A stretch of DNA of 64,000 nucleotides from an uncultured Bacteroidales bacterium (GTDB lineage Bacteria; Bacteroidota; Bacteroidia; Bacteroidales; CAIWKO01): positions 1-64,000 of the forward strand of contig CAIWKO010000009.1 in NCBI GenBank assembly GCA_903913285.1. The letters are read 5' to 3'. Each line of letters starts with the position of its first letter. Position 1 is the first letter of the stretch. The notes beneath the pieces are model-generated. The model worked only from the letters and a program-made list of their open reading frames with translations. It searched no databases and was not told the origin of the DNA. Positions 1 to 64,000 of this stretch are shown here, piece after piece. The position numbers and the translations under genes are program-made.

Positions 1-187
1 AGAAGTCAAAAAAATCAAAAAACCCAACTGTCGATTTAATAAAGAACATCGTTTCAAATATATCAACTCAAAGGCACTATCATACTATTGAGAAAAGAAG
101 CCAGGAATTGGGTATTCTACAATGTCCTAAAACATAACCATTTTAGTTAATAATTGTTTACAAAAATAACAAAATTTTCACACGAAA
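1..187. other. Left-edge stretch without a recognisable gene
   Basis: This AT-rich stretch lies downstream of the first lipoprotein gene, which reads leftwards. No open frame with coding character, no RNA gene and no clear hairpin could be recognised. Confidence 0.4.
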
Positions 188-820
188 CTATAAATTCTTT
201 TTTAAATTAATTTCTATTGAAAGAATGTTTAAATTAGTTGTAGTAGTATTGCTCTGAATATTATCGGTTTCAGTCACAGATTTTAATTTTACTTCATCAC
301 TGGCTAGCTTAAGTATTTTAAAAACAGTAGATTTTAAATTTCCAGTTGCAATATAACTTGTAGTTGTTGTTGAACTTCCAATTTGTAATGTTTGAGAGAT
401 TTTATTTTGCTGAAGTATTAATAGTTCTTTATACTTTGTATCACTATCTTTTCCACCACCTGAAAAATACCAACTGCCTTCTTCCTTATATGTAAACGTT
501 GATGTATCTGTTGAAATGTATTCATTCCAAACATAATTTCCGTCTTTATCAAATGAAATTTCCATGGTTGCAGAAGAAATATAAGATTTGCTTCCAAAAA
601 CTTTAACAAAAGAAGAACCGTCGAATTCATAAGAAGTGATAGTGTCATTGTGTTGTTCAACTCTTTTATAAAATGAAAACCCCCAGTCCTGACATAAACG
701 ATGTTTCCTTGAATAAAATGAAAGTGATGGATCTTCATCGCCCTTTTTACAGGAATTTATAACAGGTATAACTAAAAGAACGGATATAATTACCAATATA
801 AATCTTTTTGCTTTTTCCAT
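188..820 (-). CDS. Hypothetical lipoprotein, 210 aa
   Basis: The protein begins with a basic n-region and a hydrophobic segment ending in VINSC, followed by KKG. This is a lipoprotein signal with the lipidated Cys near residue 24. The rest is polar and beta-rich, with repeated Thr/Ser runs and WYFSGGG- and SYIATGNLKS-like strands, resembling the small beta-barrel 'lipocalin-like' lipoproteins that are common in Bacteroidota. I recognise no catalytic motif and give no function. It is monocistronic and diverges from nothing nearby. It is probably anchored at the periplasmic face of a membrane or at the cell surface. Confidence 0.6.
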   Translation of the reverse strand: MEKAKRFILVIISVLLVIPVINSCKKGDEDPSLSFYSRKHRLCQDWGFSFYKRVEQHNDTITSYEFDGSSFVKVFGSKSYISSATMEISFDKDGNYVWNEYISTDTSTFTYKEEGSWYFSGGGKDSDTKYKELLILQQNKISQTLQIGSSTTTTSYIATGNLKSTVFKILKLASDEVKLKSVTETDNIQSNTTTTNLNILSIEINLKKNL

Positions 821-929
821 ACTTAAAAATTTTAATCGGGTAAATTTACAATAAATTTAATTTGATTAATGATTTTTTTTATTATTTTTTTAATTTTAAC
901 GCAAATTTTATTAAAAAGTTCTGATTTTT

Positions 930-2156
930 TTATTTGCAATTTTTTCCAAATTCTTCTTTTGCTTTTTTATTTCCCAATATACTTGCCGATTCTAAGTCTT
1001 CACACATCCCCTTTTTATCTTTCAATTGATCTTTACAGGCAGCTCGCAAATAATACCAATCAGCGTTGGGTGATATTTTCAATGCATTATTCAAATCTTC
1101 GAGAGCCAACGAGAATTTATTTTGATCCATATTTATTTGTGCTCTGCCGGCGTATGCCTGAGCATTGTTTGGATTTATTGAAAGTGCTTTATTGTAGCTG
1201 ATCTGCGCATTTTTTGGTTTATTTTGTTTTAGATAGATCTCAGCCATAAAGATATTAGACGAATCACTTTTTTGATCGAGCTGGGTGACTTTCGTAAAAT
1301 CTTTTAATGCCTCATCAAACTTTTGTGTTTTATAATAACATAAAGCCCGTTTAAAATAATAATCATGATCTTTCTGGGCATACGTGGTCAGCAAAATTGT
1401 AAAGTCTCCTATAGCTTTAGCAAAATTGTGTGAAAGGTAATAAGCATAAGCTCTATGCTTGAAGATATCTGCATTTTGAATTTTTAGATCAATAGTCTTC
1501 GAAAAATCTGTTGCAGCTGCTGAATAATTTTTAATTTGTTCGTTGCCAAGCCCGCGATGATAATATGCATCTGCAAAATCCGGTTTTAGCGTTATGGCTT
1601 TTCCAAAATCTGCCATTAACTCCGTTGCCTTGTGAGATTTTTCGTATATCAACCCCCTTTGGTAAAAGGCATCAGCATTTTTTTCGTTTAGTTGAATGGC
1701 CTGATTCAGGTCTTTTAATGCAGATTTTGTGTCATTTGTTTTCAGGTAATATTGTGCCCGGGCTATAAAAGCCTCCTCATCATTAGGTTTTATTTCAATA
1801 GCTTTAGCATAATCGGCTAGTGCATTTTTTGTTTGATTTAGTTCAATATAGGATTTAGCCCTTAATATAAAGGCTTCATAATATTGGGGGTTTACCTGAA
1901 TGGCTTTCGTAAAATCTTTGATGGCAATATCATGTTTTTTCTGGTCAATAAAACATTTTCCACGTTCAAGATAAGCTTCATAAAAAGTTTCATTTTTTTC
2001 AACACATTTTGTAAAATCCGTGATGGCTCCTGCAATATTTTTATTTTTATATTTAATAACTCCAGCATCATAGAATGAGTTTGCCGTTTGAGCATATCCC
2101 GACACGTGAATAACCATGATTGCAAATAAGATCAGCAGAGACTTTTTTCGAATCAT
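930..2156 (-). CDS. Secreted TPR-repeat protein, 408 aa
   Basis: After a signal peptide (MIRKKSLLILFA...SGYAQ) the protein is almost entirely tetratricopeptide repeats, about ten to eleven. They show the usual A..D..KAI.L.P....A...R spacing and many NA/FADAYYHRG-type helices. TPR arrays are protein-protein scaffolds, and this one should act in the periplasm or at the outer membrane. The partner is unknown. The frame is open further upstream, but the start at 2156 is preferred: it gives a clean signal peptide, and a TAGTTTTG promoter element at 2215-2208 overlaps the longer version. Confidence 0.8.
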   Translation of the reverse strand: MIRKKSLLILFAIMVIHVSGYAQTANSFYDAGVIKYKNKNIAGAITDFTKCVEKNETFYEAYLERGKCFIDQKKHDIAIKDFTKAIQVNPQYYEAFILRAKSYIELNQTKNALADYAKAIEIKPNDEEAFIARAQYYLKTNDTKSALKDLNQAIQLNEKNADAFYQRGLIYEKSHKATELMADFGKAITLKPDFADAYYHRGLGNEQIKNYSAAATDFSKTIDLKIQNADIFKHRAYAYYLSHNFAKAIGDFTILLTTYAQKDHDYYFKRALCYYKTQKFDEALKDFTKVTQLDQKSDSSNIFMAEIYLKQNKPKNAQISYNKALSINPNNAQAYAGRAQINMDQNKFSLALEDLNNALKISPNADWYYLRAACKDQLKDKKGMCEDLESASILGNKKAKEEFGKNCK

Positions 2157-2207
2157 TTGTTTTTTGTTGTTTTGCTTTCCTGAATTTGTAAAATTATAAA
2201 ATATCAG

Positions 2208-2215
2208 CAAAACTA
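2208..2215 (-). promoter_or_regulatory. TAnnTTTG -7 element of the TPR gene
   Basis: The minus strand reads TAGTTTTG about 50 bases upstream of the chosen start. This matches the Bacteroidota -7 consensus TAnnTTTG and argues against a start upstream of it. Confidence 0.5.
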
Positions 2216-2359
2216 AGTATTCTCAGGAAAGTTTGTTGCGATCTTTTACTTTATTAACTATTATTAATTGTGCTCTAGTTGTATTGAGGAAACAATTTTT
2301 TATTTTGTTCGTTATTGATTATGAGTAGCAAAAAAGTAATATAATTGGTCTACTTTGGG

Positions 2360-2929
2360 ATGGAAGATATTGAATTAGTTGAAAGGATTATTAATGGAGA
2401 TCATCAGGCCTTTAAGTCGTTTACTGACTTATATGCTGAAATGGTTTTTCGTGTATGCTTTAGTTTTGTGAATCACCGACAAAATGCGGAAGATTTAAGT
2501 CAGGACGTGTTTATTGAGGTTTATAATACCATTGCACGGTTTAAAAAAGAATCGCATATAAAGACATGGCTATTCAGAATTGCCATCAACAAATCTTTGA
2601 ATTATATCCGAAAGAAAAAACAGAATCAATGGCTGATCAATATTGGATTGCTTTCTAACTCTGCTGAGGAAAAGGAATCTGTTTATAAAGATATACCCGA
2701 AGCAAGTGCAGAAACAAATTACATTAATAATGAGCAGAAAACCATTTTGTACGAAACGATAGCAAGACTTCCGAAAAACCAAAGAATTGCTTTTACCTTG
2801 AATAAAATAGATGAACTGTCGTATAAAGAAATTTCAGAAATTATGGGGATATCGGTTTCATCCGTGGAATCCTTGATACATAGAGCCAAGAATGGGCTTC
2901 AAACGAAACTTTTTAAAGTTTTTAAATAA
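2360..2929 (+). CDS. ECF-type RNA polymerase sigma factor, 189 aa
   Basis: This is a sigma-70 family extracytoplasmic-function factor. Region 2 is visible as NAEDLSQDVFIEVYNTIARF...IKTWLFRIAINKSLNYIRKKK. Region 4 is visible as LPKNQRIAFTLNKIDELSYKEISEIMGISVSSVESLIHRAK. The length is normal for the family. The ATG at 2360 is preferred to a TTG at 2345 because typical ECF proteins begin just before an acidic ELVERI-type helix. The next gene encodes a zinc-finger anti-sigma factor, and the operon continues with metal-sensor-like proteins. I infer an envelope or metal stress regulon controlled by this factor. Confidence 0.9.
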   Translation: MEDIELVERIINGDHQAFKSFTDLYAEMVFRVCFSFVNHRQNAEDLSQDVFIEVYNTIARFKKESHIKTWLFRIAINKSLNYIRKKKQNQWLINIGLLSNSAEEKESVYKDIPEASAETNYINNEQKTILYETIARLPKNQRIAFTLNKIDELSYKEISEIMGISVSSVESLIHRAKNGLQTKLFKVFK

Positions 2930-2991
2930 AAATTTTATTCGTACCGCAAGTTTTTGATAAAAAAAGTGTCAAACAGATAAGTTGTTTTATT

Positions 2992-3450
2992 ATGGAATGC
3001 CAAAAAGTTCAAAACCAATTTGCAGATTTCTTTTATAAAGATATTGGAAATGATGTTCGCCAGGAAGTAGCGCAACATTTGAATAATTGTACTAACTGTG
3101 CAACTTTGTATGGCAATTTTTCGAAAGTGCTATCTTCAACAGACACTATTAAAGAGAATCGTCTGGATGCATTCTTCAGTGCGCGATTAATGGCGAAAAT
3201 CGAAAATAAAAGAACGGAATCGGGCAATATTGTTTTTTTAAAAAAAGTTTTGCAACCCATGTGGTTGGTTTCTATGGCTGCGCTGGGTATTTTTATCGGG
3301 GTTAAGATCAGCAACAAACTACCTGCAACAAATTTAACTGTGGAAAACGATAAAAGTAAAATAACTATTACTCAACTAGCAAGCGAGTATTATATGAATA
3401 ACTCAAATGAGGATATTGTTGAAAATTATTATTTAACCGATAAAAAATAA
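2992..3450 (+). CDS. Zinc-finger (ZAS/zf-HC2) anti-sigma factor, 152 aa
   Basis: The N-terminal region contains an early Cys (MEC) and the HLNNCTNC motif (H-x3-C-x2-C, residues about 29-36) typical of zinc-binding anti-sigma domains. A single membrane helix follows at about residues 84-105 (WLVSMAALGIFIGVKI), and a short extracytoplasmic tail of about 45 residues ends the protein. It should bind and inhibit the sigma factor encoded 62 bases upstream. The gene ends only 3 bases before the next one, which encodes a membrane-anchored CnrX/Spy-like protein. The pair resembles, in layout, the anti-sigma plus metal-sensor pairs (CnrY/CnrX) of Cupriavidus. Confidence 0.85.
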   Translation: MECQKVQNQFADFFYKDIGNDVRQEVAQHLNNCTNCATLYGNFSKVLSSTDTIKENRLDAFFSARLMAKIENKRTESGNIVFLKKVLQPMWLVSMAALGIFIGVKISNKLPATNLTVENDKSKITITQLASEYYMNNSNEDIVENYYLTDKK

Positions 3451-3453
3451 ACT

Positions 3454-3999
3454 ATGAGCTATTTTTCGAACAAAAAGTTTTCCTTTTGGATAGTTGTCGC
3501 GGTAATAATTATAAATTTCACCGCAATAGGTACGATTTTATACAAAATGTATTTTCATCACGAACGTCACGGGTGCGAGAGAGAGATGCCCTGTGCTCAG
3601 TCGTTTCTGGAAAAAGAACTCCATCTGTCACCCATTCAGGCTGAGGAATTCAAGAAGCTAAAGGAAAAACATCACACAAGTGTTTATGTTTTGTTTCAAC
3701 AAATGAACGAGAAAAAGAATTTTATCTCTACCAATATGGTTCAGGCTAACCCCGATACCAGTATGCTTTTTAGAAATGCCGATGAAATCGGTACCCTTTA
3801 TGCTCAATCGCGCAAACTCTATATCATGCATTATTTCGAACTTTCGAAATTATGTAATGCTGAACAAAAAGTAAAGCTTTCGGATATATTCGCCAGAATG
3901 TTTTGCTGCGATGGTAGCATGTTCGATTTGATGCCACCTCCCAGAGGAGAACATCATGAAATGCATGAATCATGCGGCCCAAATAAAGCAAGATACTAA
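3454..3999 (+). CDS. Membrane-anchored CnrX/Spy-like periplasmic metal-sensor protein, 181 aa
   Basis: An N-terminal helix (FWIVVAVIIINFTAIGTILY) anchors a helical periplasmic domain. The domain has the Spy/CpxP/ZraP-type segment FLEKELHLSPIQAEEFKKLK followed by long amphipathic helices. His, Cys and Met residues are conspicuous: HHERHGCEREMPC early, MFCCDGSMFDLM and EHHEMHESCG late. These are plausible metal ligands. The family includes CnrX-type periplasmic metal sensors that work with anti-sigma factors. Its position 3 bases after the anti-sigma gene supports a sensing role. The ligand metal cannot be read from the sequence. Confidence 0.7.
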   Translation: MSYFSNKKFSFWIVVAVIIINFTAIGTILYKMYFHHERHGCEREMPCAQSFLEKELHLSPIQAEEFKKLKEKHHTSVYVLFQQMNEKKNFISTNMVQANPDTSMLFRNADEIGTLYAQSRKLYIMHYFELSKLCNAEQKVKLSDIFARMFCCDGSMFDLMPPPRGEHHEMHESCGPNKARY

Positions 4000-4019
4000 T
4001 TAAAAACAAATCTAACAAT

Positions 4020-4673
4020 ATGAAAACAATGAAATCAAAACTAATGATCGTGCTACTGATACTATTATCGGGCACTATGTTCAACACTGCTTTGTTCGCT
4101 CAATGCAAAAACCACCCAATGGGAAATACTGAAGTTACGAAAGATGCGCCAATGCCGAAAGGATGTTGTAATGTTCCTGATCTAACTCCCGACCAACAAA
4201 AGCAAATTGATGCTCTGCATTTGAATCTTGTGAAAGAAACCTTGAGTATTAAAAATCAAATCGCCGAAAAAGATGCACATTTAACCACCTTATCGACTGG
4301 TGATAATGTGGATTTGACAGCCGTAAATAAAACTATCGATGAAATGTTTGCATTGAAAGCTGAACTGATGAAGAAACACGAAGCTTTTCAACAGGATGTA
4401 CGCAAACTTTTAACTGCCGACCAAAAGGTATTATTCGATATGCATCATTGCGATATGAAATGCGATGGCCCCGAAGGTCATGAAGGCATGGGTGAAATGG
4501 GACCCGGAATGCCCGGTGGAACCAGATGTGGAATGATGATGAAGGGAGGCGAAAATCCTTCATGCAAAGATAAAGCAACTGATGGCAAACCTATGGGTTG
4601 CTGCAAAGATAAAGCAGGCACCGAACAAGGAATGCCACAGGGAGCCGGTTGCTCACATAAAGACATGAAATAA
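4020..4673 (+). CDS. Spy/CpxP-like periplasmic protein with Met/Cys/His-rich tail, 217 aa
   Basis: A signal peptide (MKSKLMIVLLILLSGTMFNTALFAQ) precedes a helical domain with the Spy-type LTPDQQKQIDALHLNL motif and a second LTADQKVLFDMHHCDMKC segment. The last 70 residues are rich in Met, Gly, Cys, His and Lys (GEMGPGMPGG, CGMMMKGG, GCCKDK), a composition expected of a metal-binding or buffering tail. It lies 20 bases downstream of the anchored sensor-like gene. It is probably a periplasmic chaperone or metal sponge controlled by the same sigma factor. A hairpin with a T-run follows the gene. Confidence 0.75.
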   Translation: MKTMKSKLMIVLLILLSGTMFNTALFAQCKNHPMGNTEVTKDAPMPKGCCNVPDLTPDQQKQIDALHLNLVKETLSIKNQIAEKDAHLTTLSTGDNVDLTAVNKTIDEMFALKAELMKKHEAFQQDVRKLLTADQKVLFDMHHCDMKCDGPEGHEGMGEMGPGMPGGTRCGMMMKGGENPSCKDKATDGKPMGCCKDKAGTEQGMPQGAGCSHKDMK

Positions 4674-4688
4674 AACTTCAAGACCATT

Positions 4689-4732
4689 ATGTCCGGAAAT
4701 AGGTTTGATCCCATTTCCGGACATTACTTTTT
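4689..4732 (+). terminator. Hairpin terminator after the Spy-like gene
   Basis: Perfect 12-base arms, ATGTCCGGAAAT (4689-4700) and ATTTCCGGACAT (4713-4724), are followed by TACTTTTTATCC. This looks like an intrinsic terminator. It may be partial, because the next genes run in the same direction. It also shows that the frame open from 4689 in the next gene is not its true start. Confidence 0.7.
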
Positions 4733-4754
4733 ATCCAATTCTATAAAACTAATC

Positions 4755-5159
4755 ATGAATATTAATGAATTATTCTTCGAAACTGAAAGTCCTTTTGGTT
4801 TTCAGGAAACTATTGACCGTTTGACTCAAAGCATTACTGTTATGGGATGGAAAATGCCTGCTGTGCATGATCTACAGCAAACCATGCTCAATTATGGCAA
4901 AGAAGTGCTTCCGGTGAAAGTTTTTGAGATATGTCATCCTAAACATTCTTCACGGATATTGGAAAAGAATGATGAACGCATTGTTTCGGCTTTGATGCCT
5001 TGTCGTATCTCGGTATATGAAAAACAAAATAAAAAGACATTTATTTCCAGATTGAATTCGGGCACGATGGCTGCTTCGATCGGTGGAATTATTTCGGAAG
5101 TGATGAGCGATGCCACACACGATGTTGAACAAATTATAGAACTTGCAATTAAAAACTAA
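4755..5159 (+). CDS. DUF302 family protein, 134 aa
   Basis: The sequence has the DUF302 pattern: ETESPFGFQETIDRLTQSITVMGWKMPAVHDLQQTM, then KVFEICHPKHSSRILEKNDERIVSALMPCRISVYEK. DUF302 proteins are small alpha/beta proteins of unknown biochemistry, often found beside metal-stress or sulfur-redox genes. There is no signal peptide from the ATG at 4755, so this copy should be cytoplasmic. The start at 4755 is chosen because the earlier ATG lies inside the hairpin. The receptor gene begins 15 bases after its end, which suggests co-transcription. Confidence 0.75.
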   Translation: MNINELFFETESPFGFQETIDRLTQSITVMGWKMPAVHDLQQTMLNYGKEVLPVKVFEICHPKHSSRILEKNDERIVSALMPCRISVYEKQNKKTFISRLNSGTMAASIGGIISEVMSDATHDVEQIIELAIKN

Positions 5160-5174
5160 AAATAAAAGCTTGAA

Positions 5175-7652
5175 ATGAAATTTACCTGGATCACACTTAT
5201 ACTACTATTTACTACTATAGTTGCCAAAGCCCAATATCGTGGAACCCATTCAGATGAAGCACCCATTGCCACGATACAAGGGTTAGTGCTTGATAAGAAA
5301 ACGAAAGCACCTATTGAATTTGCCAATGTGATCGTTTGTCGCAGCAAAGATTCGACGATGGTTACAGGAGCATTATCGAACGGTAAAGGAAAGTTTTTTA
5401 TTGATAAAATACCCTTCGGGAAGTACTTCGTAAAAGTTAATTTTATCGGGTTTGGAGCAAAATATGTCCCCGATATACTGGTTAACCCGGATAATTCAGA
5501 TGTGAACGTGGGTACAGTGGAACTGGAATCTGCAGCAACAAATCTCGATGCCGTGACCATTAGTGGACAGAAAGATGAAATTGTTTATAATCTGGATAAA
5601 AAAATTGTGAATGTGGATAAAAATTCTCTGACCGCAGGCGGTACCGCATTGGATGTGATGCAAACTATCCCTTCGGTGAGTGTGGATATTGACGGAACGG
5701 TAAGTTTAAGAGGTTCGAGTAATGTGACCATTTTTATTGACGGACGCCCTTCGGCACTCACAAGTCTTGATCAGATGCCCGCCAGCATGATCGATAAGGT
5801 AGAAATTGTTACTAATCCTTCAGCGCGCTACGATCCCGATGGCATGTCAGGAATTATCAACATCGTAACGAAACGTAAGAAGGAACCCGGCTACAACGGA
5901 AGCATTTCGCTGGGAGCAGGAACCGGCGGAAAATATAACGGTTCACTCAATTTGGGCTATAGCCGCCGCAAATTCAATTTATTTACCAATATAGATTTTA
6001 GAAGGTTTCAATCGAAATCGAGCAGCAATTTATACCGCGAATTATACAGCAACGATACGACAACCTATTATAAGCAGGATAATGTTGGCATCCGCAAGGG
6101 ATATTTTGCCAATTTCAAAATAGGTGCCGATTATTTTATTAATAAAAAGAATACACTTTCTTTTACGGGAACCTATAATCTGCGTAGGTTCTTGCCTAAC
6201 GATACCACCATGTATCAAAATTTTGACTACAACGATATGTTGACCGATTTTTACCGGCGGGGCAATAAAGGAACCAGCAGCAATGATGGTTTTGAGTTCT
6301 CGCTAGATTATAAGAAAACCTTCACCAAAAAAGATGAAGAACTTACGGCAAGTTTGTTCGCTTCTGAGTCGAACGGTGATAATTACACCAATTTGAATAC
6401 CGCATTTTTTAATGCCGATAATACACCCATTGATTCAGCTTCTATTTTTCAAACCACATCCAACCTCAACCACAACCAAAGCTATCTGGCACAGCTTGAT
6501 TATGTGAATCCGATGGGAAAATGGGGAAGAATAGAAACAGGATATAAAGGCACCTATAAAATTCAGGACAATAATTATGTGCTCAACAATCTTATAGCCG
6601 ATATAGCTGTGAAAGATACCAGCACCAGCAACAATTTTTTGTATCGCGATCAGATTCACGCTGCTTATTTTATATATGCCAACAATATCAAGAAATTCCA
6701 GTTTCAAGTGGGTCTGCGTGCTGAGGATGAAATAACGGTTTCCGATCAGAGAACTACGGGCAAGACCTATAACAACAATTATTTCAACCTGTTTCCCACA
6801 GTTCATCTCAAATACGCGTTCACCGATCATAATGCACTTCAAATAAGCTATAGCCGTAGAGTGAATCGTCCGCGCTCGGGCTATTTGAATCCCTTTATCA
6901 ATAATACCGACCCGATGAACCTTTCGGCGGGTAATCCGAATCTGAAACCCGAATTCACCAATTCGTTCGAGTTGGAACATCTCATCGATTTCAAATCTAC
7001 CTCTATCAATACCACACTCTTTTACAGGGAAACTGAGAACATGATAACCCGCATGGTACAACTTTTGGATGGCGGTGTTTCGCTCAGTACATACGAAAAT
7101 CTGGATAAAGGAAGTTCGTTCGGTATTGAACTGGTTTTGAATCAGGGAATTTTTAAATGGTGGAAGATGAATGCCAACCTGAGTTATTTTGGGTTAAAAT
7201 ATTACGGCACTACCAACGTGGCAGGTCTTAACGATATCAACACAAGCTGGACGGCCCGCGTAAATTCCACCATGACCTTCTGGAAATCGATGGATGTGCA
7301 GTTAGGCTTCAACTATACTGCACCACAAGTGACAGCTCAAATCGGAGGCGACTTTCGTGGCGGACCATCCGGCGGGCAAGGCAAACAAATTGCGAACTAT
7401 TCGCTGGATATAGGGTTAAAGAAAGATTTCTTAAAAAAGAAACAACTTTCTCTCACGCTGCGGTTGAGTGATGTGTTCAATACTAATCAATATCAACTTA
7501 CAACCAATGCCGAAAATTATTATTCGGTGCTGAACCGCTATCGCGAAACCCGCGTATTGTTTTTCGGGGCTTCGTATAAGATCAACGGGGGTATCAAACA
7601 AAAGAAACGTAAGACCAATACGGACGACTCGTCACCGGATACTGACTATTAA
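5175..7652 (+). CDS. TonB-type outer-membrane beta-barrel receptor (OMP_b-brl_3 type), 825 aa
   Basis: A signal peptide ending in VAKAQ is followed by a carboxypeptidase-like regulatory domain (IQGLVLDKKTKAPIEFANVIV; about residues 30-115). Next come a plug-like region (GGTALDVMQTIPSVSVDIDGTVSLRGSSNVTIFIDGRPS; about 155-230) and a long barrel ending in YKINGG plus a charged tail. This matches the Bacteroidota outer-membrane barrel receptors that have a short plug. The substrate is unknown. Its place at the end of the sigma/anti-sigma/metal-sensor operon suggests a role in metal or metal-chelate handling or in envelope stress, but this is inference. Confidence 0.8.
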   Translation: MKFTWITLILLFTTIVAKAQYRGTHSDEAPIATIQGLVLDKKTKAPIEFANVIVCRSKDSTMVTGALSNGKGKFFIDKIPFGKYFVKVNFIGFGAKYVPDILVNPDNSDVNVGTVELESAATNLDAVTISGQKDEIVYNLDKKIVNVDKNSLTAGGTALDVMQTIPSVSVDIDGTVSLRGSSNVTIFIDGRPSALTSLDQMPASMIDKVEIVTNPSARYDPDGMSGIINIVTKRKKEPGYNGSISLGAGTGGKYNGSLNLGYSRRKFNLFTNIDFRRFQSKSSSNLYRELYSNDTTTYYKQDNVGIRKGYFANFKIGADYFINKKNTLSFTGTYNLRRFLPNDTTMYQNFDYNDMLTDFYRRGNKGTSSNDGFEFSLDYKKTFTKKDEELTASLFASESNGDNYTNLNTAFFNADNTPIDSASIFQTTSNLNHNQSYLAQLDYVNPMGKWGRIETGYKGTYKIQDNNYVLNNLIADIAVKDTSTSNNFLYRDQIHAAYFIYANNIKKFQFQVGLRAEDEITVSDQRTTGKTYNNNYFNLFPTVHLKYAFTDHNALQISYSRRVNRPRSGYLNPFINNTDPMNLSAGNPNLKPEFTNSFELEHLIDFKSTSINTTLFYRETENMITRMVQLLDGGVSLSTYENLDKGSSFGIELVLNQGIFKWWKMNANLSYFGLKYYGTTNVAGLNDINTSWTARVNSTMTFWKSMDVQLGFNYTAPQVTAQIGGDFRGGPSGGQGKQIANYSLDIGLKKDFLKKKQLSLTLRLSDVFNTNQYQLTTNAENYYSVLNRYRETRVLFFGASYKINGGIKQKKRKTNTDDSSPDTDY

Positions 7653-7713
7653 AAAACGAGATGATTTTGGTTTTGAGAGGAATTGAAAACTCTAACAGGC
7701 TGCGTTTATAAAA

Positions 7714-10248
7714 CTAAAACTTAGCAACAAGTTTTATATTGAACAGGCGGTTGGTAAGTTCGTTGGGCACCGCATACTGACGGTTGTTCACATCTTTAAT
7801 CCACAGATACGAAACTGTGTTCAGCCTGCCGAACAGGTTGAACACTTCGCCCGATATCCACAACGATTTAATAAATCTGAAAGGGTTCTTTTTCGAAAAT
7901 ATCTTGCTTTCATCGATCAGCGATTTTGAAAAACCGATATCTACTCTGAAATAAGCAGGCATACGAAGGGTATCGAGATACAGCTTGTGTTCGGGTGGGC
8001 CAAAAGGCAAAGGGCTTGAATACACCAGATTCAGATGGATCTTAAAGGTGGGCCAGCGGGGAAAATGGTCTTGAAAAAATACGTTAATGTTCAGCAACTG
8101 GTCGGTAGGGCGGGGCACATAACCTGTTTCGTGTTTCACACTGTCAACAGCAACTTTATCTTGTGTAAATCCTGCCTGAATCAGTTCGCCGCTTTTATTA
8201 TAATATTGCATATAATAGTCGCCGACTATCTTTTGGCGGGTTTGCATCAGCGAAATGCCCAGCCACGATTCATCGCCTTTTACGAATTCGCCGTTAATTT
8301 TCAGATCGAGTCCGGCAGCATATCCTTTGCCGTTATTGTTAGCGAAATACTGAATTTTAACATTATCTATCTCATAAGGATTGAGATGGTCGAGTTTTTT
8401 ATAATAAATTTCCGAAACGAACTTAAAAGGCCTGTCCCACAACTTGAAATTCCAGTCGCTGCCAACCAGAATATGGATGGAACGCTGTGCTTTCACATCT
8501 TCGTTTATGGTTCCGTCTAATTGTTTCAACTCTTTATAGAAAGGAGGCTGATAATACACCCCACCCGACAAGCGGAACACGATATCCCTTTTCCAATGCG
8601 GTTTGTATGCCAGAGTTACTCGGGGGCTCACACATAATTGATTGTCCAGATCCCAATAGGTTGCTCTTGCTCCGGCTGTGAGCGAAAGTTCAGCACTATC
8701 GATATCAAAGGTCCAGGTGTTTTGTATAAAAGCATTAATCCGGTTGCTTTGCAGATCATTTTCATGTTTGACTACATTTTGCAAGGTAAGCGGGTTATTG
8801 TTCTGCAGTGAAGGATTAGTATAACCAACCGAATCGGCGTAATGAGGTTGGGTGTATCCCGATGAGTCGAGCATTTCCCATTCGTTCAGATTGTCGGTTA
8901 TGATCTCGTGCTGATATTTTAGTCCGAATTGCAGATAATTGTTTTTCTTGGTGTATCCGCCTTTAAATTCGGTGCTCATCACCGTTGCATACAATTCGTC
9001 GCGGGCATGTTGAAAGTCGGTGCCCTGTCCCAAAACCTGTTTCATCTGACCGAAATCAGCTTTTCCGAAATCAGCTTCCAGTTGTCCGATAAGATATTCA
9101 CCGTTGATGTCGTAGCGTTGTGTTTCGTGAGTCTGATAGGCGGAGCTTATCCATTTGATAAAAAGGTTCGAAGTCGGTTTATAGGTAAAAGTGAGTGCCC
9201 CCAGATAGGTGTTGATCTTATCAAGTTCTTCTCCGTCGAAATAAATTTTCAAAGCATACGATTCCTGCACCGTTCCGAAAGTGGTTTCGCGCGATTGCGG
9301 TACCACAAGATATTTGTTGCGGGCATAATTGCCCAAAAAGCTTACTTCAAGTTTTTTGTTTATCTGATATGTCATGTAAAGTTGAACATCGGTAAACGAT
9401 GGCTTATACTGGCCTTTGGTTTGCAGGGCATTTAAAACATATTGATTTGATTTTTGCCTGATGCCGAACAAAAAAGTGAATTTTTGATTCTTCGAAGCTG
9501 CTTCCAGATGGGCAGAAGCACCCAACAAACTCAGCATGACCGAGCCTGCCAGTTTTGTTGGTTTTTTATACTGTATATCGAGCACCGACGACATCTTGTC
9601 GCCGTATTTTGGATCGAAACCTCCCGAAGAGAACAACAAACTTGAAGTCAGGTCGGAATTGGCAAAACTCAATCCTTCCTGCTGTCCCGAGCGTTGCAGC
9701 AACGGACGGTATATTTCAACATCGTTCACATACACCAGATTCTCATCAAAATTGCCTCCTCTCACCGAGTATTGCGAACTGAGTTCGTTGTTGGAATAAA
9801 CGCCCAGACTGGTTTTCTTAACCAGTTCTTCGATGGCATTGCCCGATGTGGTTGGGATAAAGTCAGCTTGTTTCGGATCGATGCGTGTAATAACAGCTCT
9901 TTCGTCTTTGGCAATCAATTCGAATGTGGGAATTACGGTCGAAGTGGTGACCAGGATCTGATTCATTTGTTTTTTTTCTCCGGCAGCCAGTTTGATGGTA
10001 TGTACAACCTTCTGGTAACCTATGAACGAAAAAGCAAGGATAATATCCTGATTTGCCGGAACGCTCAGTTGATAGTTGCCGTCCTTATCGGTGGTGGTTC
10101 CTATGGTGCTGCCCTGAATAGATACATTGACCAATTCAAGGGAATTGAATTTCTCGTTCGTAACATGTCCGAAAATACTGGCTTTTTCCTGAGGAAATGC
10201 CCTGATGCTTATGAGTATAATGGAAAAGAAGAAGAGATATTTTCTCAT
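7714..10248 (-). CDS. TonB-dependent receptor with carboxypeptidase-like domain, 844 aa
   Basis: A signal peptide (FFSIILISIRAFPQ) is followed by a CarboxypepD_reg-like domain (IFGHVTNEKFNSLELVNVSIQG; about residues 24-105). The plug follows (SGNAIEELVKKTSLGVYSNNELSSQYSVRGGNFDENLVYVNDVEIYRP; about 135-235), then a large barrel ending in the outer-membrane Phe (LVAKF). The substrate is unknown. It forms a two-gene operon with the gene 3 bases upstream, which also carries a carboxypeptidase-like domain. It converges on the previous receptor gene across 61 bases with no clear terminator. Confidence 0.85.
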   Translation of the reverse strand: MRKYLFFFSIILISIRAFPQEKASIFGHVTNEKFNSLELVNVSIQGSTIGTTTDKDGNYQLSVPANQDIILAFSFIGYQKVVHTIKLAAGEKKQMNQILVTTSTVIPTFELIAKDERAVITRIDPKQADFIPTTSGNAIEELVKKTSLGVYSNNELSSQYSVRGGNFDENLVYVNDVEIYRPLLQRSGQQEGLSFANSDLTSSLLFSSGGFDPKYGDKMSSVLDIQYKKPTKLAGSVMLSLLGASAHLEAASKNQKFTFLFGIRQKSNQYVLNALQTKGQYKPSFTDVQLYMTYQINKKLEVSFLGNYARNKYLVVPQSRETTFGTVQESYALKIYFDGEELDKINTYLGALTFTYKPTSNLFIKWISSAYQTHETQRYDINGEYLIGQLEADFGKADFGQMKQVLGQGTDFQHARDELYATVMSTEFKGGYTKKNNYLQFGLKYQHEIITDNLNEWEMLDSSGYTQPHYADSVGYTNPSLQNNNPLTLQNVVKHENDLQSNRINAFIQNTWTFDIDSAELSLTAGARATYWDLDNQLCVSPRVTLAYKPHWKRDIVFRLSGGVYYQPPFYKELKQLDGTINEDVKAQRSIHILVGSDWNFKLWDRPFKFVSEIYYKKLDHLNPYEIDNVKIQYFANNNGKGYAAGLDLKINGEFVKGDESWLGISLMQTRQKIVGDYYMQYYNKSGELIQAGFTQDKVAVDSVKHETGYVPRPTDQLLNINVFFQDHFPRWPTFKIHLNLVYSSPLPFGPPEHKLYLDTLRMPAYFRVDIGFSKSLIDESKIFSKKNPFRFIKSLWISGEVFNLFGRLNTVSYLWIKDVNNRQYAVPNELTNRLFNIKLVAKF

Positions 10249-10251
10249 GAT

Positions 10252-10917
10252 CTATTCATCATCGGATTGTTGTTTTCTTTTAAACTTACCGTCTTTCCAT
10301 GCCTTAATGAATTGTGCCCAGGCAATGGGACTCAGCAGATTGTTGACAGGATATTGGCCTGCAGTATACAATTGACTCACACGATTGTCTATATAGTTGC
10401 GATAGTTCATGGAAGCATCCATACCCCCATCATCGTATTTTATACGTCGTTTAATTTCGATGATATTTTTTCGGGCCCGTTCCAGATCATCATCTTTAAT
10501 AGCCAGATCGACAAATGCCTGTTTAAATTGCTCATAAGTTGGCCACGGATAGATCACCGTTTCGTTCATCAAGAGGGTGTCCTGACGCATCACCTGTATC
10601 AGCGAATAGCGGTTCGACCTAATGGTATCGGGTATTTTATAGAAGGATGTTTTATAGCCCATGGCATTAAAAACAATAACATCTTTTTTGTGTGCAACGA
10701 ACGAGAAAAAGCCATACAGATCGGTGATGGTACCGTGCCACGAATCTTTAATAAAAATATTGACAAATGGAACCGGTTTTAAACTATCTACCGAAACAAC
10801 CACACCCGAAAATTGTATCAATGTTGAATCCGATGTTTGAGATGAAGCGTTCTGCGAGGAAAGGCAAAAAACAATGATAAGTATACTGATAGGGAGAAAA
10901 TATAGTTTTTTGCGCAT
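10252..10917 (-). CDS. Carboxypeptidase-like regulatory domain protein, 221 aa
   Basis: A signal peptide (MRKKLYFLPISILIIVFCLSSQNASSQ) is followed by one carboxypeptidase-like beta-sandwich (FSGVVVSVDSLKPVPFVNIFIKDSWHGTITDLYGFFSFVAHKKDVIVFNAMGYK). A helical charged C-terminal half ends in KRKQQSDDE. Proteins of this layout are common in Bacteroidota beside TonB receptors. Their function is not established. The start at 10917 is preferred because the upstream extension would add non-signal-like residues. It ends 3 bases before the receptor gene, so the two are almost certainly co-transcribed. Confidence 0.75.
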   Translation of the reverse strand: MRKKLYFLPISILIIVFCLSSQNASSQTSDSTLIQFSGVVVSVDSLKPVPFVNIFIKDSWHGTITDLYGFFSFVAHKKDVIVFNAMGYKTSFYKIPDTIRSNRYSLIQVMRQDTLLMNETVIYPWPTYEQFKQAFVDLAIKDDDLERARKNIIEIKRRIKYDDGGMDASMNYRNYIDNRVSQLYTAGQYPVNNLLSPIAWAQFIKAWKDGKFKRKQQSDDE

Positions 10918-11030
10918 TGTAAGGTAATTGTTCAGCAAAAATCCGAATTATAAATTAATTAGTAGAGATTTTTTTCAGAAATATAAACGCCTTTAAGTGA
11001 ATAATATTTTAATATCTGTGGAAATAAAAT

Positions 11031-11060
11031 AAAAAATGCTGTTACACAAGGTGCAACAGC
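11031..11060 (-). terminator. Intrinsic terminator of rpmB
   Basis: On the minus strand GCTGTTGCAC, loop CTT, GTGTAACAGC (one G-U pair) is followed by ATTTTTTATT. It lies 25 bases past the end of the L28 gene. Confidence 0.75.
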
Positions 11061-11085
11061 ATGGAATATGATAAGATAAAAAATG

Positions 11086-11325
11086 TTACTTAACCAGAAA
11101 TCCTTTTGCGCGGGCTTCTTTCATACAGGCTGTGATGCCTTTTTTGTCGATGGTACGAAGAGCAGCAACAGAAACTTTCAACGTGATCCATTTATTTTCT
11201 TCAGGAATAAAGAACTTTTTGGTTTGAAGATTCGGAACAAATTTCCGTTTGGTTTTAATATTTGAGTGCGATACGTTGTTTCCAACCATCACTTTTTTAC
11301 CGGTTATTTCACAAATTCTTGACAT
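11086..11325 (-). CDS. rpmB: 50S ribosomal protein L28, 79 aa
   Basis: The whole protein is recognisable: [56 protein letters not shown]. The length is usual for Bacteroidota L28. It is a small component of the large ribosomal subunit. In many Bacteroidota rpmB is followed by rpmG (L33). Here no L33 gene follows and a terminator comes directly after the stop, so L28 is transcribed alone. Confidence 0.97.
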
Positions 11326-11479
11326 CGTTGTATATTTTGCTTAATTATACTTTTTCGAAATGGGGTGCAAAGGTCAGTATTATTTTTGAGATTTCAAAAT
11401 AAGTATGAAAAAAAATATTAATTTTCATCAAAATAGCTTCTAATTTGCCATGAAAATGAAGGACAACAGAGGTTCATAC

Positions 11480-12718
11480 TTATTTGATCAGTTCTTTTCG
11501 CAGCTGGTTCAAAGCAAGCAATGCTGCCCTGCGGATGTTTCGTTCGCGGTCGTCGCCCAATAAAAACTTTTGTGTGAACACTTTTTCGGGTGTTGCTATG
11601 GCAACCCAGGTTGTTCCAACGGGTTTTTCCGCTGTTCCTCCGTCGGGGCCTGCAACGCCCGAAGTGGCTATGGCATAATCGGTCTTTAATACCTGTTTCA
11701 CTCCCTGTGCCATGGCTTTCACCACTTCCTCACTCACGGCTCCGTGCCGTATAATAAGTTCTTCTGCAACTCCCAATGATCCGGTTTTTACAGCATTATC
11801 ATAGGCTACAACAGAGCCTTTATAATACACCGAACTGCCGGGTACCGATGTTATCAGGTGAGCTATATAGCCTCCCGTGCAACTTTCGGCTGTTGATACA
11901 CTACTTTTCGCTGCTTTTAAAAGTTTGCCGACCACTTCCTGCAGGGTATCTTTATTGGAACCAAAAATTAGTTCGGGTATAAGTTCTTTAAGTTTGCCGA
12001 TCTCTGCTTCGATCTGTTTTTCGGGATTTGCTGTCTCCGAATTGTAGCTTGATAAACGAAGTTTCACGATGCCAGGTTCGGGCAGGTAGGCAAGTTTAAT
12101 GTTGGCAGGCAACTGTTCTTCCCAATCCCGAATACGGTCGGCAAGGGCTGATTCTCCGATGCCGATAGTGAGCAGGGTTTTATGAACAATAGGCTTGATG
12201 ACACCGAGTTTTTGAAGTTCGGGTATGATCTCATCCAGCAACATCTTTTTCATTTCGAACGGAACTCCGGGCAGCGAAAAATAATGAACACCTTTCTTTT
12301 CGAACCACATTCCCGGAGCCGTGCCCAGAGGATTTCTCAGTGCTTTGCAATTGTGAGGCAATTCGGCCTGCATGCGATTGGTGACCGAAATTTCGATGCC
12401 CCGGTTGCCAAACAATCTGAAGATATTATCAAACGATTTTTGATCAAAGACCAGATGCGAATCAAAATATTCGCACAAGGTATTCTTGGTAATATCGTCA
12501 TTGGTTGGGCCTAAACCTCCTGTTATAACAACAATATCAGCATATCCGGAAGCCTGGTTCAGCGCCGAAAGTATCTCGTCGCGTGTATCGCCTATGGTGG
12601 TGATACGTTTAACAACAACTCCGGCCAGATTGAGTTCCGCAGCAATAAATGAAGCATTTGTATTAACAATTTGCCCGATCAGAAGCTCATCGCCAATACT
12701 GATAATTTCTGCAACCAT
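11480..12718 (-). CDS. cinA: CinA family competence/damage-inducible protein, 412 aa
   Basis: The N-terminal MoCF_biosynth-like domain starts MVAEIISIGDELLIGQIVNTN and contains VVITGGLGPTNDDITK. The C-terminal CinA domain contains VSTAESCTGGYIAHLITSVPGSSVYYKGSVVAY and ATSGVAGPDGGTAEKPVGTTW. The C-terminal domain of this family deamidates nicotinamide mononucleotide, and the N-terminal domain is related to ADP-ribose pyrophosphatases. The start at 12718 gives the standard family N-terminus; the upstream extension overlaps the next gene out of frame. It is in the same direction as the universal stress protein gene, with 5 bases between them, so they are probably co-transcribed. Confidence 0.93.
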   Translation of the reverse strand: MVAEIISIGDELLIGQIVNTNASFIAAELNLAGVVVKRITTIGDTRDEILSALNQASGYADIVVITGGLGPTNDDITKNTLCEYFDSHLVFDQKSFDNIFRLFGNRGIEISVTNRMQAELPHNCKALRNPLGTAPGMWFEKKGVHYFSLPGVPFEMKKMLLDEIIPELQKLGVIKPIVHKTLLTIGIGESALADRIRDWEEQLPANIKLAYLPEPGIVKLRLSSYNSETANPEKQIEAEIGKLKELIPELIFGSNKDTLQEVVGKLLKAAKSSVSTAESCTGGYIAHLITSVPGSSVYYKGSVVAYDNAVKTGSLGVAEELIIRHGAVSEEVVKAMAQGVKQVLKTDYAIATSGVAGPDGGTAEKPVGTTWVAIATPEKVFTQKFLLGDDRERNIRRAALLALNQLRKELIK

Positions 12719-12723
12719 AATGT

Positions 12724-13596
12724 TTATCGTGCTAAAGTATCGCCGGTATCTTTCGGAATGATAGACATAACGGGGATGCTCGACAAACGTATGAGTTCTG
12801 TTGCCTGCTTGTCGACAAAGAACGGGATCAGTCCGGTTTCCTGCTGGGTCATGATCATAATAAGGTCCACATCGCCCTGATTTTTGGCATAGTTCAAAAT
12901 AGTGGGAGTTTCTTCCGATTCTTTGTTGACCTCGATAATTTCGGCCGAACATTTCACGTTGCGTTCTTCAATAAAATCTTTCACCTGTGCAACCTGTGCA
13001 CGCAATGTGCCCGCTATTTCCTTGTGGTTGGTCGACCACAAAACCGTAATTACTTTTATGGTAGAGCCGAACATCTTTGCCAATTCAATGGCCCAACTAA
13101 CTTTCTGACGGCTTTCTTTGGTGAGGTCGAGGGGGAGCAATATGCTGCGGCAACCGTTGTAATGATGCACCGAACCTATGGTCAGCACCGGACATTTTGC
13201 ATTCCGGATCACGCGCGAAGTGTTGGCGCCTATACCGTTTTCTGAGGGACTTGTTGAACTGGCGGTTCCCATCACAATAAATTTTGCCTGTATCATTTCG
13301 GCAACTTCCACTATCTTGGTATGTATCTTTCCGCGGGCAACCATATAATCGATTTCCAAACCGGTTTCTTTGCATTTTTCTTTTACAAAGCCATCCAACT
13401 CAACTTCCATTTTCTGTATCAGCTCATCACTCTGATCGGCCGAAAAGAACTTATTTAAAAATCCTCCGTCTTCATGAACATACAACAATGTGATGCGTAA
13501 TCCTGTCGTACGGGCAAGATTGTACGACTGGCTTAATGCTATTTCAGCCTGTTCCCTGAAATCGAACGGAACTAAAATGTTTTTAAAGGTTTCCAT
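12724..13596 (-). CDS. Universal stress protein with two UspA domains, 290 aa
   Basis: Two UspA-type Rossmann domains are seen in tandem. The first runs from METFKNILVPFDFREQAEIALSQSYNLA to about residue 145 and has the G-x2-G-x9-G/S nucleotide region (VMGTASSTSPSENGIGANTSRVIRNAKCPVLTIG). The second starts at CRSILLPLDLTKESRQKVSWAIELA, and its end is degenerate (MIMTQQETGL..FFVDKQATELIRLSSIPVMSI). USPs bind ATP or act as stress-linked scaffolds. The start at 13596 is chosen by homology to the family and by the promoter element located upstream at 13701-13694. Confidence 0.9.
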   Translation of the reverse strand: METFKNILVPFDFREQAEIALSQSYNLARTTGLRITLLYVHEDGGFLNKFFSADQSDELIQKMEVELDGFVKEKCKETGLEIDYMVARGKIHTKIVEVAEMIQAKFIVMGTASSTSPSENGIGANTSRVIRNAKCPVLTIGSVHHYNGCRSILLPLDLTKESRQKVSWAIELAKMFGSTIKVITVLWSTNHKEIAGTLRAQVAQVKDFIEERNVKCSAEIIEVNKESEETPTILNYAKNQGDVDLIMIMTQQETGLIPFFVDKQATELIRLSSIPVMSIIPKDTGDTLAR

Positions 13597-13693
13597 ATAT
13601 TTTACTAAATTTGTTTTTGTTTTTAATTTGAGAAGTTTGAAATTATTGAACGACAAACTAATAATAAAAAGTATAGTATCTGTCGTTTTTTTG

Positions 13694-13701
13694 CAAAAGT
13701 A
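13694..13701 (-). promoter_or_regulatory. TACTTTTG -7 element for the USP-cinA unit
   Basis: The minus strand reads TACTTTTGC, with TTG upstream at a spacing of 17. This matches the Bacteroidota promoter pattern. It predicts a leader of about 90 bases before the USP start. Confidence 0.6.
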
Positions 13702-13748
13702 CAAAATTTTTAACAAATCAAGGAAATCAATTTAATAATACATTAGTT

Positions 13749-14621
13749 ATGAGAGTTTTTGAAGAGTCGGAATTAATTCTTACCGACGAAAAAAAAATAT
13801 ACCATTTAAATCTGCTGCCAGAAGATATAGCCGACGATATTATTGTTGTGGGCGACCCCGGAAGAGTTCCTCAGATCTCGAAATATTTCGACCGTATTGA
13901 ATTAAAAGTTCAGCATCGTGAATTAACCACCCACACCGGATACTATAATAATAAACGCATCACAGTTCTGTCTACAGGTATGGGGCCCGATAATATCGAT
14001 ATTGTGCTCACCGAGCTGGATGCTTTGGCCAATATTGATTTTTCCACCCAAACAACAAAACCAGTTCACCGCAAACTGAATATCGTCCGCCTGGGAACTT
14101 CGGGAGCTATGCAGGCCGACATTCCTGTCGATTCGTTCGTTGCATCGGCTTATGGTTTGGGAATAGACGGGGTGATGAATTTCTATAAAAAAACCAATGA
14201 AATTATGGAGCATGAACTCACCGATGAGTTCATCAGACAAACAAAATGGCCTGCTTTTCTGGCAAAACCCTATGTGATAAAAGCATCTGATACGCTTATA
14301 CAGAAAATTGCTTTCGATATCCCGCAGGGAATAACGGCAACGGCTCCCGGATTTTTCGGTCCGCAGGGACGCGAATTGCGTGCCGAACTGGCTTTTCCCG
14401 AACTGAACAACTGCCTCACATCTTTCAGATATAACGGTCAGCGCATCACCAATTTCGAAATGGAAACTTCTGCTTTGTACGGATTGAGTAAAGTATTGGG
14501 ACACGAAGCGCTTACCATATGTATCATTATCGCCAACCGTATTACGCGCCAATTCTCTAAAAATTATCAAGTATTAATAGAGGAATTGATTAAAATGGCT
14601 TTGGAAAGACTGACAAGTTGA
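13749..14621 (+). CDS. Nucleoside phosphorylase (PNP/UDP family), 290 aa
   Basis: The sequence carries the phosphorylase signatures IIVVGDPGRVPQISKYF, VLSTGMGPDNIDIVLTELDAL, IVRLGTSGAMQ and ITNFEMETSALYGLSKVLGHEALTI. It is closest in style to uridine phosphorylases: the length and the late FEMETSALYGL ribose-binding motif fit. It would cleave a nucleoside with phosphate in the cytoplasm. The exact base specificity cannot be read. It is followed after 3 bases by a PfkB-family kinase, a pairing that would suit nucleoside or ribose salvage. Confidence 0.9.
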   Translation: MRVFEESELILTDEKKIYHLNLLPEDIADDIIVVGDPGRVPQISKYFDRIELKVQHRELTTHTGYYNNKRITVLSTGMGPDNIDIVLTELDALANIDFSTQTTKPVHRKLNIVRLGTSGAMQADIPVDSFVASAYGLGIDGVMNFYKKTNEIMEHELTDEFIRQTKWPAFLAKPYVIKASDTLIQKIAFDIPQGITATAPGFFGPQGRELRAELAFPELNNCLTSFRYNGQRITNFEMETSALYGLSKVLGHEALTICIIIANRITRQFSKNYQVLIEELIKMALERLTS

Positions 14622-14624
14622 TTT

Positions 14625-15605
14625 ATGAACGACCAAAAACAGCACCCTATGCGAAAGATCTATTGCTTCGGTGAAGCGGTATACGATATTATCTTCAAAA
14701 ACGAAAAACCCGTCGACGCCAAGCCCGGCGGTGCCATGCTCAACATATCCGTTTCATTAGGAAGATTGGGTTTACCTGTGAGTTTCGTGGGCGATTTTGC
14801 CAACGACAAAGTGGGGCATATTATCAAAGATTTTCTGAACGGAAATCATGTGGATACCAAAAATATCACCATGTATACCAATGCCAAATCGAGAATTGCC
14901 CTTGCATTTTTAGACGAGGTGAACAATGCCGATTATTCGTTCTATAAAATAAGGGTCGACGACAAACTGCATATCGATTTTCCCGACATCAAAGAGGATG
15001 ATATTTTGTTGTTCGGTTCGTATTATGGCATCAAACCCGAGATACGCGGCATGGTGACCGACTTTTTGAAACAGGCTAAAAAGAATAAAGCCGTCATTGT
15101 TTACGATCCCAATTTCCGGCTGGCACACCTCAAAATGCTGTCGCAGGTGAAACCTTTCATCGAAGAAAACATCTCACTGGCCGATATCACCAAAGGCTCG
15201 AACGAGGATTTTGCCAATATTTTTAATACCCGCGATGCTGCCGAAACCTATAAGATAGTGAAGGGACTCGGTTGCGGTTCCTTGATCTACACCCAAAACC
15301 GCTATGGCGTTGATTATTGTTCAGACGGTTTTACGTTTCATCATCCTGCCATCGGCATGCATCCATTGAGCACCGTGGGTGCAGGCGATACTTTTGTTGC
15401 CGGCATGGCCTGGTGGCTGTTCGAAAAAGGTATTAAACTCAGCGATATTAAAAATCTGAAACAGGCCGATTATACCGACATGATAGGCATGGCTGTGAAA
15501 TTTGCTTCCGATGTTTGCATGAGCTACGACAATTATATTTCGGACGAATTTGCGAAGGGATTGCAATTACATTCAAAAAATCAGGAAGCCATCCCAAAAC
15601 CCTGA
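14625..15605 (+). CDS. PfkB family carbohydrate kinase, 326 aa
   Basis: The N-terminus reads IYCFGEAVYDIIFKNEKPVDAKPGGAMLNISVSLGRLG, with the GG motif of ribokinase-family kinases. The C-terminal catalytic motif STVGAGDTFVAGMAWWLFE supplies the GAGD anion hole and the catalytic Asp. Fructokinase- or ribokinase-like activity is likely, but the sugar is uncertain. An internal ATG at 14649 would give an equally plausible, 8-residue shorter product. It overlaps no neighbour and is very probably in an operon with the nucleoside phosphorylase. Confidence 0.88.
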   Translation: MNDQKQHPMRKIYCFGEAVYDIIFKNEKPVDAKPGGAMLNISVSLGRLGLPVSFVGDFANDKVGHIIKDFLNGNHVDTKNITMYTNAKSRIALAFLDEVNNADYSFYKIRVDDKLHIDFPDIKEDDILLFGSYYGIKPEIRGMVTDFLKQAKKNKAVIVYDPNFRLAHLKMLSQVKPFIEENISLADITKGSNEDFANIFNTRDAAETYKIVKGLGCGSLIYTQNRYGVDYCSDGFTFHHPAIGMHPLSTVGAGDTFVAGMAWWLFEKGIKLSDIKNLKQADYTDMIGMAVKFASDVCMSYDNYISDEFAKGLQLHSKNQEAIPKP

Positions 15606-15729
15606 GTCACTCGGTTTGGAGCTGTTTGCTGCGATGCTGAATGGCAGCGCGGGGATTAACAGCCTTTTTTCGCGGAGGATACCCGAGGTGTTTTTGAGAT
15701 GGCTTCCAACCAATTTTACTATCCGATCT

Positions 15730-16263
15730 TTATCCAACAATAATATCAATAGGGTTGCTCCATTCCATCATGCCATTTTTGGTAACAGCACAATAGCGCA
15801 GCCAAACACGGCTTGCCGGATCGAGATCCGTGAGGCCCATTTTGGCTTGGGTAGAAACCCCTGTCCATATCCAGAGGTTGGCATCGGCAGGAGGGTTGGC
15901 TCCAACATAACGCTGCCAAACATAAGCTCTTGCCTTTGGATAAGCTGAACATCCTGCCAAAACATCGCTTGCATTCGGACCACGCATCAACCAAAACGAT
16001 TTGCGTTTTGCAGGTGAAGGATCCTTTGTCAGTGGAAATCCGCTGCTGACCAAAATAGCTTCATCATCTTGCCCGATCCGTTCAACATACAATGCCTCAT
16101 TGTGCAATGCAGCTTCAAGTCGGTTACGCGAAGCGATCATATCTATATGAGCCTGTCTGTCGCCGCTTTTAGCAAGGGCGCATTTTTCATCCAGGTCATC
16201 TGTCAGCGCTTCCAGATCCACCAGTTTCGGATCAGGAGTAGTAAAATTAGTATTACCGGTCAT
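15730..16263 (-). CDS. Conserved hypothetical protein with FnIII-like C-terminal half, 177 aa
   Basis: From the Met at 16263 the protein starts MTGNTNFTTPDPKLVDLEALTDDLDEKCALAKSGDRQAHIDMIASRNRLEAAL, a helical region. A beta-rich segment follows (NASDVLAGCSAYPKARAYVWQRYVG, LWIWTGVSTQAKMGLTDLDPASRVWLRYCAVTKNGMMEWSNPI) that looks like a fibronectin type III fold. The final Trp/Ser-Asn-Pro strand is typical of that fold. There is no signal peptide, and the function is unknown. I recall similar proteins in other Bacteroidota, but cannot verify this here. An upstream Met at 16347 would add a hydrophobic, poorly coding-like extension. A 21-bp tandem array lies about 240 bases upstream of the start. 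Confidence 0.65.
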   Translation of the reverse strand: MTGNTNFTTPDPKLVDLEALTDDLDEKCALAKSGDRQAHIDMIASRNRLEAALHNEALYVERIGQDDEAILVSSGFPLTKDPSPAKRKSFWLMRGPNASDVLAGCSAYPKARAYVWQRYVGANPPADANLWIWTGVSTQAKMGLTDLDPASRVWLRYCAVTKNGMMEWSNPIDIIVG

Positions 16264-16504
16264 TTTAATGATTATAAACCGAACCATTTCAATGAAAACT
16301 TCCACGCTGTAGCGTGTGAAATTTATGATAAGCTTTCGCTTTTTCATGTTTTCCAGTTTTACTTGTTTAACAATACTATTAACTGTTCCTGATAGAGGGT
16401 GCAGACTTTATTTATGACGGACTGATACCTCATAAACTAAAGTCTGCCAAATATGTACAAGAGCCTTACGGTATATAATTGATCACTTTTAGCAAAAAGC
16501 AACT

Positions 16505-16730
16505 GACATCTGTCGAATGCAAGGTGACATTTGCACAATGTAAGGTAACATTTGACGAATGTAGGGTGACATTTGCACAATGTAAGGTGACATTTGACGA
16601 ATATAGGGTAACATTTGACGAATGTAAGGTAACATTTGACGAATATAAGGTAACATTTGACGAATGTAAGGAGACATTTGACGAATGTAAGGTAACATTT
16701 GACGAATGCAAGGTGACATTTGACAAAAAG
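16505..16730. repeat. Tandem array of ten exact 21-bp units plus a partial unit
   Basis: Units begin at 16505 and recur every 21 bases without slippage to 16714, with a partial eleventh unit at 16715-16730. Each unit carries RACATTTGACGAATGTAAGG or the variant RACATTTGCACAATGTAAGG. The core ACATT-N5-AATGT is a hyphenated dyad in most units. Several frames on both strands stay open through the array and would encode heptapeptide repeats (CKVTFDE on plus, LTFVKCY on minus). There is no ribosome-binding or family evidence that any of them is translated. The array lies between a leftward gene start (16263) and a rightward gene (17158). Confidence 0.9.
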
Positions 16731-17049
16731 CGGTTTTATTTTGCCAAAAACTGTCAAAGTCCGTAAAATGCCGGTTGAATTCAGAATGTGGATCGTAGCA
16801 ATTGCTTTTGCCCGGTGATATTTTAGAACACTATTTTTACCTTTTGCGAACATAAGCACAGCATTTTGATGGAACTGCAACTCAATTTTTTTATTTCGAC
16901 TTACAAAAGGTAAAAGTTGTTTTAAAACATAATAGTGTTTTTTGCTGTTTAATATAAAAACGTGGGGTGTTTTTCGATATTGTATGAAAAATGAAATTAT
17001 TTTGATTTTTAAAAAAAAAAAGATATGTTTTTGCGTACAGAATTAAAAT

Positions 17050-17095
17050 AGTATAAGTATATTTGTGGGGGAGAATGGGTTGGGGGTAGATTAAA
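17050..17095 (+). repeat. Promoter half of the dispersed intergenic element (copy 1)
   Basis: TATATTTG (17058-17065) is followed by TGGGGGAGAATGGGTTGGGGGTAGAT. The same TATATTTGT-GG-G...CTTGGGGGTGGAT layout occurs at 20380-20412. The upstream hairpin half seen in the other copies is not evident here. It should drive the gene at 17158. Confidence 0.5.
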
Positions 17096-17157
17096 TATTA
17101 AAGCATGCGGTTAAAAATCTGAACAATCTGTGCTTTTTTAGAATAGATTACTATATT

Positions 17158-19206
17158 ATGAAAAAAGCTATTACATTTTTTTATTTAGTTGTATTCATAG
17201 GTTATGCAGTAGAGGCACAATGGCAAAAAACAAATGGACCTTATGGCGGAGATATTTATTCTTTAGCCAAAGATGGTAGTAATATTTTTGCAGGAACTGC
17301 TAATGGTGTTTTTTTGTCTTCCAACGACGGGAATAGCTGGACTGGAAAGAATAATGGATTAATGCCATATTCTGAAATCATTGCAATTGCAATAAGTGGT
17401 AACAATATTTTTGCGGTAGATGATTATTTTGAAAAAGTTTATAGATCACAAGATTATGGCAATAGTTGGAATGAAATAAATAATGGTATGCCAACAAGTG
17501 CTTATTATTATTCAATAGCAATAAGTGGCAGCAATATTTTTTTGGGTACAGATCAAGGGGTTTATATTTCATCAGATAATGGAAATAATTGGACATCAAC
17601 AGGGATATCAGGTTATAGTATTTATGCTTTAGCAATTTATGGACCTAATATTTTTGCTGGAACTAATGGCGGCGTATATTTATCAACTAATAATGGCGGT
17701 ACTTGGAATGTTATGAACACAGGTTTGTCAGGCAGTGGTGTATGGGCATTAGCAATAAAAGGTGATACGGTCTTTGCAGGAACTTATGCTGGAGGAGTAT
17801 TTAAATCTACAAATAATGGTGGTAATTGGGCCGCTGTAAATAATGGATTACCTGCAAATTTAGAAATTATTTCTTTAGCTATTGACAATTCTTATATCTA
17901 TGCTGCATCAACTAATGGAATTATTTATAAATCTTTAAATAACGATAGTAATTGGTTTGCAGTTAATTCAGGGCTTCCAGCATATACTTATGGTAGATCA
18001 TTTATTAAAAGTGGAAGTAATGTTATTTTAGGTTCAGATCAAGGAGTCTATTTATCATCCAACAATGGTGGATTTTGGTCTGCAAGCAACGCTGGTATAA
18101 CGGGCAATTTTGTAATGGCAATGGCAGTGAGTGGGAATAATATTTTTGCAGGTACCGATGATGATGGAATATATTTATCATCAGATAATGGTAATAATTG
18201 GGCTTCTTTAAACACAGGTATTCCCAACAATAATGTTGAAGCATTAGTTGTTAATGGGAACAATATTTTCGCAGGAGCTTGGAGTGATGGAGTATATTTG
18301 TCAAGCAACAATGGAAATAGTTGGACTGCAGTTAATACGGGTTTGCCATCATCGAAATTGGTCACAGAATTAGCAGTTAGTGGAAACAATATTTTTGCGG
18401 GAAATTCGGGAGATGGAGTTTTTTTATCTTCAGATAGTGGTGGTAATTGGAATGCAGTTAACAATGGATTTCTCTATACAACAATAGTCGTAGATGCCTT
18501 GGCTGCGAATGGAGACAGTATTTATGCTGGTGCAGGAACGATGTATATGTCTTCAAACAATGGGAGTAATTGGAATTCAATAAATGCGGGTTTGTCAAAT
18601 AATAATGTTCAAGCAATTGCTATAAATGGAAATAATATTTATGCTGGAACGCTAAGTGACGGTATATATTTGTCTTCAAATAACGGTTTAAATTGGGATT
18701 CAATTAATACGGGATTGCCAGCTAATTGTGATGTAAGGTGTTTATTAATTAACGGAATTAATGTTTATGCTGGCACCGAAGGAAATGGAGTGTATTTATC
18801 CTCAAATAATGGTATTAATTGGACGGCAGTGAATACGGGCTTGACAAGTACTTATATTAGGTCATTAACTGTTAGCGGAGGATTCTTATATGCTGGTACA
18901 ATTGGCGGAGGTGTGTGGAGACGAGCATTATCTGAAATGGGTATTAATGAAAATAATAATGAAAAAGGTAACTCTATTATTTTTCCAAATCCTGCAAATG
19001 ATAAAATCACTATTTCTATTATAAATATGCTAATAGAAGAAATAAATATTAGCATTTTTGATCTTTCAGGTAAACTGATGATTACTAATAGATATCACAA
19101 TCAAGACAAAATTGACATAGATGTCAGCAAACTAGCTAAAGGAATTTATTTTATAAAACTACAATCAAATACTGATAATGAAACCAGAAAGATAGTAATA
19201 CAATAG
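17158..19206 (+). CDS. Secreted BNR-like repeat protein with T9SS type A sorting domain, 682 aa
   Basis: A signal peptide (MKKAITFFYLVVFIGYAVEAQ) is followed by about thirteen repeats of roughly 42 residues. Each has GNNIFAGT...GVYLSSNNGNSWTAVNTGLP-type strands with the SxDxGxxW/SSNNGxxW Asp-box of BNR/sortilin-like propellers. The C-terminal 75 residues (IIFPNPANDKITISI...GKLMI...LAKGIYFIKLQ...KIVIQ) are a T9SS type A sorting domain. The protein should be exported to the surface or medium. Enzymatic residues of sialidases (Arg triad) are not recognisable, so binding is likelier than catalysis. Codon use is strongly AT-rich compared with the housekeeping genes to the left. Confidence 0.88.
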   Translation: MKKAITFFYLVVFIGYAVEAQWQKTNGPYGGDIYSLAKDGSNIFAGTANGVFLSSNDGNSWTGKNNGLMPYSEIIAIAISGNNIFAVDDYFEKVYRSQDYGNSWNEINNGMPTSAYYYSIAISGSNIFLGTDQGVYISSDNGNNWTSTGISGYSIYALAIYGPNIFAGTNGGVYLSTNNGGTWNVMNTGLSGSGVWALAIKGDTVFAGTYAGGVFKSTNNGGNWAAVNNGLPANLEIISLAIDNSYIYAASTNGIIYKSLNNDSNWFAVNSGLPAYTYGRSFIKSGSNVILGSDQGVYLSSNNGGFWSASNAGITGNFVMAMAVSGNNIFAGTDDDGIYLSSDNGNNWASLNTGIPNNNVEALVVNGNNIFAGAWSDGVYLSSNNGNSWTAVNTGLPSSKLVTELAVSGNNIFAGNSGDGVFLSSDSGGNWNAVNNGFLYTTIVVDALAANGDSIYAGAGTMYMSSNNGSNWNSINAGLSNNNVQAIAINGNNIYAGTLSDGIYLSSNNGLNWDSINTGLPANCDVRCLLINGINVYAGTEGNGVYLSSNNGINWTAVNTGLTSTYIRSLTVSGGFLYAGTIGGGVWRRALSEMGINENNNEKGNSIIFPNPANDKITISIINMLIEEINISIFDLSGKLMITNRYHNQDKIDIDVSKLAKGIYFIKLQSNTDNETRKIVIQ

Positions 19207-19352
19207 CTACACAGGTATTATTAGGTTTTATTTATTTTGATCTATTTCTTCAAATCTGATACTTCCATTTCTTTTCAAAAAATTAGTGAAAAATTTGTTA
19301 AATATATTTGGTTTGATGAATTTTTTCTAGTAATTTTGTTATAAACAATAAA

Positions 19353-20213
19353 ATGGAAACTGATATTTTCAATAGAACCCCAGATGATACTTGTTTACTT
19401 TGTCATAATAATAAAGCAACTAAAACAAAATCTCATATTATTTCAAAATTTTTAGGGAATGAATTGAAAAAATATAATAATAATAGACTTAAGCTTATTT
19501 CAAGTGATAAAAAAAGCAAACCAGAACAAGACTTGCCTGAAGCTAATTATTTATACTGTCCTGATTGTGAAAATAAATTTGGAATTATTGAAACAGAAGT
19601 TAGTCGTATACTCCTACAAATAAACAAAATCAGTTATTCGCATAATTTTACTTTAATTGCAAAGTATTCTGAAGAGTACATGATAAAAAATAATAAATTA
19701 GAACCTGCTCTTCTTTATCTTTTCATGTATATTCAAGTATGGAGAACATCATCTTTTGTTAATAATTTGTTTGATAAAACAAAAATAGAGAATGTCAATA
19801 ATTACAGAATATTTGAATATTTCAGGTTGAATTTAAAATTTGAAGATAATCTACGTACAATTCTAAATGAAAATCTTTTTCTAAGAAAGGCAGAGTTAAT
19901 TAACAATCTTGAAATGGTAAAACATAAATTATCTGTTTTCCCTTTTGTATTATTTACACATAAAGGAAATGTTAATTTAGAAAGCAGATATTTTTATACG
20001 AACACATCTAATGAAGATACAGCATTGCTATACATGAATAATTTTAAACTCGTGATGTTTTTTAATAACAATATTCCCAATTCTTTGGGACCCTATATTA
20101 ATTCAAAAATAACTGATGCTAATATTACTATTTTATCCAAAAATACATGGCAAAACTTAGATGAAAGTTTTAAGAATGATTTTTGGAATTGGAATAAGGA
20201 TATTAATAATTAG
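19353..20213 (+). CDS. HNH-like Cys4 zinc-site protein, unknown function, 286 aa
   Basis: The N-terminus has C14-x2-C17, then a KSHIISKF motif (His28), then C69-x2-C72 in YCPDCENKFGIIETE. Two CxxC knuckles framing a SHII-K-F segment are typical of a broad set of uncharacterised HNH/treble-clef proteins found in variable genome regions. The remaining 200 residues are helical, Asn/Lys/Phe-rich and unfamiliar. There is no signal peptide, so it should be cytoplasmic. It is one of the most AT-rich genes here, which suggests acquisition. A nuclease role is possible but unproven. The distance to the previous stop is 146 bases. Confidence 0.55.
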   Translation: METDIFNRTPDDTCLLCHNNKATKTKSHIISKFLGNELKKYNNNRLKLISSDKKSKPEQDLPEANYLYCPDCENKFGIIETEVSRILLQINKISYSHNFTLIAKYSEEYMIKNNKLEPALLYLFMYIQVWRTSSFVNNLFDKTKIENVNNYRIFEYFRLNLKFEDNLRTILNENLFLRKAELINNLEMVKHKLSVFPFVLFTHKGNVNLESRYFYTNTSNEDTALLYMNNFKLVMFFNNNIPNSLGPYINSKITDANITILSKNTWQNLDESFKNDFWNWNKDINN

Positions 20214-20319
20214 ATATAAAAAAACCCTTTCAGTTTCAGGCTCCGTCCTTCATAGTAATATTAAACTAGACTGTTGCCTGAAATGAATTAAAAAAAGGAA
20301 CAGTAAAAAGATAAAAGCA

Positions 20320-20410
20320 TAGTCTTTGCATTTTTCTTCAATTATCTTATAATAAATTCATTCGCAAACCAAAAAAATCTATATTTGTAGGAGCAAAAGG
20401 CTTGGGGGTG
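20320..20410 (+). repeat. Dispersed intergenic element (copy 2) upstream of the DUF4440-like gene
   Basis: The sequence TTTTTCTTCAATTATC..AATAAATTCATTCGCAAA..AAAAA leads to TATATTTG (20380-20387), then TAGGAGCAAAAGGCTTGGGGG. It matches the copies at 21063, 22074 and 25218 over about 80 bases. The -7 element TAnnTTTG lies at a constant place. Confidence 0.75.
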
Positions 20411-20503
20411 GATAAATGTTAGCTCTATTAGAAAGCAATATAAACTTTAGCTGAAAGAAATTACGAAAATCTGGCTTATAAATTAGTATTAAAACGTAAG
20501 AAT

Positions 20504-20968
20504 ATGATGAATGGTAAATTATTCAGAAAGATGAAAACATTTTTTTATCCGGTTATTTTTGTTCTGCTTGTTGCCTCCTGCAGTCACAGCAAAAACAAGG
20601 AAGAAGTAAAGCAAGAAATTTTCAAAACCGAAAAGGCATTTGAAAAAATGGCAGCTGAGAAAGGGGTGGCAGAAGCATTTTATTATTTTGCCGACGAAAA
20701 CGCTGTTATAAAAAGGAAAAACGACACGCTTATAATGGGCAAAGAAAATATTAGAAATTTTTACGGGAAGAAGAAAAATACACATGAAACCGTAAATTGG
20801 ACACCCGATTTTATTGATGTATCGGATTGCGGCACTCTTGGGTATACCTATGGTAAATATGCCTGGAAAATAACAAAACCAAATGGCGAAGTTGTTGAGT
20901 ATAAAGGAATCTTTCATACCGTTTGGAAAAAGCAGAAAGATGGTAGCTGGAAGTATGTGTGGGATTAA
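20504..20968 (+). CDS. NTF2-like (DUF4440-type) lipoprotein, 154 aa
   Basis: The lipoprotein signal reads FFYPVIFVLLVASC, then SHSKNK. The mature part follows the SnoaL/DUF4440 pattern: EIFKTEKAFEKMAAEKGVAEAFYYFADENAVIKRKNDTLIMGKENI, later GYTYGKYAWKI and GIFHTVWKKQKDGSWKYVWD. NTF2-fold proteins of this type bind small ligands or have diverse enzymatic roles, and this one should sit on the periplasmic side. The first Met (20504) or the Met at 20531 could both start a valid signal peptide. It is a single-gene unit preceded by copy 2 of the intergenic element. Confidence 0.8.
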   Translation: MMNGKLFRKMKTFFYPVIFVLLVASCSHSKNKEEVKQEIFKTEKAFEKMAAEKGVAEAFYYFADENAVIKRKNDTLIMGKENIRNFYGKKKNTHETVNWTPDFIDVSDCGTLGYTYGKYAWKITKPNGEVVEYKGIFHTVWKKQKDGSWKYVWD

Positions 20969-21062
20969 ATCAATTGTAGTTAAGTTCGGCTGTACACAGG
21001 GTTAAATGCTTGCTTGTGTTTCCCGGCTCAGCGAGGGCTATATCTATGTCCTTATATTTATT

Positions 21063-21152
21063 AAGGCTCATCCTTTTTCTTCAAACTTCCTAAAATAAAT
21101 TCGATCGCAAAACAAAAAAATATTAAATTTGTGGAGGTTAAAGGGTTTTGGA
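21063..21152 (+). repeat. Dispersed intergenic element (copy 3) upstream of the SIMPL gene
   Basis: The AAGG-CTCAT-CCTT hairpin is followed by TTTTCTTCAAACTTCC, AAATAAATTCGATCGCAAAAC and the -7 element TAAATTTG (21124-21131), then TGGAGGTTAAAGG. This layout suggests a terminator for the gene to the left and a promoter for the gene to the right, joined in one conserved element. Confidence 0.8.
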
Positions 21153-21252
21153 AGCGGATCGATTGAATTTTAATAATATAAACAGTAGAAAATAGATACC
21201 CATAACAGTTCAGTATTAATAAATAGTGCCAGTGGGCAACAATACAATGATT

Positions 21253-22008
21253 ATGGAATTTAAAAATAAGCTACCCATGAAAAATCATCTAAACACCATC
21301 TTTATTGCATTAGCAATAGTATTATCAGCATTACTCTTTTCAAATGCATTTAAAAGTAAGAACAAGACGAGAAATACGATATCTGTTACAGGTTTGGGAA
21401 GCAGAGATTTTATTTCTGATCTAATTGTATGGAATGGTTCGTTTTCTAAAAAGAATATGAACTTGAAAGATGCTTATGCTGAACTTGATAAAGATAGAGA
21501 TGAAATTAAAAAATATCTTGTTTCAAAAGGGTTAAAAAGTGAAAGTATTGTATTTTCTGCGGTAGAGATAGATAAGGATTTTGAGACTATTTTTGATAAT
21601 AATGGTAATAAAACAAAATCTGTCTTTTCGGGTTACGATCTTAAACAAGATGTGCAAATAGAATCACATGAAGTTGATAAAGTTGAGAACGTTTCGAGGC
21701 AAGTTAGCGAATTAATAAACTCCGGTGTTGAATTTTATTCAGATAAACCGCAATACTATTATACCAAGTTAGCCGAACTTAAAATTGAAATGATAGCAGA
21801 GGCGACAAAGGATGCTAATATTCGGGCTGAAAAGATCGCTAAAAATGCGAACAGTGATCTGGGACAATTGAAAGATGCTGAAATGGGAGTTTTCCAAATT
21901 GTTGCACAAAATTCATCAGAGGGATACTCATGGGGAGGTGCTTTTAATACTACTTCTAAAAGAAAGACTGCAACCATAACAGTTAAACTGGAATACGAAG
22001 TAAAATAA
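21253..22008 (+). CDS. SIMPL domain (DUF541) protein, 251 aa
   Basis: A membrane helix or uncleaved signal (HLNTIFIALAIVLSALLFSNAF) is followed by a SIMPL domain: TISVTGLGSRDFISDLIVWNGSFSKKNMNLKDAYAELDKDRDEIKKYLVSKGLKSESI, and the late KDANIRAEKIAKNANSDLGQLKDAEMGVFQI. SIMPL proteins (YggE-like) are periplasmic and are associated with oxidative or envelope stress, but their mechanism is not settled. Starts at 21247, 21253 or 21277 are all plausible; 21277 gives the shortest clean signal. The gene stands alone between copies 3 and 4 of the intergenic element. Confidence 0.85.
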   Translation: MEFKNKLPMKNHLNTIFIALAIVLSALLFSNAFKSKNKTRNTISVTGLGSRDFISDLIVWNGSFSKKNMNLKDAYAELDKDRDEIKKYLVSKGLKSESIVFSAVEIDKDFETIFDNNGNKTKSVFSGYDLKQDVQIESHEVDKVENVSRQVSELINSGVEFYSDKPQYYYTKLAELKIEMIAEATKDANIRAEKIAKNANSDLGQLKDAEMGVFQIVAQNSSEGYSWGGAFNTTSKRKTATITVKLEYEVK

Positions 22009-22073
22009 TAACACCTTAGTCAACGTATGCACAACCAATTGGGTTTAGGTTATGCCTTAGCCCATATATTTTT

Positions 22074-22160
22074 AAAGGCTCAGCCTTATTCTTCAAACTT
22101 TCTAAAATAAATTCGTTCGCAAAACAAAAAATATTAAATTTGTGGAAGTGAAAGGCATAA
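22074..22160 (+). repeat. Dispersed intergenic element (copy 4) upstream of the DUF4349 gene
   Basis: The perfect AAGGC-TCA-GCCTT hairpin (about 22075-22087) is followed by ATTCTTCAAACTTTC, AAATAAATTCGTTCGCAAAAC and the -7 element TAAATTTG (22135-22142), then TGGAAGTGAAAGGC. Just downstream, CGTTGC and GCAACG form a further 6-base inverted repeat around TAATGTTAT (about 22163-22183). Confidence 0.8.
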
Positions 22161-22238
22161 GTCGTTGCTAATGTTATGCAACGGCAGAGGATGGAACGAT
22201 AAATCAATATCAGAATTTGTTCATTAAAACTATAATTT

Positions 22239-23162
22239 ATGAAAGCAAAAAAACCATTCAAAAAAAGATTTATCCGCTTGCTGATCATTTTCGGCATATT
22301 GTTCTTTGTCATGCTCGGTTTGAGGCTGCTCTACGGCTACAAATACTCCGAACTGCGTGTTCAGCAGTCGGGCGATCAGGAAGTGTTCAGCTCGTTCGGC
22401 GATGTGAAAAAGAATTATGCTTCGGAGAAGCTGGAATTAAAAGAAATGAGTGTGAAAATGCCGTCTCCTTCGCAAACGGAAAGCAGCATCGAAATGCCGA
22501 ATGAGGCCAAATACGAAAAAACAGCCACACTACGGTCGAAGACATCGCAGTTCGAAAAAGACGAAACCAACACCCGCTCACAGATATCGCGTTTCAAAGC
22601 CGTGGTACAATATGAAAAGAAATCCGGGAACAAAGGAAATCGGGAACTTCGCCTTTTGATAGGTGTTACCCCCGATCGCTTCGATTCTCTGTACACAGCA
22701 CTACAGAAGATAGGTCAGATAAAATTCAACGAAGTGGTTAAGGTTGACAAGACCAACGATTTTCGCAAACTGATGGCCGAAAAAGCATCTTACGAACGCA
22801 TACTGAACTCGCTCAACGAACTTAAATCGAAGAACGGCAACATACAGGAGTATATTTCGCTGCACGATAAAATATTTGAAATAGAAAGCCAGATGCAGGA
22901 TATAGGAGTGAGGCTTGGCGATTTCAATACCGAAGATCAGTTTTGTACCATTAAGCTGTCGTTGTTGGAAGGAATAAAGGAGAAAACAACCAACAGTTTC
23001 TGGATACGCCTGAAAGTGGCTTTTGAATGGACAGCGATCTACTACCTGTTATTATTACTGGCTTTTGCAGCAATTTCCTTAACTGCTTTTCTGATTATCG
23101 TATCGAGTGATAAGATAGTGGACATGCGCGAAAAGATGATAGCCAGACATAAGCAGGAATGA
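22239..23162 (+). CDS. DUF4349 membrane protein, 307 aa
   Basis: An N-terminal membrane helix (FIRLLIIFGILFFVMLGLRLLY) and a C-terminal one (AIYYLLLLLAFAAISLTAFLIIVSS) bracket a domain of about 200 residues. The domain has the DUF4349 features: a beta-rich RELRLLIGVTPDRFDSLYTALQKIGQIKF segment, a coiled-coil-like KLMAEKASYERILNSLNELKSKNGNIQEYISLHDKIFEIESQMQDI segment, and a final CTIKLSLLE strand. Its function is unknown; it should span the inner membrane with the domain outside. Its codon use is less AT-rich than that of the neighbours. A terminator follows directly. Confidence 0.85.
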   Translation: MKAKKPFKKRFIRLLIIFGILFFVMLGLRLLYGYKYSELRVQQSGDQEVFSSFGDVKKNYASEKLELKEMSVKMPSPSQTESSIEMPNEAKYEKTATLRSKTSQFEKDETNTRSQISRFKAVVQYEKKSGNKGNRELRLLIGVTPDRFDSLYTALQKIGQIKFNEVVKVDKTNDFRKLMAEKASYERILNSLNELKSKNGNIQEYISLHDKIFEIESQMQDIGVRLGDFNTEDQFCTIKLSLLEGIKEKTTNSFWIRLKVAFEWTAIYYLLLLLAFAAISLTAFLIIVSSDKIVDMREKMIARHKQE

Positions 23163-23169
23163 GCCTTAT

Positions 23170-23198
23170 AGTGCTTTGGCTATGCCAAAGCACTTTTC
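23170..23198 (+). terminator. Intrinsic terminator of the DUF4349 gene
   Basis: AGTGCTTTGGC (23170-23180), loop TAT, GCCAAAGCACT (23184-23194), then TTTCTCTTTT. The stem is perfect. Confidence 0.85.
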
Positions 23199-23299
23199 TC
23201 TTTTGCTTTTACCCGAACATAGTAACATAAATTCCGGTTCAATTATTTCAAATTTTATGGAATTGTACCTCCCATTATATCTATATACAAAATGACCTT

Positions 23300-24007
23300 A
23301 TGAAAAGAAAATTATTAGTCTGTTTGCCTTTGGCAGTGATGCTTGTTTCGTTGTTCTGTTTTTTAGGTTGCGGGCAATCCAATAACACAAAAAACGAACA
23401 AAATTCGCAGATAAAAGCCGATACGAATACCATAGTGTTATTCAGAAACTGGCGCTTAAACGTTGATCAATTAAAATTGACAGATACTGCCAGGTCCTTA
23501 AAGGGCTTCAAAATAATAGATATCAGTAAAGATCCGTGCTATTGGACCCAGAAAAAATGGAGTGATAAACCGCAGTTTCCGGTAATGAGTAAAAAAGATA
23601 CAGTAGCCTGGCTGAAAATAGAACGCGAAAGCATCATTTTGCTCGATGGCAAGAATAAAAAAACGAAATGGCAATACACTACCGCCAATAATTATATGGA
23701 AAATGCCAAAAGCATTTTGTGCGGCGATTCGTTGTATATAGCAAATTATTCGCCCATAGCTACAGGCTCGGCACTTATCTGTTTGAGTTATTCAAGCGGC
23801 AAGGTCATCTGGATTGGTGACGTAAAACAATTGATGATTTGCCACAGCAAGTACAAAAATGAAGTGTTCATCCACAAGGTCGGGAACAAAATAGTTATTG
23901 CCGGCGATGAGTCGGGAGGTATACTGCAGGTGGTTGACAGCCGCAGCGGAAAGAACTTGTTTTGTACACATGATGCTGCTTCGAAACTGCTGAATGATAA
24001 GCCCTGA
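23300..24007 (+). CDS. Hypothetical lipoprotein with PQQ-like strands, 235 aa
   Basis: The lipoprotein signal LLVCLPLAVMLVSLFCFLGC is followed by GQSNNTKNEQ. The body contains repeated beta-strand blocks of the outer-membrane-assembly or quinoprotein kind (VAWLKIERESIILLDGKNKKTKWQYT, LICLSYSSGKVIWIGDVKQ, GGILQVVDSRSGKNLF), suggesting a small or incomplete beta-propeller. No cofactor residues can be named, and the function is unknown. It is a monocistronic gene without the dispersed intergenic element in front. Confidence 0.6.
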   Translation: MKRKLLVCLPLAVMLVSLFCFLGCGQSNNTKNEQNSQIKADTNTIVLFRNWRLNVDQLKLTDTARSLKGFKIIDISKDPCYWTQKKWSDKPQFPVMSKKDTVAWLKIERESIILLDGKNKKTKWQYTTANNYMENAKSILCGDSLYIANYSPIATGSALICLSYSSGKVIWIGDVKQLMICHSKYKNEVFIHKVGNKIVIAGDESGGILQVVDSRSGKNLFCTHDAASKLLNDKP

Positions 24008-24119
24008 TACTTTTTTGACAGACGATTGTTTCAAGAACTTATAAATGCAAAAGCTTACTTCGGGCTTCGTGGCTTTGCTCAATAGCATTCACCAAACGAC
24101 CGATTGATAAAAATAATAG

Positions 24120-24127
24120 TAATTTTG
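24120..24127 (+). promoter_or_regulatory. TAATTTTG -7 element upstream of the Fe-S membrane protein
   Basis: TAATTTTG lies about 95 bases before the start codon and matches TAnnTTTG. No clear -33 element was seen. Confidence 0.35.
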
Positions 24128-24221
24128 ACGAATAAACATTAAATCTCATGAATGCAATAGAAGCATGGTTCAGTGAGACTTTATGAACAATTACGATGGA
24201 TAACAAATACTCTTTTTTGCA

Positions 24222-25166
24222 ATGAATATCATAAAAAGAAAACTGGCTAAAAGCATTTTCATCTTTTTAGTATTTCTTGCCATTGGATTATTTTTATGGC
24301 TGGCAAAAGGCACTTTATTCTATCTGTTTAATTTTGGCTATATTGGACTATCAGTTTCGTTGGGAACAGCATTAAACGGTATTCTGCCCCGTGATAAAAA
24401 AATGTGGAGCCGAAAGATTACTCAGCTGATGATAGGTATTTATTTGTTGGGAGTTTTAGGTTTTTTTGGGCATGAGAATATGCAAATTGAAGGATTCTTT
24501 TTTTATTTGTTAGCAGGAATTTTTTCGGGGCCAGTGATTCACTATTTTGTTGCCAAGATTTTTGGTACATTATTGTTTGGACGGGGTTATTGTGGTTGGG
24601 CCTGCTGGACCATGATGGTCACAGATCTTCTTCCCTGGATGAAACCCAAAAAAGGGAGGTTGAGATATTGGGGGATGGTTCGTTATGTGCATTTTTTTGG
24701 TGTGTTGTCATTGGTACTTGTTTTATGGTACTCTTTTCAGGCAAACGATACGAGAAATATTTCGATGATGCTTTTTAAATGGTTGATAATTGGAAATCTG
24801 ACTTATTATTCAATTGCTATAATACTTGCAGCGGTGTTTAAAGATAACCGGGCATTCTGTAAATATGCTTGCCCGATACCTGTATTAATGAAACTAGGTG
24901 CCCCATTTTCGATCTGGAAAATTAAAATTGAAAAAGATAAATGTACAGAATGCAGGTTGTGTGAAAAGAATTGTCCTATGAATGTTAAACTCTTAGGGTA
25001 TATGAAAACCAATAAAAGAGTTGCTTCAACAGAGTGCATTGCATGCCAGCAATGTGTAAATATATGTCCTAAAAATGCAATTCGGTATACAAAAGGTTTT
25101 GACCTTGAATTGAAGGGATATATAAATTATAATAATGTGCAAAAGTTGAATAAAGAAAATGAATAA
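24222..25166 (+). CDS. Membrane-bound ferredoxin-type protein (NapH/CcoG-like), 314 aa
   Basis: Several membrane helices occupy the first 220 residues. Between them lie the Cys motifs LFGRGYCGWACWTMMVTD and, later, CKYACPIPV, as in NapH/NosR/CcoG family electron-transfer proteins. The C-terminal part has two [4Fe-4S] motifs, CTECRLCEKNCPMN and CIACQQCVNICPKN. It should pass electrons across or along the inner membrane. The redox partner is not encoded nearby. The single-gene setting and lack of a nap, nos or cco cluster leave its pathway open. Confidence 0.8.
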   Translation: MNIIKRKLAKSIFIFLVFLAIGLFLWLAKGTLFYLFNFGYIGLSVSLGTALNGILPRDKKMWSRKITQLMIGIYLLGVLGFFGHENMQIEGFFFYLLAGIFSGPVIHYFVAKIFGTLLFGRGYCGWACWTMMVTDLLPWMKPKKGRLRYWGMVRYVHFFGVLSLVLVLWYSFQANDTRNISMMLFKWLIIGNLTYYSIAIILAAVFKDNRAFCKYACPIPVLMKLGAPFSIWKIKIEKDKCTECRLCEKNCPMNVKLLGYMKTNKRVASTECIACQQCVNICPKNAIRYTKGFDLELKGYINYNNVQKLNKENE

Positions 25167-25217
25167 TAAGTGTTCATTCAGGCTCGGTATAAACTATTTC
25201 TTTAGTTAGAACATCAC

Positions 25218-25300
25218 TAAGGGCTTTGCCTTTTCTTCAATCTTCCTAAAATAACTTCATTCGCAAAAAAAAACTATATTTGTGGGAGTGAAAGGATTGG
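25218..25300 (+). repeat. Dispersed intergenic element (copy 5) upstream of the collagen-like lipoprotein
   Basis: AAGGGCTTTGCCTT (a short hairpin) is followed by TTCTTCAATCTTCC, AAATAACTTCATTCGCAAA and the -7 element TATATTTG (25275-25282), then TGGGAGTGAAAGG. The order of blocks is identical to copies 3 and 4. Confidence 0.78.
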
Positions 25301-25442
25301 TATGATTAATGCGATATAGCATCTTTTTAGAATTTAATTTGAAGAAAAAACACAGTTAATTTTGAATATTATAGGTGGAGGCAGAAACCACTTGAAAAAA
25401 ACGCTTACATAAAAAACAAAAGTGGCGACCACGCATATTAAC

Positions 25443-25940
25443 ATGAAAAAGACAATTACTAAAATCGGAATACTTATTCTGATCAGCATCACAGCCTTTT
25501 TATTTAACGGCTGCAATAAGGGTGACAAAGGAGATCAAGGTATTCAGGGACCTGCAGGACCCGAAGCTACATCCTTTGATTTTGATTTAACTTTTAACAC
25601 GGGAGACACCTATCAAACTTATAGTGGAATTACCGGGTATGAAACAAGTGACATTGTGGTAACTTATATCCTGTACGAAAACATAGGATCAGAAGGTTAC
25701 TGGACCCAGCTCCCTGTGATCTTCGATAATACGGTTAATATTATTCCCGAGTTTGGCGACCAAAGCGGACTGTTATATATTAATACGGTAAAAGCAAATG
25801 GTACTTCGGGCAGTCCCTGGACCGTATCAACAACTCTCGCTTTTAAAGCAGTATTGATCAAAGGCAGGGCTTTATCATCTCATCCCGGCATACAAAATCA
25901 AAGCTACGAAAAAGTAAAAGAAACTTTTCATTTGAAATAA
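25443..25940 (+). CDS. Lipoprotein with short collagen-like stretch, 165 aa
   Basis: A lipoprotein signal (KKTITKIGILILISITAFLFNGC) is followed by NKGDKGDQGIQGPAGP, about five Gly-X-Y triplets. This is a frequent feature at the N-terminus of Bacteroidota surface lipoproteins. The remaining 125 residues are beta-rich (TYQTYSGITGYETSDIVVTYILYEN..YWTQLPVIF, and a late VKETFHLK strand). The function is unknown. The Met at 25443 is preferred to one seven codons upstream, because it starts the signal peptide directly. It is monocistronic, downstream of copy 5 of the intergenic element. Confidence 0.75.
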   Translation: MKKTITKIGILILISITAFLFNGCNKGDKGDQGIQGPAGPEATSFDFDLTFNTGDTYQTYSGITGYETSDIVVTYILYENIGSEGYWTQLPVIFDNTVNIIPEFGDQSGLLYINTVKANGTSGSPWTVSTTLAFKAVLIKGRALSSHPGIQNQSYEKVKETFHLK

Positions 25941-26083
25941 TAAGAGAATTCGGGAGGGCTGACTCTTCTCAGTGCTTAGGTGCAACATAAGCCTTTTAAA
26001 TTATTATTGGGTTTAAACTTTTTGTAGAACTTCATTAAATAAGTCTTCTTGCAATAAATTCGAATCGGGTATTTTGTAAAAAA

Positions 26084-26785
26084 TTATCCGTTCCGGCTGA
26101 TAGTGTTCAGCATCTCCTGATCGACGATCTCTATATTTTTACCTTCCGAACGTATGATACCGTCTTTATCGAATTTCGTAAAAGTATGTATCACGTTTTC
26201 CTGTGAGCAGCCGGCAAATTCGGCCAGTTCTTTGCGTGACAAGTTCAGGGTGAATTTCGGGCTTTGATAAACGGTCTTCGATAAATAGATCAGCACATCA
26301 GCAATGCGCCCATTCACCTGTTTGTGAGCAAGGCTGATAAAATTGAAGATAGAATCCTTGAACATATTCGAAAGGAATTCGAGCAGTTTGAGCGAAAGCT
26401 GACCATTCTTTTCGATGAACGATTTCAGGATGTCGATATCGATAAGGCATACTTCGCAATCTTCGATGGCGATGATGGAAAATATGTTCACACCCTCGTT
26501 CAGTATGATACCCGCGCCTATCAGATTCGGCGAACCGGTGATGGTGAGTATGATATTCTTGCCCGAATCGGTTTCGTAGTTCATTTTGGCACGTCCTTTT
26601 GAAATAAAGGCCATGTGCGAAGCTTTAGTGCCTTGTTTCATGATGTATTCGTTCTTCCTGAACTTCAGTTGCTGTGAGGTTTGATACAACAGTTCGAACT
26701 CGGAAGCACTGATATATTGGCATATAAAATGCTTGAAAACACAGATGCTGCAATCGAAAGGGGTATGATTAGAGGTGGTTAACAT
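26084..26785 (-). CDS. Crp/Fnr family transcription regulator with FNR-like Cys set, 233 aa
   Basis: A cyclic-nucleotide-binding-fold domain (about residues 25-150, with RKNEYIMKQGTKASHMAFISKGRAKM) is followed by a helix-turn-helix domain (LSRKELAEFAGCSQENVIHTFTKFDKDGIIR, about residues 185-215). Cys residues lie at 12, 15 and 22 (DCSICVFKHFIC) and at 110 and 113 (EDCEVC). The arrangement recalls E. coli FNR, whose [4Fe-4S] cluster uses three N-terminal Cys and one internal Cys. Spacing differs slightly, so cluster binding is inference. It is divergent from the ABC/GTPase/NifS/Fe-S operon, with a palindrome between them, so it is the likely regulator of that operon. Confidence 0.88.
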   Translation of the reverse strand: MLTTSNHTPFDCSICVFKHFICQYISASEFELLYQTSQQLKFRKNEYIMKQGTKASHMAFISKGRAKMNYETDSGKNIILTITGSPNLIGAGIILNEGVNIFSIIAIEDCEVCLIDIDILKSFIEKNGQLSLKLLEFLSNMFKDSIFNFISLAHKQVNGRIADVLIYLSKTVYQSPKFTLNLSRKELAEFAGCSQENVIHTFTKFDKDGIIRSEGKNIEIVDQEMLNTISRNG

Positions 26786-26868
26786 AGTGCTTTTCTGTTT
26801 TACTTCATGAATATTTATGAATTATTTCATGTTTTTTACTGAAACATCGCAACCTGAATTATGCGTTG

Positions 26869-26876
26869 CAAAGATA
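26869..26876 (-). promoter_or_regulatory. TATCTTTG -7 element of the Crp/Fnr gene
   Basis: The minus strand reads TATCTTTGC, about 85 bases upstream of the start at 26785. The palindrome at 26893-26911 would cover or adjoin the -33 region of this promoter. Confidence 0.55.
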
Positions 26877-26885
26877 ATCAATTTC

Positions 26886-26893
26886 TACTTTTG
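26886..26893 (+). promoter_or_regulatory. TACTTTTG -7 element of the ABC-GTPase-NifS-FeS operon
   Basis: The plus strand reads TACTTTTG, with the start codon at 26946. The predicted transcription start (about 26900) falls inside the palindrome that follows immediately. Confidence 0.6.
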
Positions 26894-26911
26894 TCTACCA
26901 ATTTGGTAGAC
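26893..26911. promoter_or_regulatory. 19-bp perfect hyphenated palindrome, candidate operator
   Basis: GTCTACCAATTTGGTAGAC has 9-base arms with one central base. It abuts the operon -7 element, overlaps its predicted transcription start, and sits upstream of the -7 element of the divergent regulator. It lies in DNA, not at a gene end, and lacks a T-run, so it is an operator rather than a terminator. It differs from the canonical FNR (TTGAT-N4-ATCAA) and CRP sites. Confidence 0.7.
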
Positions 26912-26945
26912 TTTTATTTTAATTATTAATAAACAATGTAAAAAA

Positions 26946-27776
26946 ATGGAAATCAATAAAATTACAATAATCGGAGGCATCGGAAAAAACGGTCAGGCCG
27001 AAAAGGTTGAGCGTTTCGATCTGAAAATGGGCGACATTATCAGTATCGTGGGGCCCACCGGTTGCGGAAAAACAACACTGATCAACGATATTGAACTCTT
27101 TGCGAACAAAAACACTCCATCTGAACGCACAGTTCTAATAAACGACCAGCCCATACCCGAAGATTTTTCGTTCGATCCCTCGAAACATCCCATTGCTTTG
27201 ATCTCGCAGCACACCAATTTCTTATCCGATCTGCCTGTGGGTGAATTTTTGCAGATACATGCCAAAATAAGAGGCTCGGATAACATTCAGCAGATGATAG
27301 AAGAAACCCTCGACTTTGCCAATCAACTCACCGGTGAAGCCATTATCAAAAACACATCGATGACCGAACTTTCAGGTGGACAAACCCGTTCGTTACTAAT
27401 CGCTGATGCGGTTATCATCGGCCATTCTCCCATCATTTTGCTCGACGAAATTGAAAATGCAGGGATTCATCGCACCAAAGCCCTCAAACTCCTGAAAAAA
27501 TACGATAAGATATTTGTGTTCGTAACCCACGATCCCAGAATTGCCTTGCTTTCCGATTTCCGTATTATTATGGAGAACGGTGCGATGCAGAAAATGATCA
27601 CCACCAATGCCGAAGAAAAAATGGCTGCCATCGGTTTGAAAAAAATCGATGATGTGATGCTCGAATTCCGTAAACGTATAAGAGCAGGCGAAGTGGTCAC
27701 CGATAAGGTGTTTAGCGAACAAATTAAAGATCTGGCAGTAAGTTATCAAATTTATTTAAAAAGAAGAAGCGCATGA
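26946..27776 (+). CDS. Solitary ABC-type ATPase, 276 aa
   Basis: The protein has Walker A GPTGCGKT (36-43), signature LSGGQ (142-146), Walker B IILLDE (163-168) and the switch His in VFVTHD (His195). All ATPase motifs are therefore intact. No membrane permease or binding protein gene is adjacent. The C-terminal 70 residues (MITTNAEEKMAAIGLKKIDDVMLEFRKRIRAGE...) are unlike transport ATPases. The first gene of a tight operon, it ends 4 bases after the next start. The partners (G3E GTPase, cysteine desulfurase, Fe-S protein) suggest the ATPase powers a maturation or insertion step rather than transport. AtwA-like activation ATPases of methanogens are a loose precedent. Confidence 0.85.
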   Translation: MEINKITIIGGIGKNGQAEKVERFDLKMGDIISIVGPTGCGKTTLINDIELFANKNTPSERTVLINDQPIPEDFSFDPSKHPIALISQHTNFLSDLPVGEFLQIHAKIRGSDNIQQMIEETLDFANQLTGEAIIKNTSMTELSGGQTRSLLIADAVIIGHSPIILLDEIENAGIHRTKALKLLKKYDKIFVFVTHDPRIALLSDFRIIMENGAMQKMITTNAEEKMAAIGLKKIDDVMLEFRKRIRAGEVVTDKVFSEQIKDLAVSYQIYLKRRSA

Positions 27777-28474
27777 AACTAATAATTTTTGCAGGACCGC
27801 CCACGTGCGGAAAAACCACGGTCATCCGTCAGGTGATCAGACGAATCATTAAAAAGAACCTGAAACCGGCCTATCTGAAGATAGATGTGCTGTTTGCCGA
27901 TGAAGACGAACAGTTGCGTAACGAATTCGGAATACCGACCAAAAAGGTCTATTCGGGCGAACTATGTCCCGACCATTGCAATGTGGTGGTGTTGGACGAA
28001 GTGGTTGACTGGGCCGAAAAACAAGGAGCCGAATATCTTTTTGTTGAAACAGCAGGACTTTGTTTGCGTTGTTCGCCTTATGTTGAAAACTCTTTGGGAG
28101 TTGTGGTGCTCGAAGCCACCAGCGGCATGAATCTGCCAAGAAAGATAGGCCCCATGCTCACCCTGGCTGATATTGCTGTGGTCACCAAAATAGATCTTAT
28201 TTCTCAAGCCGAACGTGAAGTATTCAGATATCGCATACTGGAAGCTGCCAAAGAAATTAAAGTGGTTGAAAGCAATGCATTATATGGAATTGGCATCGAC
28301 CCAATTGTGCGTGATATACTAAAATCGGAAGATATTGAACAGCCCATGTTCCTGAAAGGGAATCCTCCGGTAGGAACCTGTACAATTTGCGTAGGCAAAA
28401 AAGAGATAGGCGCAAAGAATCATTTCGGCGTATTGCGAACCATGGAAAACGAATTGTTCTATGTCGGTGAATAA
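27773..28474 (+). CDS. G3E-type (HypB/UreG-like) GTPase with Cys pairs, 233 aa
   Basis: Walker A is GPPTCGKT (8-15). The base-recognition motif is TKID (138-141). ETAGLC (92-97) stands where G3E proteins have their metal-linked segment. Candidate metal ligands are CPDHC (65-69), CLRC (97-100) and CTIC (203-206). G3E GTPases (HypB, UreG, CooC-like partners, CobW) deliver nickel, zinc or cobalamin to enzymes. It overlaps the ABC gene by 4 bases and the desulfurase gene by 14, which indicates translational coupling. The target enzyme is not encoded in the window. Confidence 0.8.
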   Translation: MKLIIFAGPPTCGKTTVIRQVIRRIIKKNLKPAYLKIDVLFADEDEQLRNEFGIPTKKVYSGELCPDHCNVVVLDEVVDWAEKQGAEYLFVETAGLCLRCSPYVENSLGVVVLEATSGMNLPRKIGPMLTLADIAVVTKIDLISQAEREVFRYRILEAAKEIKVVESNALYGIGIDPIVRDILKSEDIEQPMFLKGNPPVGTCTICVGKKEIGAKNHFGVLRTMENELFYVGE

Positions 28475-29636
28475 TACCTGGTCGGTTTACCTTGATAATG
28501 CCGCTACTACCCGCCTCGACGCGCGGGTTTTGGAAGCTATGATGCCTTACTTTACCGATTATTTCGGCAATGCATCAAGCCTTCATACATTTGGCATCAG
28601 GGTGAAACAACCTTTGGATGCGTTTCGTTCCACCATCGCGGCTTCAATTAATGCCCAAAGTGAAGAGATCATATTTACATCGGGTGGTACTGAGGCCAAC
28701 AATCATACCCTGAAAGGAGTTGCATTTGCCAACAGGCACAAAGGAAATCATATCATTGTTTCGGCTATCGAGCACGATTGTATCCTGAACACATGCAAAT
28801 GGCTCGAAACTCAGGGTTTCTTTGTTACCTATCTTACCGTGGATAATGATGGAATAGTGGATTTGGAAAAGCTTTCAAAACTTATCAATCCAAAGACCAT
28901 TTTGGTTTCGGTGATGCATGCCAACAACGAAATAGGAACTTTGCAACCGATAGAAGAGATTGGAAGGATGTGCGGCGAACGCGGAGTTTATTTTCATACC
29001 GATGCGTGTCAGTCGTTCGGCAAAGTGCCTATTGACGTTGATGCTCAGCATATCACCCTGATGTCGTTGAATGCACATAAAATTTACGGCCCAAAAGGCA
29101 TAGGATGTTTGTATGTGAAAAAAGGTACTGAGATAACGCCCTTGCTTCATGGCGGTGGACAGGAATTTGGTTTGCGCTCTACTACCGAAAACATTGCTGG
29201 TATTGCAGGATTTGCAAAAGCAGCCGAGCTCTGCATTTCGGAATTGGATGAAGAAACCAAACGTATCACTCAATTGCGGAACACGCTTATTGGCAACCTG
29301 CAACATACTTTTGATGGCTTTTACCTTAACGGACATCCCTCTCAACGATTGGCCAACAATATCAATTTTGGCATTGTCGGACTGGAAGGCGAAACCATAC
29401 GTATGTTACTGCTGCTCGATGAAGAAGGCATAGCCGTTTCGGCTGGTTCGGCATGTTCGAACAACGATACCACAAAAAGCGCCTCGCATGTTTTACAAGC
29501 CGTCGGTAAAAATCAGTTCGAAGCCCGTGGTGCTATCAGGGTTAGCCTGGGACGCTACAATACGGAAGATGACATCGCTTACTTTTTGAAGATATTCAAA
29601 CAAAAAATTAAAAACCTAAATTATATTTTTTCTTAA
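28461..29636 (+). CDS. Cysteine desulfurase family protein (NifS/IscS-like), 391 aa
   Basis: A class V aminotransferase fold is evident: VYLDNAATTRLD at the start, TSGGTEANNHTL, and SAIEHDCIL with the substrate-site His. PLP Lys207 lies in LNAHKIYGPKG, and the catalytic Cys332 in SAGSACSNND. It would release sulfur from cysteine for Fe-S or thio-cofactor assembly. Length and motifs are those of the NifS (group I) type. It overlaps the GTPase gene by 14 bases and is followed after 12 bases by the Fe-S protein gene. No IscU/NifU scaffold gene is adjacent, so the Fe-S protein next door may be the receiver. Confidence 0.92.
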   Translation: MSVNNTWSVYLDNAATTRLDARVLEAMMPYFTDYFGNASSLHTFGIRVKQPLDAFRSTIAASINAQSEEIIFTSGGTEANNHTLKGVAFANRHKGNHIIVSAIEHDCILNTCKWLETQGFFVTYLTVDNDGIVDLEKLSKLINPKTILVSVMHANNEIGTLQPIEEIGRMCGERGVYFHTDACQSFGKVPIDVDAQHITLMSLNAHKIYGPKGIGCLYVKKGTEITPLLHGGGQEFGLRSTTENIAGIAGFAKAAELCISELDEETKRITQLRNTLIGNLQHTFDGFYLNGHPSQRLANNINFGIVGLEGETIRMLLLLDEEGIAVSAGSACSNNDTTKSASHVLQAVGKNQFEARGAIRVSLGRYNTEDDIAYFLKIFKQKIKNLNYIFS

Positions 29637-29648
29637 AACAAATTTAAA

Positions 29649-30347
29649 ATGGAAACTACAACAAAAACACATGATAAAACCATGGAGCTGCTGCCCAAAT
29701 TAGATTGCGCAGCTTGCGGTTATAAAACCTGTATTGATTTTGCTGCGGCTGTCGATAACGGTGATGACGAATTGAAAAAGTGCATACATATTGCCGATAA
29801 GCTCACCGATAAAAGTGAAGATACCATGTCGTGCTTCATGTGTACAAAAGAAGCTTCGGGTTTGGGCGAAAAACTGGGTTGGAAAGACAACCTGAAACGC
29901 GAATTTGATTTTATTCTGGATTGTTTTCCTGAAGAACCGGGTCCTAAAGAAACCATTTTGCCTTATAATCCTACTTTAGTGAAAGAACTGGGCGTGAAAA
30001 AAGGCGATGTGATGATAGGCAGGCCTATGGGAATGTCGTGCGGTTGCCCGATAACCCATTGCGGAATTGTTTCAACTGTGGATGCCCGCAACGGGGTTAT
30101 AAATTGGAATGTAACCGGTCCGCTGCGTCCCCGTGCCGAAGGTTTTGTCGATATCGGTTATTATGTTTCGCAAGCCTATGAAGGAATTATCAAAGAATCA
30201 AAAACCGAGATACAACTGGGTGTCCGCTATTGGTTTCTGCCCCGCAGGTGCATGCTGCAATGGCGTCACAGCGGTTTGGTTAATGCAGTAACAAAACTTA
30301 AGGATGGCAGCTACAAAGTACGTATTGAAGGATTGTTGATCGGATAG
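29649..30347 (+). CDS. Fe-S cluster protein with RnfB/AcsC-type Cys motif, 232 aa
   Basis: The N-terminus has LPKLDCAACGYKTCIDFAAAV...KKC, with Cys at 20, 23, 28 and 45: C-x2-C-x4-C-x16-C. This is the [4Fe-4S] pattern of the 'FeS' domain in RnfB and in corrinoid Fe-S proteins. More Cys follow (SCFMC at 61-65, and MSCGCPITHCGIV later). The C-terminal 120 residues (DIGYYVSQAYEGII, YWFLPRRCMLQWRHSGLVNAV) are unfamiliar but probably conserved in anaerobes. It is the last gene of the operon, and its role, scaffold or target, is open. No membrane segment is present. Confidence 0.75.
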   Translation: METTTKTHDKTMELLPKLDCAACGYKTCIDFAAAVDNGDDELKKCIHIADKLTDKSEDTMSCFMCTKEASGLGEKLGWKDNLKREFDFILDCFPEEPGPKETILPYNPTLVKELGVKKGDVMIGRPMGMSCGCPITHCGIVSTVDARNGVINWNVTGPLRPRAEGFVDIGYYVSQAYEGIIKESKTEIQLGVRYWFLPRRCMLQWRHSGLVNAVTKLKDGSYKVRIEGLLIG

Positions 30348-30852
30348 TTTTATCCGGACACATCATTTTATCCTTTATAGATATAATGTTGCGGGACTAG
30401 TTTCAGGTTCCTGTTAGGTTTATTCTTATTCAATTTTTTTGGTTTTAAATCTTTGATTGGTTATTTTTTGAGTTTAGCCGATTTGTAACTATTTTCATGC
30501 GCTATTGGTGAAATTATTTCACTCTATCTGTATATCAGGCAGTGTTATTATTATTGTTTATAAATATAATATTGAAACCATGTCTGTTGATCGATAATTT
30601 TTATAATTTTGTTACTGTTTTTAGTATAATATTGAGAAAACAGAACAATGTTCATCAGGAATACGTTAGAAAACACAAAAAATATTATAGGCTAAAGAAC
30701 CTGATTTTTAGGCATGCAGAATAATTATCGTAGACGAAAAGTCTTCATTAACAGAGAAATAAATAAAATACTCATTTTTTCCCTAAAAAAAATTGAAAAT
30801 TGATACCAAGTTTTTTTCATAATTTTTCGTTTAGTAATATAAAGTCGATTAA
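30348..30852. other. 505-base AT-rich intergenic region without a recognised gene
   Basis: No coding frame, RNA gene or strong hairpin was recognised between the Fe-S protein gene and the ECF sigma factor. A TAATTTTG element at 30604-30611 could be a promoter, but it would leave a leader of about 240 bases. The distance is unusual for this window, so leader regulation or a small RNA cannot be excluded. Confidence 0.4.
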
Positions 30853-31422
30853 ATGAATCCGGGCAACGAATTGAAGGATCTGGTAAGACTATGCAGAGAA
30901 AACAATTCAACTGCTCAGGAAAAGTTGTATAAATCGTTTTACGGAGTTATGATGAATGTTTGTTTGAGATACGCTAAGAACCCTGAGGATGCTGTAGAAA
31001 TATTAAATACAGGGTTTTTGAAAGTATTCCAAAATATCGATAAATATGTGGGTGAAGGAGAGCAGTTATTTTCGTGGATACGCAAAATAATGGTGAATAC
31101 TGCTTTGGATAAAATAAGGTTTGAAAAGAACCGTTATTCGAACACGGTTCCTCTCAACATTAACAACGATGCAAATTATATAGAGAATGACGCCCTGAGC
31201 CATTTTGGCGAGGAAGATCTGATCCGTATGATACAATGTCTTCCGCCGTCAAGCAGAACAGTTTTCAATATGTATGTTTTTGAGGATTACAGCCACAAAG
31301 AAATTGCAGAAGCACTAAATATGACCGTGAGCACATCACAATGGCATTTGTTGAATGCCCGCAGAATATTAATGAAACAAATTACTAACATAAACCATAA
31401 GGAGTCAGTAATAAATGGATAA
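30853..31422 (+). CDS. ECF-type RNA polymerase sigma factor, 189 aa
   Basis: Sigma region 2 is visible as NPEDAVEILNTGFLKVFQNIDKYVGEGEQLFSWIRKIMVNTALDKIRFEK. Region 4 is visible as LPPSSRTVFNMYVFEDYSHKEIAEALNMTVSTSQWHLLNARRILMKQI. The length is normal. It overlaps the next gene by 8 bases. That gene has an N-terminal motif like those of Bacteroidota membrane anti-sigma factors, so this factor is probably controlled by its neighbour. It is only a distant relative of the sigma factor at 2360. Confidence 0.9.
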   Translation: MNPGNELKDLVRLCRENNSTAQEKLYKSFYGVMMNVCLRYAKNPEDAVEILNTGFLKVFQNIDKYVGEGEQLFSWIRKIMVNTALDKIRFEKNRYSNTVPLNINNDANYIENDALSHFGEEDLIRMIQCLPPSSRTVFNMYVFEDYSHKEIAEALNMTVSTSQWHLLNARRILMKQITNINHKESVING

Positions 31423-33184
31423 AAAATATCTCATCGACGACTTATTCAAGTCAAAACTCGATGGTTACAGCCCCGAATATGTTCCTGAGCACTGGCAGAT
31501 GATGAAATCGGCTCTGGAAAGCAGCAGCAAAACCGGCCTGAAAAGTTCAGGCAACACTGTGACGAATGTCCTGCTGATAGTTTCTGCTATTATTATAGTG
31601 TGTACCGGATTTTATGCCTATACATTATCTGAAAAACTACGTACCCAGTACGATAAAAATCAAAATATCTCCCTTTGTCAGAATATTGACCATCAGACTG
31701 CTTCTTCTATTGATAAGAATAGAGTAACTGTAAATGATAATCCTACTTCACAGACTGTTCAACAAAATGATACAAAAAAATTGAACGCTGTCAATTCTGT
31801 TAAACAAAATGCAAACAGATCAAACTCGGCTATTGAAAAGAAAAATTTCGTTAATGGCGAAAAGAAAACAAACAATACCAGTGAAAAGAAAAATACCAAG
31901 AATAGTTTAGCTCAGAACAAGGACAAAGACCTGAAAACAAGCAATACTAAAGCAGGTTCAGCAGTAAAAACCGATCAAAACTTTAATTCATCGGTTAAAA
32001 CTCAAATAGAAAATGATAACGTCCAGAAAAGTAATACAACAATTGCTGTTATTAATAATGAGAATAAAGTAACTGATGCTGATAACTCTGTAAATGAAAA
32101 CAAAAACCAGACGCATAATGATGTAACTATTGCCATTAAAAGAACTGATGGATTAAGCGAAGCGGAACTCGGATTGGTACCGACGGAAAATGAGAACTAT
32201 AGTTCGGTTACGGACGATTATTTTGCAAAAAAACAGCAGTTGGATGCAAGACATATGCGTAAAGCCGAAAATAAAGCAAAAAATGCTGCAGCTATCAAAA
32301 AAGCCAATATGGAAACGGCTCCCGACTTTAAAGTTAGTGTTGTAAATAATATTGTTTCGAATCCTGCTTTTTCAGGATTTAATCAACATCACACAATAGA
32401 GATTTCCACACTCGTTCATAAGCCTACCTATAAGCCTGCTTCCGATTTCACCGTACCGTTCGAATATGGTATTACTTACGATTTTAATTTTGGTAAGAAA
32501 AATAATTACGGATTGGGAATAAATTACAAAAGGTTTGTTGGTGGTGCTGAAGGGTCGCTGGATGTCGATCTGACGTTTGCATATCGTTTCCGTTTGGCAA
32601 AAGATCATAACTTGCGTGTAGGTGTTTCGGCAACCTATTTCTCGAGCGGTGTGAACTTCAGCGATATGACTTTCCCCGATATGATCGATTCGAAGAACGG
32701 ATATGTTTATAATACTAACGAAAACCAACCTGCCAAGAGTACAAAAAGTAATTTTGACATGGGTTTGGGTCTGTGGTATACCTGGAAAACATTATACGTT
32801 GGTATATCAGGTGTTCATCTGACCAGCCCGAATGTTGGAATGATTAGTGTCTCGAGAATTCCACGTGAATACACTCTTTCTTCAGGTTATTCATTTAAAT
32901 TGAATAAGAATATGGATATGCTTCCGGCATTTGAGATGAACTATGATGAACATACCTTTAATTTTACACCCGATATGTTGTTTGCTTATCATAAGCGCTT
33001 CCTTTTTGGAGTGGAATTTCAAAATCTGAAAACAGCCGGTTTGATATTAGGTTGCAATCTGAATGATAGTTTTATTTTGAACTTGCATGGCGGTGTCCCG
33101 ATGAGCAAAAACCTGATCGATAATTTCGGAATAATTGACTATGCAGGACTTAGTCTGCGTTTTCAATTCGGGGAAACCCGCTAA
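31415..33184 (+). CDS. Fusion of a membrane anti-sigma-like N-terminus with a PorP/SprF-like barrel, 589 aa
   Basis: Residues 1-35 (IDDLFKSKLDGYSPEYVPEHWQMMKSAL) resemble the short cytoplasmic helix pair of Bacteroidota anti-sigma-like proteins. A single membrane helix follows at about 50-70 (NVLLIVSAIIIVCTGFYAY). Residues 80-300 form an Asn/Lys/Ser/Thr-rich linker. The last 280 residues start with NIVSNPAFSGFNQHH, like the NPA-x-AG motif of PorP/SprF. Barrel strands follow (GLGINYKRFVGG, LWYTWKTLYVGISGVHLTSP, GVEFQNLKTAGLILG), ending in SLRFQFGETR. The one chain would run from cytoplasm to outer membrane. It overlaps the sigma gene and precedes a type B T9SS cargo gene. Confidence 0.7.
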   Translation: MDKKYLIDDLFKSKLDGYSPEYVPEHWQMMKSALESSSKTGLKSSGNTVTNVLLIVSAIIIVCTGFYAYTLSEKLRTQYDKNQNISLCQNIDHQTASSIDKNRVTVNDNPTSQTVQQNDTKKLNAVNSVKQNANRSNSAIEKKNFVNGEKKTNNTSEKKNTKNSLAQNKDKDLKTSNTKAGSAVKTDQNFNSSVKTQIENDNVQKSNTTIAVINNENKVTDADNSVNENKNQTHNDVTIAIKRTDGLSEAELGLVPTENENYSSVTDDYFAKKQQLDARHMRKAENKAKNAAAIKKANMETAPDFKVSVVNNIVSNPAFSGFNQHHTIEISTLVHKPTYKPASDFTVPFEYGITYDFNFGKKNNYGLGINYKRFVGGAEGSLDVDLTFAYRFRLAKDHNLRVGVSATYFSSGVNFSDMTFPDMIDSKNGYVYNTNENQPAKSTKSNFDMGLGLWYTWKTLYVGISGVHLTSPNVGMISVSRIPREYTLSSGYSFKLNKNMDMLPAFEMNYDEHTFNFTPDMLFAYHKRFLFGVEFQNLKTAGLILGCNLNDSFILNLHGGVPMSKNLIDNFGIIDYAGLSLRFQFGETR

Positions 33185-33193
33185 AAGCTTTTT

Positions 33194-33784
33194 ATGAAAC
33201 GCACTATCGTATTTTTGTTTCCGGTTTTATTGCTTTTAGGATACTCATGTAAGAAACAAGAAGATCCATCTACCAAAACTCTTTACGATACGTTGAAGGT
33301 TAACACAACCTATACAGAATTTGCACTAAGTGAAAATACTATTCTGACCTTAGATGCAACAAACTCTCAGGCCACAAGTTATTTATGGAGTCCCAGTGGT
33401 GATACACTGCCCATGATTACGGTTTCAGCTGAAGGTAATTATACCGTTCAGGTAAAAACACATACGGGCATCCTGAATTTTCAGGTTATTATCTTTTATA
33501 ACGGAAGCGATTGCTATATACCCAACTCCTTTTCGCCAAACGGAGATAATAAGAATGATTATTGGCAGCCTTTTTTTACAGGGGTTAGTTCTGAAAACTA
33601 TAACTTAAAGATCTACGATCAGAATAATACAAAACTATTTTCTACCACTGATAATACAGCCCATTGGGATGGGAAATATAATGGTCAGGAAATGCCTGCC
33701 GGATATTATTATTATACCATTTCGTATCAAACCCTATCTGGTGAATCGAAAAACCGGAACGGGATGCTGCAGTTATACAGATAA
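33194..33784 (+). CDS. Lipoprotein with T9SS type B (gliding-motility, CHU_C) C-terminal domain, 196 aa
   Basis: A lipoprotein signal (FLFPVLLLLGYSC, then KKQEDP) is followed by an Ig/PKD-like stretch (LTLDATNSQATSYLWSPSGDTLPMITVSAEGNYTVQV). The final 90 residues are a type B domain: CYIPNSFSPNGDNKNDYWQPFF, NLKIYDQNNTKLF, HWDGKYNGQEMPAGYYYYTISY. Type B domains in other Bacteroidota need a PorP/SprF-type partner for export, and such a barrel gene lies 9 bases upstream. A lipidated type B protein is somewhat odd, since the cargo would carry both a lipid anchor and a secretion domain. Confidence 0.85.
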   Translation: MKRTIVFLFPVLLLLGYSCKKQEDPSTKTLYDTLKVNTTYTEFALSENTILTLDATNSQATSYLWSPSGDTLPMITVSAEGNYTVQVKTHTGILNFQVIIFYNGSDCYIPNSFSPNGDNKNDYWQPFFTGVSSENYNLKIYDQNNTKLFSTTDNTAHWDGKYNGQEMPAGYYYYTISYQTLSGESKNRNGMLQLYR

Positions 33785-33806
33785 CGAAATAACCTTCTAA
33801 CCTCTT

Positions 33807-35990
33807 CTAATATTTGATTAGTTTTTGTATCGATCTTTTATCGTTATCGGTCATCTCAACAAAATAAACTCCTGATTGCAAACTATGGATATCGATCGTG
33901 TTCAAACTATTTTTTGTGCATGATATAATGAGTTCCCCCATCGTGTTGAAAATATTAATTTGCTGAGGAGCAATATTTGATTCTCCGATAATATTAAAGA
34001 AATCGTGTGCAGGGTTCGGATAAATTGAAAACTCAGATGGAGAATTATATTCATGTATACCTGTAACTGCCATTTTTACTGCTTTCCATGCATTTATTTT
34101 CCCCCATCCCCAACGATAACTTCCAGTGTCAGGAATTACACCTGTTTGAACATCTGTACGTGCGGTGAGTTTAATAATATTTTTTATTTGAGCAGGAGTG
34201 AGAGCAGGATCAGCCTGCAGCATTAAGGCTACAATACCGGTAACCATAGGCGATGACATGGATGTACCTGATAGAGGGTAAAATTTATACGTTCTGCCTC
34301 CAAAGTCAACACTGGTAACCATTCCGCTTAAAGTTTGATTTGTGAATGATGATACTGATGAAATAACATTTTGCCCGGGTGCAGAAATGTCAGGTTTTAA
34401 CCGTCCGTCATAGGTAGGCCCAAAGCTTGAAAAAGTAGCAATAGCTCCTCCCACAACCGAACCGCTCGTGAGAACTATCTCTGAGTTATGAGCTGCCACG
34501 CTTATCACACTGTTTGTGCAGGCAGGTTCGCCTACACCGCAATAATGATCTCCGGCTTGCCATCCTGTAGTAGGTGCAATAAAGGCAGAACCCCAATTGC
34601 CGACATTATTCGTTAATTCAATCACATCCCAACAATTAACTGTTGCAGCAGTCCCGTTTGCAAATATGGCGATTTTGTATGTTGAGGTATTCAGGTTTTT
34701 GATACGGATGCGCATGTGTGGTCTGTTATTCATCGGATTTGCAGAATCAGAACTCAGGTTATAGAAAACGGTATCCGCACCGATTATCAATTGGCCTTCC
34801 GAATACGAGGCCGTATCGTTTGTAGAATAAACAGGTGAACTAGTCAGAATTACATTTGAGGTGTTCATTACTTGTAATGAAACACTAAAACTATTGCCGG
34901 GCTCACCCCACATAGTAACCGACTGTCCCCACATGGTAGGGTAATAGGTATAATTATCAAAACCAACAACTGTTTTTAAGGTATCTGTGGCTGATAAGAA
35001 AGTATGGTTTAAATGAAAGTTCACATTCCCGTTATTTCCGGCACTGGCAACAAAAACCACACCTTGTGATGATAACTGATCAATAGCCTGACTTATTAAA
35101 GATGTCCCATCCAGATTGCCTGCCCAGTATAATCCCCAGCTTTGATTTATAACCAGTCGTTTTCCAACGCTTTGTGCATAATCGTTCATCCAGTTGTAGG
35201 CATCTATTACAGCCGCTTCATCAACCAAAAAGGTAGCCATCAGATACTGCGCTTCAAATGCCACACCCCTATAAATGGTGCCGGCACCACTGCCACCACA
35301 AATACCTGCAACGTGCGATGCGTGATAAGCATATTCGTAAATATTAAAAGTATCGCATTGTGCAGCCAGCAGGTCTGTTTCGCCGTTTATTTCAGTTCCA
35401 TAACTAAATCCGCTTGGTGGTGGTCCTGCATTGCGGTATTGATCCCAGGCTTTAATTATTCTAGTGTGTGTGAGCGTTGTATCATAAAACATGGGATTGG
35501 TGTAATCAAATCCCCAATCGGTGATACCAATTAAAACATTCTTCCCGGTAAAAGACTGAGGAAGGTCAATTCCTTTCCAGACACTGTCGACACGGGTATC
35601 TTTTACTGCCCGATTGAGGTCAGGGTTTATTTTTCCGGCGATTTCAATATAGTCAATACCCTGAAGGGAAGCGATCATATTAAAGTTTTGTATCGGAATA
35701 CGTAGAGTGACAATTTTCGCTGTTTGCGACCCCATAAGAATCCCTGCAGAAGTCAGGCATGACGAATTGAATTTGCTATTAACGCGAGCCAGACAGGAGA
35801 CATAATAGTTCCCGTTAAATTTATTGACAGGATATTTTGCACAAAGTTCATTACTGGTATAACACTTGTTTTTTGCAAACTCTTTATTCAGGTCATGCAT
35901 AAAAAGTTTTGTATCGCATGATATTTTTGTTTGTGCAAACAAACTAATACTTAAAAACATTATTACTAGAGAAAGAAAACTCTTTTTCAT
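33807..35990 (-). CDS. Secreted S8 (subtilisin-like) serine peptidase with T9SS type A domain, 727 aa
   Basis: A signal peptide (FLSLVIMFLSISLFAQ) and a propeptide of about 110 residues precede the catalytic domain. The triad is Asp158 (GITDWG), His226 (HASHVAG) and Ser577 (SGTSMSSP); the oxyanion Asn is in SAGNN near 320. A beta-rich insertion of about 180 residues lies between the Asn and the Ser. The C-terminal 75 residues (FSIYPNPAHDFFNII...GELI...SLQSGVYFVEMTD...KLIKY) are a type A sorting domain. It should be a secreted or surface-attached protease for protein degradation. It converges on the type B lipoprotein gene, with 22 bases between the stop codons. Confidence 0.93.
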   Translation of the reverse strand: MKKSFLSLVIMFLSISLFAQTKISCDTKLFMHDLNKEFAKNKCYTSNELCAKYPVNKFNGNYYVSCLARVNSKFNSSCLTSAGILMGSQTAKIVTLRIPIQNFNMIASLQGIDYIEIAGKINPDLNRAVKDTRVDSVWKGIDLPQSFTGKNVLIGITDWGFDYTNPMFYDTTLTHTRIIKAWDQYRNAGPPPSGFSYGTEINGETDLLAAQCDTFNIYEYAYHASHVAGICGGSGAGTIYRGVAFEAQYLMATFLVDEAAVIDAYNWMNDYAQSVGKRLVINQSWGLYWAGNLDGTSLISQAIDQLSSQGVVFVASAGNNGNVNFHLNHTFLSATDTLKTVVGFDNYTYYPTMWGQSVTMWGEPGNSFSVSLQVMNTSNVILTSSPVYSTNDTASYSEGQLIIGADTVFYNLSSDSANPMNNRPHMRIRIKNLNTSTYKIAIFANGTAATVNCWDVIELTNNVGNWGSAFIAPTTGWQAGDHYCGVGEPACTNSVISVAAHNSEIVLTSGSVVGGAIATFSSFGPTYDGRLKPDISAPGQNVISSVSSFTNQTLSGMVTSVDFGGRTYKFYPLSGTSMSSPMVTGIVALMLQADPALTPAQIKNIIKLTARTDVQTGVIPDTGSYRWGWGKINAWKAVKMAVTGIHEYNSPSEFSIYPNPAHDFFNIIGESNIAPQQINIFNTMGELIISCTKNSLNTIDIHSLQSGVYFVEMTDNDKRSIQKLIKY

Positions 35991-36072
35991 CTTTTTTAAA
36001 TTTATATAATAATATCAAAAGTTAATCTCCTTGAACAAAAAAAAGATAGGAGTAATTTTTCTTAAGAACCAA

Positions 36073-37107
36073 CTATTTAATTTCTCTTCCAAGTATTCCG
36101 TATACAGGGAAATGGTCGCTATAACCGCCTAAATATTGTCCTCCGGCGGCTGTTCTCCATGGATATCCGGTAAAGGTTCCTGTCTTTTGTTTTAAAAAGG
36201 TTTCGTTAAAGATCTTGGCTTTCATCAGTTTAAAAGTTGAAAAATCTGTACCTGTTAAGCCATAAGAAACGATGATTTGATCGAACAGATCCCATGAATC
36301 GTGATATGCATAAGAACCTACGCCATCCTGATATAATTTTATCATCGGGTCGTACAGATCACCAGCAACAACCTGATCAGTTTTGTTTTTTGCTTTCAGC
36401 ACTTTGGTAATACTTGCATTAGATGGGTTGTCGTTTAAGTCACCCATGATAATGATCTTAACGTTTGGGTTTGTTTTCATAAGTGAATCCGTGATATGAC
36501 GCGAAAGCTCAGCAGCAGACTTTCGTTTCGGAGCACTTCTTTGTTCACCACCCCGGCGGGAAGGCCAGTGATTCACCAAAAAATAGATAGATTCGCCATC
36601 CAGTTTCCCCCAAACCAATAATTGATCGCGTGTTCTGAATGAAGTATCTGAAGTCTGTAATGGCATGGGTTTACTTCCTTCAACTATAAATCTATTTTTT
36701 TGATACAACAACGCTACATCAACACCTCTTCTATCAGGAGAGTCGTAATGCACAATGCCATAGTTCTTGGATTTTAAATTATCTGATTTTGCTAAGTCTT
36801 CTAAAACTCTACGGTTTTCAATTTCAGATAGTCCAATTATAGCAGGTCCTCCGGGAAGCACTTCTTGCCCGATCTTTGAAATTGCTTCAGAAATATGTTC
36901 AATTTTTAAATTGTATTTTGCAGAATTCCAGTGTTGTATTCCATTAGGCATAAATTCTTTATCGTCGGTATTTGGGTCATCAATGGTGTCATATAAGTTT
37001 TCAGTATTATAGAAAGCAATAATGGCAATGTTAAACTTTTTTTCCTGTGCAAAAATGCAGGAATTGATTAATAATAATATTGTAAGAAAAAGGTTTCTTT
37101 TAGTCAT
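36073..37107 (-). CDS. Endonuclease/exonuclease/phosphatase family protein, 344 aa
   Basis: A signal peptide (RNLFLTILLLINSCIFAQ) is followed by an EEP fold. The metal Glu site is IAFYNTENLYDT, the catalytic segment IIGLSEIENRRVLEDL, then VNHWPSRRGGE and IIMGDLNDNPSN, and the final catalytic His in GGYSDHFPVYGI. All expected motifs are intact, so it should be an active secreted nuclease (or phosphodiesterase) acting outside the cytoplasm. The Met at 37107 is chosen because a promoter element lies inside the upstream extension. It is divergent from the TonB receptor operon, which ends in a nuclease. Confidence 0.9.
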   Translation of the reverse strand: MTKRNLFLTILLLINSCIFAQEKKFNIAIIAFYNTENLYDTIDDPNTDDKEFMPNGIQHWNSAKYNLKIEHISEAISKIGQEVLPGGPAIIGLSEIENRRVLEDLAKSDNLKSKNYGIVHYDSPDRRGVDVALLYQKNRFIVEGSKPMPLQTSDTSFRTRDQLLVWGKLDGESIYFLVNHWPSRRGGEQRSAPKRKSAAELSRHITDSLMKTNPNVKIIIMGDLNDNPSNASITKVLKAKNKTDQVVAGDLYDPMIKLYQDGVGSYAYHDSWDLFDQIIVSYGLTGTDFSTFKLMKAKIFNETFLKQKTGTFTGYPWRTAAGGQYLGGYSDHFPVYGILGREIK

Positions 37108-37137
37108 AAAATAAGTTTTATTCTTTGATTGAAAGGA

Positions 37138-37145
37138 CAAAAATA
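37138..37145 (-). promoter_or_regulatory. TATTTTTG -7 element of the EEP nuclease gene
   Basis: The minus strand reads TATTTTTGTCC, 31 bases upstream of the start, with a TTG farther upstream at about 22 bases. It sets the start at 37107. Confidence 0.5.
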
Positions 37146-37240
37146 CGATTCTTTGATTAAATGGAATCAAAAAATATTTTTACTTATTTAAATAGAAGGT
37201 TAAATTTTTAAAATAAAATCTGATGATTACAATAATTTCG

Positions 37241-37248
37241 TATTTTTG
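37241..37248 (+). promoter_or_regulatory. TATTTTTG -7 element of the TonB receptor operon
   Basis: The plus strand reads TATTTTTGTCGG, about 110 bases before the start at 37358. No good -33 element was seen. Confidence 0.4.
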
Positions 37249-37357
37249 TCGGCTTTGCCAAAAAAATAAATGATTTAAGGCATAAGGATTGATTGAGATT
37301 TACAACAAAACAAACCACACTCATATATTAATAGAATAATAACTTAAGAGACTAAAA

Positions 37358-40093
37358 ATGAAGAGATTTTTATTATTGATTTTACTAATGTTTATAACGA
37401 CGACCTTGATAGAAGCGCAAACTTCTACTCTGGAAGGAATTGTTACCGACATTACAGGAAGCCCTTTGCCGGGAGCGTCGGTAAATGTGGGTAACAAGAC
37501 TTTTAAAACGGATGCTTCAGGGAAATTCACTTCAGATGGCATTGGTTATGGAAAAACTGATATCACTTTTGTACTTGATGGTTACGAAACCAAAACCATG
37601 AATATTGAAGTAAATTCATCCTCTGTAAAGCTTGGTTACATTCAGGTAAAGACAAGTGTAGCCGATAACGGAAATGATAACCAGGGAGGAACAACATTGT
37701 CAACGGTTGAGTCAGATGATGACATCAAAGACCAAAATGTTTCAAGTTTGCTACATTCAGCAAATGATCCTTTTGTTTCTATTGCAAGTTATACTTTAAG
37801 TGCAGGATATTTCAGACCACGTGGATATGATAATGAATACTCAGAAGTATTAATAGGAGGGTTAGAATTGAGTGACCCGGAAACAGGAAGACCAAATTTC
37901 TCGGACTGGAGCGGTTTAAATGATGCTACACGTTATAAGGAAAGTTCCTATGGACTTAATCCAACACGTTTCTCTTTTGGTGCATTATCGGGTGCTTCTG
38001 ACATAGATGTTAGAGCTTCTCATCAACCAAAGCAAATAAAAGCTTCGTATTCTTATTCAAATGCCACTTACACTAACAGAGTGATGGTTACTGCATCTAC
38101 AGGAATGATGAAAAATGGTTGGGCTGTGACAGTTGCTGGTTCAACACGTCAGGGAAATACAGGATATGTGAAAGGTACATTCTATGATGCATGGTCGTAT
38201 TTTCTTTCGGTTGAGAAAAAGATAAACTCAAAACAATCGATCTCATTCACAGGTTTTGGCTCTCCGGCAAAAAGAGGTATGCAATCGGCAACGGTTCAGG
38301 AATGTTATGACCTTGTTGGAAGTAATTATTATAATCCGAATTGGGGACTACAAGACGGAAAAGTTAGAAACGCTAAAGTGCGTAATTCTCATGAACCTCA
38401 ATTATTACTTTCACATTTTTATGATATCACTGATAAAATAAAACTCACTACTACTCTTGGATATAGTTTTGGTCGTACCGGTACCACTGCATTGAATTGG
38501 TATAATTCTGCCGATCCGCGTCCCGATTATTATCGTTATCTACCAAGTTGGCAGTATAATAATCCAGCATCAACTCCTGATCCAACAGTAGCTGCACAAA
38601 TTACAGATCTGTGGAAAAACGATGAGAACACAAGACAAATAGATTGGGATAATTTGTATCAGGTAAATTACCTGAGTGCATTGAGTGGTGAACAATCAAG
38701 ATATATTGTTGAAGAACGCCGTTTGGATCATTCTCAAATAGCACTTGCTTCTCATGTGAATTATGAGATCAACAAACACATTTTCTTTACAGGGGGTTTA
38801 AATGTTAACCTATATAAAAGCAGAAACTATAAAGTAATGAACGACATGCTGGATGGTAATGGCTATACAGGTTACTGGATCGATATTGACCAATTTGCGC
38901 AACAAGATTTCCCTACAGATTCGAATATAGCTCAAAACGACATGAACAATCCGAACCGTATTGTGAAAAAAGGAGACGTTTTTGGTTATGATTACGATAT
39001 ACACATTAATTCTGCCAAATTATGGGGGTTAGGTGAGTTTACCTACAATCATTTTGATTTTTATGCAGCACTTAATTTTTCAGGCACACAATTTTGGAGA
39101 GTTGGAAATATGAAAAATGGTCGGTTTGCCGATGATTCCTATGGAAAATCAGCCACTCACAGCTTTTTAGATTATGCTGTAAAAGCAGGTGTGACTTACA
39201 AACTTTCAGGTCGTCATTATTTTGTGTTTAACACTGCCTACATAACAACGGCTCCCACTTTTAATGATGTCTATATATCACCCCGAATCAGGAATACCGT
39301 AATTTCTGATATCAGAACTGGGAAGATCTTTAGCTGCGATTTAAGTTATATTATTCGTTATCCGAAAGTGACAGCAAGAATAACTGCATTTAATACGAAT
39401 TTCCAGAATGATACAAAAACAATGAGTTTCTTTCAGGATGACCTGAGTACTTATGTCGATTATATTGTTTTTGGAATAAATAAAACTCATCAGGGTATCG
39501 AATTAGGTGTTGAGGTAAAGCTGATCCCTGTTCTTTCATTGGAGATTGCAGGATCAATTGGAAATTATCGTTATACGAACCGTCCAACGGCATATATGTC
39601 GGTTGAAAATGGCTCACAACCCGATTCAACTCAAAAGATTTATTGCAAGAATTTTTATGTAAGTGGTACTCCGCAAACTGCTGGTTCTATTGGATTGAAG
39701 TTCGTTCATCCTAAATTCTGGTATGCAAATTTAAGTGCAAATATTTATGCAAACAATTGGGTTGATTTTAATCCGAGCCGTCGCACTCTGGAAGCGTTAG
39801 ATGGAATATATCCGGGTGATGAAAGATTATCATTAATTACCGAACAGCAAAAAGCATACAATAACCCTCAGTTTACACTTGATGCATCCGTTGGTAAAAA
39901 TATTAAAATTAATAAAGTTGTTCTTGGAATTAGTGTAAGGATGACCAATATTTTAAATAATACCAAGATGGTTACTTCAGGTTTTGAACAACTTCGTTTC
40001 AATTATACAACTAAAAACCTTGATGAGTTTCCTCCAAAATATTTTTATGGTTTTGGTCGTACTTATTTTATAACAGCATCAGTAAAAATATAA
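37358..40093 (+). CDS. TonB-dependent receptor with carboxypeptidase-like domain, 911 aa
   Basis: A signal peptide (RFLLLILLMFITTTLIEAQ) is followed by the CarboxypepD_reg domain TLEGIVTDITGSPLPGASVNVGNKTFKTDASGKF. A short plug (DQNVSSLLHSANDPFVSIASYTLSAGYFRPRGYDNEYSEVLIGGLELSDPETG) comes next, then a barrel ending in YFITASVKI. The plug lacks a clear TonB box, as is common in this subgroup. The following genes encode a DUF5689 lipoprotein and an endonuclease I, and an EEP nuclease is divergent. I infer that the receptor may import nucleic-acid breakdown products, but the substrate is not proven. Confidence 0.85.
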   Translation: MKRFLLLILLMFITTTLIEAQTSTLEGIVTDITGSPLPGASVNVGNKTFKTDASGKFTSDGIGYGKTDITFVLDGYETKTMNIEVNSSSVKLGYIQVKTSVADNGNDNQGGTTLSTVESDDDIKDQNVSSLLHSANDPFVSIASYTLSAGYFRPRGYDNEYSEVLIGGLELSDPETGRPNFSDWSGLNDATRYKESSYGLNPTRFSFGALSGASDIDVRASHQPKQIKASYSYSNATYTNRVMVTASTGMMKNGWAVTVAGSTRQGNTGYVKGTFYDAWSYFLSVEKKINSKQSISFTGFGSPAKRGMQSATVQECYDLVGSNYYNPNWGLQDGKVRNAKVRNSHEPQLLLSHFYDITDKIKLTTTLGYSFGRTGTTALNWYNSADPRPDYYRYLPSWQYNNPASTPDPTVAAQITDLWKNDENTRQIDWDNLYQVNYLSALSGEQSRYIVEERRLDHSQIALASHVNYEINKHIFFTGGLNVNLYKSRNYKVMNDMLDGNGYTGYWIDIDQFAQQDFPTDSNIAQNDMNNPNRIVKKGDVFGYDYDIHINSAKLWGLGEFTYNHFDFYAALNFSGTQFWRVGNMKNGRFADDSYGKSATHSFLDYAVKAGVTYKLSGRHYFVFNTAYITTAPTFNDVYISPRIRNTVISDIRTGKIFSCDLSYIIRYPKVTARITAFNTNFQNDTKTMSFFQDDLSTYVDYIVFGINKTHQGIELGVEVKLIPVLSLEIAGSIGNYRYTNRPTAYMSVENGSQPDSTQKIYCKNFYVSGTPQTAGSIGLKFVHPKFWYANLSANIYANNWVDFNPSRRTLEALDGIYPGDERLSLITEQQKAYNNPQFTLDASVGKNIKINKVVLGISVRMTNILNNTKMVTSGFEQLRFNYTTKNLDEFPPKYFYGFGRTYFITASVKI

Positions 40094-40124
40094 TTTAAAG
40101 ATAAAAACAAAAAAAATTAAAAAT

Positions 40125-41414
40125 ATGAAAGCAATCAGAGTATTAAGAAAAATTTGGGTACTGCTTTTAGTTGTTCCTGCTATTTTTATTTCAGGCTGTA
40201 CGAAAAAATTTGATGTACCTCCTGTAGAAATTCCAAAATTTGATTTGCCAAGTGGCGCCACAATTATTTCGATTAGACAATTGAAAGCTATGCATTCAGC
40301 AGGAGGTTTTGAAAGTATTACAGATAATTTGTATGTTACCGGTAAGGTTATAAGTAGTGACGAAACGGGAAATATTTATAAAGAGATGTTTATTCAGGAT
40401 ACTTCGGGTGGATTACTGATTAGCCTTGATAATACAAGCTTATATACTACATACCGGTTAGGTCAACGCATTTATGTTAAATGTCAGGGGCTATATTTAG
40501 GCGAATATGGCGGATTGGTTCAACTGGGTGCTAGTGTTGGTGGAGCCATTGGTAGGATTGCTGATCCAGTTATTAAGCAATATTTGTTTCTCGACAGTAT
40601 ACCGGGGGCAATACCTGCTGCAACTGTAATAACGATTCCTACAATTACACCTGATAAATATGGGATGTTGGTTGAACTTCAAAATGTTCATTTCGTCGAG
40701 GTAGCACAACTGTTTTCTTTAAGCACAGCTTCAACTAACCGTACTATTTCTGACGGCGCTAATAACTTGATCATGCGAACTAGCAATTATGCTACTTTTG
40801 CAACAACTTCAATTCCAAGCGGTGTAGGTACAATTTACGGAATTCTCGGCTTTTTCAGTCCCGATAATCAATTAATGATTCGCGACCTGAACGACTTGGT
40901 GGGGTTTGATTATTCTACAAAGCTAGTTATTAATGAAAGTTTTGCTACAACAGGTTCATTGGGCACTTTTTCTCAATATAGTGTTTCAGGACCTCAAGTA
41001 TGGGCACAATCTACATACAGTTCAAGTACATTTGCGAAAATGTCGGGTTTTGCAGGTGGAGTTTATACTGCTAATGAAGATTGGCTTATTTCGCCTTCAA
41101 TGAATCTGGATTTATATTCTGGCGAAATTTTAAATTTTTTCACTATGATGAATTTTGGTACAGCAGGGGATGGTTCGCTGAGGATTTATTATTCTACTGA
41201 TTATGTTTCAGGTGATCCGACAACATCAACTTGGACTGAAATAACAACAGCTGCCTTATCAACAGGTACATTTGTCAGCACTCCATCTGGTGATATTGAC
41301 CTTTCTGCAGTTGTCGGAACAAATGTGCATATTGCGTTTAAATATACCTGTAGCACTTCCGGTGTTGCTACCTGGGAAGTTGGTGGCATTTTGGTTAAAG
41401 GAACAAAAATTTAA
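40125..41414 (+). CDS. DUF5689 lipoprotein with C-terminal jelly-roll domain, 429 aa
   Basis: A lipoprotein signal (WVLLLVVPAIFISGC) is followed by a DUF5689 domain: ISIRQLKAMHSAGGFESITDNLYVTGKVISSDETGNIYKEMFIQDTSGGLLISLDNTSLYTTYRLGQRIYVKCQGLYLGEYGGLVQLG. This is an OB-fold-like domain. The last 160 residues (NESFATTGSLGTFSQYSVSG, WLISPSMNL, TWTEITTA, HIAFKYTCSTSGVATWEV) resemble a choice-of-anchor J or carbohydrate-binding jelly roll. It should be surface-exposed beside the receptor encoded 31 bases upstream, perhaps binding nucleic acid. A terminator follows. Confidence 0.8.
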   Translation: MKAIRVLRKIWVLLLVVPAIFISGCTKKFDVPPVEIPKFDLPSGATIISIRQLKAMHSAGGFESITDNLYVTGKVISSDETGNIYKEMFIQDTSGGLLISLDNTSLYTTYRLGQRIYVKCQGLYLGEYGGLVQLGASVGGAIGRIADPVIKQYLFLDSIPGAIPAATVITIPTITPDKYGMLVELQNVHFVEVAQLFSLSTASTNRTISDGANNLIMRTSNYATFATTSIPSGVGTIYGILGFFSPDNQLMIRDLNDLVGFDYSTKLVINESFATTGSLGTFSQYSVSGPQVWAQSTYSSSTFAKMSGFAGGVYTANEDWLISPSMNLDLYSGEILNFFTMMNFGTAGDGSLRIYYSTDYVSGDPTTSTWTEITTAALSTGTFVSTPSGDIDLSAVVGTNVHIAFKYTCSTSGVATWEVGGILVKGTKI

Positions 41415-41435
41415 TAACAGATACTTAATACTGAA

Positions 41436-41468
41436 GAAGCTACTTGTATTAGGTAGCTTCTTTTTTTT
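41436..41468 (+). terminator. Intrinsic terminator after the DUF5689 gene
   Basis: GAAGCTAC (41436-41443), a nine-base loop, GTAGCTTC (41453-41460), then eight Ts. Confidence 0.85.
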
Positions 41469-41558
41469 ATCGGAAATTAATATGCACTGAGGAATTTTTT
41501 ATAAATTTACCAATAATACTGTATCACCAGAATTCATGATCACTAAACTTATCCGTAA

Positions 41559-43748
41559 ATGAAACTACTTTCCCGGCTAATTTATATTGCATTTATCAGT
41601 ACTTGTAGTTTGCAGGTTTTTGCTCAAACTGCATTGCCAACATCATGGGATTGCCAACCGTCGACATTGCCGAATGGATGGACAACTAACATCACGAGTT
41701 ATTATACTTCTGCGAGTTATGTGCATTCAGCGCCAAACGCGATAAAATTTGATGCTACCGGAATTTACCTTACCATAAATTTTGTTGATGAACCCGACAC
41801 CCTGATTTATTATTTGCGTGGAGCATCTTTCTCTGGAGGTTTATTCACCATTCAGCAATCTATTAATGGTTCTGTTTGGGATAGTGTTCGGACTTTTACC
41901 GATGCAAATATACCAAGCTCAAGTTTAGCAAGCGCAGTTCCTTTTAAAAACCTTTTAGCATCAGGCAGTCGTTTCGTGCGGTTCTATTATACGACAAAAT
42001 CGGGTGGAAATGTGGATGTTGATGATATAACGATTACAAAACATGCACCCGGCCCTAAAGCCAGCATCAAAATAAAATTAAATAATATATTGATACCAAA
42101 CGGAACAATGGCTGTTATTGGTAATGCTCCTTCAACCACGTTTACTGTGATAAATTCGGGCACTGATTCTGTTTTGAGGCTAACATCATCAAATTTTTCA
42201 GGTACTGATGTCGGAATGTTCAGTGTGAGCGGCATTCCACTAAATGTTCATGCGCTTGATTCCGCAACTTTTACTGTAAATTTCGCGTCAACCGGAACTG
42301 ATGGGTCGAAAAAGGCAATCTTATCCCTCGCGAATAGCGATGCAGATAATACTCCTTATGTTTTAAATTTGTGGGGGGTGAAAGGTAGCTATGCCACAGA
42401 ACCAACAAGTCCGGCTGCTAATTTGAATTTTACAAATTTGAAATCGTATACTTTCAAAGTGAATTTTGCTGATGGTGGTTCTGTTCCCGACAGGTATATC
42501 GTGTTGAAAAAATCATCGCCGATAACTGAAGTGCCTGCCGACGGACAAACTTATCTGAAGGGCGATTATATCGGCAATGCACAGGTATGCTATGAAGGTC
42601 CGGCAGGCAATTTCTATCCGGCCAATGTGGTTGCCAACACGCATTATTATATTAAGGTTTTTGCTGTGAACGGGTATAGTGGTTACGAAAATTATCTGAC
42701 AAGTACGGTTGCTTCGCGAGATACAACCACACTGGCAACGATGATGGGCGGATATTACGATGTAGTGAATTTTTCGCTGCCCACCTGGTGGCAGGATCTG
42801 CACAATTTGGTGAACGCTCACACGACTTTATATTACAGCGATTACACGTATTATATGATCAACGAATTCGAAAGCCGCGACACGGTGGTAGGAGGTACTT
42901 CTCAAAAAGTGCTTACCTGCGCTTATTCGGGCGAAAACTATGTGTATACTCCGCCTTTTGCGTTCACAGTTTATAGCCGCGAACATGTTTTTTGTGAAAG
43001 CTGGATGCCTACCTATAATGATGCAGGCTATTCTTCGTCGGCCGAATTTTCGGATTATCACAACCTGATGCCGGTTGATCAAAACAAGATAAATGTATAC
43101 CGGTTGAACTACCCGCTTGGTAAAGTTGTTACAGTTCAATATCAGTATCTGAACGGTAAAAAAGGACTTGATTCACTTGGCCGGGTTGTTTTTGAACCGC
43201 GGGATGAGGTGAAAGGCGATTGTGCACGCGCTATGTTTTATGAGATTTTATGTTATGATGGGGTTAGTGGCAACGATTGGTATTTGCCACAGATCATCGA
43301 TACATCTTCTATTGATTATGGACAGGATGAACAGTTGCTGAAGAAATGGAACGCGCAGGATCCGCCCGATAATTACGAGATTGCCCGCAACGATTTTATT
43401 TATTCGATTCAATTTAACCGCAATCCCTATATTGATCATCCTGATTGGGCCAATTGGGTGGGCTTTGGTGTAAATTCTTCGGTTAAAGAAAATAATGCAT
43501 CGAAGAGTGATATTGAGGTTTTTCCGAATCCGACATCGGGAAAAATAACGGTTTCGACCGGGCAAATGATTGATGCTACTTTTGAACTATACAATCAAAC
43601 CGGAGTAAGAGTTTTTTCAGCGCCTTTAATTAGTTCGAAGACTTTGTTCGATATTGATATGAGTGAACTGAGTAACGGTATGTATTTTTATAAGGTGACG
43701 GCCAAAGGCAGTATGATGAAAAGCGGAAAGCTGGTGGTGATTTATTAG
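41559..43748 (+). CDS. Secreted endonuclease I with T9SS type A domain, 729 aa
   Basis: A signal peptide (IYIAFISTCSLQVFAQ) precedes a jelly-roll-like domain (about residues 25-165), an Ig-like choice-of-anchor stretch (about 170-280) and a FnIII-like domain (about 285-390). The endonuclease I catalytic domain follows (about 395-640), with REHVFCESWMPTY, SDYHNLMPVDQNKINVYRLNYPLG and NRNPYIDHPDW; these carry the His/Glu/Asn metal-site residues. The last 75 residues (IEVFPNPTSGKITV...MSELSNGMYFYKV...KLVVIY) are a type A sorting domain. It should cleave DNA or RNA outside the cell. Confidence 0.9.
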   Translation: MKLLSRLIYIAFISTCSLQVFAQTALPTSWDCQPSTLPNGWTTNITSYYTSASYVHSAPNAIKFDATGIYLTINFVDEPDTLIYYLRGASFSGGLFTIQQSINGSVWDSVRTFTDANIPSSSLASAVPFKNLLASGSRFVRFYYTTKSGGNVDVDDITITKHAPGPKASIKIKLNNILIPNGTMAVIGNAPSTTFTVINSGTDSVLRLTSSNFSGTDVGMFSVSGIPLNVHALDSATFTVNFASTGTDGSKKAILSLANSDADNTPYVLNLWGVKGSYATEPTSPAANLNFTNLKSYTFKVNFADGGSVPDRYIVLKKSSPITEVPADGQTYLKGDYIGNAQVCYEGPAGNFYPANVVANTHYYIKVFAVNGYSGYENYLTSTVASRDTTTLATMMGGYYDVVNFSLPTWWQDLHNLVNAHTTLYYSDYTYYMINEFESRDTVVGGTSQKVLTCAYSGENYVYTPPFAFTVYSREHVFCESWMPTYNDAGYSSSAEFSDYHNLMPVDQNKINVYRLNYPLGKVVTVQYQYLNGKKGLDSLGRVVFEPRDEVKGDCARAMFYEILCYDGVSGNDWYLPQIIDTSSIDYGQDEQLLKKWNAQDPPDNYEIARNDFIYSIQFNRNPYIDHPDWANWVGFGVNSSVKENNASKSDIEVFPNPTSGKITVSTGQMIDATFELYNQTGVRVFSAPLISSKTLFDIDMSELSNGMYFYKVTAKGSMMKSGKLVVIY

Positions 43749-43853
43749 TTAAAAGTTAAAAGTTTAAAGTTAAAAGTTTGGTTTCGGGATTTAACTTCCG
43801 GCTACGGGCTTCGTAATTCTAATATTTTTTGCTGAGAGGTTTTGAAGGGCGGC

Positions 43854-44245
43854 TGACAAGTTTGTTTTTTGGACTGACATACTTGTTTTTTGAATTGACA
43901 TGTTTGTTTTTGCTTGCGCGTTAAATATTTTTTGGTTTTGACAAGTTTGTTTTTTGGCTGACAAGTGTGTTTTTTGGACTGACAGATTTGTTTTTTGGAC
44001 TGACAAACTTGTTTTTTGAACAGAGTAACTTATTTTTCGGCTTTGACAAACTTGTTTTTTGGACTGACAAGGTTTTTTTTGGGGCTGACAAAGATGTTTT
44101 TTGGACAAAGTTGTTTGTTTGAGCTAAAGCGCGACTTGTTTTTTGGCAAACAAAGTTATTTTTGGGACTGACAAACTTGTTTTTTGGGGTGACAAGTTTG
44201 TTTTTTGGATTGACAAGTTTGTTTTTTGACTGACAAGTTTGTTTT
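43854..44245. repeat. Degenerate 21-bp tandem array (about 19 periods)
   Basis: TGACA cores recur at 43854, 43875, 43896, 43939, 43959, 43980, 44001, 44044, 44065, 44086, 44169, 44190, 44211 and 44231. The spacing is mostly exactly 21, with gaps near 42-43 and one of 83 where units are damaged. A typical unit is TGACAAGTTTGTTTTTTGG plus two bases, and ACAAGTTTGT/ACAAACTTGT gives an ACAA-N2-TTGT dyad. A frame on the minus strand is open (QKTNLSV heptads) but has no sign of real expression. The array lies between two convergent units, endonuclease I and ssrA. Confidence 0.88.
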
Positions 44246-44319
44246 TGTTATGCTACAAAAGTTTGCAAAATTAAAAGCGGAACACAGTTGGTTGATCAAT
44301 TACTGTATCCCGCTTGTGA

Positions 44320-44336
44320 GTGGAGCTGGAGGGATT
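44320..44336. repeat. 17-bp direct repeat of the tmRNA 3' end (upstream copy)
   Basis: GTGGAGCTGGAGGGATT also occurs at 44487-44503, where it forms the acceptor/T-arm end of ssrA. The copies diverge just outside (TAC versus CGA). A copy of a tmRNA 3' end beside the gene is typical of attachment sites, but only about 150 bases lie between the copies. Confidence 0.7.
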
Positions 44337-44455
44337 ACCTTTGGTGATCACAATTTGGGGGGGTGTCAGCCAAACCATTCATGCGCTTCGCTTATGAGTT
44401 TTTGCTTTACCAGTATGCCTTGAAAAGAAAATCTTTTCAGTCACTCTGTTAAAGC

Positions 44456-44484
44456 AAAAACCACCCCCGTGGGGAGTGGTTTGG
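44456..44484 (-). terminator. Intrinsic terminator of ssrA
   Basis: On the minus strand AAACCAC-T-CCCC, loop AC, GGGGG-TGGTTT is followed by TTTGC, immediately after the tmRNA 3' end. The stem is GC-rich and has one bulge. Confidence 0.7.
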
Positions 44485-44487
44485 CTG

Positions 44488-44855
44488 TGGAGCTGGAGGG
44501 ATTCGAACCCTCGTCCAAACAAGTAGCAAAAGTGCTTTCTACATGCTTATCTCTTATTTGATTGTCGGGGCGGGGCTGCAAAAGAGCCATGATACCACGC
44601 CCGTATCCCCTAAATTTTCGCTTAAACTACAGGGCGGAGTTTAAACTATTTCTGCATTTACGATGCTTCTGACGGGACACCGCAGAAAAGAGTTTCCCGG
44701 GAAGCAGCCACTGCCTAATTCTAAATTAAGCAGCTAAGGCGTAATTGTAATCGTTGCCATTTGTGTGGCGTGAGAATTAGTGTTAACGGGCCATATTCAC
44801 AACGCCCGGCATGCTTACAAGTCCACTAACCCTGCTGTCAAAACCGGTCAGCCCC
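44488..44855 (-). ncRNA. ssrA: Transfer-messenger RNA (tmRNA), 368 nt
   Basis: The 5' end reads GGGGCUGACCGGUUUUGACAG, and the 3' end reads GGGUUCGAAUCCCUCCAGCUCCA. GGGGCUG pairs with CAGCUCC as the acceptor stem, and the GUUCGAAUCCC T-arm is canonical. The CCA end is not encoded (the DNA continues CAG). The tag frame at 44764-44726 reads ACA AAT GGC AAC GAT TAC AAT TAC GCC TTA GCT GCT TAA, giving (T)NGNDYNYALAA. The final ALAA is the usual degradation signal. tmRNA with SmpB rescues stalled ribosomes. A TACCTTTG promoter lies 11 bases upstream. Confidence 0.97.
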
Positions 44856-44865
44856 TGCAAGGGTA

Positions 44866-44873
44866 CAAAGGTA
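44866..44873 (-). promoter_or_regulatory. TACCTTTG -7 element of ssrA
   Basis: The minus strand reads TACCTTTG, ending 10 bases before the mature 5' end at 44855. This spacing fits the tmRNA start well. Confidence 0.65.
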
Positions 44874-44890
44874 CGAAAAAAATCGGGCTT

Positions 44891-45556
44891 TTAATTGAGT
44901 TTCGCGGTTTCTTCGAAAACGATATCGTTGGGTATCTGAAATTTTTCGGCCGCAATGGGAACGTTTTCTTCAATTTTTGTGGCTTCCATTTTAACGCTAA
45001 TGCCCGACACGGTTGATTCGGTTTTTAGTGGTATGCCTTTCCAGATATAAAAGGTGGCCTGTAGTTTGGTGCCGGCAAAATCGACGGCAAAGACATCGCA
45101 TTTTTTGCCAATTACTGTGGCGGTACCTTTTTTACGGAGGTGAAAGCGCTGGGCCATTTCGCGGGTGATGGCGTTGAAATTGATGTCGTCGGGATTGTTT
45201 TCGTCGATCTTTGCTTTTTGCCCTTTTTTGTGTTCAGGATCGAAGGAATAGATATAAAGCGAATCGTTGACTGAATATTGATGAATTTTTTTGCCGAGCA
45301 ACTCCTGTGTTACCTCGGTGGCTTGTTTTTTTCCGTAGTCGTCCATATAAACAATTATCGACTGGCTTAATCCCATGACGGAAGATGTCATGTGGATGAT
45401 GGCGGATTTGAGGTCGACTTTTCGGACATCGGTTTTGGTTTTATCCACAAAATTGATGATGGTATCGGAAGCGTTGACGACGGTTTTGGTTTCGGAAGTG
45501 TGGGAACAACTCCAGAAAAAAATTGGAAAAACAAACAACAGCAGGTGTTTTTTCAT
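44891..45556 (-). CDS. Hypothetical lipoprotein (DUF4412-like), 221 aa
   Basis: A lipoprotein signal (LLFVFPIFFWSC, then SHTSETK) is followed by a beta-rich LolA/DUF4412-style fold: AIIHMTSSVMGLSQSIIVYMDDYGKKQATEV, later GTATVIGKKCDVFAVDFAGTKLQATFYIWKGIPLKTES, and a final VPIAAEKFQIPNDIVFEE. The pattern of a protein that tracks a small ligand or lipid in the periplasm is suggestive only. Function unknown. The coding end lies about 20 bases from the ssrA promoter, and the two units run in the same direction. Confidence 0.65.
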   Translation of the reverse strand: MKKHLLLFVFPIFFWSCSHTSETKTVVNASDTIINFVDKTKTDVRKVDLKSAIIHMTSSVMGLSQSIIVYMDDYGKKQATEVTQELLGKKIHQYSVNDSLYIYSFDPEHKKGQKAKIDENNPDDINFNAITREMAQRFHLRKKGTATVIGKKCDVFAVDFAGTKLQATFYIWKGIPLKTESTVSGISVKMEATKIEENVPIAAEKFQIPNDIVFEETAKLN

Positions 45557-45568
45557 GATGAAAGGAAT

Positions 45569-46147
45569 TTAGTAATCCGTTAAACTTTTTACATAGGGAA
45601 TCATTTCGGCCATAAAATTAATGAAATCGCGGTTCAGTTCGTTGTAGTGCAGATTGATTTCGTTGGCTGCCAGATTGAGGTCGGGAGCATAGCGTGCGCG
45701 CAAAGCGAGCCCCTTGAAAAAATGCTTGAAGCTGTCGCGATTGCCATAATAAACCAGCCAGTTTGATGACATCATGTGGGGCAGCATTCGTTTCATGCGC
45801 ATGGGCAAAATAGTATATTCGGACAAAACGGCGGCATATACTTTTTCGGCAAAACGTTCGAGCGATTCGGGGTGATAGTGGCTCCAGTTGGCAGCCAGAA
45901 AATGGTCGTAGAACATATCGATGATGATGGTTGCATACATGCCGAATTTCGGGTCGATTCGGCTGACGCTTAGTTTAAAGAATTCGTTCGAATCGGTAAA
46001 CTCGTCGATACGATGATGAAGCCTGATGCCTTTGCGGATCTCTTCCGGATAGTGAAGCGATTTTCCTTTCACGGTGTCGGCAATAAAATTCCCTATCAAA
46101 ATGTTCTTGTTGCCAGACGACAGGTAAGCATGAGCCAGATAATTCAT
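45569..46147 (-). CDS. acpH: Acyl carrier protein phosphodiesterase, 192 aa
   Basis: The family start MNYLAHAYLSSGNKNILIGNFIADTVKG is clear, followed by IRKGIRLHHRIDEFTDS, the metal-site IIIDMFYDHFLAANW and MMSSNWLVYYGN. It hydrolyses phosphopantetheine from holo-ACP in the cytoplasm. The Met at 46147 is chosen by homology and by the TACTTTTG promoter at 46173-46166. The frame is open farther upstream but has no family character there. Gene spacing to the lipoprotein (12 bases) suggests one operon. Confidence 0.9.
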   Translation of the reverse strand: MNYLAHAYLSSGNKNILIGNFIADTVKGKSLHYPEEIRKGIRLHHRIDEFTDSNEFFKLSVSRIDPKFGMYATIIIDMFYDHFLAANWSHYHPESLERFAEKVYAAVLSEYTILPMRMKRMLPHMMSSNWLVYYGNRDSFKHFFKGLALRARYAPDLNLAANEINLHYNELNRDFINFMAEMIPYVKSLTDY

Positions 46148-46165
46148 TGAGGATCGAATAAGGTG

Positions 46166-46173
46166 CAAAAGTA
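46166..46173 (-). promoter_or_regulatory. TACTTTTG -7 element of acpH
   Basis: TACTTTTGC on the minus strand lies 19 bases before the start codon, so the leader would be only about 12 bases long. Confidence 0.55.
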
Positions 46174-46225
46174 TCGGAAATGAACCTAATATGCAAGGAG
46201 AGGGAAAAATATGGCGCAAATTTCG

Positions 46226-46233
46226 TAATTTTG
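46226..46233 (+). promoter_or_regulatory. TAATTTTG -7 element of the small FlgD-like gene
   Basis: TAATTTTG on the plus strand lies 36 bases before the ATG at 46269 and diverges from the acpH promoter. It supports that start rather than the frame open from 46191. Confidence 0.5.
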
Positions 46234-46268
46234 TTTTCTGCCATGGGTGGCGGATCGCCCGGAATTGT

Positions 46269-46628
46269 ATGAAAAAAAACATTCTTTTTTTGATAACTTT
46301 GCTTCAGGTTATTGTTGTGTGCGGGCAACAACACCCTCACACTGCCGATACAACCCGCCAAATAATCTGTTCGCCCAACCCGTTCACGAAAATCACGCAG
46401 TTGAGTTTCGATGTATCGTGTGATAGTTGCGATGTGAGTGTTCAACTTTTCGATGATTCGGGCATTTATGTTACTACCTTGTTTGAAGGAAAATCATCCA
46501 AAGGAAAAATCAAAACCCAATGGGACGGCAAAAATGCACTGGGCGAAAAAGCAGGCAACGATATTTATACTTGCAAAATTATTTCGAAAGAATTTGAAAC
46601 AACGATAAAACTAATTTATACCGAATAA
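46269..46628 (+). CDS. Small secreted protein with FlgD/T9SS-like Ig fold, 119 aa
   Basis: A signal peptide (NILFLITLLQVIVVCGQ) is followed by a domain with ICSPNPFTKITQLSFDVSCDSCDVSVQLFDDSGIYVTTLFEGKSSKGKIKTQWDGKNALGEKAGNDIYTCKI. The PNPF start, the WDGKN-LGEKAGNDIYTCKI motif and the final strand match FlgD-Ig-like domains and resemble T9SS sorting domains. Here the domain is the entire mature protein, so there is no separate cargo. It may be a surface accessory protein or a degenerate sorting-domain gene. Confidence 0.7.
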   Translation: MKKNILFLITLLQVIVVCGQQHPHTADTTRQIICSPNPFTKITQLSFDVSCDSCDVSVQLFDDSGIYVTTLFEGKSSKGKIKTQWDGKNALGEKAGNDIYTCKIISKEFETTIKLIYTE

Positions 46629-46649
46629 CGGCTTTATTTTTAAAAACCT

Positions 46650-46657
46650 TATTTTTG
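46650..46657 (+). promoter_or_regulatory. TATTTTTG -7 element of hutU
   Basis: TATTTTTGC lies 16 bases before the ATG at 46673. The TTG at 46655, which opens the frame, lies inside this element, so the ATG is the true start. Confidence 0.55.
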
Positions 46658-46672
46658 CAAAAAAATACAGAT

Positions 46673-48679
46673 ATGGAAATCAACTCATTTCAACAGGCAA
46701 TTCTTCAGGGAATTCCCGATATTCTACCCGAAAAACCAGCTTATGATACTACCGTGAATCATGCGCCAAAGCGTAAAGAAATATTGAATCATGAAGAAAA
46801 AAAGCTTGCCCTAAGAAATGCATTGCGCTATTTCGATAAGAAACATCATGCTGTTTTGGCTCCCGAATTTTTGGAAGAATTGAAGACGTATGGCAGGATT
46901 TATATGTATCGTTTCCGCCCTCAATATAAAATTTTTGCACGCAGTATTGAAGAATTTCCTCATAAATCGAAGCAAGCGGCAGCCATTATGCTTATGTTGA
47001 GCAATAATTTAGATCTGGCAGTTGCGCAACACCCCCACGAACTTATTACTTATGGCGGCAATGGTGCCGCATTTCAAAACTGGGCTCAATACCTGCTTAC
47101 GATGAAATATCTGGCCACGATGACGGATGAACAAACCCTTGCCATGTATTCGGGTCATCCGATGGGATTGTTCCCTTCGCATAAAGATGCTCCAAGAGTG
47201 GTTGTGACCAATGGAATGGTAATACCGAATTATTCGAAACCCGACGATTGGGAACGTTTCAATGCACTCGGTGTTTCGCAATATGGTCAAATGACAGCAG
47301 GTTCGTTTATGTATATCGGACCGCAGGGAATAGTTCATGGAACCACCATTACAGTTTTGAACGCGGGCAGGAAAATTGAAAAAGCCGGTGAAGGTTTGGC
47401 AGGAAAACTCTTTGTAACTTCGGGCCTTGGCGGGATGTCGGGGGCACAGCCAAAAGCAGCCGTGATAGCAGGCGCCATCGGAGTAATTGCCGAGATTAAC
47501 CCTAAAGCTGTTCAAACCCGCCATTCTCAGGGTTGGGTTGATGAGGTTTATACGGATTTGGATGAACTTTTAGCACGTATTGAGAAAGCGAGGAAAGGAA
47601 AAGAGTCGGTTTCGTTGGCATACCAGGGAAATATTGTTGACCTCTGGGAAAAATTCGTTGAAAAAAATATTGACATAGAGTTGGGTTCCGACCAGACTTC
47701 GTTACACAATCCGTGGGCAGGAGGCTATTATCCGGTTGGATTAGGTTTTGAAGAATCGAAAACCATGATGGCTGAAAACCCAAAGCTTTTTAAAGAAAAA
47801 GTTCAGGAATCGCTGCGCAGGCAGGTAAAAGCAATTAACGTCTTAACGGCAAACGGCATGTATTTTTTCGATTACGGCAATGCATTTCTGTTGGAAGCGA
47901 GTCGTGCTGGTGCAGATATTATGAAACCGAACGGTGATTTTATTTACCCATCGTATGTTCAGGATATCATGGGACCTATGTGTTTCGATTATGGTTTTGG
48001 TCCCTTCCGTTGGGTATGCACATCTTCGAAACCCGAAGACCTTGACAAAACCGACTTAATTGCAATGGAAGTTTTAGAAGAAATTGCAAAGACTTCGCCC
48101 ATCGAAATACAACAACAAATGAAGGATAATATCCGTTGGATTCGGGAAGCAAAGAAAAACAAACTGGTGGTTGGATCTCAGGCCCGTATTTTATATGCTG
48201 ATGCTACCGGCCGAATAAAAATTGCCGAAGCTTTTAACAAAGCAATTGCAAAAGGCGAAATATCGGCTCCGGTGGTTTTGGGAAGAGACCATCACGATGT
48301 ATCCGGAACGGACTCGCCATACCGCGAGACTTCTAACATTTACGACGGGTCGCGTTTTACAGCCGATATGGCAATTCAGAATGTGATCGGCGATTCATTT
48401 CGGGGTGCTACCTGGGTTTCGATACATAATGGAGGAGGAGTTGGTTGGGGAGAGGTTATTAATGGTGGTTTTGGAATGCTGCTCGACGGTTCGGATGATG
48501 CTGACAGAAGGCTCAAATCGATGCTTTTCTGGGATGTAAATAACGGAATTTCGCGCAGAAGTTGGGCACGAAACGATGGAGCTGTTTTTGCTATTAAACG
48601 TGCCATGAAAGAAAATCCCAATCTAAAAGTAACTCTTCCAAATATTGCCGATGATTCTTTAATTAATTCACTTTTATGA
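46673..48679 (+). CDS. hutU: Urocanate hydratase, 668 aa
   Basis: The NAD-dependent urocanase signature regions are clear: ITYGGNGAAFQNWAQYLLTMKYLATMTDEQTLAMYSGHPMGLFPS, then TAGSFMYIGPQGIVHGTT, the nucleotide-binding LFVTSGLGGMSGAQPKAA, YFFDYGNAFLLEASRAGAD and FVCTSSKPEDL-like regions. The enzyme converts urocanate to imidazolone propionate in histidine degradation. The protein is longer than gammaproteobacterial HutU, as in other Bacteroidota. No hutH, hutI or formimidoyl-glutamate gene is adjacent, so the pathway must be completed elsewhere. Confidence 0.96.
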   Translation: MEINSFQQAILQGIPDILPEKPAYDTTVNHAPKRKEILNHEEKKLALRNALRYFDKKHHAVLAPEFLEELKTYGRIYMYRFRPQYKIFARSIEEFPHKSKQAAAIMLMLSNNLDLAVAQHPHELITYGGNGAAFQNWAQYLLTMKYLATMTDEQTLAMYSGHPMGLFPSHKDAPRVVVTNGMVIPNYSKPDDWERFNALGVSQYGQMTAGSFMYIGPQGIVHGTTITVLNAGRKIEKAGEGLAGKLFVTSGLGGMSGAQPKAAVIAGAIGVIAEINPKAVQTRHSQGWVDEVYTDLDELLARIEKARKGKESVSLAYQGNIVDLWEKFVEKNIDIELGSDQTSLHNPWAGGYYPVGLGFEESKTMMAENPKLFKEKVQESLRRQVKAINVLTANGMYFFDYGNAFLLEASRAGADIMKPNGDFIYPSYVQDIMGPMCFDYGFGPFRWVCTSSKPEDLDKTDLIAMEVLEEIAKTSPIEIQQQMKDNIRWIREAKKNKLVVGSQARILYADATGRIKIAEAFNKAIAKGEISAPVVLGRDHHDVSGTDSPYRETSNIYDGSRFTADMAIQNVIGDSFRGATWVSIHNGGGVGWGEVINGGFGMLLDGSDDADRRLKSMLFWDVNNGISRRSWARNDGAVFAIKRAMKENPNLKVTLPNIADDSLINSLL

Positions 48680-48725
48680 TTATGGAATAATTATTGTGTT
48701 AATCAGAATCCATAAAAATATTACC

Positions 48726-49127
48726 ATGAAAAAGCAAGTAAAATATATAGCCTTGATCACAGTGGTCTGTATTTTTGGTTTGTATTCCTGCGATAAGACT
48801 TCAAATGACCCGGCAACAGATGTTAGAGAACAATATGTCGGCTTCTGGACAAGTACAGAGTCCACATCAATAAGTTATCCGGTTACAATAAGTTTGGATG
48901 CGAGCAATTCTGCTCAAATATTGATAAACAATTTCCATTATTTAGGTGCCAGCGAAAAAGCTTATGCAATAGCTACAAAAAGTAGCCTTACTTTTCCATC
49001 GCAAGTTATTTGCGGAAATACAATTAGCGGTTCGGGAACTTATGTAAATGCTAACAAGATCACATTAAAGTATTATGTGAACGATCAAACTACTATCGAC
49101 ACCGTTAATGCCACCTACACTAAATAA
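48726..49127 (+). CDS. Hypothetical lipoprotein, 133 aa
   Basis: A lipoprotein signal (YIALITVVCIFGLYSC, then DKTSNDP) is followed by about 110 residues with YVGFWTSTESTSISYPVTISLDASNSAQILINNFHYLG, VICGNTISGSGTYVNANKITLKYYVNDQTTIDTVNATYTK. The beta-rich pattern with a final odd number of strands resembles small lipocalin-type lipoproteins. The function is unknown. The Met at 48726 is preferred to one ten codons upstream because it begins the signal peptide. It converges on the DUF4296 gene with a single base between the two stop codons. Confidence 0.65.
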   Translation: MKKQVKYIALITVVCIFGLYSCDKTSNDPATDVREQYVGFWTSTESTSISYPVTISLDASNSAQILINNFHYLGASEKAYAIATKSSLTFPSQVICGNTISGSGTYVNANKITLKYYVNDQTTIDTVNATYTK

Positions 49128-49128
49128 T

Positions 49129-49491
49129 TTATTTTAGTTTTTTGCTGATTATCCTGCTTTGAGTTTTACTTAACTCAACAACAACATCCTTATAGATCTT
49201 CTGAAACTCTTTAAGGTTTTTGTTATAGAACGAAATACTTTCGCTGAATTTTTTACGGGAAATATTGTGCTTTTGTAAAATTGAATTGTAAAAATAATTC
49301 GTATATTGATCCACATTCTCTTTTTTACTCTGAACATCTATAATTGCGGCTTCTGCTAAATGGAAATCAACTAGCACTAATACCATTTGGTCGGGTTGAA
49401 TTATTGTTTCGGGAATTTTTATTTCTTTATCTTTTGAACCGCAAGCGATTAGAAAAACCAGAAGAAATAAAAAGAAGGATTGTTTTACCAT
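49129..49491 (-). CDS. DUF4296 lipoprotein, 120 aa
   Basis: A lipoprotein signal (SFFLFLLVFLIAC, then GSKDKE) is followed by the DUF4296 pattern: IQPDQMVLVLVDFHLAEAAII, DQYTNYFYNSILQKHNISRKKFSESISFYNKNLKEFQKIYKDVV. The family is small, helical, periplasmic and of unknown function, and is largely limited to Bacteroidota. It follows dihydroorotase by 18 bases, in the same direction. I recall this neighbourhood as common in the phylum, but cannot confirm it here. Confidence 0.8.
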   Translation of the reverse strand: MVKQSFFLFLLVFLIACGSKDKEIKIPETIIQPDQMVLVLVDFHLAEAAIIDVQSKKENVDQYTNYFYNSILQKHNISRKKFSESISFYNKNLKEFQKIYKDVVVELSKTQSRIISKKLK

Positions 49492-49509
49492 ACAGTATTT
49501 TTGGGATAA

Positions 49510-50865
49510 TTAATTATTAAAAGTCAGCCTTTTTCCTCTGATTTCACTCTGTACCTTTTTTCCATTATAGGCTATTTGACCATTAACAAAAGTACATGCA
49601 ATTTTCGAATTAAAAGTTTGTCCTTCAAAAGGCGACCATTTGCATTTGTATAATAGAGAATCTTTGTCAACTTTTGTTGGTATATTCATATCAATCAATA
49701 CCATATCAGCATAATAATTTTTACGAATATAACCTCGTTTTTCAACTTTAAAGCAAACTGCCGGTTTATGACACATTAAATCGACAATTTTTTCTAAGGA
49801 CAATTTTTTATTATGATAGAATTCGAGCATGGCAAGTAAAGAATGTTGAACCAAGGTTCCACCTGAAGGAGCTTTGAAATAGGTTTGCATTTTTTCTTCC
49901 AAAGTGTGTGGCGCGTGATCGGTTGCAACAATATCAATAGTTCCATCGATAATGGCATTAAATAATGCCTGCCTGTCGTTTTCAGTTTTGATGGCAGGAT
50001 TCCATTTTACTTTAGTGCCTAAAGTTTCGTAAGCAGAATCGTTAAACCACAAATGATGGACACAAACCTCTGAAGTGATCTTTTTTTCTTCAAGCGGTAG
50101 CGTACTTTTTAATAAATCCAATTCTCGTGCTGTTGAAATGTGAAGAACGTGCAAACGAGTATTGAATTTTTTTGCCAAATTCACTGCTTTTTGAGTTGAA
50201 ACATAACAAGATTCTTCGCTGCGGATAAGCGGATGAGATGAAATTGGCACATTTTCGCCATATCGTTCACGAAAAATTGCAGCATTCTTTTGAATAATCA
50301 TTTCATCTTCCGAATGAATTGCAATCAAAAATGGTGTAGAAAATATTTTCTCGAGGGCAAGAGAGTTATTCACCATCATATTTCCTGTAGATGCACCTAA
50401 AAAAACTTTTATTCCTGCATTTTGGCTTGGATCAAAATTATTTATCTCATCAATATTATTGTTGGTTGCACCTAAATAAAATGAAAAATTTGCCCGTGAT
50501 TTTTGCTTAGCCAATTGATATTTTTCTTCAAGCAATTCAATACTTATAGTGTTAGGAACGGTGTTAGGCATTTCCATATAACTGGTAACTCCACCTGCAA
50601 CAGCTGCGGCACTTTCCGATTCTATATCTCCTTTATAAGTTAATCCCGGTTCACGGAAATGAACCTGGTCATCAATCACTCCAGGAATCAAAATTTTGCA
50701 ATTTGCATCAATACGAGTAATATTATTTTCGCGTAAGTAGGTTTCGCTTAAATTGTTTTGAGGTAAAATATCGTGGATGAATCCGTTTATTATTAATACA
50801 CAACCTTTTAAAATTGTGTTTTCGTTTACTATAGTTGCATTATCAATTAAATAATTCGATTTCAT
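49510..50865 (-). CDS. pyrC: Dihydroorotase, 451 aa
   Basis: The metal-binding start IPGVIDDQVHFREPGLTYKGD, then SGGTLVQHSLLAMLEFYHNKKLSLEKIVDLMCHKPA and the second metal/Asp motif IVATDHAPHTLEEK, define the amidohydrolase family. Length and motifs fit class I dihydroorotase, which closes carbamoyl aspartate in pyrimidine synthesis. Residues for a carbamoylated Lys are not obvious by eye. Related hydantoinase-type enzymes share the fold, but the HFREPG motif favours dihydroorotase. It is co-directional with the mannosyltransferase (57 bases) and the DUF4296 gene (18 bases). Confidence 0.9.
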   Translation of the reverse strand: MKSNYLIDNATIVNENTILKGCVLIINGFIHDILPQNNLSETYLRENNITRIDANCKILIPGVIDDQVHFREPGLTYKGDIESESAAAVAGGVTSYMEMPNTVPNTISIELLEEKYQLAKQKSRANFSFYLGATNNNIDEINNFDPSQNAGIKVFLGASTGNMMVNNSLALEKIFSTPFLIAIHSEDEMIIQKNAAIFRERYGENVPISSHPLIRSEESCYVSTQKAVNLAKKFNTRLHVLHISTARELDLLKSTLPLEEKKITSEVCVHHLWFNDSAYETLGTKVKWNPAIKTENDRQALFNAIIDGTIDIVATDHAPHTLEEKMQTYFKAPSGGTLVQHSLLAMLEFYHNKKLSLEKIVDLMCHKPAVCFKVEKRGYIRKNYYADMVLIDMNIPTKVDKDSLLYKCKWSPFEGQTFNSKIACTFVNGQIAYNGKKVQSEIRGKRLTFNN

Positions 50866-50922
50866 ACAGAATAAATAACAAAAAATCTGAAAATCGCTAA
50901 AGAAAAATTTTCTGGAGAATGC

Positions 50923-51660
50923 TTAAGCAACTTGTTTATATTTACGAAACCAACTTCTAACTTTTAATGAGATCACTCCAAAAATAGCTTCTTTAAAAAT
51001 ACCTTTACTCATTTTTGACTGGCCTTCGGTGCGGTCGGTAAAGATAATGGGAACTTCAAGTATCCTAAAGCCATGTTTCCATGCAGTAAATTTCATTTCG
51101 ATCTGAAACGCATACCCGATAAAATGAATTTTATCCATTTCGATAGTTTCAAGAACCTTTTTAGTGTAACATTTAAATCCAGCAGTGGTATCTCTTATCT
51201 TCATCCGTGTTACAAAACGAACATATGCAGAAGCGTAGTAAGACATCAACACTCGTCCCATTGGCCAATTAACTACATTCACGCCATTTATGTATCGCGA
51301 ACCAATTGCAAGATCAGCTCCGAGGTTATGACATGCGTTGTAGAGTTTAATGAGATCTTCCGGATTGTGAGAAAAATCTGCGTCCATCTCAAATATATAG
51401 TCGTAGTTATGTTCGAGTGACCATTTAAATCCATGAATATAAGCAGTTCCTAATCCAAGTTTGCCTTTACGTTCTTCAATAAACAAGCGTTCCGGAAATT
51501 CTTTCATTAAATCTTTTACAATACCAGCAGTGCCATCCGGAGAATTATCTTCAACAATAAGGATATTGAAGTCTTTTGTCAGCGAAAAAACCTTTCGAAT
51601 TATCTTCTCGATGTTTTCTCGCTCATTGTATGTTGGAATAATTACTATGCTATCTCCCAC
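50923..51660 (-). CDS. Polyprenol-phosphate mannosyltransferase (DPM1-like), 245 aa
   Basis: A GT2 fold is evident, with VIIPTYNERENIEKIIRKVF, ILIVEDNSPDGTAGIVKDL, FEMDADFSHNPEDLIKLY (the DxD-type metal site), GSRYINGV and TAGFKCYTKKVLETI. This matches polyprenol-monophosphomannose synthases that lack C-terminal membrane helices. It would transfer mannose (or a related sugar) from GDP-sugar to a polyprenyl phosphate on the cytoplasmic face of the inner membrane, supplying lipid-linked sugars for glycosylation. A TAGGTTTG promoter element lies upstream. Confidence 0.9.
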   Translation of the reverse strand: MGDSIVIIPTYNERENIEKIIRKVFSLTKDFNILIVEDNSPDGTAGIVKDLMKEFPERLFIEERKGKLGLGTAYIHGFKWSLEHNYDYIFEMDADFSHNPEDLIKLYNACHNLGADLAIGSRYINGVNVVNWPMGRVLMSYYASAYVRFVTRMKIRDTTAGFKCYTKKVLETIEMDKIHFIGYAFQIEMKFTAWKHGFRILEVPIIFTDRTEGQSKMSKGIFKEAIFGVISLKVRSWFRKYKQVA

Positions 51661-51685
51661 AAATTTTTTTGTTTTAGTAACGAAA

Positions 51686-51693
51686 CAAACCTA
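51686..51693 (-). promoter_or_regulatory. TAGGTTTG -7 element of the mannosyltransferase-pyrC unit
   Basis: TAGGTTTG on the minus strand, about 26 bases before the start codon at 51660. Confidence 0.5.
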
Positions 51694-51838
51694 CATAATA
51701 TTTTTGAAAAAAACGAAATTGATATAAAAAAAAGTTTAAATATAGGTTTATAAGTTAATGAAAAGAAAAAAGATGACTTAAATTGGATATAAATCAAGAT
51801 TTAATAATTTTTTAATACATGAGTAAAATAATAATTTG

Positions 51839-51846
51839 TACTTTTG
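51839..51846 (+). promoter_or_regulatory. TACTTTTG -7 element upstream of the first OB-fold T9SS gene
   Basis: TACTTTTGACAC on the plus strand predicts a start near 51853. A complete terminator-like hairpin follows before the coding start at 51938. Confidence 0.55.
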
Positions 51847-51867
51847 ACACAAGAAAATCGAAAAGCA

Positions 51868-51897
51868 GGTTGAATTTTAGAATTCAACCTTTTTTTT
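51868..51897 (+). terminator. Terminator-like hairpin in the leader of the 51938 gene
   Basis: GGTTGAATT (51868-51876), loop TTAG, AATTCAACC (51881-51889), then eight Ts. It lies between the promoter element and the start codon, so it could attenuate the gene or end a very short RNA. Confidence 0.75.
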
Positions 51898-51937
51898 CCG
51901 TTAGAAAATTATAACTATTAATAATAAATAAAAAAAG

Positions 51938-53311
51938 ATGAAAAAAATTTACATTATCATGATTGCAGCCCTGATGGGTTTGATGATCAACAACAAGGCA
52001 AAAGCTCAGATTTTTACCAGTAGCTTTGATTCATGGACAACTTCAGCACCTATTAAACCTACAGATTGGTTTGGTGTTAAAACAAGTTTTATAGCAGATA
52101 GTGCAACACAGTATACTTCAGCACCTCATACCCCAACGTATGCTATTAGACTTGTAAGTAGAACGGCGAGCCACAGAAGATTAACAACCCAGCCTCTTAC
52201 AATTACAGCAGGAAGCACATATACAATTACTTTTTGGGTAAAAGGTCATGGAAGCATTAGAACTGGATTGTTTAATGGAGGTTCAAATTCTGCAACAGCT
52301 TATGCATACAATTCTTATTTACCAATTAACTCTACTACATGGGCGCAGCAAACTCAGACTATTGCTTCGGATACTAACTCCAGTACTGCGGAATTCATAA
52401 TTTCAGTAAAATCAAGTTTTGCTGATAAAGAAGATATTCAAGTTGATGATGTTAATATTACTGCAGGAACAACTCAGACTGTTTCTATTCACGATATCCA
52501 ATATTCAACCACATCACCTTATGTATCACCTTATGCAACACAAGTTGTTATAACAGGAGGGATTGTTACAGCGAAATATAATAGAGGTATGTTCATTCAA
52601 AGTGGTTATGGCCCTTGGAATGGTCTTTATGTATATGATTCTGCTCATATTGCATCTGCAAGTATCGCAAGAGGTGATTCCGTTACAATTACAGGTACAG
52701 TTTCAGAATATCTTACTTATACCGAACTTGGAAGTATCTCAGGTGTTACGAAAGTTTCTTCAGGAAATATTTTACATCCTGCATATCCTGTTACATTGGT
52801 TAATGCATCTACCGAATCACTTGAAGGTGTTTTAGTTTCAATGACCAATATGCCATGTGTGAATGCATCAGGTTCTGCAGCTTATGGGGAGTTTATACTT
52901 TATAATGGAACCGATTCAACCAAAACAGGCGGACTGTTATACAAATATACTACAGCTGCTGTGGGAACTCATTATGATGTTACCGGGGTTGTTTATTTGG
53001 CATATGGCGGTGTGATGCGTATTGAACCCAGAGATGTTAATGATGTTTCGATTAGCTCAGGGATTAAAGAAAACGAACAGAACAATGTTAGCATGTATCC
53101 GAATCCAGCTACTTCAGTTTTGAATATTGCAAATATTGAAGGAATTCAGCAAATCAGAATTTCAAATTTATTAGGTGAAACAATTGAAAATGTCTCTGTG
53201 TCGGGAAATGCTGCAGCTATTAATGTAAGCAAATTCAATTCAGGTATTTATTTTATTTCGCTGATTAATGACAATAGCGTTAGTGCAACCAGAAAATTTA
53301 TTAAACAATAA
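51938..53311 (+). CDS. Secreted OB-fold protein with T9SS type A domain (copy A), 457 aa
   Basis: A signal peptide (MIAALMGLMINNKAKAQ) is followed by a jelly-roll domain (about residues 25-170; FTSSFDSWTTSAPIKPTDWFG, TYTITFWVKGHGSIRTGLF). Next is a domain with VSIHDIQYSTTSPYVSPYATQVVITGGIVTAKYNRGMFIQSGYGPWNGLYVYDSAHIASASIARGDSVTITGTVSEYLTYTEL (about 175-365). This strand pattern (IHDIQ, GIVTA, MFIQS, GDSVTITGTVSE) matches the OB-fold modules found next to the catalytic domain in secreted nucleases. The final 75 residues are a type A sorting domain. No nuclease domain is present. It is about 70% similar by eye to the next gene. Confidence 0.78.
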   Translation: MKKIYIIMIAALMGLMINNKAKAQIFTSSFDSWTTSAPIKPTDWFGVKTSFIADSATQYTSAPHTPTYAIRLVSRTASHRRLTTQPLTITAGSTYTITFWVKGHGSIRTGLFNGGSNSATAYAYNSYLPINSTTWAQQTQTIASDTNSSTAEFIISVKSSFADKEDIQVDDVNITAGTTQTVSIHDIQYSTTSPYVSPYATQVVITGGIVTAKYNRGMFIQSGYGPWNGLYVYDSAHIASASIARGDSVTITGTVSEYLTYTELGSISGVTKVSSGNILHPAYPVTLVNASTESLEGVLVSMTNMPCVNASGSAAYGEFILYNGTDSTKTGGLLYKYTTAAVGTHYDVTGVVYLAYGGVMRIEPRDVNDVSISSGIKENEQNNVSMYPNPATSVLNIANIEGIQQIRISNLLGETIENVSVSGNAAAINVSKFNSGIYFISLINDNSVSATRKFIKQ

Positions 53312-53330
53312 TTTTTTGAACTGAGTATAA

Positions 53331-53360
53331 AAAAAGGGATTGCAATTGCAATCCCTTTTT
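53331..53360. terminator. 30-bp perfect palindromic terminator
   Basis: The sequence from 53331 to 53360 is its own reverse complement, with 15-base arms (AAAAAGGGATTGCAA) and T/A runs at both ends. It separates the two OB-fold genes. Confidence 0.85.
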
Positions 53361-53396
53361 TATTATTAACGTGACTTAATAATTTTTTTAAGAAAG

Positions 53397-53428
53397 TTTG
53401 ACTTCAGTTAAAAATAGTTGTATTTTTG
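53397..53428 (+). promoter_or_regulatory. TTTG-N20-TATTTTTG promoter of the second OB-fold gene
   Basis: A -33 TTTG (53397-53400) is followed, with a 20-base spacer, by the -7 TATTTTTG (53421-53428). This is the best-formed Bacteroidota promoter in the window. The TTG that opens the frame at 53398 lies inside it, which fixes the true start at 53503. Confidence 0.75.
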
Positions 53429-53502
53429 ATTCATCTAATTATCAGAAAATTCAATTAAATCTTCATTTTAAAATTAATCTATTATTAATTAAAAAGAAAA
53501 TT

Positions 53503-54879
53503 ATGAGAAAATTTTACTTAATTATTACGGCTATCGTAATGGGTTTTGCAATTAATAACACTGCGAAATCTCAGGTCTTTACAAGCGGTTTTGAGACCTG
53601 GACCACAACAGCACCAATTAAACCAACAGACTGGTTTGGAGCTAAGACGAATATCTCTGCAGATAGCGCAACACAGTACACTTCAGCACCTCATTCAGGA
53701 ACTTATGCGATAAAACTTGAAAACAGGGCAACTATGCAGAGAAGATTGACTACACAGCCAATTTCTATTACTAGCGGAATGGTATACACTATTACTTTTT
53801 GGGTGAAAGGTCATGGTAAAATAAGAACAGGAATATATACAGGCGGATCAATTGCTGCGACTGCATTTCATTACAGTTCCTGGATGGTGGTAGATACGTC
53901 AGTTTGGATTCAGAAAACCCAATATATCGCTTCGGACACCACTTCGAGCAGTGCAGCGATTATTTTAAATGTAAAAGCAACAGCATCAGACCTTGAAGAT
54001 CTTCAAATAGATGATGTAACTGTTACTTCAGGTGCTATTCCAACAGTTTCTATTCACGACATTCAATATACAACCACATCGCCTTATGAATCGCCATATT
54101 TAAGTCAGATTTTGACTACAGGAGGAATTGTTTCCGGAATATACGATTATGGTATGTTTATTCAATCGGGATATGGACCCTGGAGCGGCTTATTTGTTTA
54201 TGATTCAGCGAATATTGCTGAAGCAGGTATTGTGAGAGGAGATTCAGTTACGGTTAATGGAACTGTAGTTGAACATCTAACTTATACAGAGTTGAGAACA
54301 ATTTTAAATGTTACTTTAGTTTCGTCGGGGAATACATTGCATCCGGCCTATCCAGTTACCAATATAAATTCTGCTTCAGAATCGCTTGAAGGTGTGTTGG
54401 TAGCAATAAATAATCAGCCTTGTGTTGATACTACAGGCCTATATGCAAAAGGCCAATGGATCGTTTATAATGGAACAGATTCGACAAAAATGGGAGGACT
54501 TTTATATAAATACCCTTCGGCTGTTATCGGAACCCGTTATGATATTACAGGTGAGGTTTATTTATCAACAGGTGCTATCATGCGTGTTTTGCCCAGAGAT
54601 ATTGATGATGTCCTGATTGATGCTACAGGTATTGATGAACACAATCAAAACTATATTCACATATATCCAAATCCTGTTAGTTCAAGTATAAATATTGCGA
54701 ATTGTGATGGAATTCAGTTGATAAGAATTTCTAATATCCTAGGAGAAAATATTTATAATGTTAATGTTTCGGGAAATAATGCTGCAATAAATGTCAGCAG
54801 ATTTAATTCAGGTATTTATTTTATATCTCTGATCAAAGACAATGCAGTGATTGAAACGAGAAAATTTATTAAGCAATAA
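53503..54879 (+). CDS. Secreted OB-fold protein with T9SS type A domain (copy B), 458 aa
   Basis: Domain order is the same as in the preceding gene: signal peptide (LIITAIVMGFAINNTAKSQ), jelly roll, OB-fold module (VSIHDIQYTTTSPYESPYLSQILTTGGIVSGIYDYGMFIQSGYGPWSGLFVYDSANIAEAGIVRGDSVTVNGTVVEHLTYTEL) and type A sorting domain ending IETRKFIKQ. The Met at 53503 starts the signal peptide; the upstream frame contains the promoter. The pair is a tandem duplication. Each copy has its own promoter and terminator. They lack any nuclease domain, so they might bind DNA at the surface. Confidence 0.78.
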   Translation: MRKFYLIITAIVMGFAINNTAKSQVFTSGFETWTTTAPIKPTDWFGAKTNISADSATQYTSAPHSGTYAIKLENRATMQRRLTTQPISITSGMVYTITFWVKGHGKIRTGIYTGGSIAATAFHYSSWMVVDTSVWIQKTQYIASDTTSSSAAIILNVKATASDLEDLQIDDVTVTSGAIPTVSIHDIQYTTTSPYESPYLSQILTTGGIVSGIYDYGMFIQSGYGPWSGLFVYDSANIAEAGIVRGDSVTVNGTVVEHLTYTELRTILNVTLVSSGNTLHPAYPVTNINSASESLEGVLVAINNQPCVDTTGLYAKGQWIVYNGTDSTKMGGLLYKYPSAVIGTRYDITGEVYLSTGAIMRVLPRDIDDVLIDATGIDEHNQNYIHIYPNPVSSSINIANCDGIQLIRISNILGENIYNVNVSGNNAAINVSRFNSGIYFISLIKDNAVIETRKFIKQ

Positions 54880-54891
54880 ATCTTTGAATTC

Positions 54892-54927
54892 AAAAAAAGA
54901 GGGTGCTATTCAGCACCCTCTTTTTTT
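54892..54927. terminator. Bidirectional terminator between copy B and the haem protein
   Basis: AAAAAAAGAGGGTGCT (54892-54907), loop ATTC, AGCACCCTCTTTTTTT (54912-54927). The 16-base stem is perfect, with T-runs in both directions. It serves both convergent genes. Confidence 0.9.
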
Positions 54928-54938
54928 TATAATGAATA

Positions 54939-55319
54939 TTACTTTTTAGGTTGCAACGAAGTTGCCCAATCGCCTAAATCTTTTATCTGATTTGCATCGG
55001 GTTTTGGCCCGCTAAATGAGCTTGGAGGCATACTCCCGTTTTTTGCTGCTTTGTAAATAGCATTAGCTTTTTTAGCTTGTTTTGTTGCAGAATAAGTGCT
55101 CCAGGCGTCTAAATTCCATGAACCCGATGCCATTCCACCACCATTGTTACTATGGCAAGCAGCACATGAAGCTTTCAATGTCTTCATCACATTTTCGGGA
55201 ATTACCGGTAGGAGTGATTTTGCTGTTTTTTGACTGTGGGCTACCGAAGGTGCCAAAGTTACAGAAGCAATGATTGAAAAAGCCAATATTGCTACCGAGA
55301 TCAAGAGGATTTTTTTCAT
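54939..55319 (-). CDS. Small c-type haem protein (haem-binding domain), 126 aa
   Basis: A signal peptide (LLISVAILAFSIIASVTLA) is followed by a single CxxCH motif, SCAACHSNNGGG (about residues 51-62). SWNLDAWSTYSATKQAKKANAIYKAAKNGSMPPSSFSG follows, a haem-binding-domain pattern with Met in the MPPSSF loop as candidate axial ligand. It should be a soluble or membrane-anchored periplasmic electron carrier. No partner oxidase is nearby. It converges on the OB-fold gene across a strong terminator. Confidence 0.85.
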   Translation of the reverse strand: MKKILLISVAILAFSIIASVTLAPSVAHSQKTAKSLLPVIPENVMKTLKASCAACHSNNGGGMASGSWNLDAWSTYSATKQAKKANAIYKAAKNGSMPPSSFSGPKPDANQIKDLGDWATSLQPKK

Positions 55320-55381
55320 AGATGTTGGTTTTAGTTACTAAATATTCGATAAAGTTAATAAAAAACGACGGAGAATCCAAA

Positions 55382-58300
55382 TTATTTTTCTAAAATCAAT
55401 TTTTTAGTTAAGGTTCCCGATGATGTTTTGATATTTATAAAGTAAATTCCTGCAGGTTTTTCGCTAAGATCAAGAACTACGTTCTTGTCTCCGATATTTT
55501 TTTCAAGCTGATGGGTCATCTGTTTTCCCTGATAATCGAAAACAATGATATCAACATCCTGAATACAAGAAGAAGCGATATCAATTGTAAATATTCCACT
55601 GGTAGGATTAGGAAATAGTTCGACACTTTCGATAGGGGAAACCTCTTCGTGGTTGAGATAGTATCCCACTGTAAATTGCTGATATACCTGTTCGCCAAAA
55701 TCGGGATTAAAAATCTTTAAAACGGCACCATCACTAGCCCTTCTTAGACGGATATACCCCGAACCATCGCTGTTCGCCCAAAAAGACAGTCCATCATCGT
55801 CGTTGTCGTTCAGGGTGAATTCATAGCATCCGCTTGAGAGATGAACAGTGTCTTTATAAATAGTGTTTGCTGCAAAAGTGTTTTTCTGGAAGATAATATT
55901 TCCCTGATCATCTTTAAGCATGTAGCTGTCTTCACCAGGATAATTGTTGGAACGGAATTCAATGATAATATCATTGGGATATTGCGGCGGAGCATTATAA
56001 GTAGTCTTGATGGTATTATTGGGGGAATACATATCTGTTCCGCCGTTGGGGGAAGAAACTGTTGCATAAAAAGTTCCATTCGATCCTGCCCATTGTATGT
56101 TTTCTAATCTTACATCCTGAAGTTCCATGAATTTCAGAGTGCCAGTCCAATGATAAACTGAAGGGGTTGTACCTGTGCCTTCGAAACCATAGGTAATGTC
56201 TAGTGATGTCAGAGTTGTTGCTCCGGTGTTGCGGATGGTTACCAACGGGTTGTTGCAAATAGGATTCATCCTAGAGTAGATTTGGGCCTTCGTAGGAGTT
56301 TTTATCTCATACATTTCAGCATCGAGAGAAAAGTTAGGAAGGCCGTAGGAAACCAATTGAGTTTCGATCTGAAAGTTGGGCGCAGAGCCCGCACCGTTCC
56401 ATACATATGGATCAATGTCGTAATCGAGCAGGGTAGAGTCGCCGGGAGCTACGAAAGGTGTGAGTTCGAAGTCGTAAGTGTTGGCCGTGCCCCCGGGGCA
56501 CCAGTTTGCACGGTTGTATACCCATGTGCCGCCCTGCGGATAGATTGGGTTAAGACCGCAATCGTCGCGCCATACAAGGCGTGAAAATTGTTGGGTTCCG
56601 TTTACGAGTATTTTATGGTTCTTGGCACAGAATTCGGCACAGTTTTCGGCATCGCCCATGCCATGTCCTGTTGGTCGCATCTTGATACGGGTGTTGGCTG
56701 CTTCGGCATCGATCTTAATTTTGCGAGCAGTTAAAACGTTTTCGGTGTTTGCATTGTACCAATAGGTTCCGCACCAAAGGTTCTGGATCTTTTTCGGATC
56801 TCGGGGAGGGACACCTTTTATGAATTCGAATCGGAGGTCGAGTAATTCCTGCCAGTTTCCGGCTGCCAGATGCACCGAATCGTGAAGCAAGGTTCTGTAA
56901 TCGGATACATCAAAAACCCAGGTGAAGCCATTGCCTAAACTAAGTCCATTGCCATAAGGTGTAATCAGGCGTTCAAGTTCGTAACGGTTGATGACTTCGA
57001 AATGCGGGCCATAGTAGTACCAATGTTTCAGGTGTATGACCGAATCGGGCTGTACGAAGGCAGAATCGGTAGCGATGCCCAAATGATTATATACATAATG
57101 GTTATAATAAACGGGCCAGACATTTATGGTATCGGTGCAAACCAAGGGATGGAGCGAATCGCTGTAGAAAAATATCTGCAGAGGATCGTTCTGAACTGAA
57201 TCGACAGTGATTAATGTGTCGATATGCGAAATATAGACACCTTGTTCGAGAATAAGGTCGGGACGCAGGGAAGTTTCCTGAAAATTGTGAACAATGTCGC
57301 TTCCTTTTGTAAAGGTAAACACGGGAAGTCCAATCAAATTACCTGTATGATTCCCTGCACCCGAATCGGCGGCAGTTTCTGTGGTGTTATCGTTAAATTT
57401 ATAGTATAGTTGCAAATTGCTATTGTAGGGATGGGATGCATTCAGATCTTTATACATCCATTGATGGATGGTGGCGGAATCAAGTTCTGCATTCCAAACG
57501 GCAAATTCATCGAGATATCCATCGTAGTTATACCCGTTATCGGTCCACATACAAGAGCCTATCCTGAATTTCTTAATGCCTTTCATATGGCGGGTGAGTC
57601 CTGTGCCCGAATACCACAATAGCCCGTTCAGATATATGTTTTGATTGCCGGTGAATGAATTTTTGGTGAAAGTCCAGTAGTTCCATTTGCCTTCAATTTC
57701 GGATGTTACAGCCGCCTTATTGATGCGGTCGTAGCTCGAAGTGAAGTTGTTGCCGGCATCCCAATATATATTGCTGTTCGACCAGGGCAGATGCACATTT
57801 ATGACCCTGTTATTGAGTGAATCGTAGCCTTCGAAGGCAGATTGGTCCTGTGGTTGGAACGCTGGATTGCCGTAAGCCCAGAACGAAACAGTGATAGCGC
57901 TATCGATATTGGCTAAAGCCTGATAGGGGACATTGATGTAATCAGTTCCATAAAAGAAGAGTGATTTATCGTTTCCTGCAGAGGTAATGCCTGTTTTTGC
58001 ACCTGTGTTCTCAGCAAAGACCGTATATGACGTCCCGTTTTCTGCATTATCGAACGAGATATCGATGATGATATTCTGAATGCCATCCCAGTTGAAGGGG
58101 GTGATGAAATGAATTGCATTCCAGCCAAGAGTTGTGAATGAGGTATTGTTTGAATAAACGATGGTGAAGCCCGAGTTTTCGAAATTTGAAGATGTGAGGG
58201 AATCGAGGGTGGTGTATTTGATGCGGATGGTGAGGTTTTTGAGCTGGCTACCCAGTGATTGCAGGTTAAACCTCATCCCGCTTATATCGCCACTATGCAA

Positions 58301-58819
58301 ACCAGTAGCAAGCAATTCGGAAGCTTTCCATAAGAATTGCGAACGGCTTTCGGCAACGGCAGTATTGAAAGGATTGGAGGAAAGTGTTGTACCGCTTCCG
58401 ACGTAAGCGGAATCGAAAGTGGTGATAGCTGTGTATTGAATTTGAGTATTGAATCGGGGAGAATATTTCCATGAGGGCTGAAACATGAAAAGGAGCGAAT
58501 CGGGACTGGAACCTCCTGAAATATAGCTCGGTGCATTGAGCAGTGTTGAATCTAATTTGCCGGTGTGTTCATAGACGTAGGTAGAGGTCTGATAATCCCA
58601 TTCGCCGCAGGCCGGAGTTTGAGCCGGATTGCATTTGAGTGTATAGTACATCAGTATCTTATTGGTGCGCATGGTGTCGGAAGGAAATACGAACCAGGCA
58701 TCCTGGGCGCTGCCAAAGGTGAAGGTTTGCACACTTACTGTATCGCCAGGGCTTGCTTTAGCAACAATAGCCGACATGCAACACAGAAATAAGGAGAGGT
58801 ATCGGGTGATCTTATACAT
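55382..58819 (-). CDS. PNGase F-like protein with inserted LamG domain and T9SS type A domain, 1145 aa
   Basis: A signal peptide (YLSLFLCCMSAIVAKA) is followed by the PNGase F N-terminal strands (KILMYYTLKCNPAQTPACGEWDYQT). Next is a LamG/concanavalin-like domain (about residues 285-465; AITVSFWAYG, WNYWTFTKNS, YLDEFAVWNAEL). The PNGase F C-terminal region follows (about 590-830; RLITPYGNGLSLGNGFTWVFDVSDYRTLL, TGHGMGDAENCAEFC, WRDDCGLNPIYPQGGTWVYNRANWCPGG). Adjacent strands near 925-1040 and a type A sorting domain (VELFPNPTSGIFTI...KLILEK) complete it. PNGase F removes N-glycans from glycoproteins; activity here is inferred and catalytic residues were not mapped. Confidence 0.82.
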   Translation of the reverse strand: MYKITRYLSLFLCCMSAIVAKASPGDTVSVQTFTFGSAQDAWFVFPSDTMRTNKILMYYTLKCNPAQTPACGEWDYQTSTYVYEHTGKLDSTLLNAPSYISGGSSPDSLLFMFQPSWKYSPRFNTQIQYTAITTFDSAYVGSGTTLSSNPFNTAVAESRSQFLWKASELLATGLHSGDISGMRFNLQSLGSQLKNLTIRIKYTTLDSLTSSNFENSGFTIVYSNNTSFTTLGWNAIHFITPFNWDGIQNIIIDISFDNAENGTSYTVFAENTGAKTGITSAGNDKSLFFYGTDYINVPYQALANIDSAITVSFWAYGNPAFQPQDQSAFEGYDSLNNRVINVHLPWSNSNIYWDAGNNFTSSYDRINKAAVTSEIEGKWNYWTFTKNSFTGNQNIYLNGLLWYSGTGLTRHMKGIKKFRIGSCMWTDNGYNYDGYLDEFAVWNAELDSATIHQWMYKDLNASHPYNSNLQLYYKFNDNTTETAADSGAGNHTGNLIGLPVFTFTKGSDIVHNFQETSLRPDLILEQGVYISHIDTLITVDSVQNDPLQIFFYSDSLHPLVCTDTINVWPVYYNHYVYNHLGIATDSAFVQPDSVIHLKHWYYYGPHFEVINRYELERLITPYGNGLSLGNGFTWVFDVSDYRTLLHDSVHLAAGNWQELLDLRFEFIKGVPPRDPKKIQNLWCGTYWYNANTENVLTARKIKIDAEAANTRIKMRPTGHGMGDAENCAEFCAKNHKILVNGTQQFSRLVWRDDCGLNPIYPQGGTWVYNRANWCPGGTANTYDFELTPFVAPGDSTLLDYDIDPYVWNGAGSAPNFQIETQLVSYGLPNFSLDAEMYEIKTPTKAQIYSRMNPICNNPLVTIRNTGATTLTSLDITYGFEGTGTTPSVYHWTGTLKFMELQDVRLENIQWAGSNGTFYATVSSPNGGTDMYSPNNTIKTTYNAPPQYPNDIIIEFRSNNYPGEDSYMLKDDQGNIIFQKNTFAANTIYKDTVHLSSGCYEFTLNDNDDDGLSFWANSDGSGYIRLRRASDGAVLKIFNPDFGEQVYQQFTVGYYLNHEEVSPIESVELFPNPTSGIFTIDIASSCIQDVDIIVFDYQGKQMTHQLEKNIGDKNVVLDLSEKPAGIYFINIKTSSGTLTKKLILEK

Positions 58820-59211
58820 AGTGAAATGTTTTTTAAGCTAATAGTTTATTTTCTGAGTGCTAAGGTAGGAAAAGTTTGTGAGATAGGCGATTTGCGAATA
58901 GCAATTTGGTTTCAGCAATAGCCTCTATTTTTGCCTTTGGGTCTGGATTTTTTAATAAAAGATAAAATATGGACAATCAGTAAATAAAGTCGGAAAGCAG
59001 TTTTAGAAAAGCACTTGAAAATTGAAAAAAGACGTCCATTGTTGGAAACGGAACATCCATCGACATAATGAACTGTTAAAGCCGGATAAAATGAATTTTG
59101 ATAAAATAATAATGTAATGCAATTAGTAAAAGTTATTGCAAACTTTATATCTTTAAACCAAATTTTTTGTAAGAATAAGTCGTTAATAGAGAATTAAAAT
59201 AAATTCCAAAA
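58820..59211. other. 392-base divergent intergenic region
   Basis: The two flanking genes diverge, so both promoters should lie here. No exact TAnnTTTG element was found. TTATATCTTTAAACC near 59145 is the nearest approach for the rightward gene. No gene, repeat or strong hairpin was recognised. Confidence 0.4.
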
Positions 59212-59727
59212 ATGAAAAAGATAATAATAATTGTACTCGCCCTGGCAACTTCGTTCGGTTTGGGATATGGGTTTAATACATTGATATCAAAGCATCCGGA
59301 CAATCAGGTAAAGCTGAAGCGGGTGACCGGTATAGGAGGAATATTTTTTAAATGTAAAGATCCCGAAAAAATAAAAGAGTGGTATAAAATTCATCTGGGC
59401 TTAAACACCGACCAATATGGAACAAGCTTTGAATGGCGGCAAGCTATGGATTCCACAAAAAAGGGTTATACACAATGGACCCCATTCAGCGACAATACAA
59501 AATATTTTGAACCTTCGGCTAAGGACTTTATGATTAATTACAGAGTAGCCAATTTAAAAGCGCTGGTTATGGAGTTGAAAAAAGAGAACGTGACGATATT
59601 GGATACAATTGAAACCTACGACTACGGGAAATTTGTGCATATTATGGACATCGAAGGGAACAAAATAGAACTGTGGGAGCCGGTGGATGTTGTTTACGAC
59701 AAGATTGACGGGGGAAGAACGAAATAA
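59212..59727 (+). CDS. Membrane-anchored or exported VOC (glyoxalase-like) protein, 171 aa
   Basis: An N-terminal helix (IIIIVLALATSFGLGYGFNTL) precedes a VOC fold: VTGIGGIFFKCKDPEKIKEWYKIHLGLNTDQYGTSFEW, DFMINYRVANLKALVMELKKENVTILDTIETYDYGKFVHIMDIEGNKIELWEPV. The last GNKIELWEP supplies the metal-site Glu typical of VOC proteins. Most VOC proteins are cytoplasmic, so the exported form is unusual. The substrate is unknown. It is a single gene between two divergent or opposed units. Confidence 0.78.
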   Translation: MKKIIIIVLALATSFGLGYGFNTLISKHPDNQVKLKRVTGIGGIFFKCKDPEKIKEWYKIHLGLNTDQYGTSFEWRQAMDSTKKGYTQWTPFSDNTKYFEPSAKDFMINYRVANLKALVMELKKENVTILDTIETYDYGKFVHIMDIEGNKIELWEPVDVVYDKIDGGRTK

Positions 59728-59756
59728 AAATTAACAACGTTAAAGTGCTGCAGTAA

Positions 59757-62700
59757 CTAAGATCTGCTGTTATTCTTGTCCACTTCTAATATCCTCCCCA
59801 ACCCCTGCAAACCATCCGACACCCGCTTAATATTGCCGATCACCATAATGAGTTTGTTGTTGGCTTCCTTCAATCGACAAAAACGCGGGTTTTCTTTCAC
59901 GAATGAGAGGATTGAGGTGAACACACCCGACTGATAGTATCCCGATTCAGGATTACTCACAAAATAAGCTTTCATTTGTTGTTCTTTCAGCACAATCTTT
60001 TCCAAACCTAAAGTTGTTGCCATCCAACGCAGGCGCAGGGTGTTCATCAATTCCTGGGTTTGCGGAGGTACGGGCCCGAAACGGTCGATGAGCATATTCT
60101 GATAAGCCAGCAGGTTTTCTTCCGTGTTGATACTGTCGAGTTCTTTGTATAAAATCAGGCGTTCGGATATGTTCGAAACATAATGGTCGGGTATCAATAC
60201 TTCCAGATCGGTTTCTATCTGGCAATCTTTCACAAAGTCTTTTTGTTCGGCTTGGGTTTCGGTGTATAGGTCCTTAAATTCATTTTGCTTCAGTTCGAAC
60301 AGGGCTTCGTCCAATATTTTCTGATACATCTCGAATCCTATCTCCGAAATAAACCCGCTTTGCTCGGCACCCAAAATGTTTCCCGCACCCCGTATATCTA
60401 GGTCGCGCATGGCAATATTGAAACCGCTGCCAAGCTCTGAGAATTCTTCAATCGTCTTCAATCGTTTCCGGGCATCTTCGGTTAGCACCGACATAGGCGG
60501 TGCCAACAGGTAGCAGAAGGCTTTTTTGTTGGTCCGGCCCACACGTCCGCGCAACTGGTGCAGGTCGCTCAGGCCATAGTTCTGTGCTTCGTTTATGATG
60601 ATGGTGTTCACGTTGGCAATGTCCAGTCCCGATTCTATGATGGTGGTCGAAACCAACACATCATATTGTCCGTCGATAAAATCGAGCATGATCTGTTCCA
60701 GCACATGTCCTTCCAATTGCCCGTGCCCGATTGCAACCCGTATGCCGGGGCAGAGTTTCGTAAGCAGTTCGGCAATTTCGTGTATGTTATGAATACGGTT
60801 GTGCACAAAAAACACCTGACCACCCCGCGATATTTCGTACATAACCGCGTCGCGTATGCTGGTTTCGTTAAACACGTGCAACTCGGTCTGTATCGGATAG
60901 CGGTTGGGTGGGGGCGTGGCAATGATGCTCAGGTCGCGGGCACCCATCAGCGAAAACTGTAGCGTTCGCGGAATAGGAGTGGCTGTGAGCGTAAGCGTAT
61001 CCACATTCACTTTCAGGTGACGAAGTTTTTCTTTGGTTGCCACGCCGAATTTCTGTTCTTCGTCTATCACCAGCAAGCCGAGGTCTTTATACAATACATC
61101 TTTACTTATAAGCCTGTGTGTTCCTATCAAAATGTCTATTCGTCCTTCTTTAAGTTGTTTCAGTATCTCAGTCTGTTGTTTCGCCGAGCGGAAACGGTTG
61201 ATGTATTCCACCTTACACGGGAATTCTGTCAAACGGTCGCTAAAGGTTTTGTAATGCTGCAAAGCCAAAATGGTGGTAGGCACCAACACCGCCACCTGTT
61301 TGCTGTCGCTCACCGCTTTGAATGCAGCCCGTATGGCCACTTCCGTCTTCCCAAAACCCACATCGCCACATATCAGGCGGTCCATCGGGAAATCGGCTTC
61401 CATATCTTTTTTCACATCCGCGGTCGATTTAATCTGGTCGGGTGTATCCTGATAAATAAAAGAAGCTTCCAACTCGTGTTGCAAATAATTGTCGGGCGGG
61501 TAGGCATGTCCATGGGCGGCACGGCGTTCCGCATACAGTTTTATCAGGTCTTTCGCAATATCCTTTACCCGTTCTTTGGTTTTTGTTTTGAGCTTGTTCC
61601 AGGCATTCGATCCCAGCCGGTTCAGCGTCGGCGGTGTGCCTTCCTTGCTCACGTACTTCGAAATGCGGTGCAGCGAATGTATGCTCACATACAGCAGATC
61701 CTGGTTGTCGTAAACCAGTTTGATGGCTTCCTGGTGTTTGCCGTTCACTTCAATGCGTTCCAGGCCGGCATAACGCCCCACGCCGTGGTCGATATGCGTA
61801 ATATAATCGCCGGGTTGCAGGTTGTAAATTTCTTTCAGCGTCACTGCTTCGCGGCTGCTGTAGTTATCTTTCAGGCGGAAACGGTGATAACGGTCAAAAA
61901 TCTGATGGTCCGTGTAGCAACATATCTTCGTGCCTTTATCAATAAAACCTTCGTGCAACGAAGTGTTTACAATTGTAAAATCAAGCCTCTCAGCCGTCTT
62001 CCGCGTTTTCAGTATATCCTCTATAATGGTCGAAATACGTTCCGACTGGCTTTTCGAATCCGAAAAAATAAAGTTCTCAAACCCCTTCCCGGTATTTTCA
62101 GCCAGTTGTTGTATCAGCAGGTCGAAGTTTTTGTTGAACGAAGGCTGGGGCGAAGTATCAAACTCAAACGTGTTGGTAGCCGCAAACAAAAAATGCGTTC
62201 CGAATTCTATCAGCGAAAAATCCAACACCTGCTTACGCAGCGTTTCGCTGTCCGAAAACAACTCCTGAGGCTCCGGATTGATGCCTTTGTCGTTCGAATA
62301 GGATAAGTATTCCGCTGCTTTGCAGTAAAGCATATCCACCTGTTCGAAGGTCAGCGAAGCATCCTCAAACCACAACACCGCCTGCTTGCGTATATATTCC
62401 GGCAACGAAACTTTCGATTTGAAAAGCTCTGCATTCTGCGAATCGGGCACTATTTTAATATGGTCCAGCTTCTCAACCGAGAGTTGCGTCGAGGGTTCAA
62501 ACGTGCGTATCGATTCCACTTCGTCGCCGAAGAGTTCTATGCGGTAAGGGTTTTCGTTCGAATACGAATACACGTCTATAATGCCGCCCCTAACCGCGAA
62601 CTGCCCCGGCTCCACCACGAAATCAACCCGCTCAAACTGGTATTCCGTCAGCATTTCGGTGATAAAATCAACCGAAAGCTTCTCGCCCGTTTTCAAACGC

Positions 62701-63152
62701 AGAGTGTTCTTGTCGAAAAAACTTTGTGCCACCACTTTTTCCAGCAGCGCGTCGGGGTAGGTCACCATAATCAGGCGCTTTTTGCCCGTTTGCAGTTTGT
62801 TCAGCACTTCGGTGCGCAGCAGCACTGCCGTGTTGTCTATCTTTTCAAAGTTCTTCGGATGCTTATACGACGAAGGGAAAAACAGCACCGTTTTCTTAAA
62901 AAACTTCACGTCCCCCTCGCCAAAAATATTCTCCAGGTCGTTAAAAAAATAAGCTGCCGATTCTTTGTCGGGCATCACCACCAGTTGGCTCTTGTCCGAA
63001 TGTCGAAACACCGATGCCACCGCCAAAGCCTTCACCGAGCCGCTCAATCCGCCGAGTTGAACCCGGGCAATGCTGTCGGCCGATGTAAGCGAAGCTATCT
63101 GTCCAAACGCCGCTGATTGTTGGTATTTTACTATAATTTCGTCCAGATTCAA
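59757..63152 (-). CDS. mfd: Transcription-repair coupling factor, 1131 aa
   Basis: The domains are clear: UvrB-homology/D1-D2 region, the CarD-like RNA polymerase-interacting domain (LQPGDYITHIDHGVGRYAGLERIEVNGKHQEAIKLVYDNQDLLYVSIHSLHRISKYV), translocase motif I (ICGDVGFGKTEVAIRAAF), motif II (VIDEEQKFGV) and TATPIPRTLQF. Motifs V/VI include STTIIESGLDI and LHQLRGRVGR, and the TRCF C-terminal domain follows. Mfd removes stalled RNA polymerase and recruits UvrA. The start at 63152 is a TTG (RLNLDEIIVKYQQ); the Met-started frame at 63230 contains the promoter element at 63174-63167. Confidence 0.92.
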   Translation of the reverse strand: MNLDEIIVKYQQSAAFGQIASLTSADSIARVQLGGLSGSVKALAVASVFRHSDKSQLVVMPDKESAAYFFNDLENIFGEGDVKFFKKTVLFFPSSYKHPKNFEKIDNTAVLLRTEVLNKLQTGKKRLIMVTYPDALLEKVVAQSFFDKNTLRLKTGEKLSVDFITEMLTEYQFERVDFVVEPGQFAVRGGIIDVYSYSNENPYRIELFGDEVESIRTFEPSTQLSVEKLDHIKIVPDSQNAELFKSKVSLPEYIRKQAVLWFEDASLTFEQVDMLYCKAAEYLSYSNDKGINPEPQELFSDSETLRKQVLDFSLIEFGTHFLFAATNTFEFDTSPQPSFNKNFDLLIQQLAENTGKGFENFIFSDSKSQSERISTIIEDILKTRKTAERLDFTIVNTSLHEGFIDKGTKICCYTDHQIFDRYHRFRLKDNYSSREAVTLKEIYNLQPGDYITHIDHGVGRYAGLERIEVNGKHQEAIKLVYDNQDLLYVSIHSLHRISKYVSKEGTPPTLNRLGSNAWNKLKTKTKERVKDIAKDLIKLYAERRAAHGHAYPPDNYLQHELEASFIYQDTPDQIKSTADVKKDMEADFPMDRLICGDVGFGKTEVAIRAAFKAVSDSKQVAVLVPTTILALQHYKTFSDRLTEFPCKVEYINRFRSAKQQTEILKQLKEGRIDILIGTHRLISKDVLYKDLGLLVIDEEQKFGVATKEKLRHLKVNVDTLTLTATPIPRTLQFSLMGARDLSIIATPPPNRYPIQTELHVFNETSIRDAVMYEISRGGQVFFVHNRIHNIHEIAELLTKLCPGIRVAIGHGQLEGHVLEQIMLDFIDGQYDVLVSTTIIESGLDIANVNTIIINEAQNYGLSDLHQLRGRVGRTNKKAFCYLLAPPMSVLTEDARKRLKTIEEFSELGSGFNIAMRDLDIRGAGNILGAEQSGFISEIGFEMYQKILDEALFELKQNEFKDLYTETQAEQKDFVKDCQIETDLEVLIPDHYVSNISERLILYKELDSINTEENLLAYQNMLIDRFGPVPPQTQELMNTLRLRWMATTLGLEKIVLKEQQMKAYFVSNPESGYYQSGVFTSILSFVKENPRFCRLKEANNKLIMVIGNIKRVSDGLQGLGRILEVDKNNSRS

Positions 63153-63166
63153 ACGGAAGTTTTTTG

Positions 63167-63174
63167 CAAAGGTA
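63167..63174 (-). promoter_or_regulatory. TACCTTTG -7 element of mfd
   Basis: TACCTTTGC on the minus strand is 14 bases upstream of the proposed TTG start at 63152, so transcripts would begin after the Met-initiated alternative. Confidence 0.55.
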
Positions 63175-63232
63175 AAAATAATGCAGATAAAAGCTGAAAG
63201 CTTAAAGTTGAAAATAAACCTTCCATTCATTT

Positions 63233-63330
63233 GGGCGTGCCCCTCCTTCGTCGGGTCGGGCTTTTCGTTTCAAGTCCTCGCTACGCTGCGGGCTTTACAC
63301 TCCAATCCCTCACGCGGCGGCCAACAGCAG
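63233..63330. repeat. GC-rich intergenic segment resembling a dispersed repeat
   Basis: The segment CGTCGGGTCGGGCTTTTCG...CTACGCTGCGGGCTTTACACTCC...CCCTCACG is much more GC-rich than its surroundings and lacks coding character. I have a recollection of closely similar sequence between genes in other Bacteroidota, but cannot confirm it. It is followed by TTTAATCAA-type AT-rich spacer. Confidence 0.35.
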
Positions 63331-63485
63331 GCCATTTAATCAACTTCACGTCGCCAATCAATCATTCCAATCATTTAATCAATTTAATCAGCGGTTCCGA
63401 CAATTTTTCCCAGCCCTGTATGGGCGACATATTGCTAGCCAGAGGCTTATTCTTCAAAGTAGATATTTCTAAATGCTAAAAAATA

Positions 63486-63998
63486 TTATTTGCCGGAAAT
63501 TATTATTAAATCGTACAAACTTCTATTTAATTCCCAATTTCCATCTTTAGGTTGCTCAAATATAACAAATGATTTTTTTGGCATTTTTGATTTTAGCAAT
63601 AAGTATTTATTAATATCCATGAAAACTTCAGGATCTTTTATAATCCAATTTTTATAAGATCTAAAATCATAAAAAGGAAAAAAACTTGCAATATTATTCT
63701 TTAATTCACAAAGCTGGCTAACAAATGGCGCGTAATTAAACATATATCCATCGCAAGGAATATACTTCTTGAGAATATGTCTATAGCCAAATAATCCAAT
63801 TGATCGTAATGAATCATTTTCAACAAATTCAACAAAATTTTTATATAATAATTTTTCTCTCTCATTATAGCAAGAAGTAACATTCTTAGCATCTCTACAA
63901 TTTGAATATCTCATCATTTTAAATGAAATCAGACACCTAACTGCATCATCATATTTGTCTTTAAATAAAGACTTATATCTATTGGAATTGTTTACCAA
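63486..63998 (-). CDS. Hypothetical protein, partial at the right edge, at least 170 aa
   Basis: The frame reads leftwards and ends at 63486. The first in-frame start visible (TTG at 63998) is at the window edge, so the gene probably continues beyond it. The product is helical, rich in Lys, Asn, Phe and Tyr, with RYSNCRDAKNVTSCYNEREKLLYKNFVEF, FVSQLCELKNNIASFFPFYDFRSYKNW and SFVIFEQPKDGNWEL. No family is recognised. Base composition is very AT-rich, unlike mfd next to it, which suggests recent acquisition. Confidence 0.5.
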   Translation of the reverse strand: MVNNSNRYKSLFKDKYDDAVRCLISFKMMRYSNCRDAKNVTSCYNEREKLLYKNFVEFVENDSLRSIGLFGYRHILKKYIPCDGYMFNYAPFVSQLCELKNNIASFFPFYDFRSYKNWIIKDPEVFMDINKYLLLKSKMPKKSFVIFEQPKDGNWELNRSLYDLIIISGK

Positions 63999-64000
63999 AT

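Follow-up and report, generated by a model that had tools for sequence, protein, structure and literature searches.

An ECF sigma factor operon in a Bacteroidales genome encoding an anti-sigma-like protein with a PorP/SprF barrel next to a type B cargo gene: a candidate link between type IX secretion and transcription

In the window, a stretch of 64,000 nucleotides from an uncultured Bacteroidales bacterium, an ECF sigma factor gene, a gene for a fusion protein of 589 aa and a gene for a type B T9SS lipoprotein-like protein were read from the open reading frames (ORFs) as one operon. The observations reported below concern the order of the genes, their domains and conservation, the homology that the fusion protein shows at its N-terminus and the recurrence of a promoter-like motif. 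The interpretation we put forward, and to which we give an even chance, is that an ECF sigma factor is paired here with an anti-sigma chain of the Dma type, whose PorP/SprF barrel would read type B cargo, with the sigma factor driving T9SS cargo genes.

Results

Structure of the operon

The features are as follows:

30805..30834, + strand: candidate ECF promoter ACCAAGTT-N15-CGTTTAG, ending 19 bp 5' of the sigma start codon
30853..31422, + strand: ECF sigma factor, 189 aa (ORF and domain models)
31415..33184, + strand: fusion protein, 589 aa, with anti-sigma-like N-terminus, TM helix, linker and PorP-SprF barrel (ORF, domains, conservation, alignment)
31415..31534, + strand: N-terminal anti-sigma-like region, residues 1-40, including W27 (conservation, alignment)
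31556..31618, + strand: single TM helix, approximately residues 48-68 (hydropathy peak 2.25)
31631..32314, + strand: low-complexity linker, residues 73-300 (composition, low conservation)
32315..33181, + strand: PorP/SprF-type outer-membrane barrel, residues 301-589 (PF11751 and TIGR03519)
33194..33784, + strand: lipoprotein-like protein, 196 aa, whose type B sorting domain spans approximately 33518-33775

The sigma and fusion ORFs overlap by 8 bases and the third ORF begins 9 bases past the fusion stop; this order, overlap and spacing, together with the sigma, fusion and type B identities, had been proposed in a first-pass annotation and were confirmed by the ORFs and curated models. The sigma factor possesses Sigma70_r2/r4 domains and matched TIGR02937 (82.4 bits, cut-off 42.9). 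The third protein matched PF13585 CHU_C (58.3 bits, cut-off 27) and TIGR04131 (61.1 bits, cut-off 35) and hence bears a type B C-terminal domain; in its leader, read from the sequence by eye, Cys19 follows a hydrophobic stretch, within a loose lipobox (GYSC), and precedes KK.

The fusion protein

The claim of a PorP/SprF-like barrel was upheld by two models above their curated cut-offs, PF11751 PorP_SprF (96.7 bits against 22.3, residues 310-556) and TIGR03519 (107 bits against 90.55, residues 301-564). Ahead of it stand about 300 residues with a TM anchor. PorP/SprF proteins typically consist of the barrel alone, preceded by a short leader, and the other six PorP genes of the same genome are open frames of 330-356 aa; judged by sequence, the fusion has a PorP/SprF barrel, but as a whole protein it is not an ordinary member of the family.

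Hydropathy displayed a single peak, starting at residue 48 (KD 2.25, all others at most 1.6). The linker, given as 220 residues in the first-pass annotation, measures 228 aa (residues 73-300) and is rich in N (17%) and K (13%); its composition and low conservation suggest that it is disordered. Among three orthologs, invariant positions amount to 25 of 40 in residues 1-40, 6 of 32 in residues 41-72, 29 of 228 in the linker and 156 of 289 in the barrel. AlphaFold2 models of the full fusion and of the barrel alone, from three sequences each, reached a mean pLDDT of 31.8 and 29.3, respectively; both were unusable, so the structure check of the fusion gave no answer.

Homology of the N-terminus

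Matches to the sigma factor were obtained in 133 of 149 genomes of the order at E<=1e-18, the own genome included. From 60 regions, 62 pairs of a sigma gene and the next gene were collected (one more sigma gene had no next gene), and 60 of the 62 next genes show a hydrophobic peak above 1.5 within 120 residues, as expected of an early TM helix. Leaving out L202 and L203, which are cut by contig ends, and L237 with an ORF of 74 aa, 59 sigma-linked relatives were profiled. Residues 3-75 of the fusion, comprising N-terminus and TM helix, align with this profile (probability 96.95%, E 1.3e-10), and a Trp near the position of W27 is present in 54 of the 59. Residues 2-38 align furthermore with nine sigma-linked proteins whose C-terminus is a type B domain (probability 87.3%, E 3.8e-6).

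These alignments with sigma-linked N-termini indicate more than a plain signal anchor, so that of the anti-sigma-like N-terminus claimed earlier this part stood; we regard the region as anti-sigma-like and as a putative sigma binder. That it is a mere signal anchor, and the fusion an ordinary PorP/SprF barrel adjoining a sigma gene by chance, seems highly improbable: a type B neighbour is indeed common for PorP genes (3 of the 7 in the own genome have one) and the N-terminus lies outside all Pfam and NCBIfam models, but it is conserved above TM helix and linker, shares homology with sigma-linked N-termini and precedes a barrel whose six counterparts in the genome lie in far shorter frames.

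A sequence search of the PDB with A1 gave no match up to E 0.1. In the own genome a barrel-type paralog family, A4, was found whose barrel can be aligned to the barrels of the 59 relatives (99.8%); kinship of the A4 barrel with the fusion barrel was considered and dismissed as unconvincing (28% probability), and no N-terminal alignment of A4 with the fusion was obtained.

Barrels and cargo domains in related operons

Among the 59 relatives, the barrel models OMP_b-brl_2 and OMP_b-brl were matched in 30 and 14 cases, respectively, and PorP_SprF in none; nine relatives are shorter than 350 aa and may thus be anti-sigma-like proteins without a barrel. At L248 the third gene is probably the split-off C-terminal part of the gene next to sigma.

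The prevalence of generic barrels bears on a competing explanation, namely that the fusion is a Dma-type anti-sigma factor responding to the condition of the outer membrane as a whole, in which PorP replaced a generic barrel with no role in secretion, the type B gene being one half of an ordinary PorP/type B pair. This explanation agrees with the available text on Dma1 and Dma2, which ties them to vesiculation and glycan loci and names neither 'PorP' nor 'type IX' (PMC13088901), and with L196 and L201, where the genes behind a sigma homolog encode first a barrel protein and then a lipoprotein-like protein that the type B profile built in this analysis did not match. Against it, such operons repeatedly have a T9SS domain in their second or third gene, and motif sites stand ahead of cargo genes (see below); we consider it possible, though on balance doubtful.

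As to the second genes, a type B domain is located at the C-terminus of 8 of the 59 relatives in this sigma-centred set. Nine anti-sigma-like proteins that are encoded next to a sigma gene and have a C-terminal type B domain, from eight genomes and seven families, were picked by eye (from 7 of 20 regions, 1 of 14 regions and 1 of the own genome); such proteins suggest that these sigma systems are linked to T9SS more widely than in this one genus. Among third genes of the sigma operons, Por_Secre_tail (type A) was detected in 12 of 40 and CHU_C (type B) in 5 of 40, two counts that may overlap.

The own genome encodes SprA (2700 bits) and yielded 28 type B matches above the cut-off. PorP/SprF proteins are described as shuttles or anchors for type B cargo in the available text of two papers (PMC9143113, PMC12618676), of which the latter also states that cognate shuttles often adjoin one type B gene. 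Some support for a T9SS link of the operon comes from the family of the barrel, from the adjacent type B gene and from the putative regulon.

Distribution of the fusion

The gene set recurs in two genomes of the same genus, with fusion identities of 63-64% and 45-47%. In one of these (G002) the last 29 codons alone of the sigma gene were matched; loss of the gene was ruled out, as the absent 5' part falls in an assembly gap of Ns. The fusion had no match in a third genome of the genus (G003, completeness 81%). A search of contigs returned two fusion loci, both of the same genus, and a search of plasmids gave no match. A protein search of 59 genomes found no PorP fusion outside the genus, and a profile search of 395 genomes of the phylum at E<=1e-20, a strict cut which distant fusions would escape, retrieved the fusion in its own genome only. 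None of 13 regions with PorP frames from the protein search (L149-L159, L161, L162), chosen mostly for long frames, contained a sigma match. Recurrence of the fusion together with sigma and type B genes, a check that the first-pass annotation had suggested for other Bacteroidota, was seen within the genus and, in these searches, not beyond it.

Candidate promoter and regulon

Upstream of the orthologous operon at L038 the same two boxes with the same 15-base spacing were recognized in an alignment read by eye, with differing flanks, and the conserved motif is a candidate ECF promoter. Allowing up to two mismatches, 20 non-self matches were counted in the own genome (G000) and G001, nine within ORFs and 11 intergenic. 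An ORF lies within 250 bp of 10 of the 11 intergenic sites, and the first genes at six of these 10 encode a T9SS domain (three type B in G001, three type A in G000); two of the type B genes of G001 are tandem neighbours and perhaps do not count as separate cases, and one of the two scores 25.0 bits, below the CHU_C cut-off of 27. At a seventh site (L263) a type B gene, assigned by the analysis's own profile (46.0 bits), stands second behind the first gene, so that 7 of the 10 sites lead into T9SS-cargo units, where the 250-bp limit and the two-gene reading of L263 were set after the sites had been seen.

The motif totals are not enriched over a reversed-pattern control at two mismatches (8 versus 21 in G000, 14 versus 23 in G001), and at one mismatch the counts were 5 versus 3, 4 versus 0, 0 versus 2 and 2 versus 3 in G000 to G003, respectively. 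In the own genome, the cargo behind sites with up to two mismatches is of type A and not of type B. G003 possesses two motif matches though the operon was not found in this genome: an exact one ahead of a gene whose 317-aa product lacks a T9SS domain and another ahead of a universal stress protein gene.

In a matrix scan covering 24 of the 31 type B matches of the own genome, 4 of the 24 upstream regions exceeded the shuffled 99% level, as against 2 of 34 and 12 of 216 in real-DNA controls (p 0.19 versus the first control, 0.06 versus both, 0.04 leaving out the operon-bearing locus). This result is borderline and was not counted as support. For comparison, 16 of 150 in the type A set were scanned, leaving out the C19 region with its known site; 1 of 16 was above the level, which would be 2 of 17 with C19. 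For the chance figures beside the real-DNA controls, sites were assumed to be independent and the base rate was estimated at 7.5% (gene count about 3300, likewise estimated).

Discussion

Proposed mechanism

In the proposed mechanism a single fusion chain would run from the cytoplasm to the outer membrane. Its N-terminal block would bind the sigma factor and keep it at the inner membrane, while the presumably disordered linker would span the periplasm. As PorP/SprF proteins are type B shuttles or anchors, the most likely ligand of the barrel would be the type B domain found in the neighbouring lipoprotein-like protein. A changed state of the barrel, be it cargo bound, cargo missing or the barrel unassembled, might then release the sigma factor, which would direct transcription of the operon itself and of a group of T9SS cargo genes.

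Alternatively, the fusion could be both an anti-sigma factor and a working shuttle that exports or anchors the type B protein, with regulation just matching shuttle to cargo supply. The barrel scores above the curated family cut-off and a single type B gene adjoins, as is often the case for cognate shuttles according to the available text (PMC12618676); still, we hold this to be improbable. Beyond the genus, and returning to sensing of cargo by the barrel, Bacteroidota may have a class of T9SS-reading anti-sigma factors, which carry a type B signal of their own, have sorting-signal cargo next to them or, in this genus, end in a shuttle barrel, an idea we advance tentatively and rate somewhat short of an even chance. 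Factors of this class would allow the cell to gauge the arrival of surface cargo at its shuttle and to set cargo-gene transcription accordingly, so that RNA polymerase would be connected directly to secretion at the outer membrane.

Comparison with known systems

The first-pass annotation knew of no characterised example, which holds for the PorP version; the four-part layout itself has been characterised as Dma and reported in Phocaeicola. Dma of Bacteroides thetaiotaomicron consists of an N-terminal anti-sigma domain, one TM helix, a long disordered tether and a C-terminal beta-barrel, with an adjacent sigma gene (PMC13088901). The fusion resembles it in this layout, with a putative anti-sigma region at the N-terminus, and in the adjacent sigma gene; a single TM helix with a long, putatively disordered tether and a C-terminal beta-barrel were both found here. 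The Dma sigma factor is described as ECF21-group; the adjacent sigma factor here was assigned to ECF by general sigma models. Unlike Dma, the fusion ends in a PorP/SprF barrel and the third gene encodes a T9SS type B protein; 'PorP' and 'type IX' have no occurrence in the available Dma2 text, whose Discussion hypothesises an unknown glycan as ligand (PMC13088901).

In Phocaeicola vulgatus the anti-sigma factor of the pair M0N98_03760/03761 is likewise predicted to span the periplasm and to end in an outer-membrane barrel, and its loss activates the sigma factor; this pair is connected to the response to a toxin and envelope stress and to O-antigen length, and the available text, which also cites the EcfO pair, notes no T9SS link (PMC9308784). 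PorP/SprF shuttles and anchors share barrel family and pairing with type B genes with the fusion, but an inner-membrane anti-sigma part is not mentioned in the available texts (PMC9143113, PMC12618676). In Porphyromonas gingivalis the T9SS sorting-domain protein PorA acts upstream of an ECF sigma factor controlling T9SS genes (PorXY-SigP); as described, that system differs in its two-component route without a fused barrel (PMC7712824). SM6 promoters of Flavobacterium psychrophilum are described as having an ECF-like motif ahead of T9SS genes and one ECF sigma/anti-sigma pair; the genes named in the available text are T9SS components such as GldN and PorU, not cargo (PMC9723704).

No description of a PorP/SprF anti-sigma fusion or of a type B domain on an anti-sigma factor was found in open-licence PMC papers. 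The layout is known; what looks new is a barrel of the secretion type that is accompanied by genes for secreted cargo. Because the barrel family has a published ligand class, the type B domains, and a candidate ligand adjoins, the question of what Dma-type proteins sense becomes directly testable in this operon.

The operon and its proteins

The first-pass annotation had proposed an operon of an ECF sigma gene, a gene for a protein with TM helix, linker and PorP/SprF barrel (the fusion), and a type B lipoprotein-like gene, and this was borne out by gene calls and domain cut-offs:

30853-31422, same direction as the other two genes: ECF sigma factor (gene call and domain search)
31415-33184, same direction as the sigma gene: fusion protein, 589 aa (gene call and domain search)
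33194-33784, same direction as the fusion gene: lipoprotein-like protein, 196 aa, with type B T9SS domain (domain search)

Sigma and fusion genes overlap by 8 bases, and 9 bases separate the fusion gene from the third gene. The fusion displays a single hydrophobic helix from about residue 48 (hydropathy) and an N- and K-rich linker of 228 residues (composition), while its barrel exceeds the PorP/SprF cut-offs of both Pfam and NCBIfam (profile search). Convergent to the operon lies a gene for an S8 subtilase with type A T9SS domain (33807-35990, minus strand); a 727-aa S8 subtilase with type A domain is likewise found 3' of the operon in region L039. A second ECF sigma gene in the window is followed by that of a 152-aa protein with CxxC pattern and hydrophobic segment, an anti-sigma candidate of ordinary appearance (2345-3450 for the pair).

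Conservation and relatives of the fusion

A genome search retrieved the three-gene set from two same-genus genomes, in one of which the sigma gene start falls in an assembly gap; the fusion had no match in a third such genome (81% complete). Among the three fusion orthologs, invariant positions amount to 25/40 in residues 1-40, 6/32 in residues 41-72, 29/228 in the linker and 156/289 in the barrel. A functional cytoplasmic domain would be expected to give such a picture, a conserved N-terminal block ahead of a variable TM stretch and linker, and the conservation of this block appears to exceed the needs of a mere anchor.

The window sigma has matches in 133 of 149 genomes of the order (E<=1e-18), and 60 regions from the top of the match list yielded 62 sigma/next-gene pairs. 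In this top-of-list sample 60/62 next-gene proteins show a hydrophobic peak >1.5 within the first 120 residues, and among the 59 profiled, 54 carry Trp at residues 20-40 and 50 reach at least 350 aa. The profile of these 59 aligns with fusion residues 3-75, that is N-terminus and TM helix (96.95% probability, E 1.3e-10), which together with the invariance of residues 1-40 supports the earlier description of this end as anti-sigma-like; judged from sequence, the fusion very probably acts as an anti-sigma factor. Domain search of the 59 gave OMP_b-brl_2 (30), OMP_b-brl (14) and CHU_C (8), where one protein may match several, and PorP_SprF in none (0/59), so that the PorP barrel is an exception in this sample. 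Elsewhere in the own genome (L093:5060-7204, contig C21) a sigma gene precedes that of a 522-aa protein to which neither Pfam nor NCBIfam gave a match and which carries one TM segment close to the N-terminus.

T9SS company

The own genome encodes SprA (profile search), 28 type B matches over cut-off, at least 150 type A matches (150 of 218 candidates scored) and seven PorP genes, three of them adjoining a type B gene. Type B cargo is bound or carried by PorP/SprF proteins (PMC9143113, PMC12618676). In a second sigma operon of the own genome (L098:4809-6357, contig C45) a 334-aa protein combines an anti-sigma-like N-terminus and TM helix with a C-terminal type B domain (81.7 bits). Nine anti-sigma-like proteins ending in a type B domain, each directly 3' of a sigma gene, were found in 8 genomes and 7 families, eight of them from 34 regions chosen by eye (7/20 in one set, 1/14 in the other) and with the type B domain called by a custom profile. 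The nine align with fusion residues 2-38 (87.3% probability, E 3.8e-6). At L248:1119-2429 an anti-sigma/type B protein is apparently split over two frames (286 + 150 aa).

A third sigma operon of the own genome (L092:5892-9413, contig C3) comprises sigma, a 507-aa TM protein with barrel, for which no Pfam match was obtained, and a T9SS protein of type A that also bears SprB and PKD domains. Its sigma and TM protein are kept in three genomes of the genus; each of the three loci inspected shows a GGCAACC...TGTT pattern upstream. Third genes of sigma operons carry Por_Secre_tail in 12/40 and CHU_C in 5/40 cases.

Candidate promoter

A candidate ECF promoter, ACCAAGTT-N15-CGTTTAG, is separated from the sigma start by 19 bp both in the window and in the closest ortholog; its flanks differ between the two. 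With up to 2 mismatches, 20 non-self matches were detected in the own genome (G000) and the same-genus G001, of which nine fall within ORFs and 11 are intergenic; for 10 of the intergenic sites an ORF (80 aa or longer) follows downstream within 250 bp. The first genes at these 10 sites encode type B proteins in three cases, all in G001 (one just under the Pfam cut-off), and type A proteins in three others, all in G000; one in G001 codes for an exported protein of 161 aa with a type B gene behind it, and the remaining three for a universal stress protein, adenosine deaminase and, by eye, a lipoprotein-like protein. Universal stress protein genes with this promoter-like motif about 130 bp upstream occur in two same-genus genomes (L280:334-1200, L288:6207-7073).

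Exact matches with T or G as last base number seven in four genomes (two in G000, four in G001, none in G002, one in G003), two being the source sites and T having been admitted after the sites were seen; about 0.02 per genome are expected by chance. At 2 mismatches the motif is not enriched, the reversed-pattern control being higher (21 vs 8 in G000, 23 vs 14 in G001), and at 1 mismatch motif and control gave 5 vs 3, 4 vs 0, 0 vs 2 and 2 vs 3 (G000 to G003). No operon was detected in G003; of its two matches, the exact one lies before the gene for a 317-aa protein that has no T9SS domain, and the second before that for a universal stress protein. A matrix scan of the own genome placed 4/24 type B and 1/16 type A upstream regions over the shuffled 99% level, against 2/34 and 12/216 in real-DNA controls (p 0.04-0.19 for type B, according to control). 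Because reversed control, G003 sites and real-DNA controls count against the motif, a T9SS-cargo regulon of this sigma is a lead, and the motif could be read by another ECF sigma.

Proposed mechanism and known systems

The anti-sigma end of the fusion would tether sigma to the inner membrane, with the linker spanning the periplasm and the barrel, of PorP type and seated in the outer membrane, binding the neighbouring type B protein; an altered barrel state might then release sigma, which would transcribe its own operon and cargo genes. The parts, conservation and company of the fusion are read from sequence and comparison, and from there we infer binding, signal, direction and release. Chances that the fusion senses T9SS are about even.

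In Flavobacterium psychrophilum an ECF promoter motif lies upstream of T9SS component genes (PMC9723704), whereas the candidate motif here stands partly before cargo genes. The first-pass annotation was aware of no characterised example of the fusion; however, the layout itself was already known. In layout the fusion, with its putative anti-sigma domain, matches the Bacteroides anti-sigma factors Dma (anti-sigma domain, TM helix, disordered tether and barrel; PMC13088901), and the anti-sigma-to-barrel layout is on record for Phocaeicola, too (PMC9308784). A PorP/SprF barrel on such an anti-sigma factor, with T9SS company, was not found described in the open-licence PMC literature searched, and as far as these sources go, this combination is the new part.
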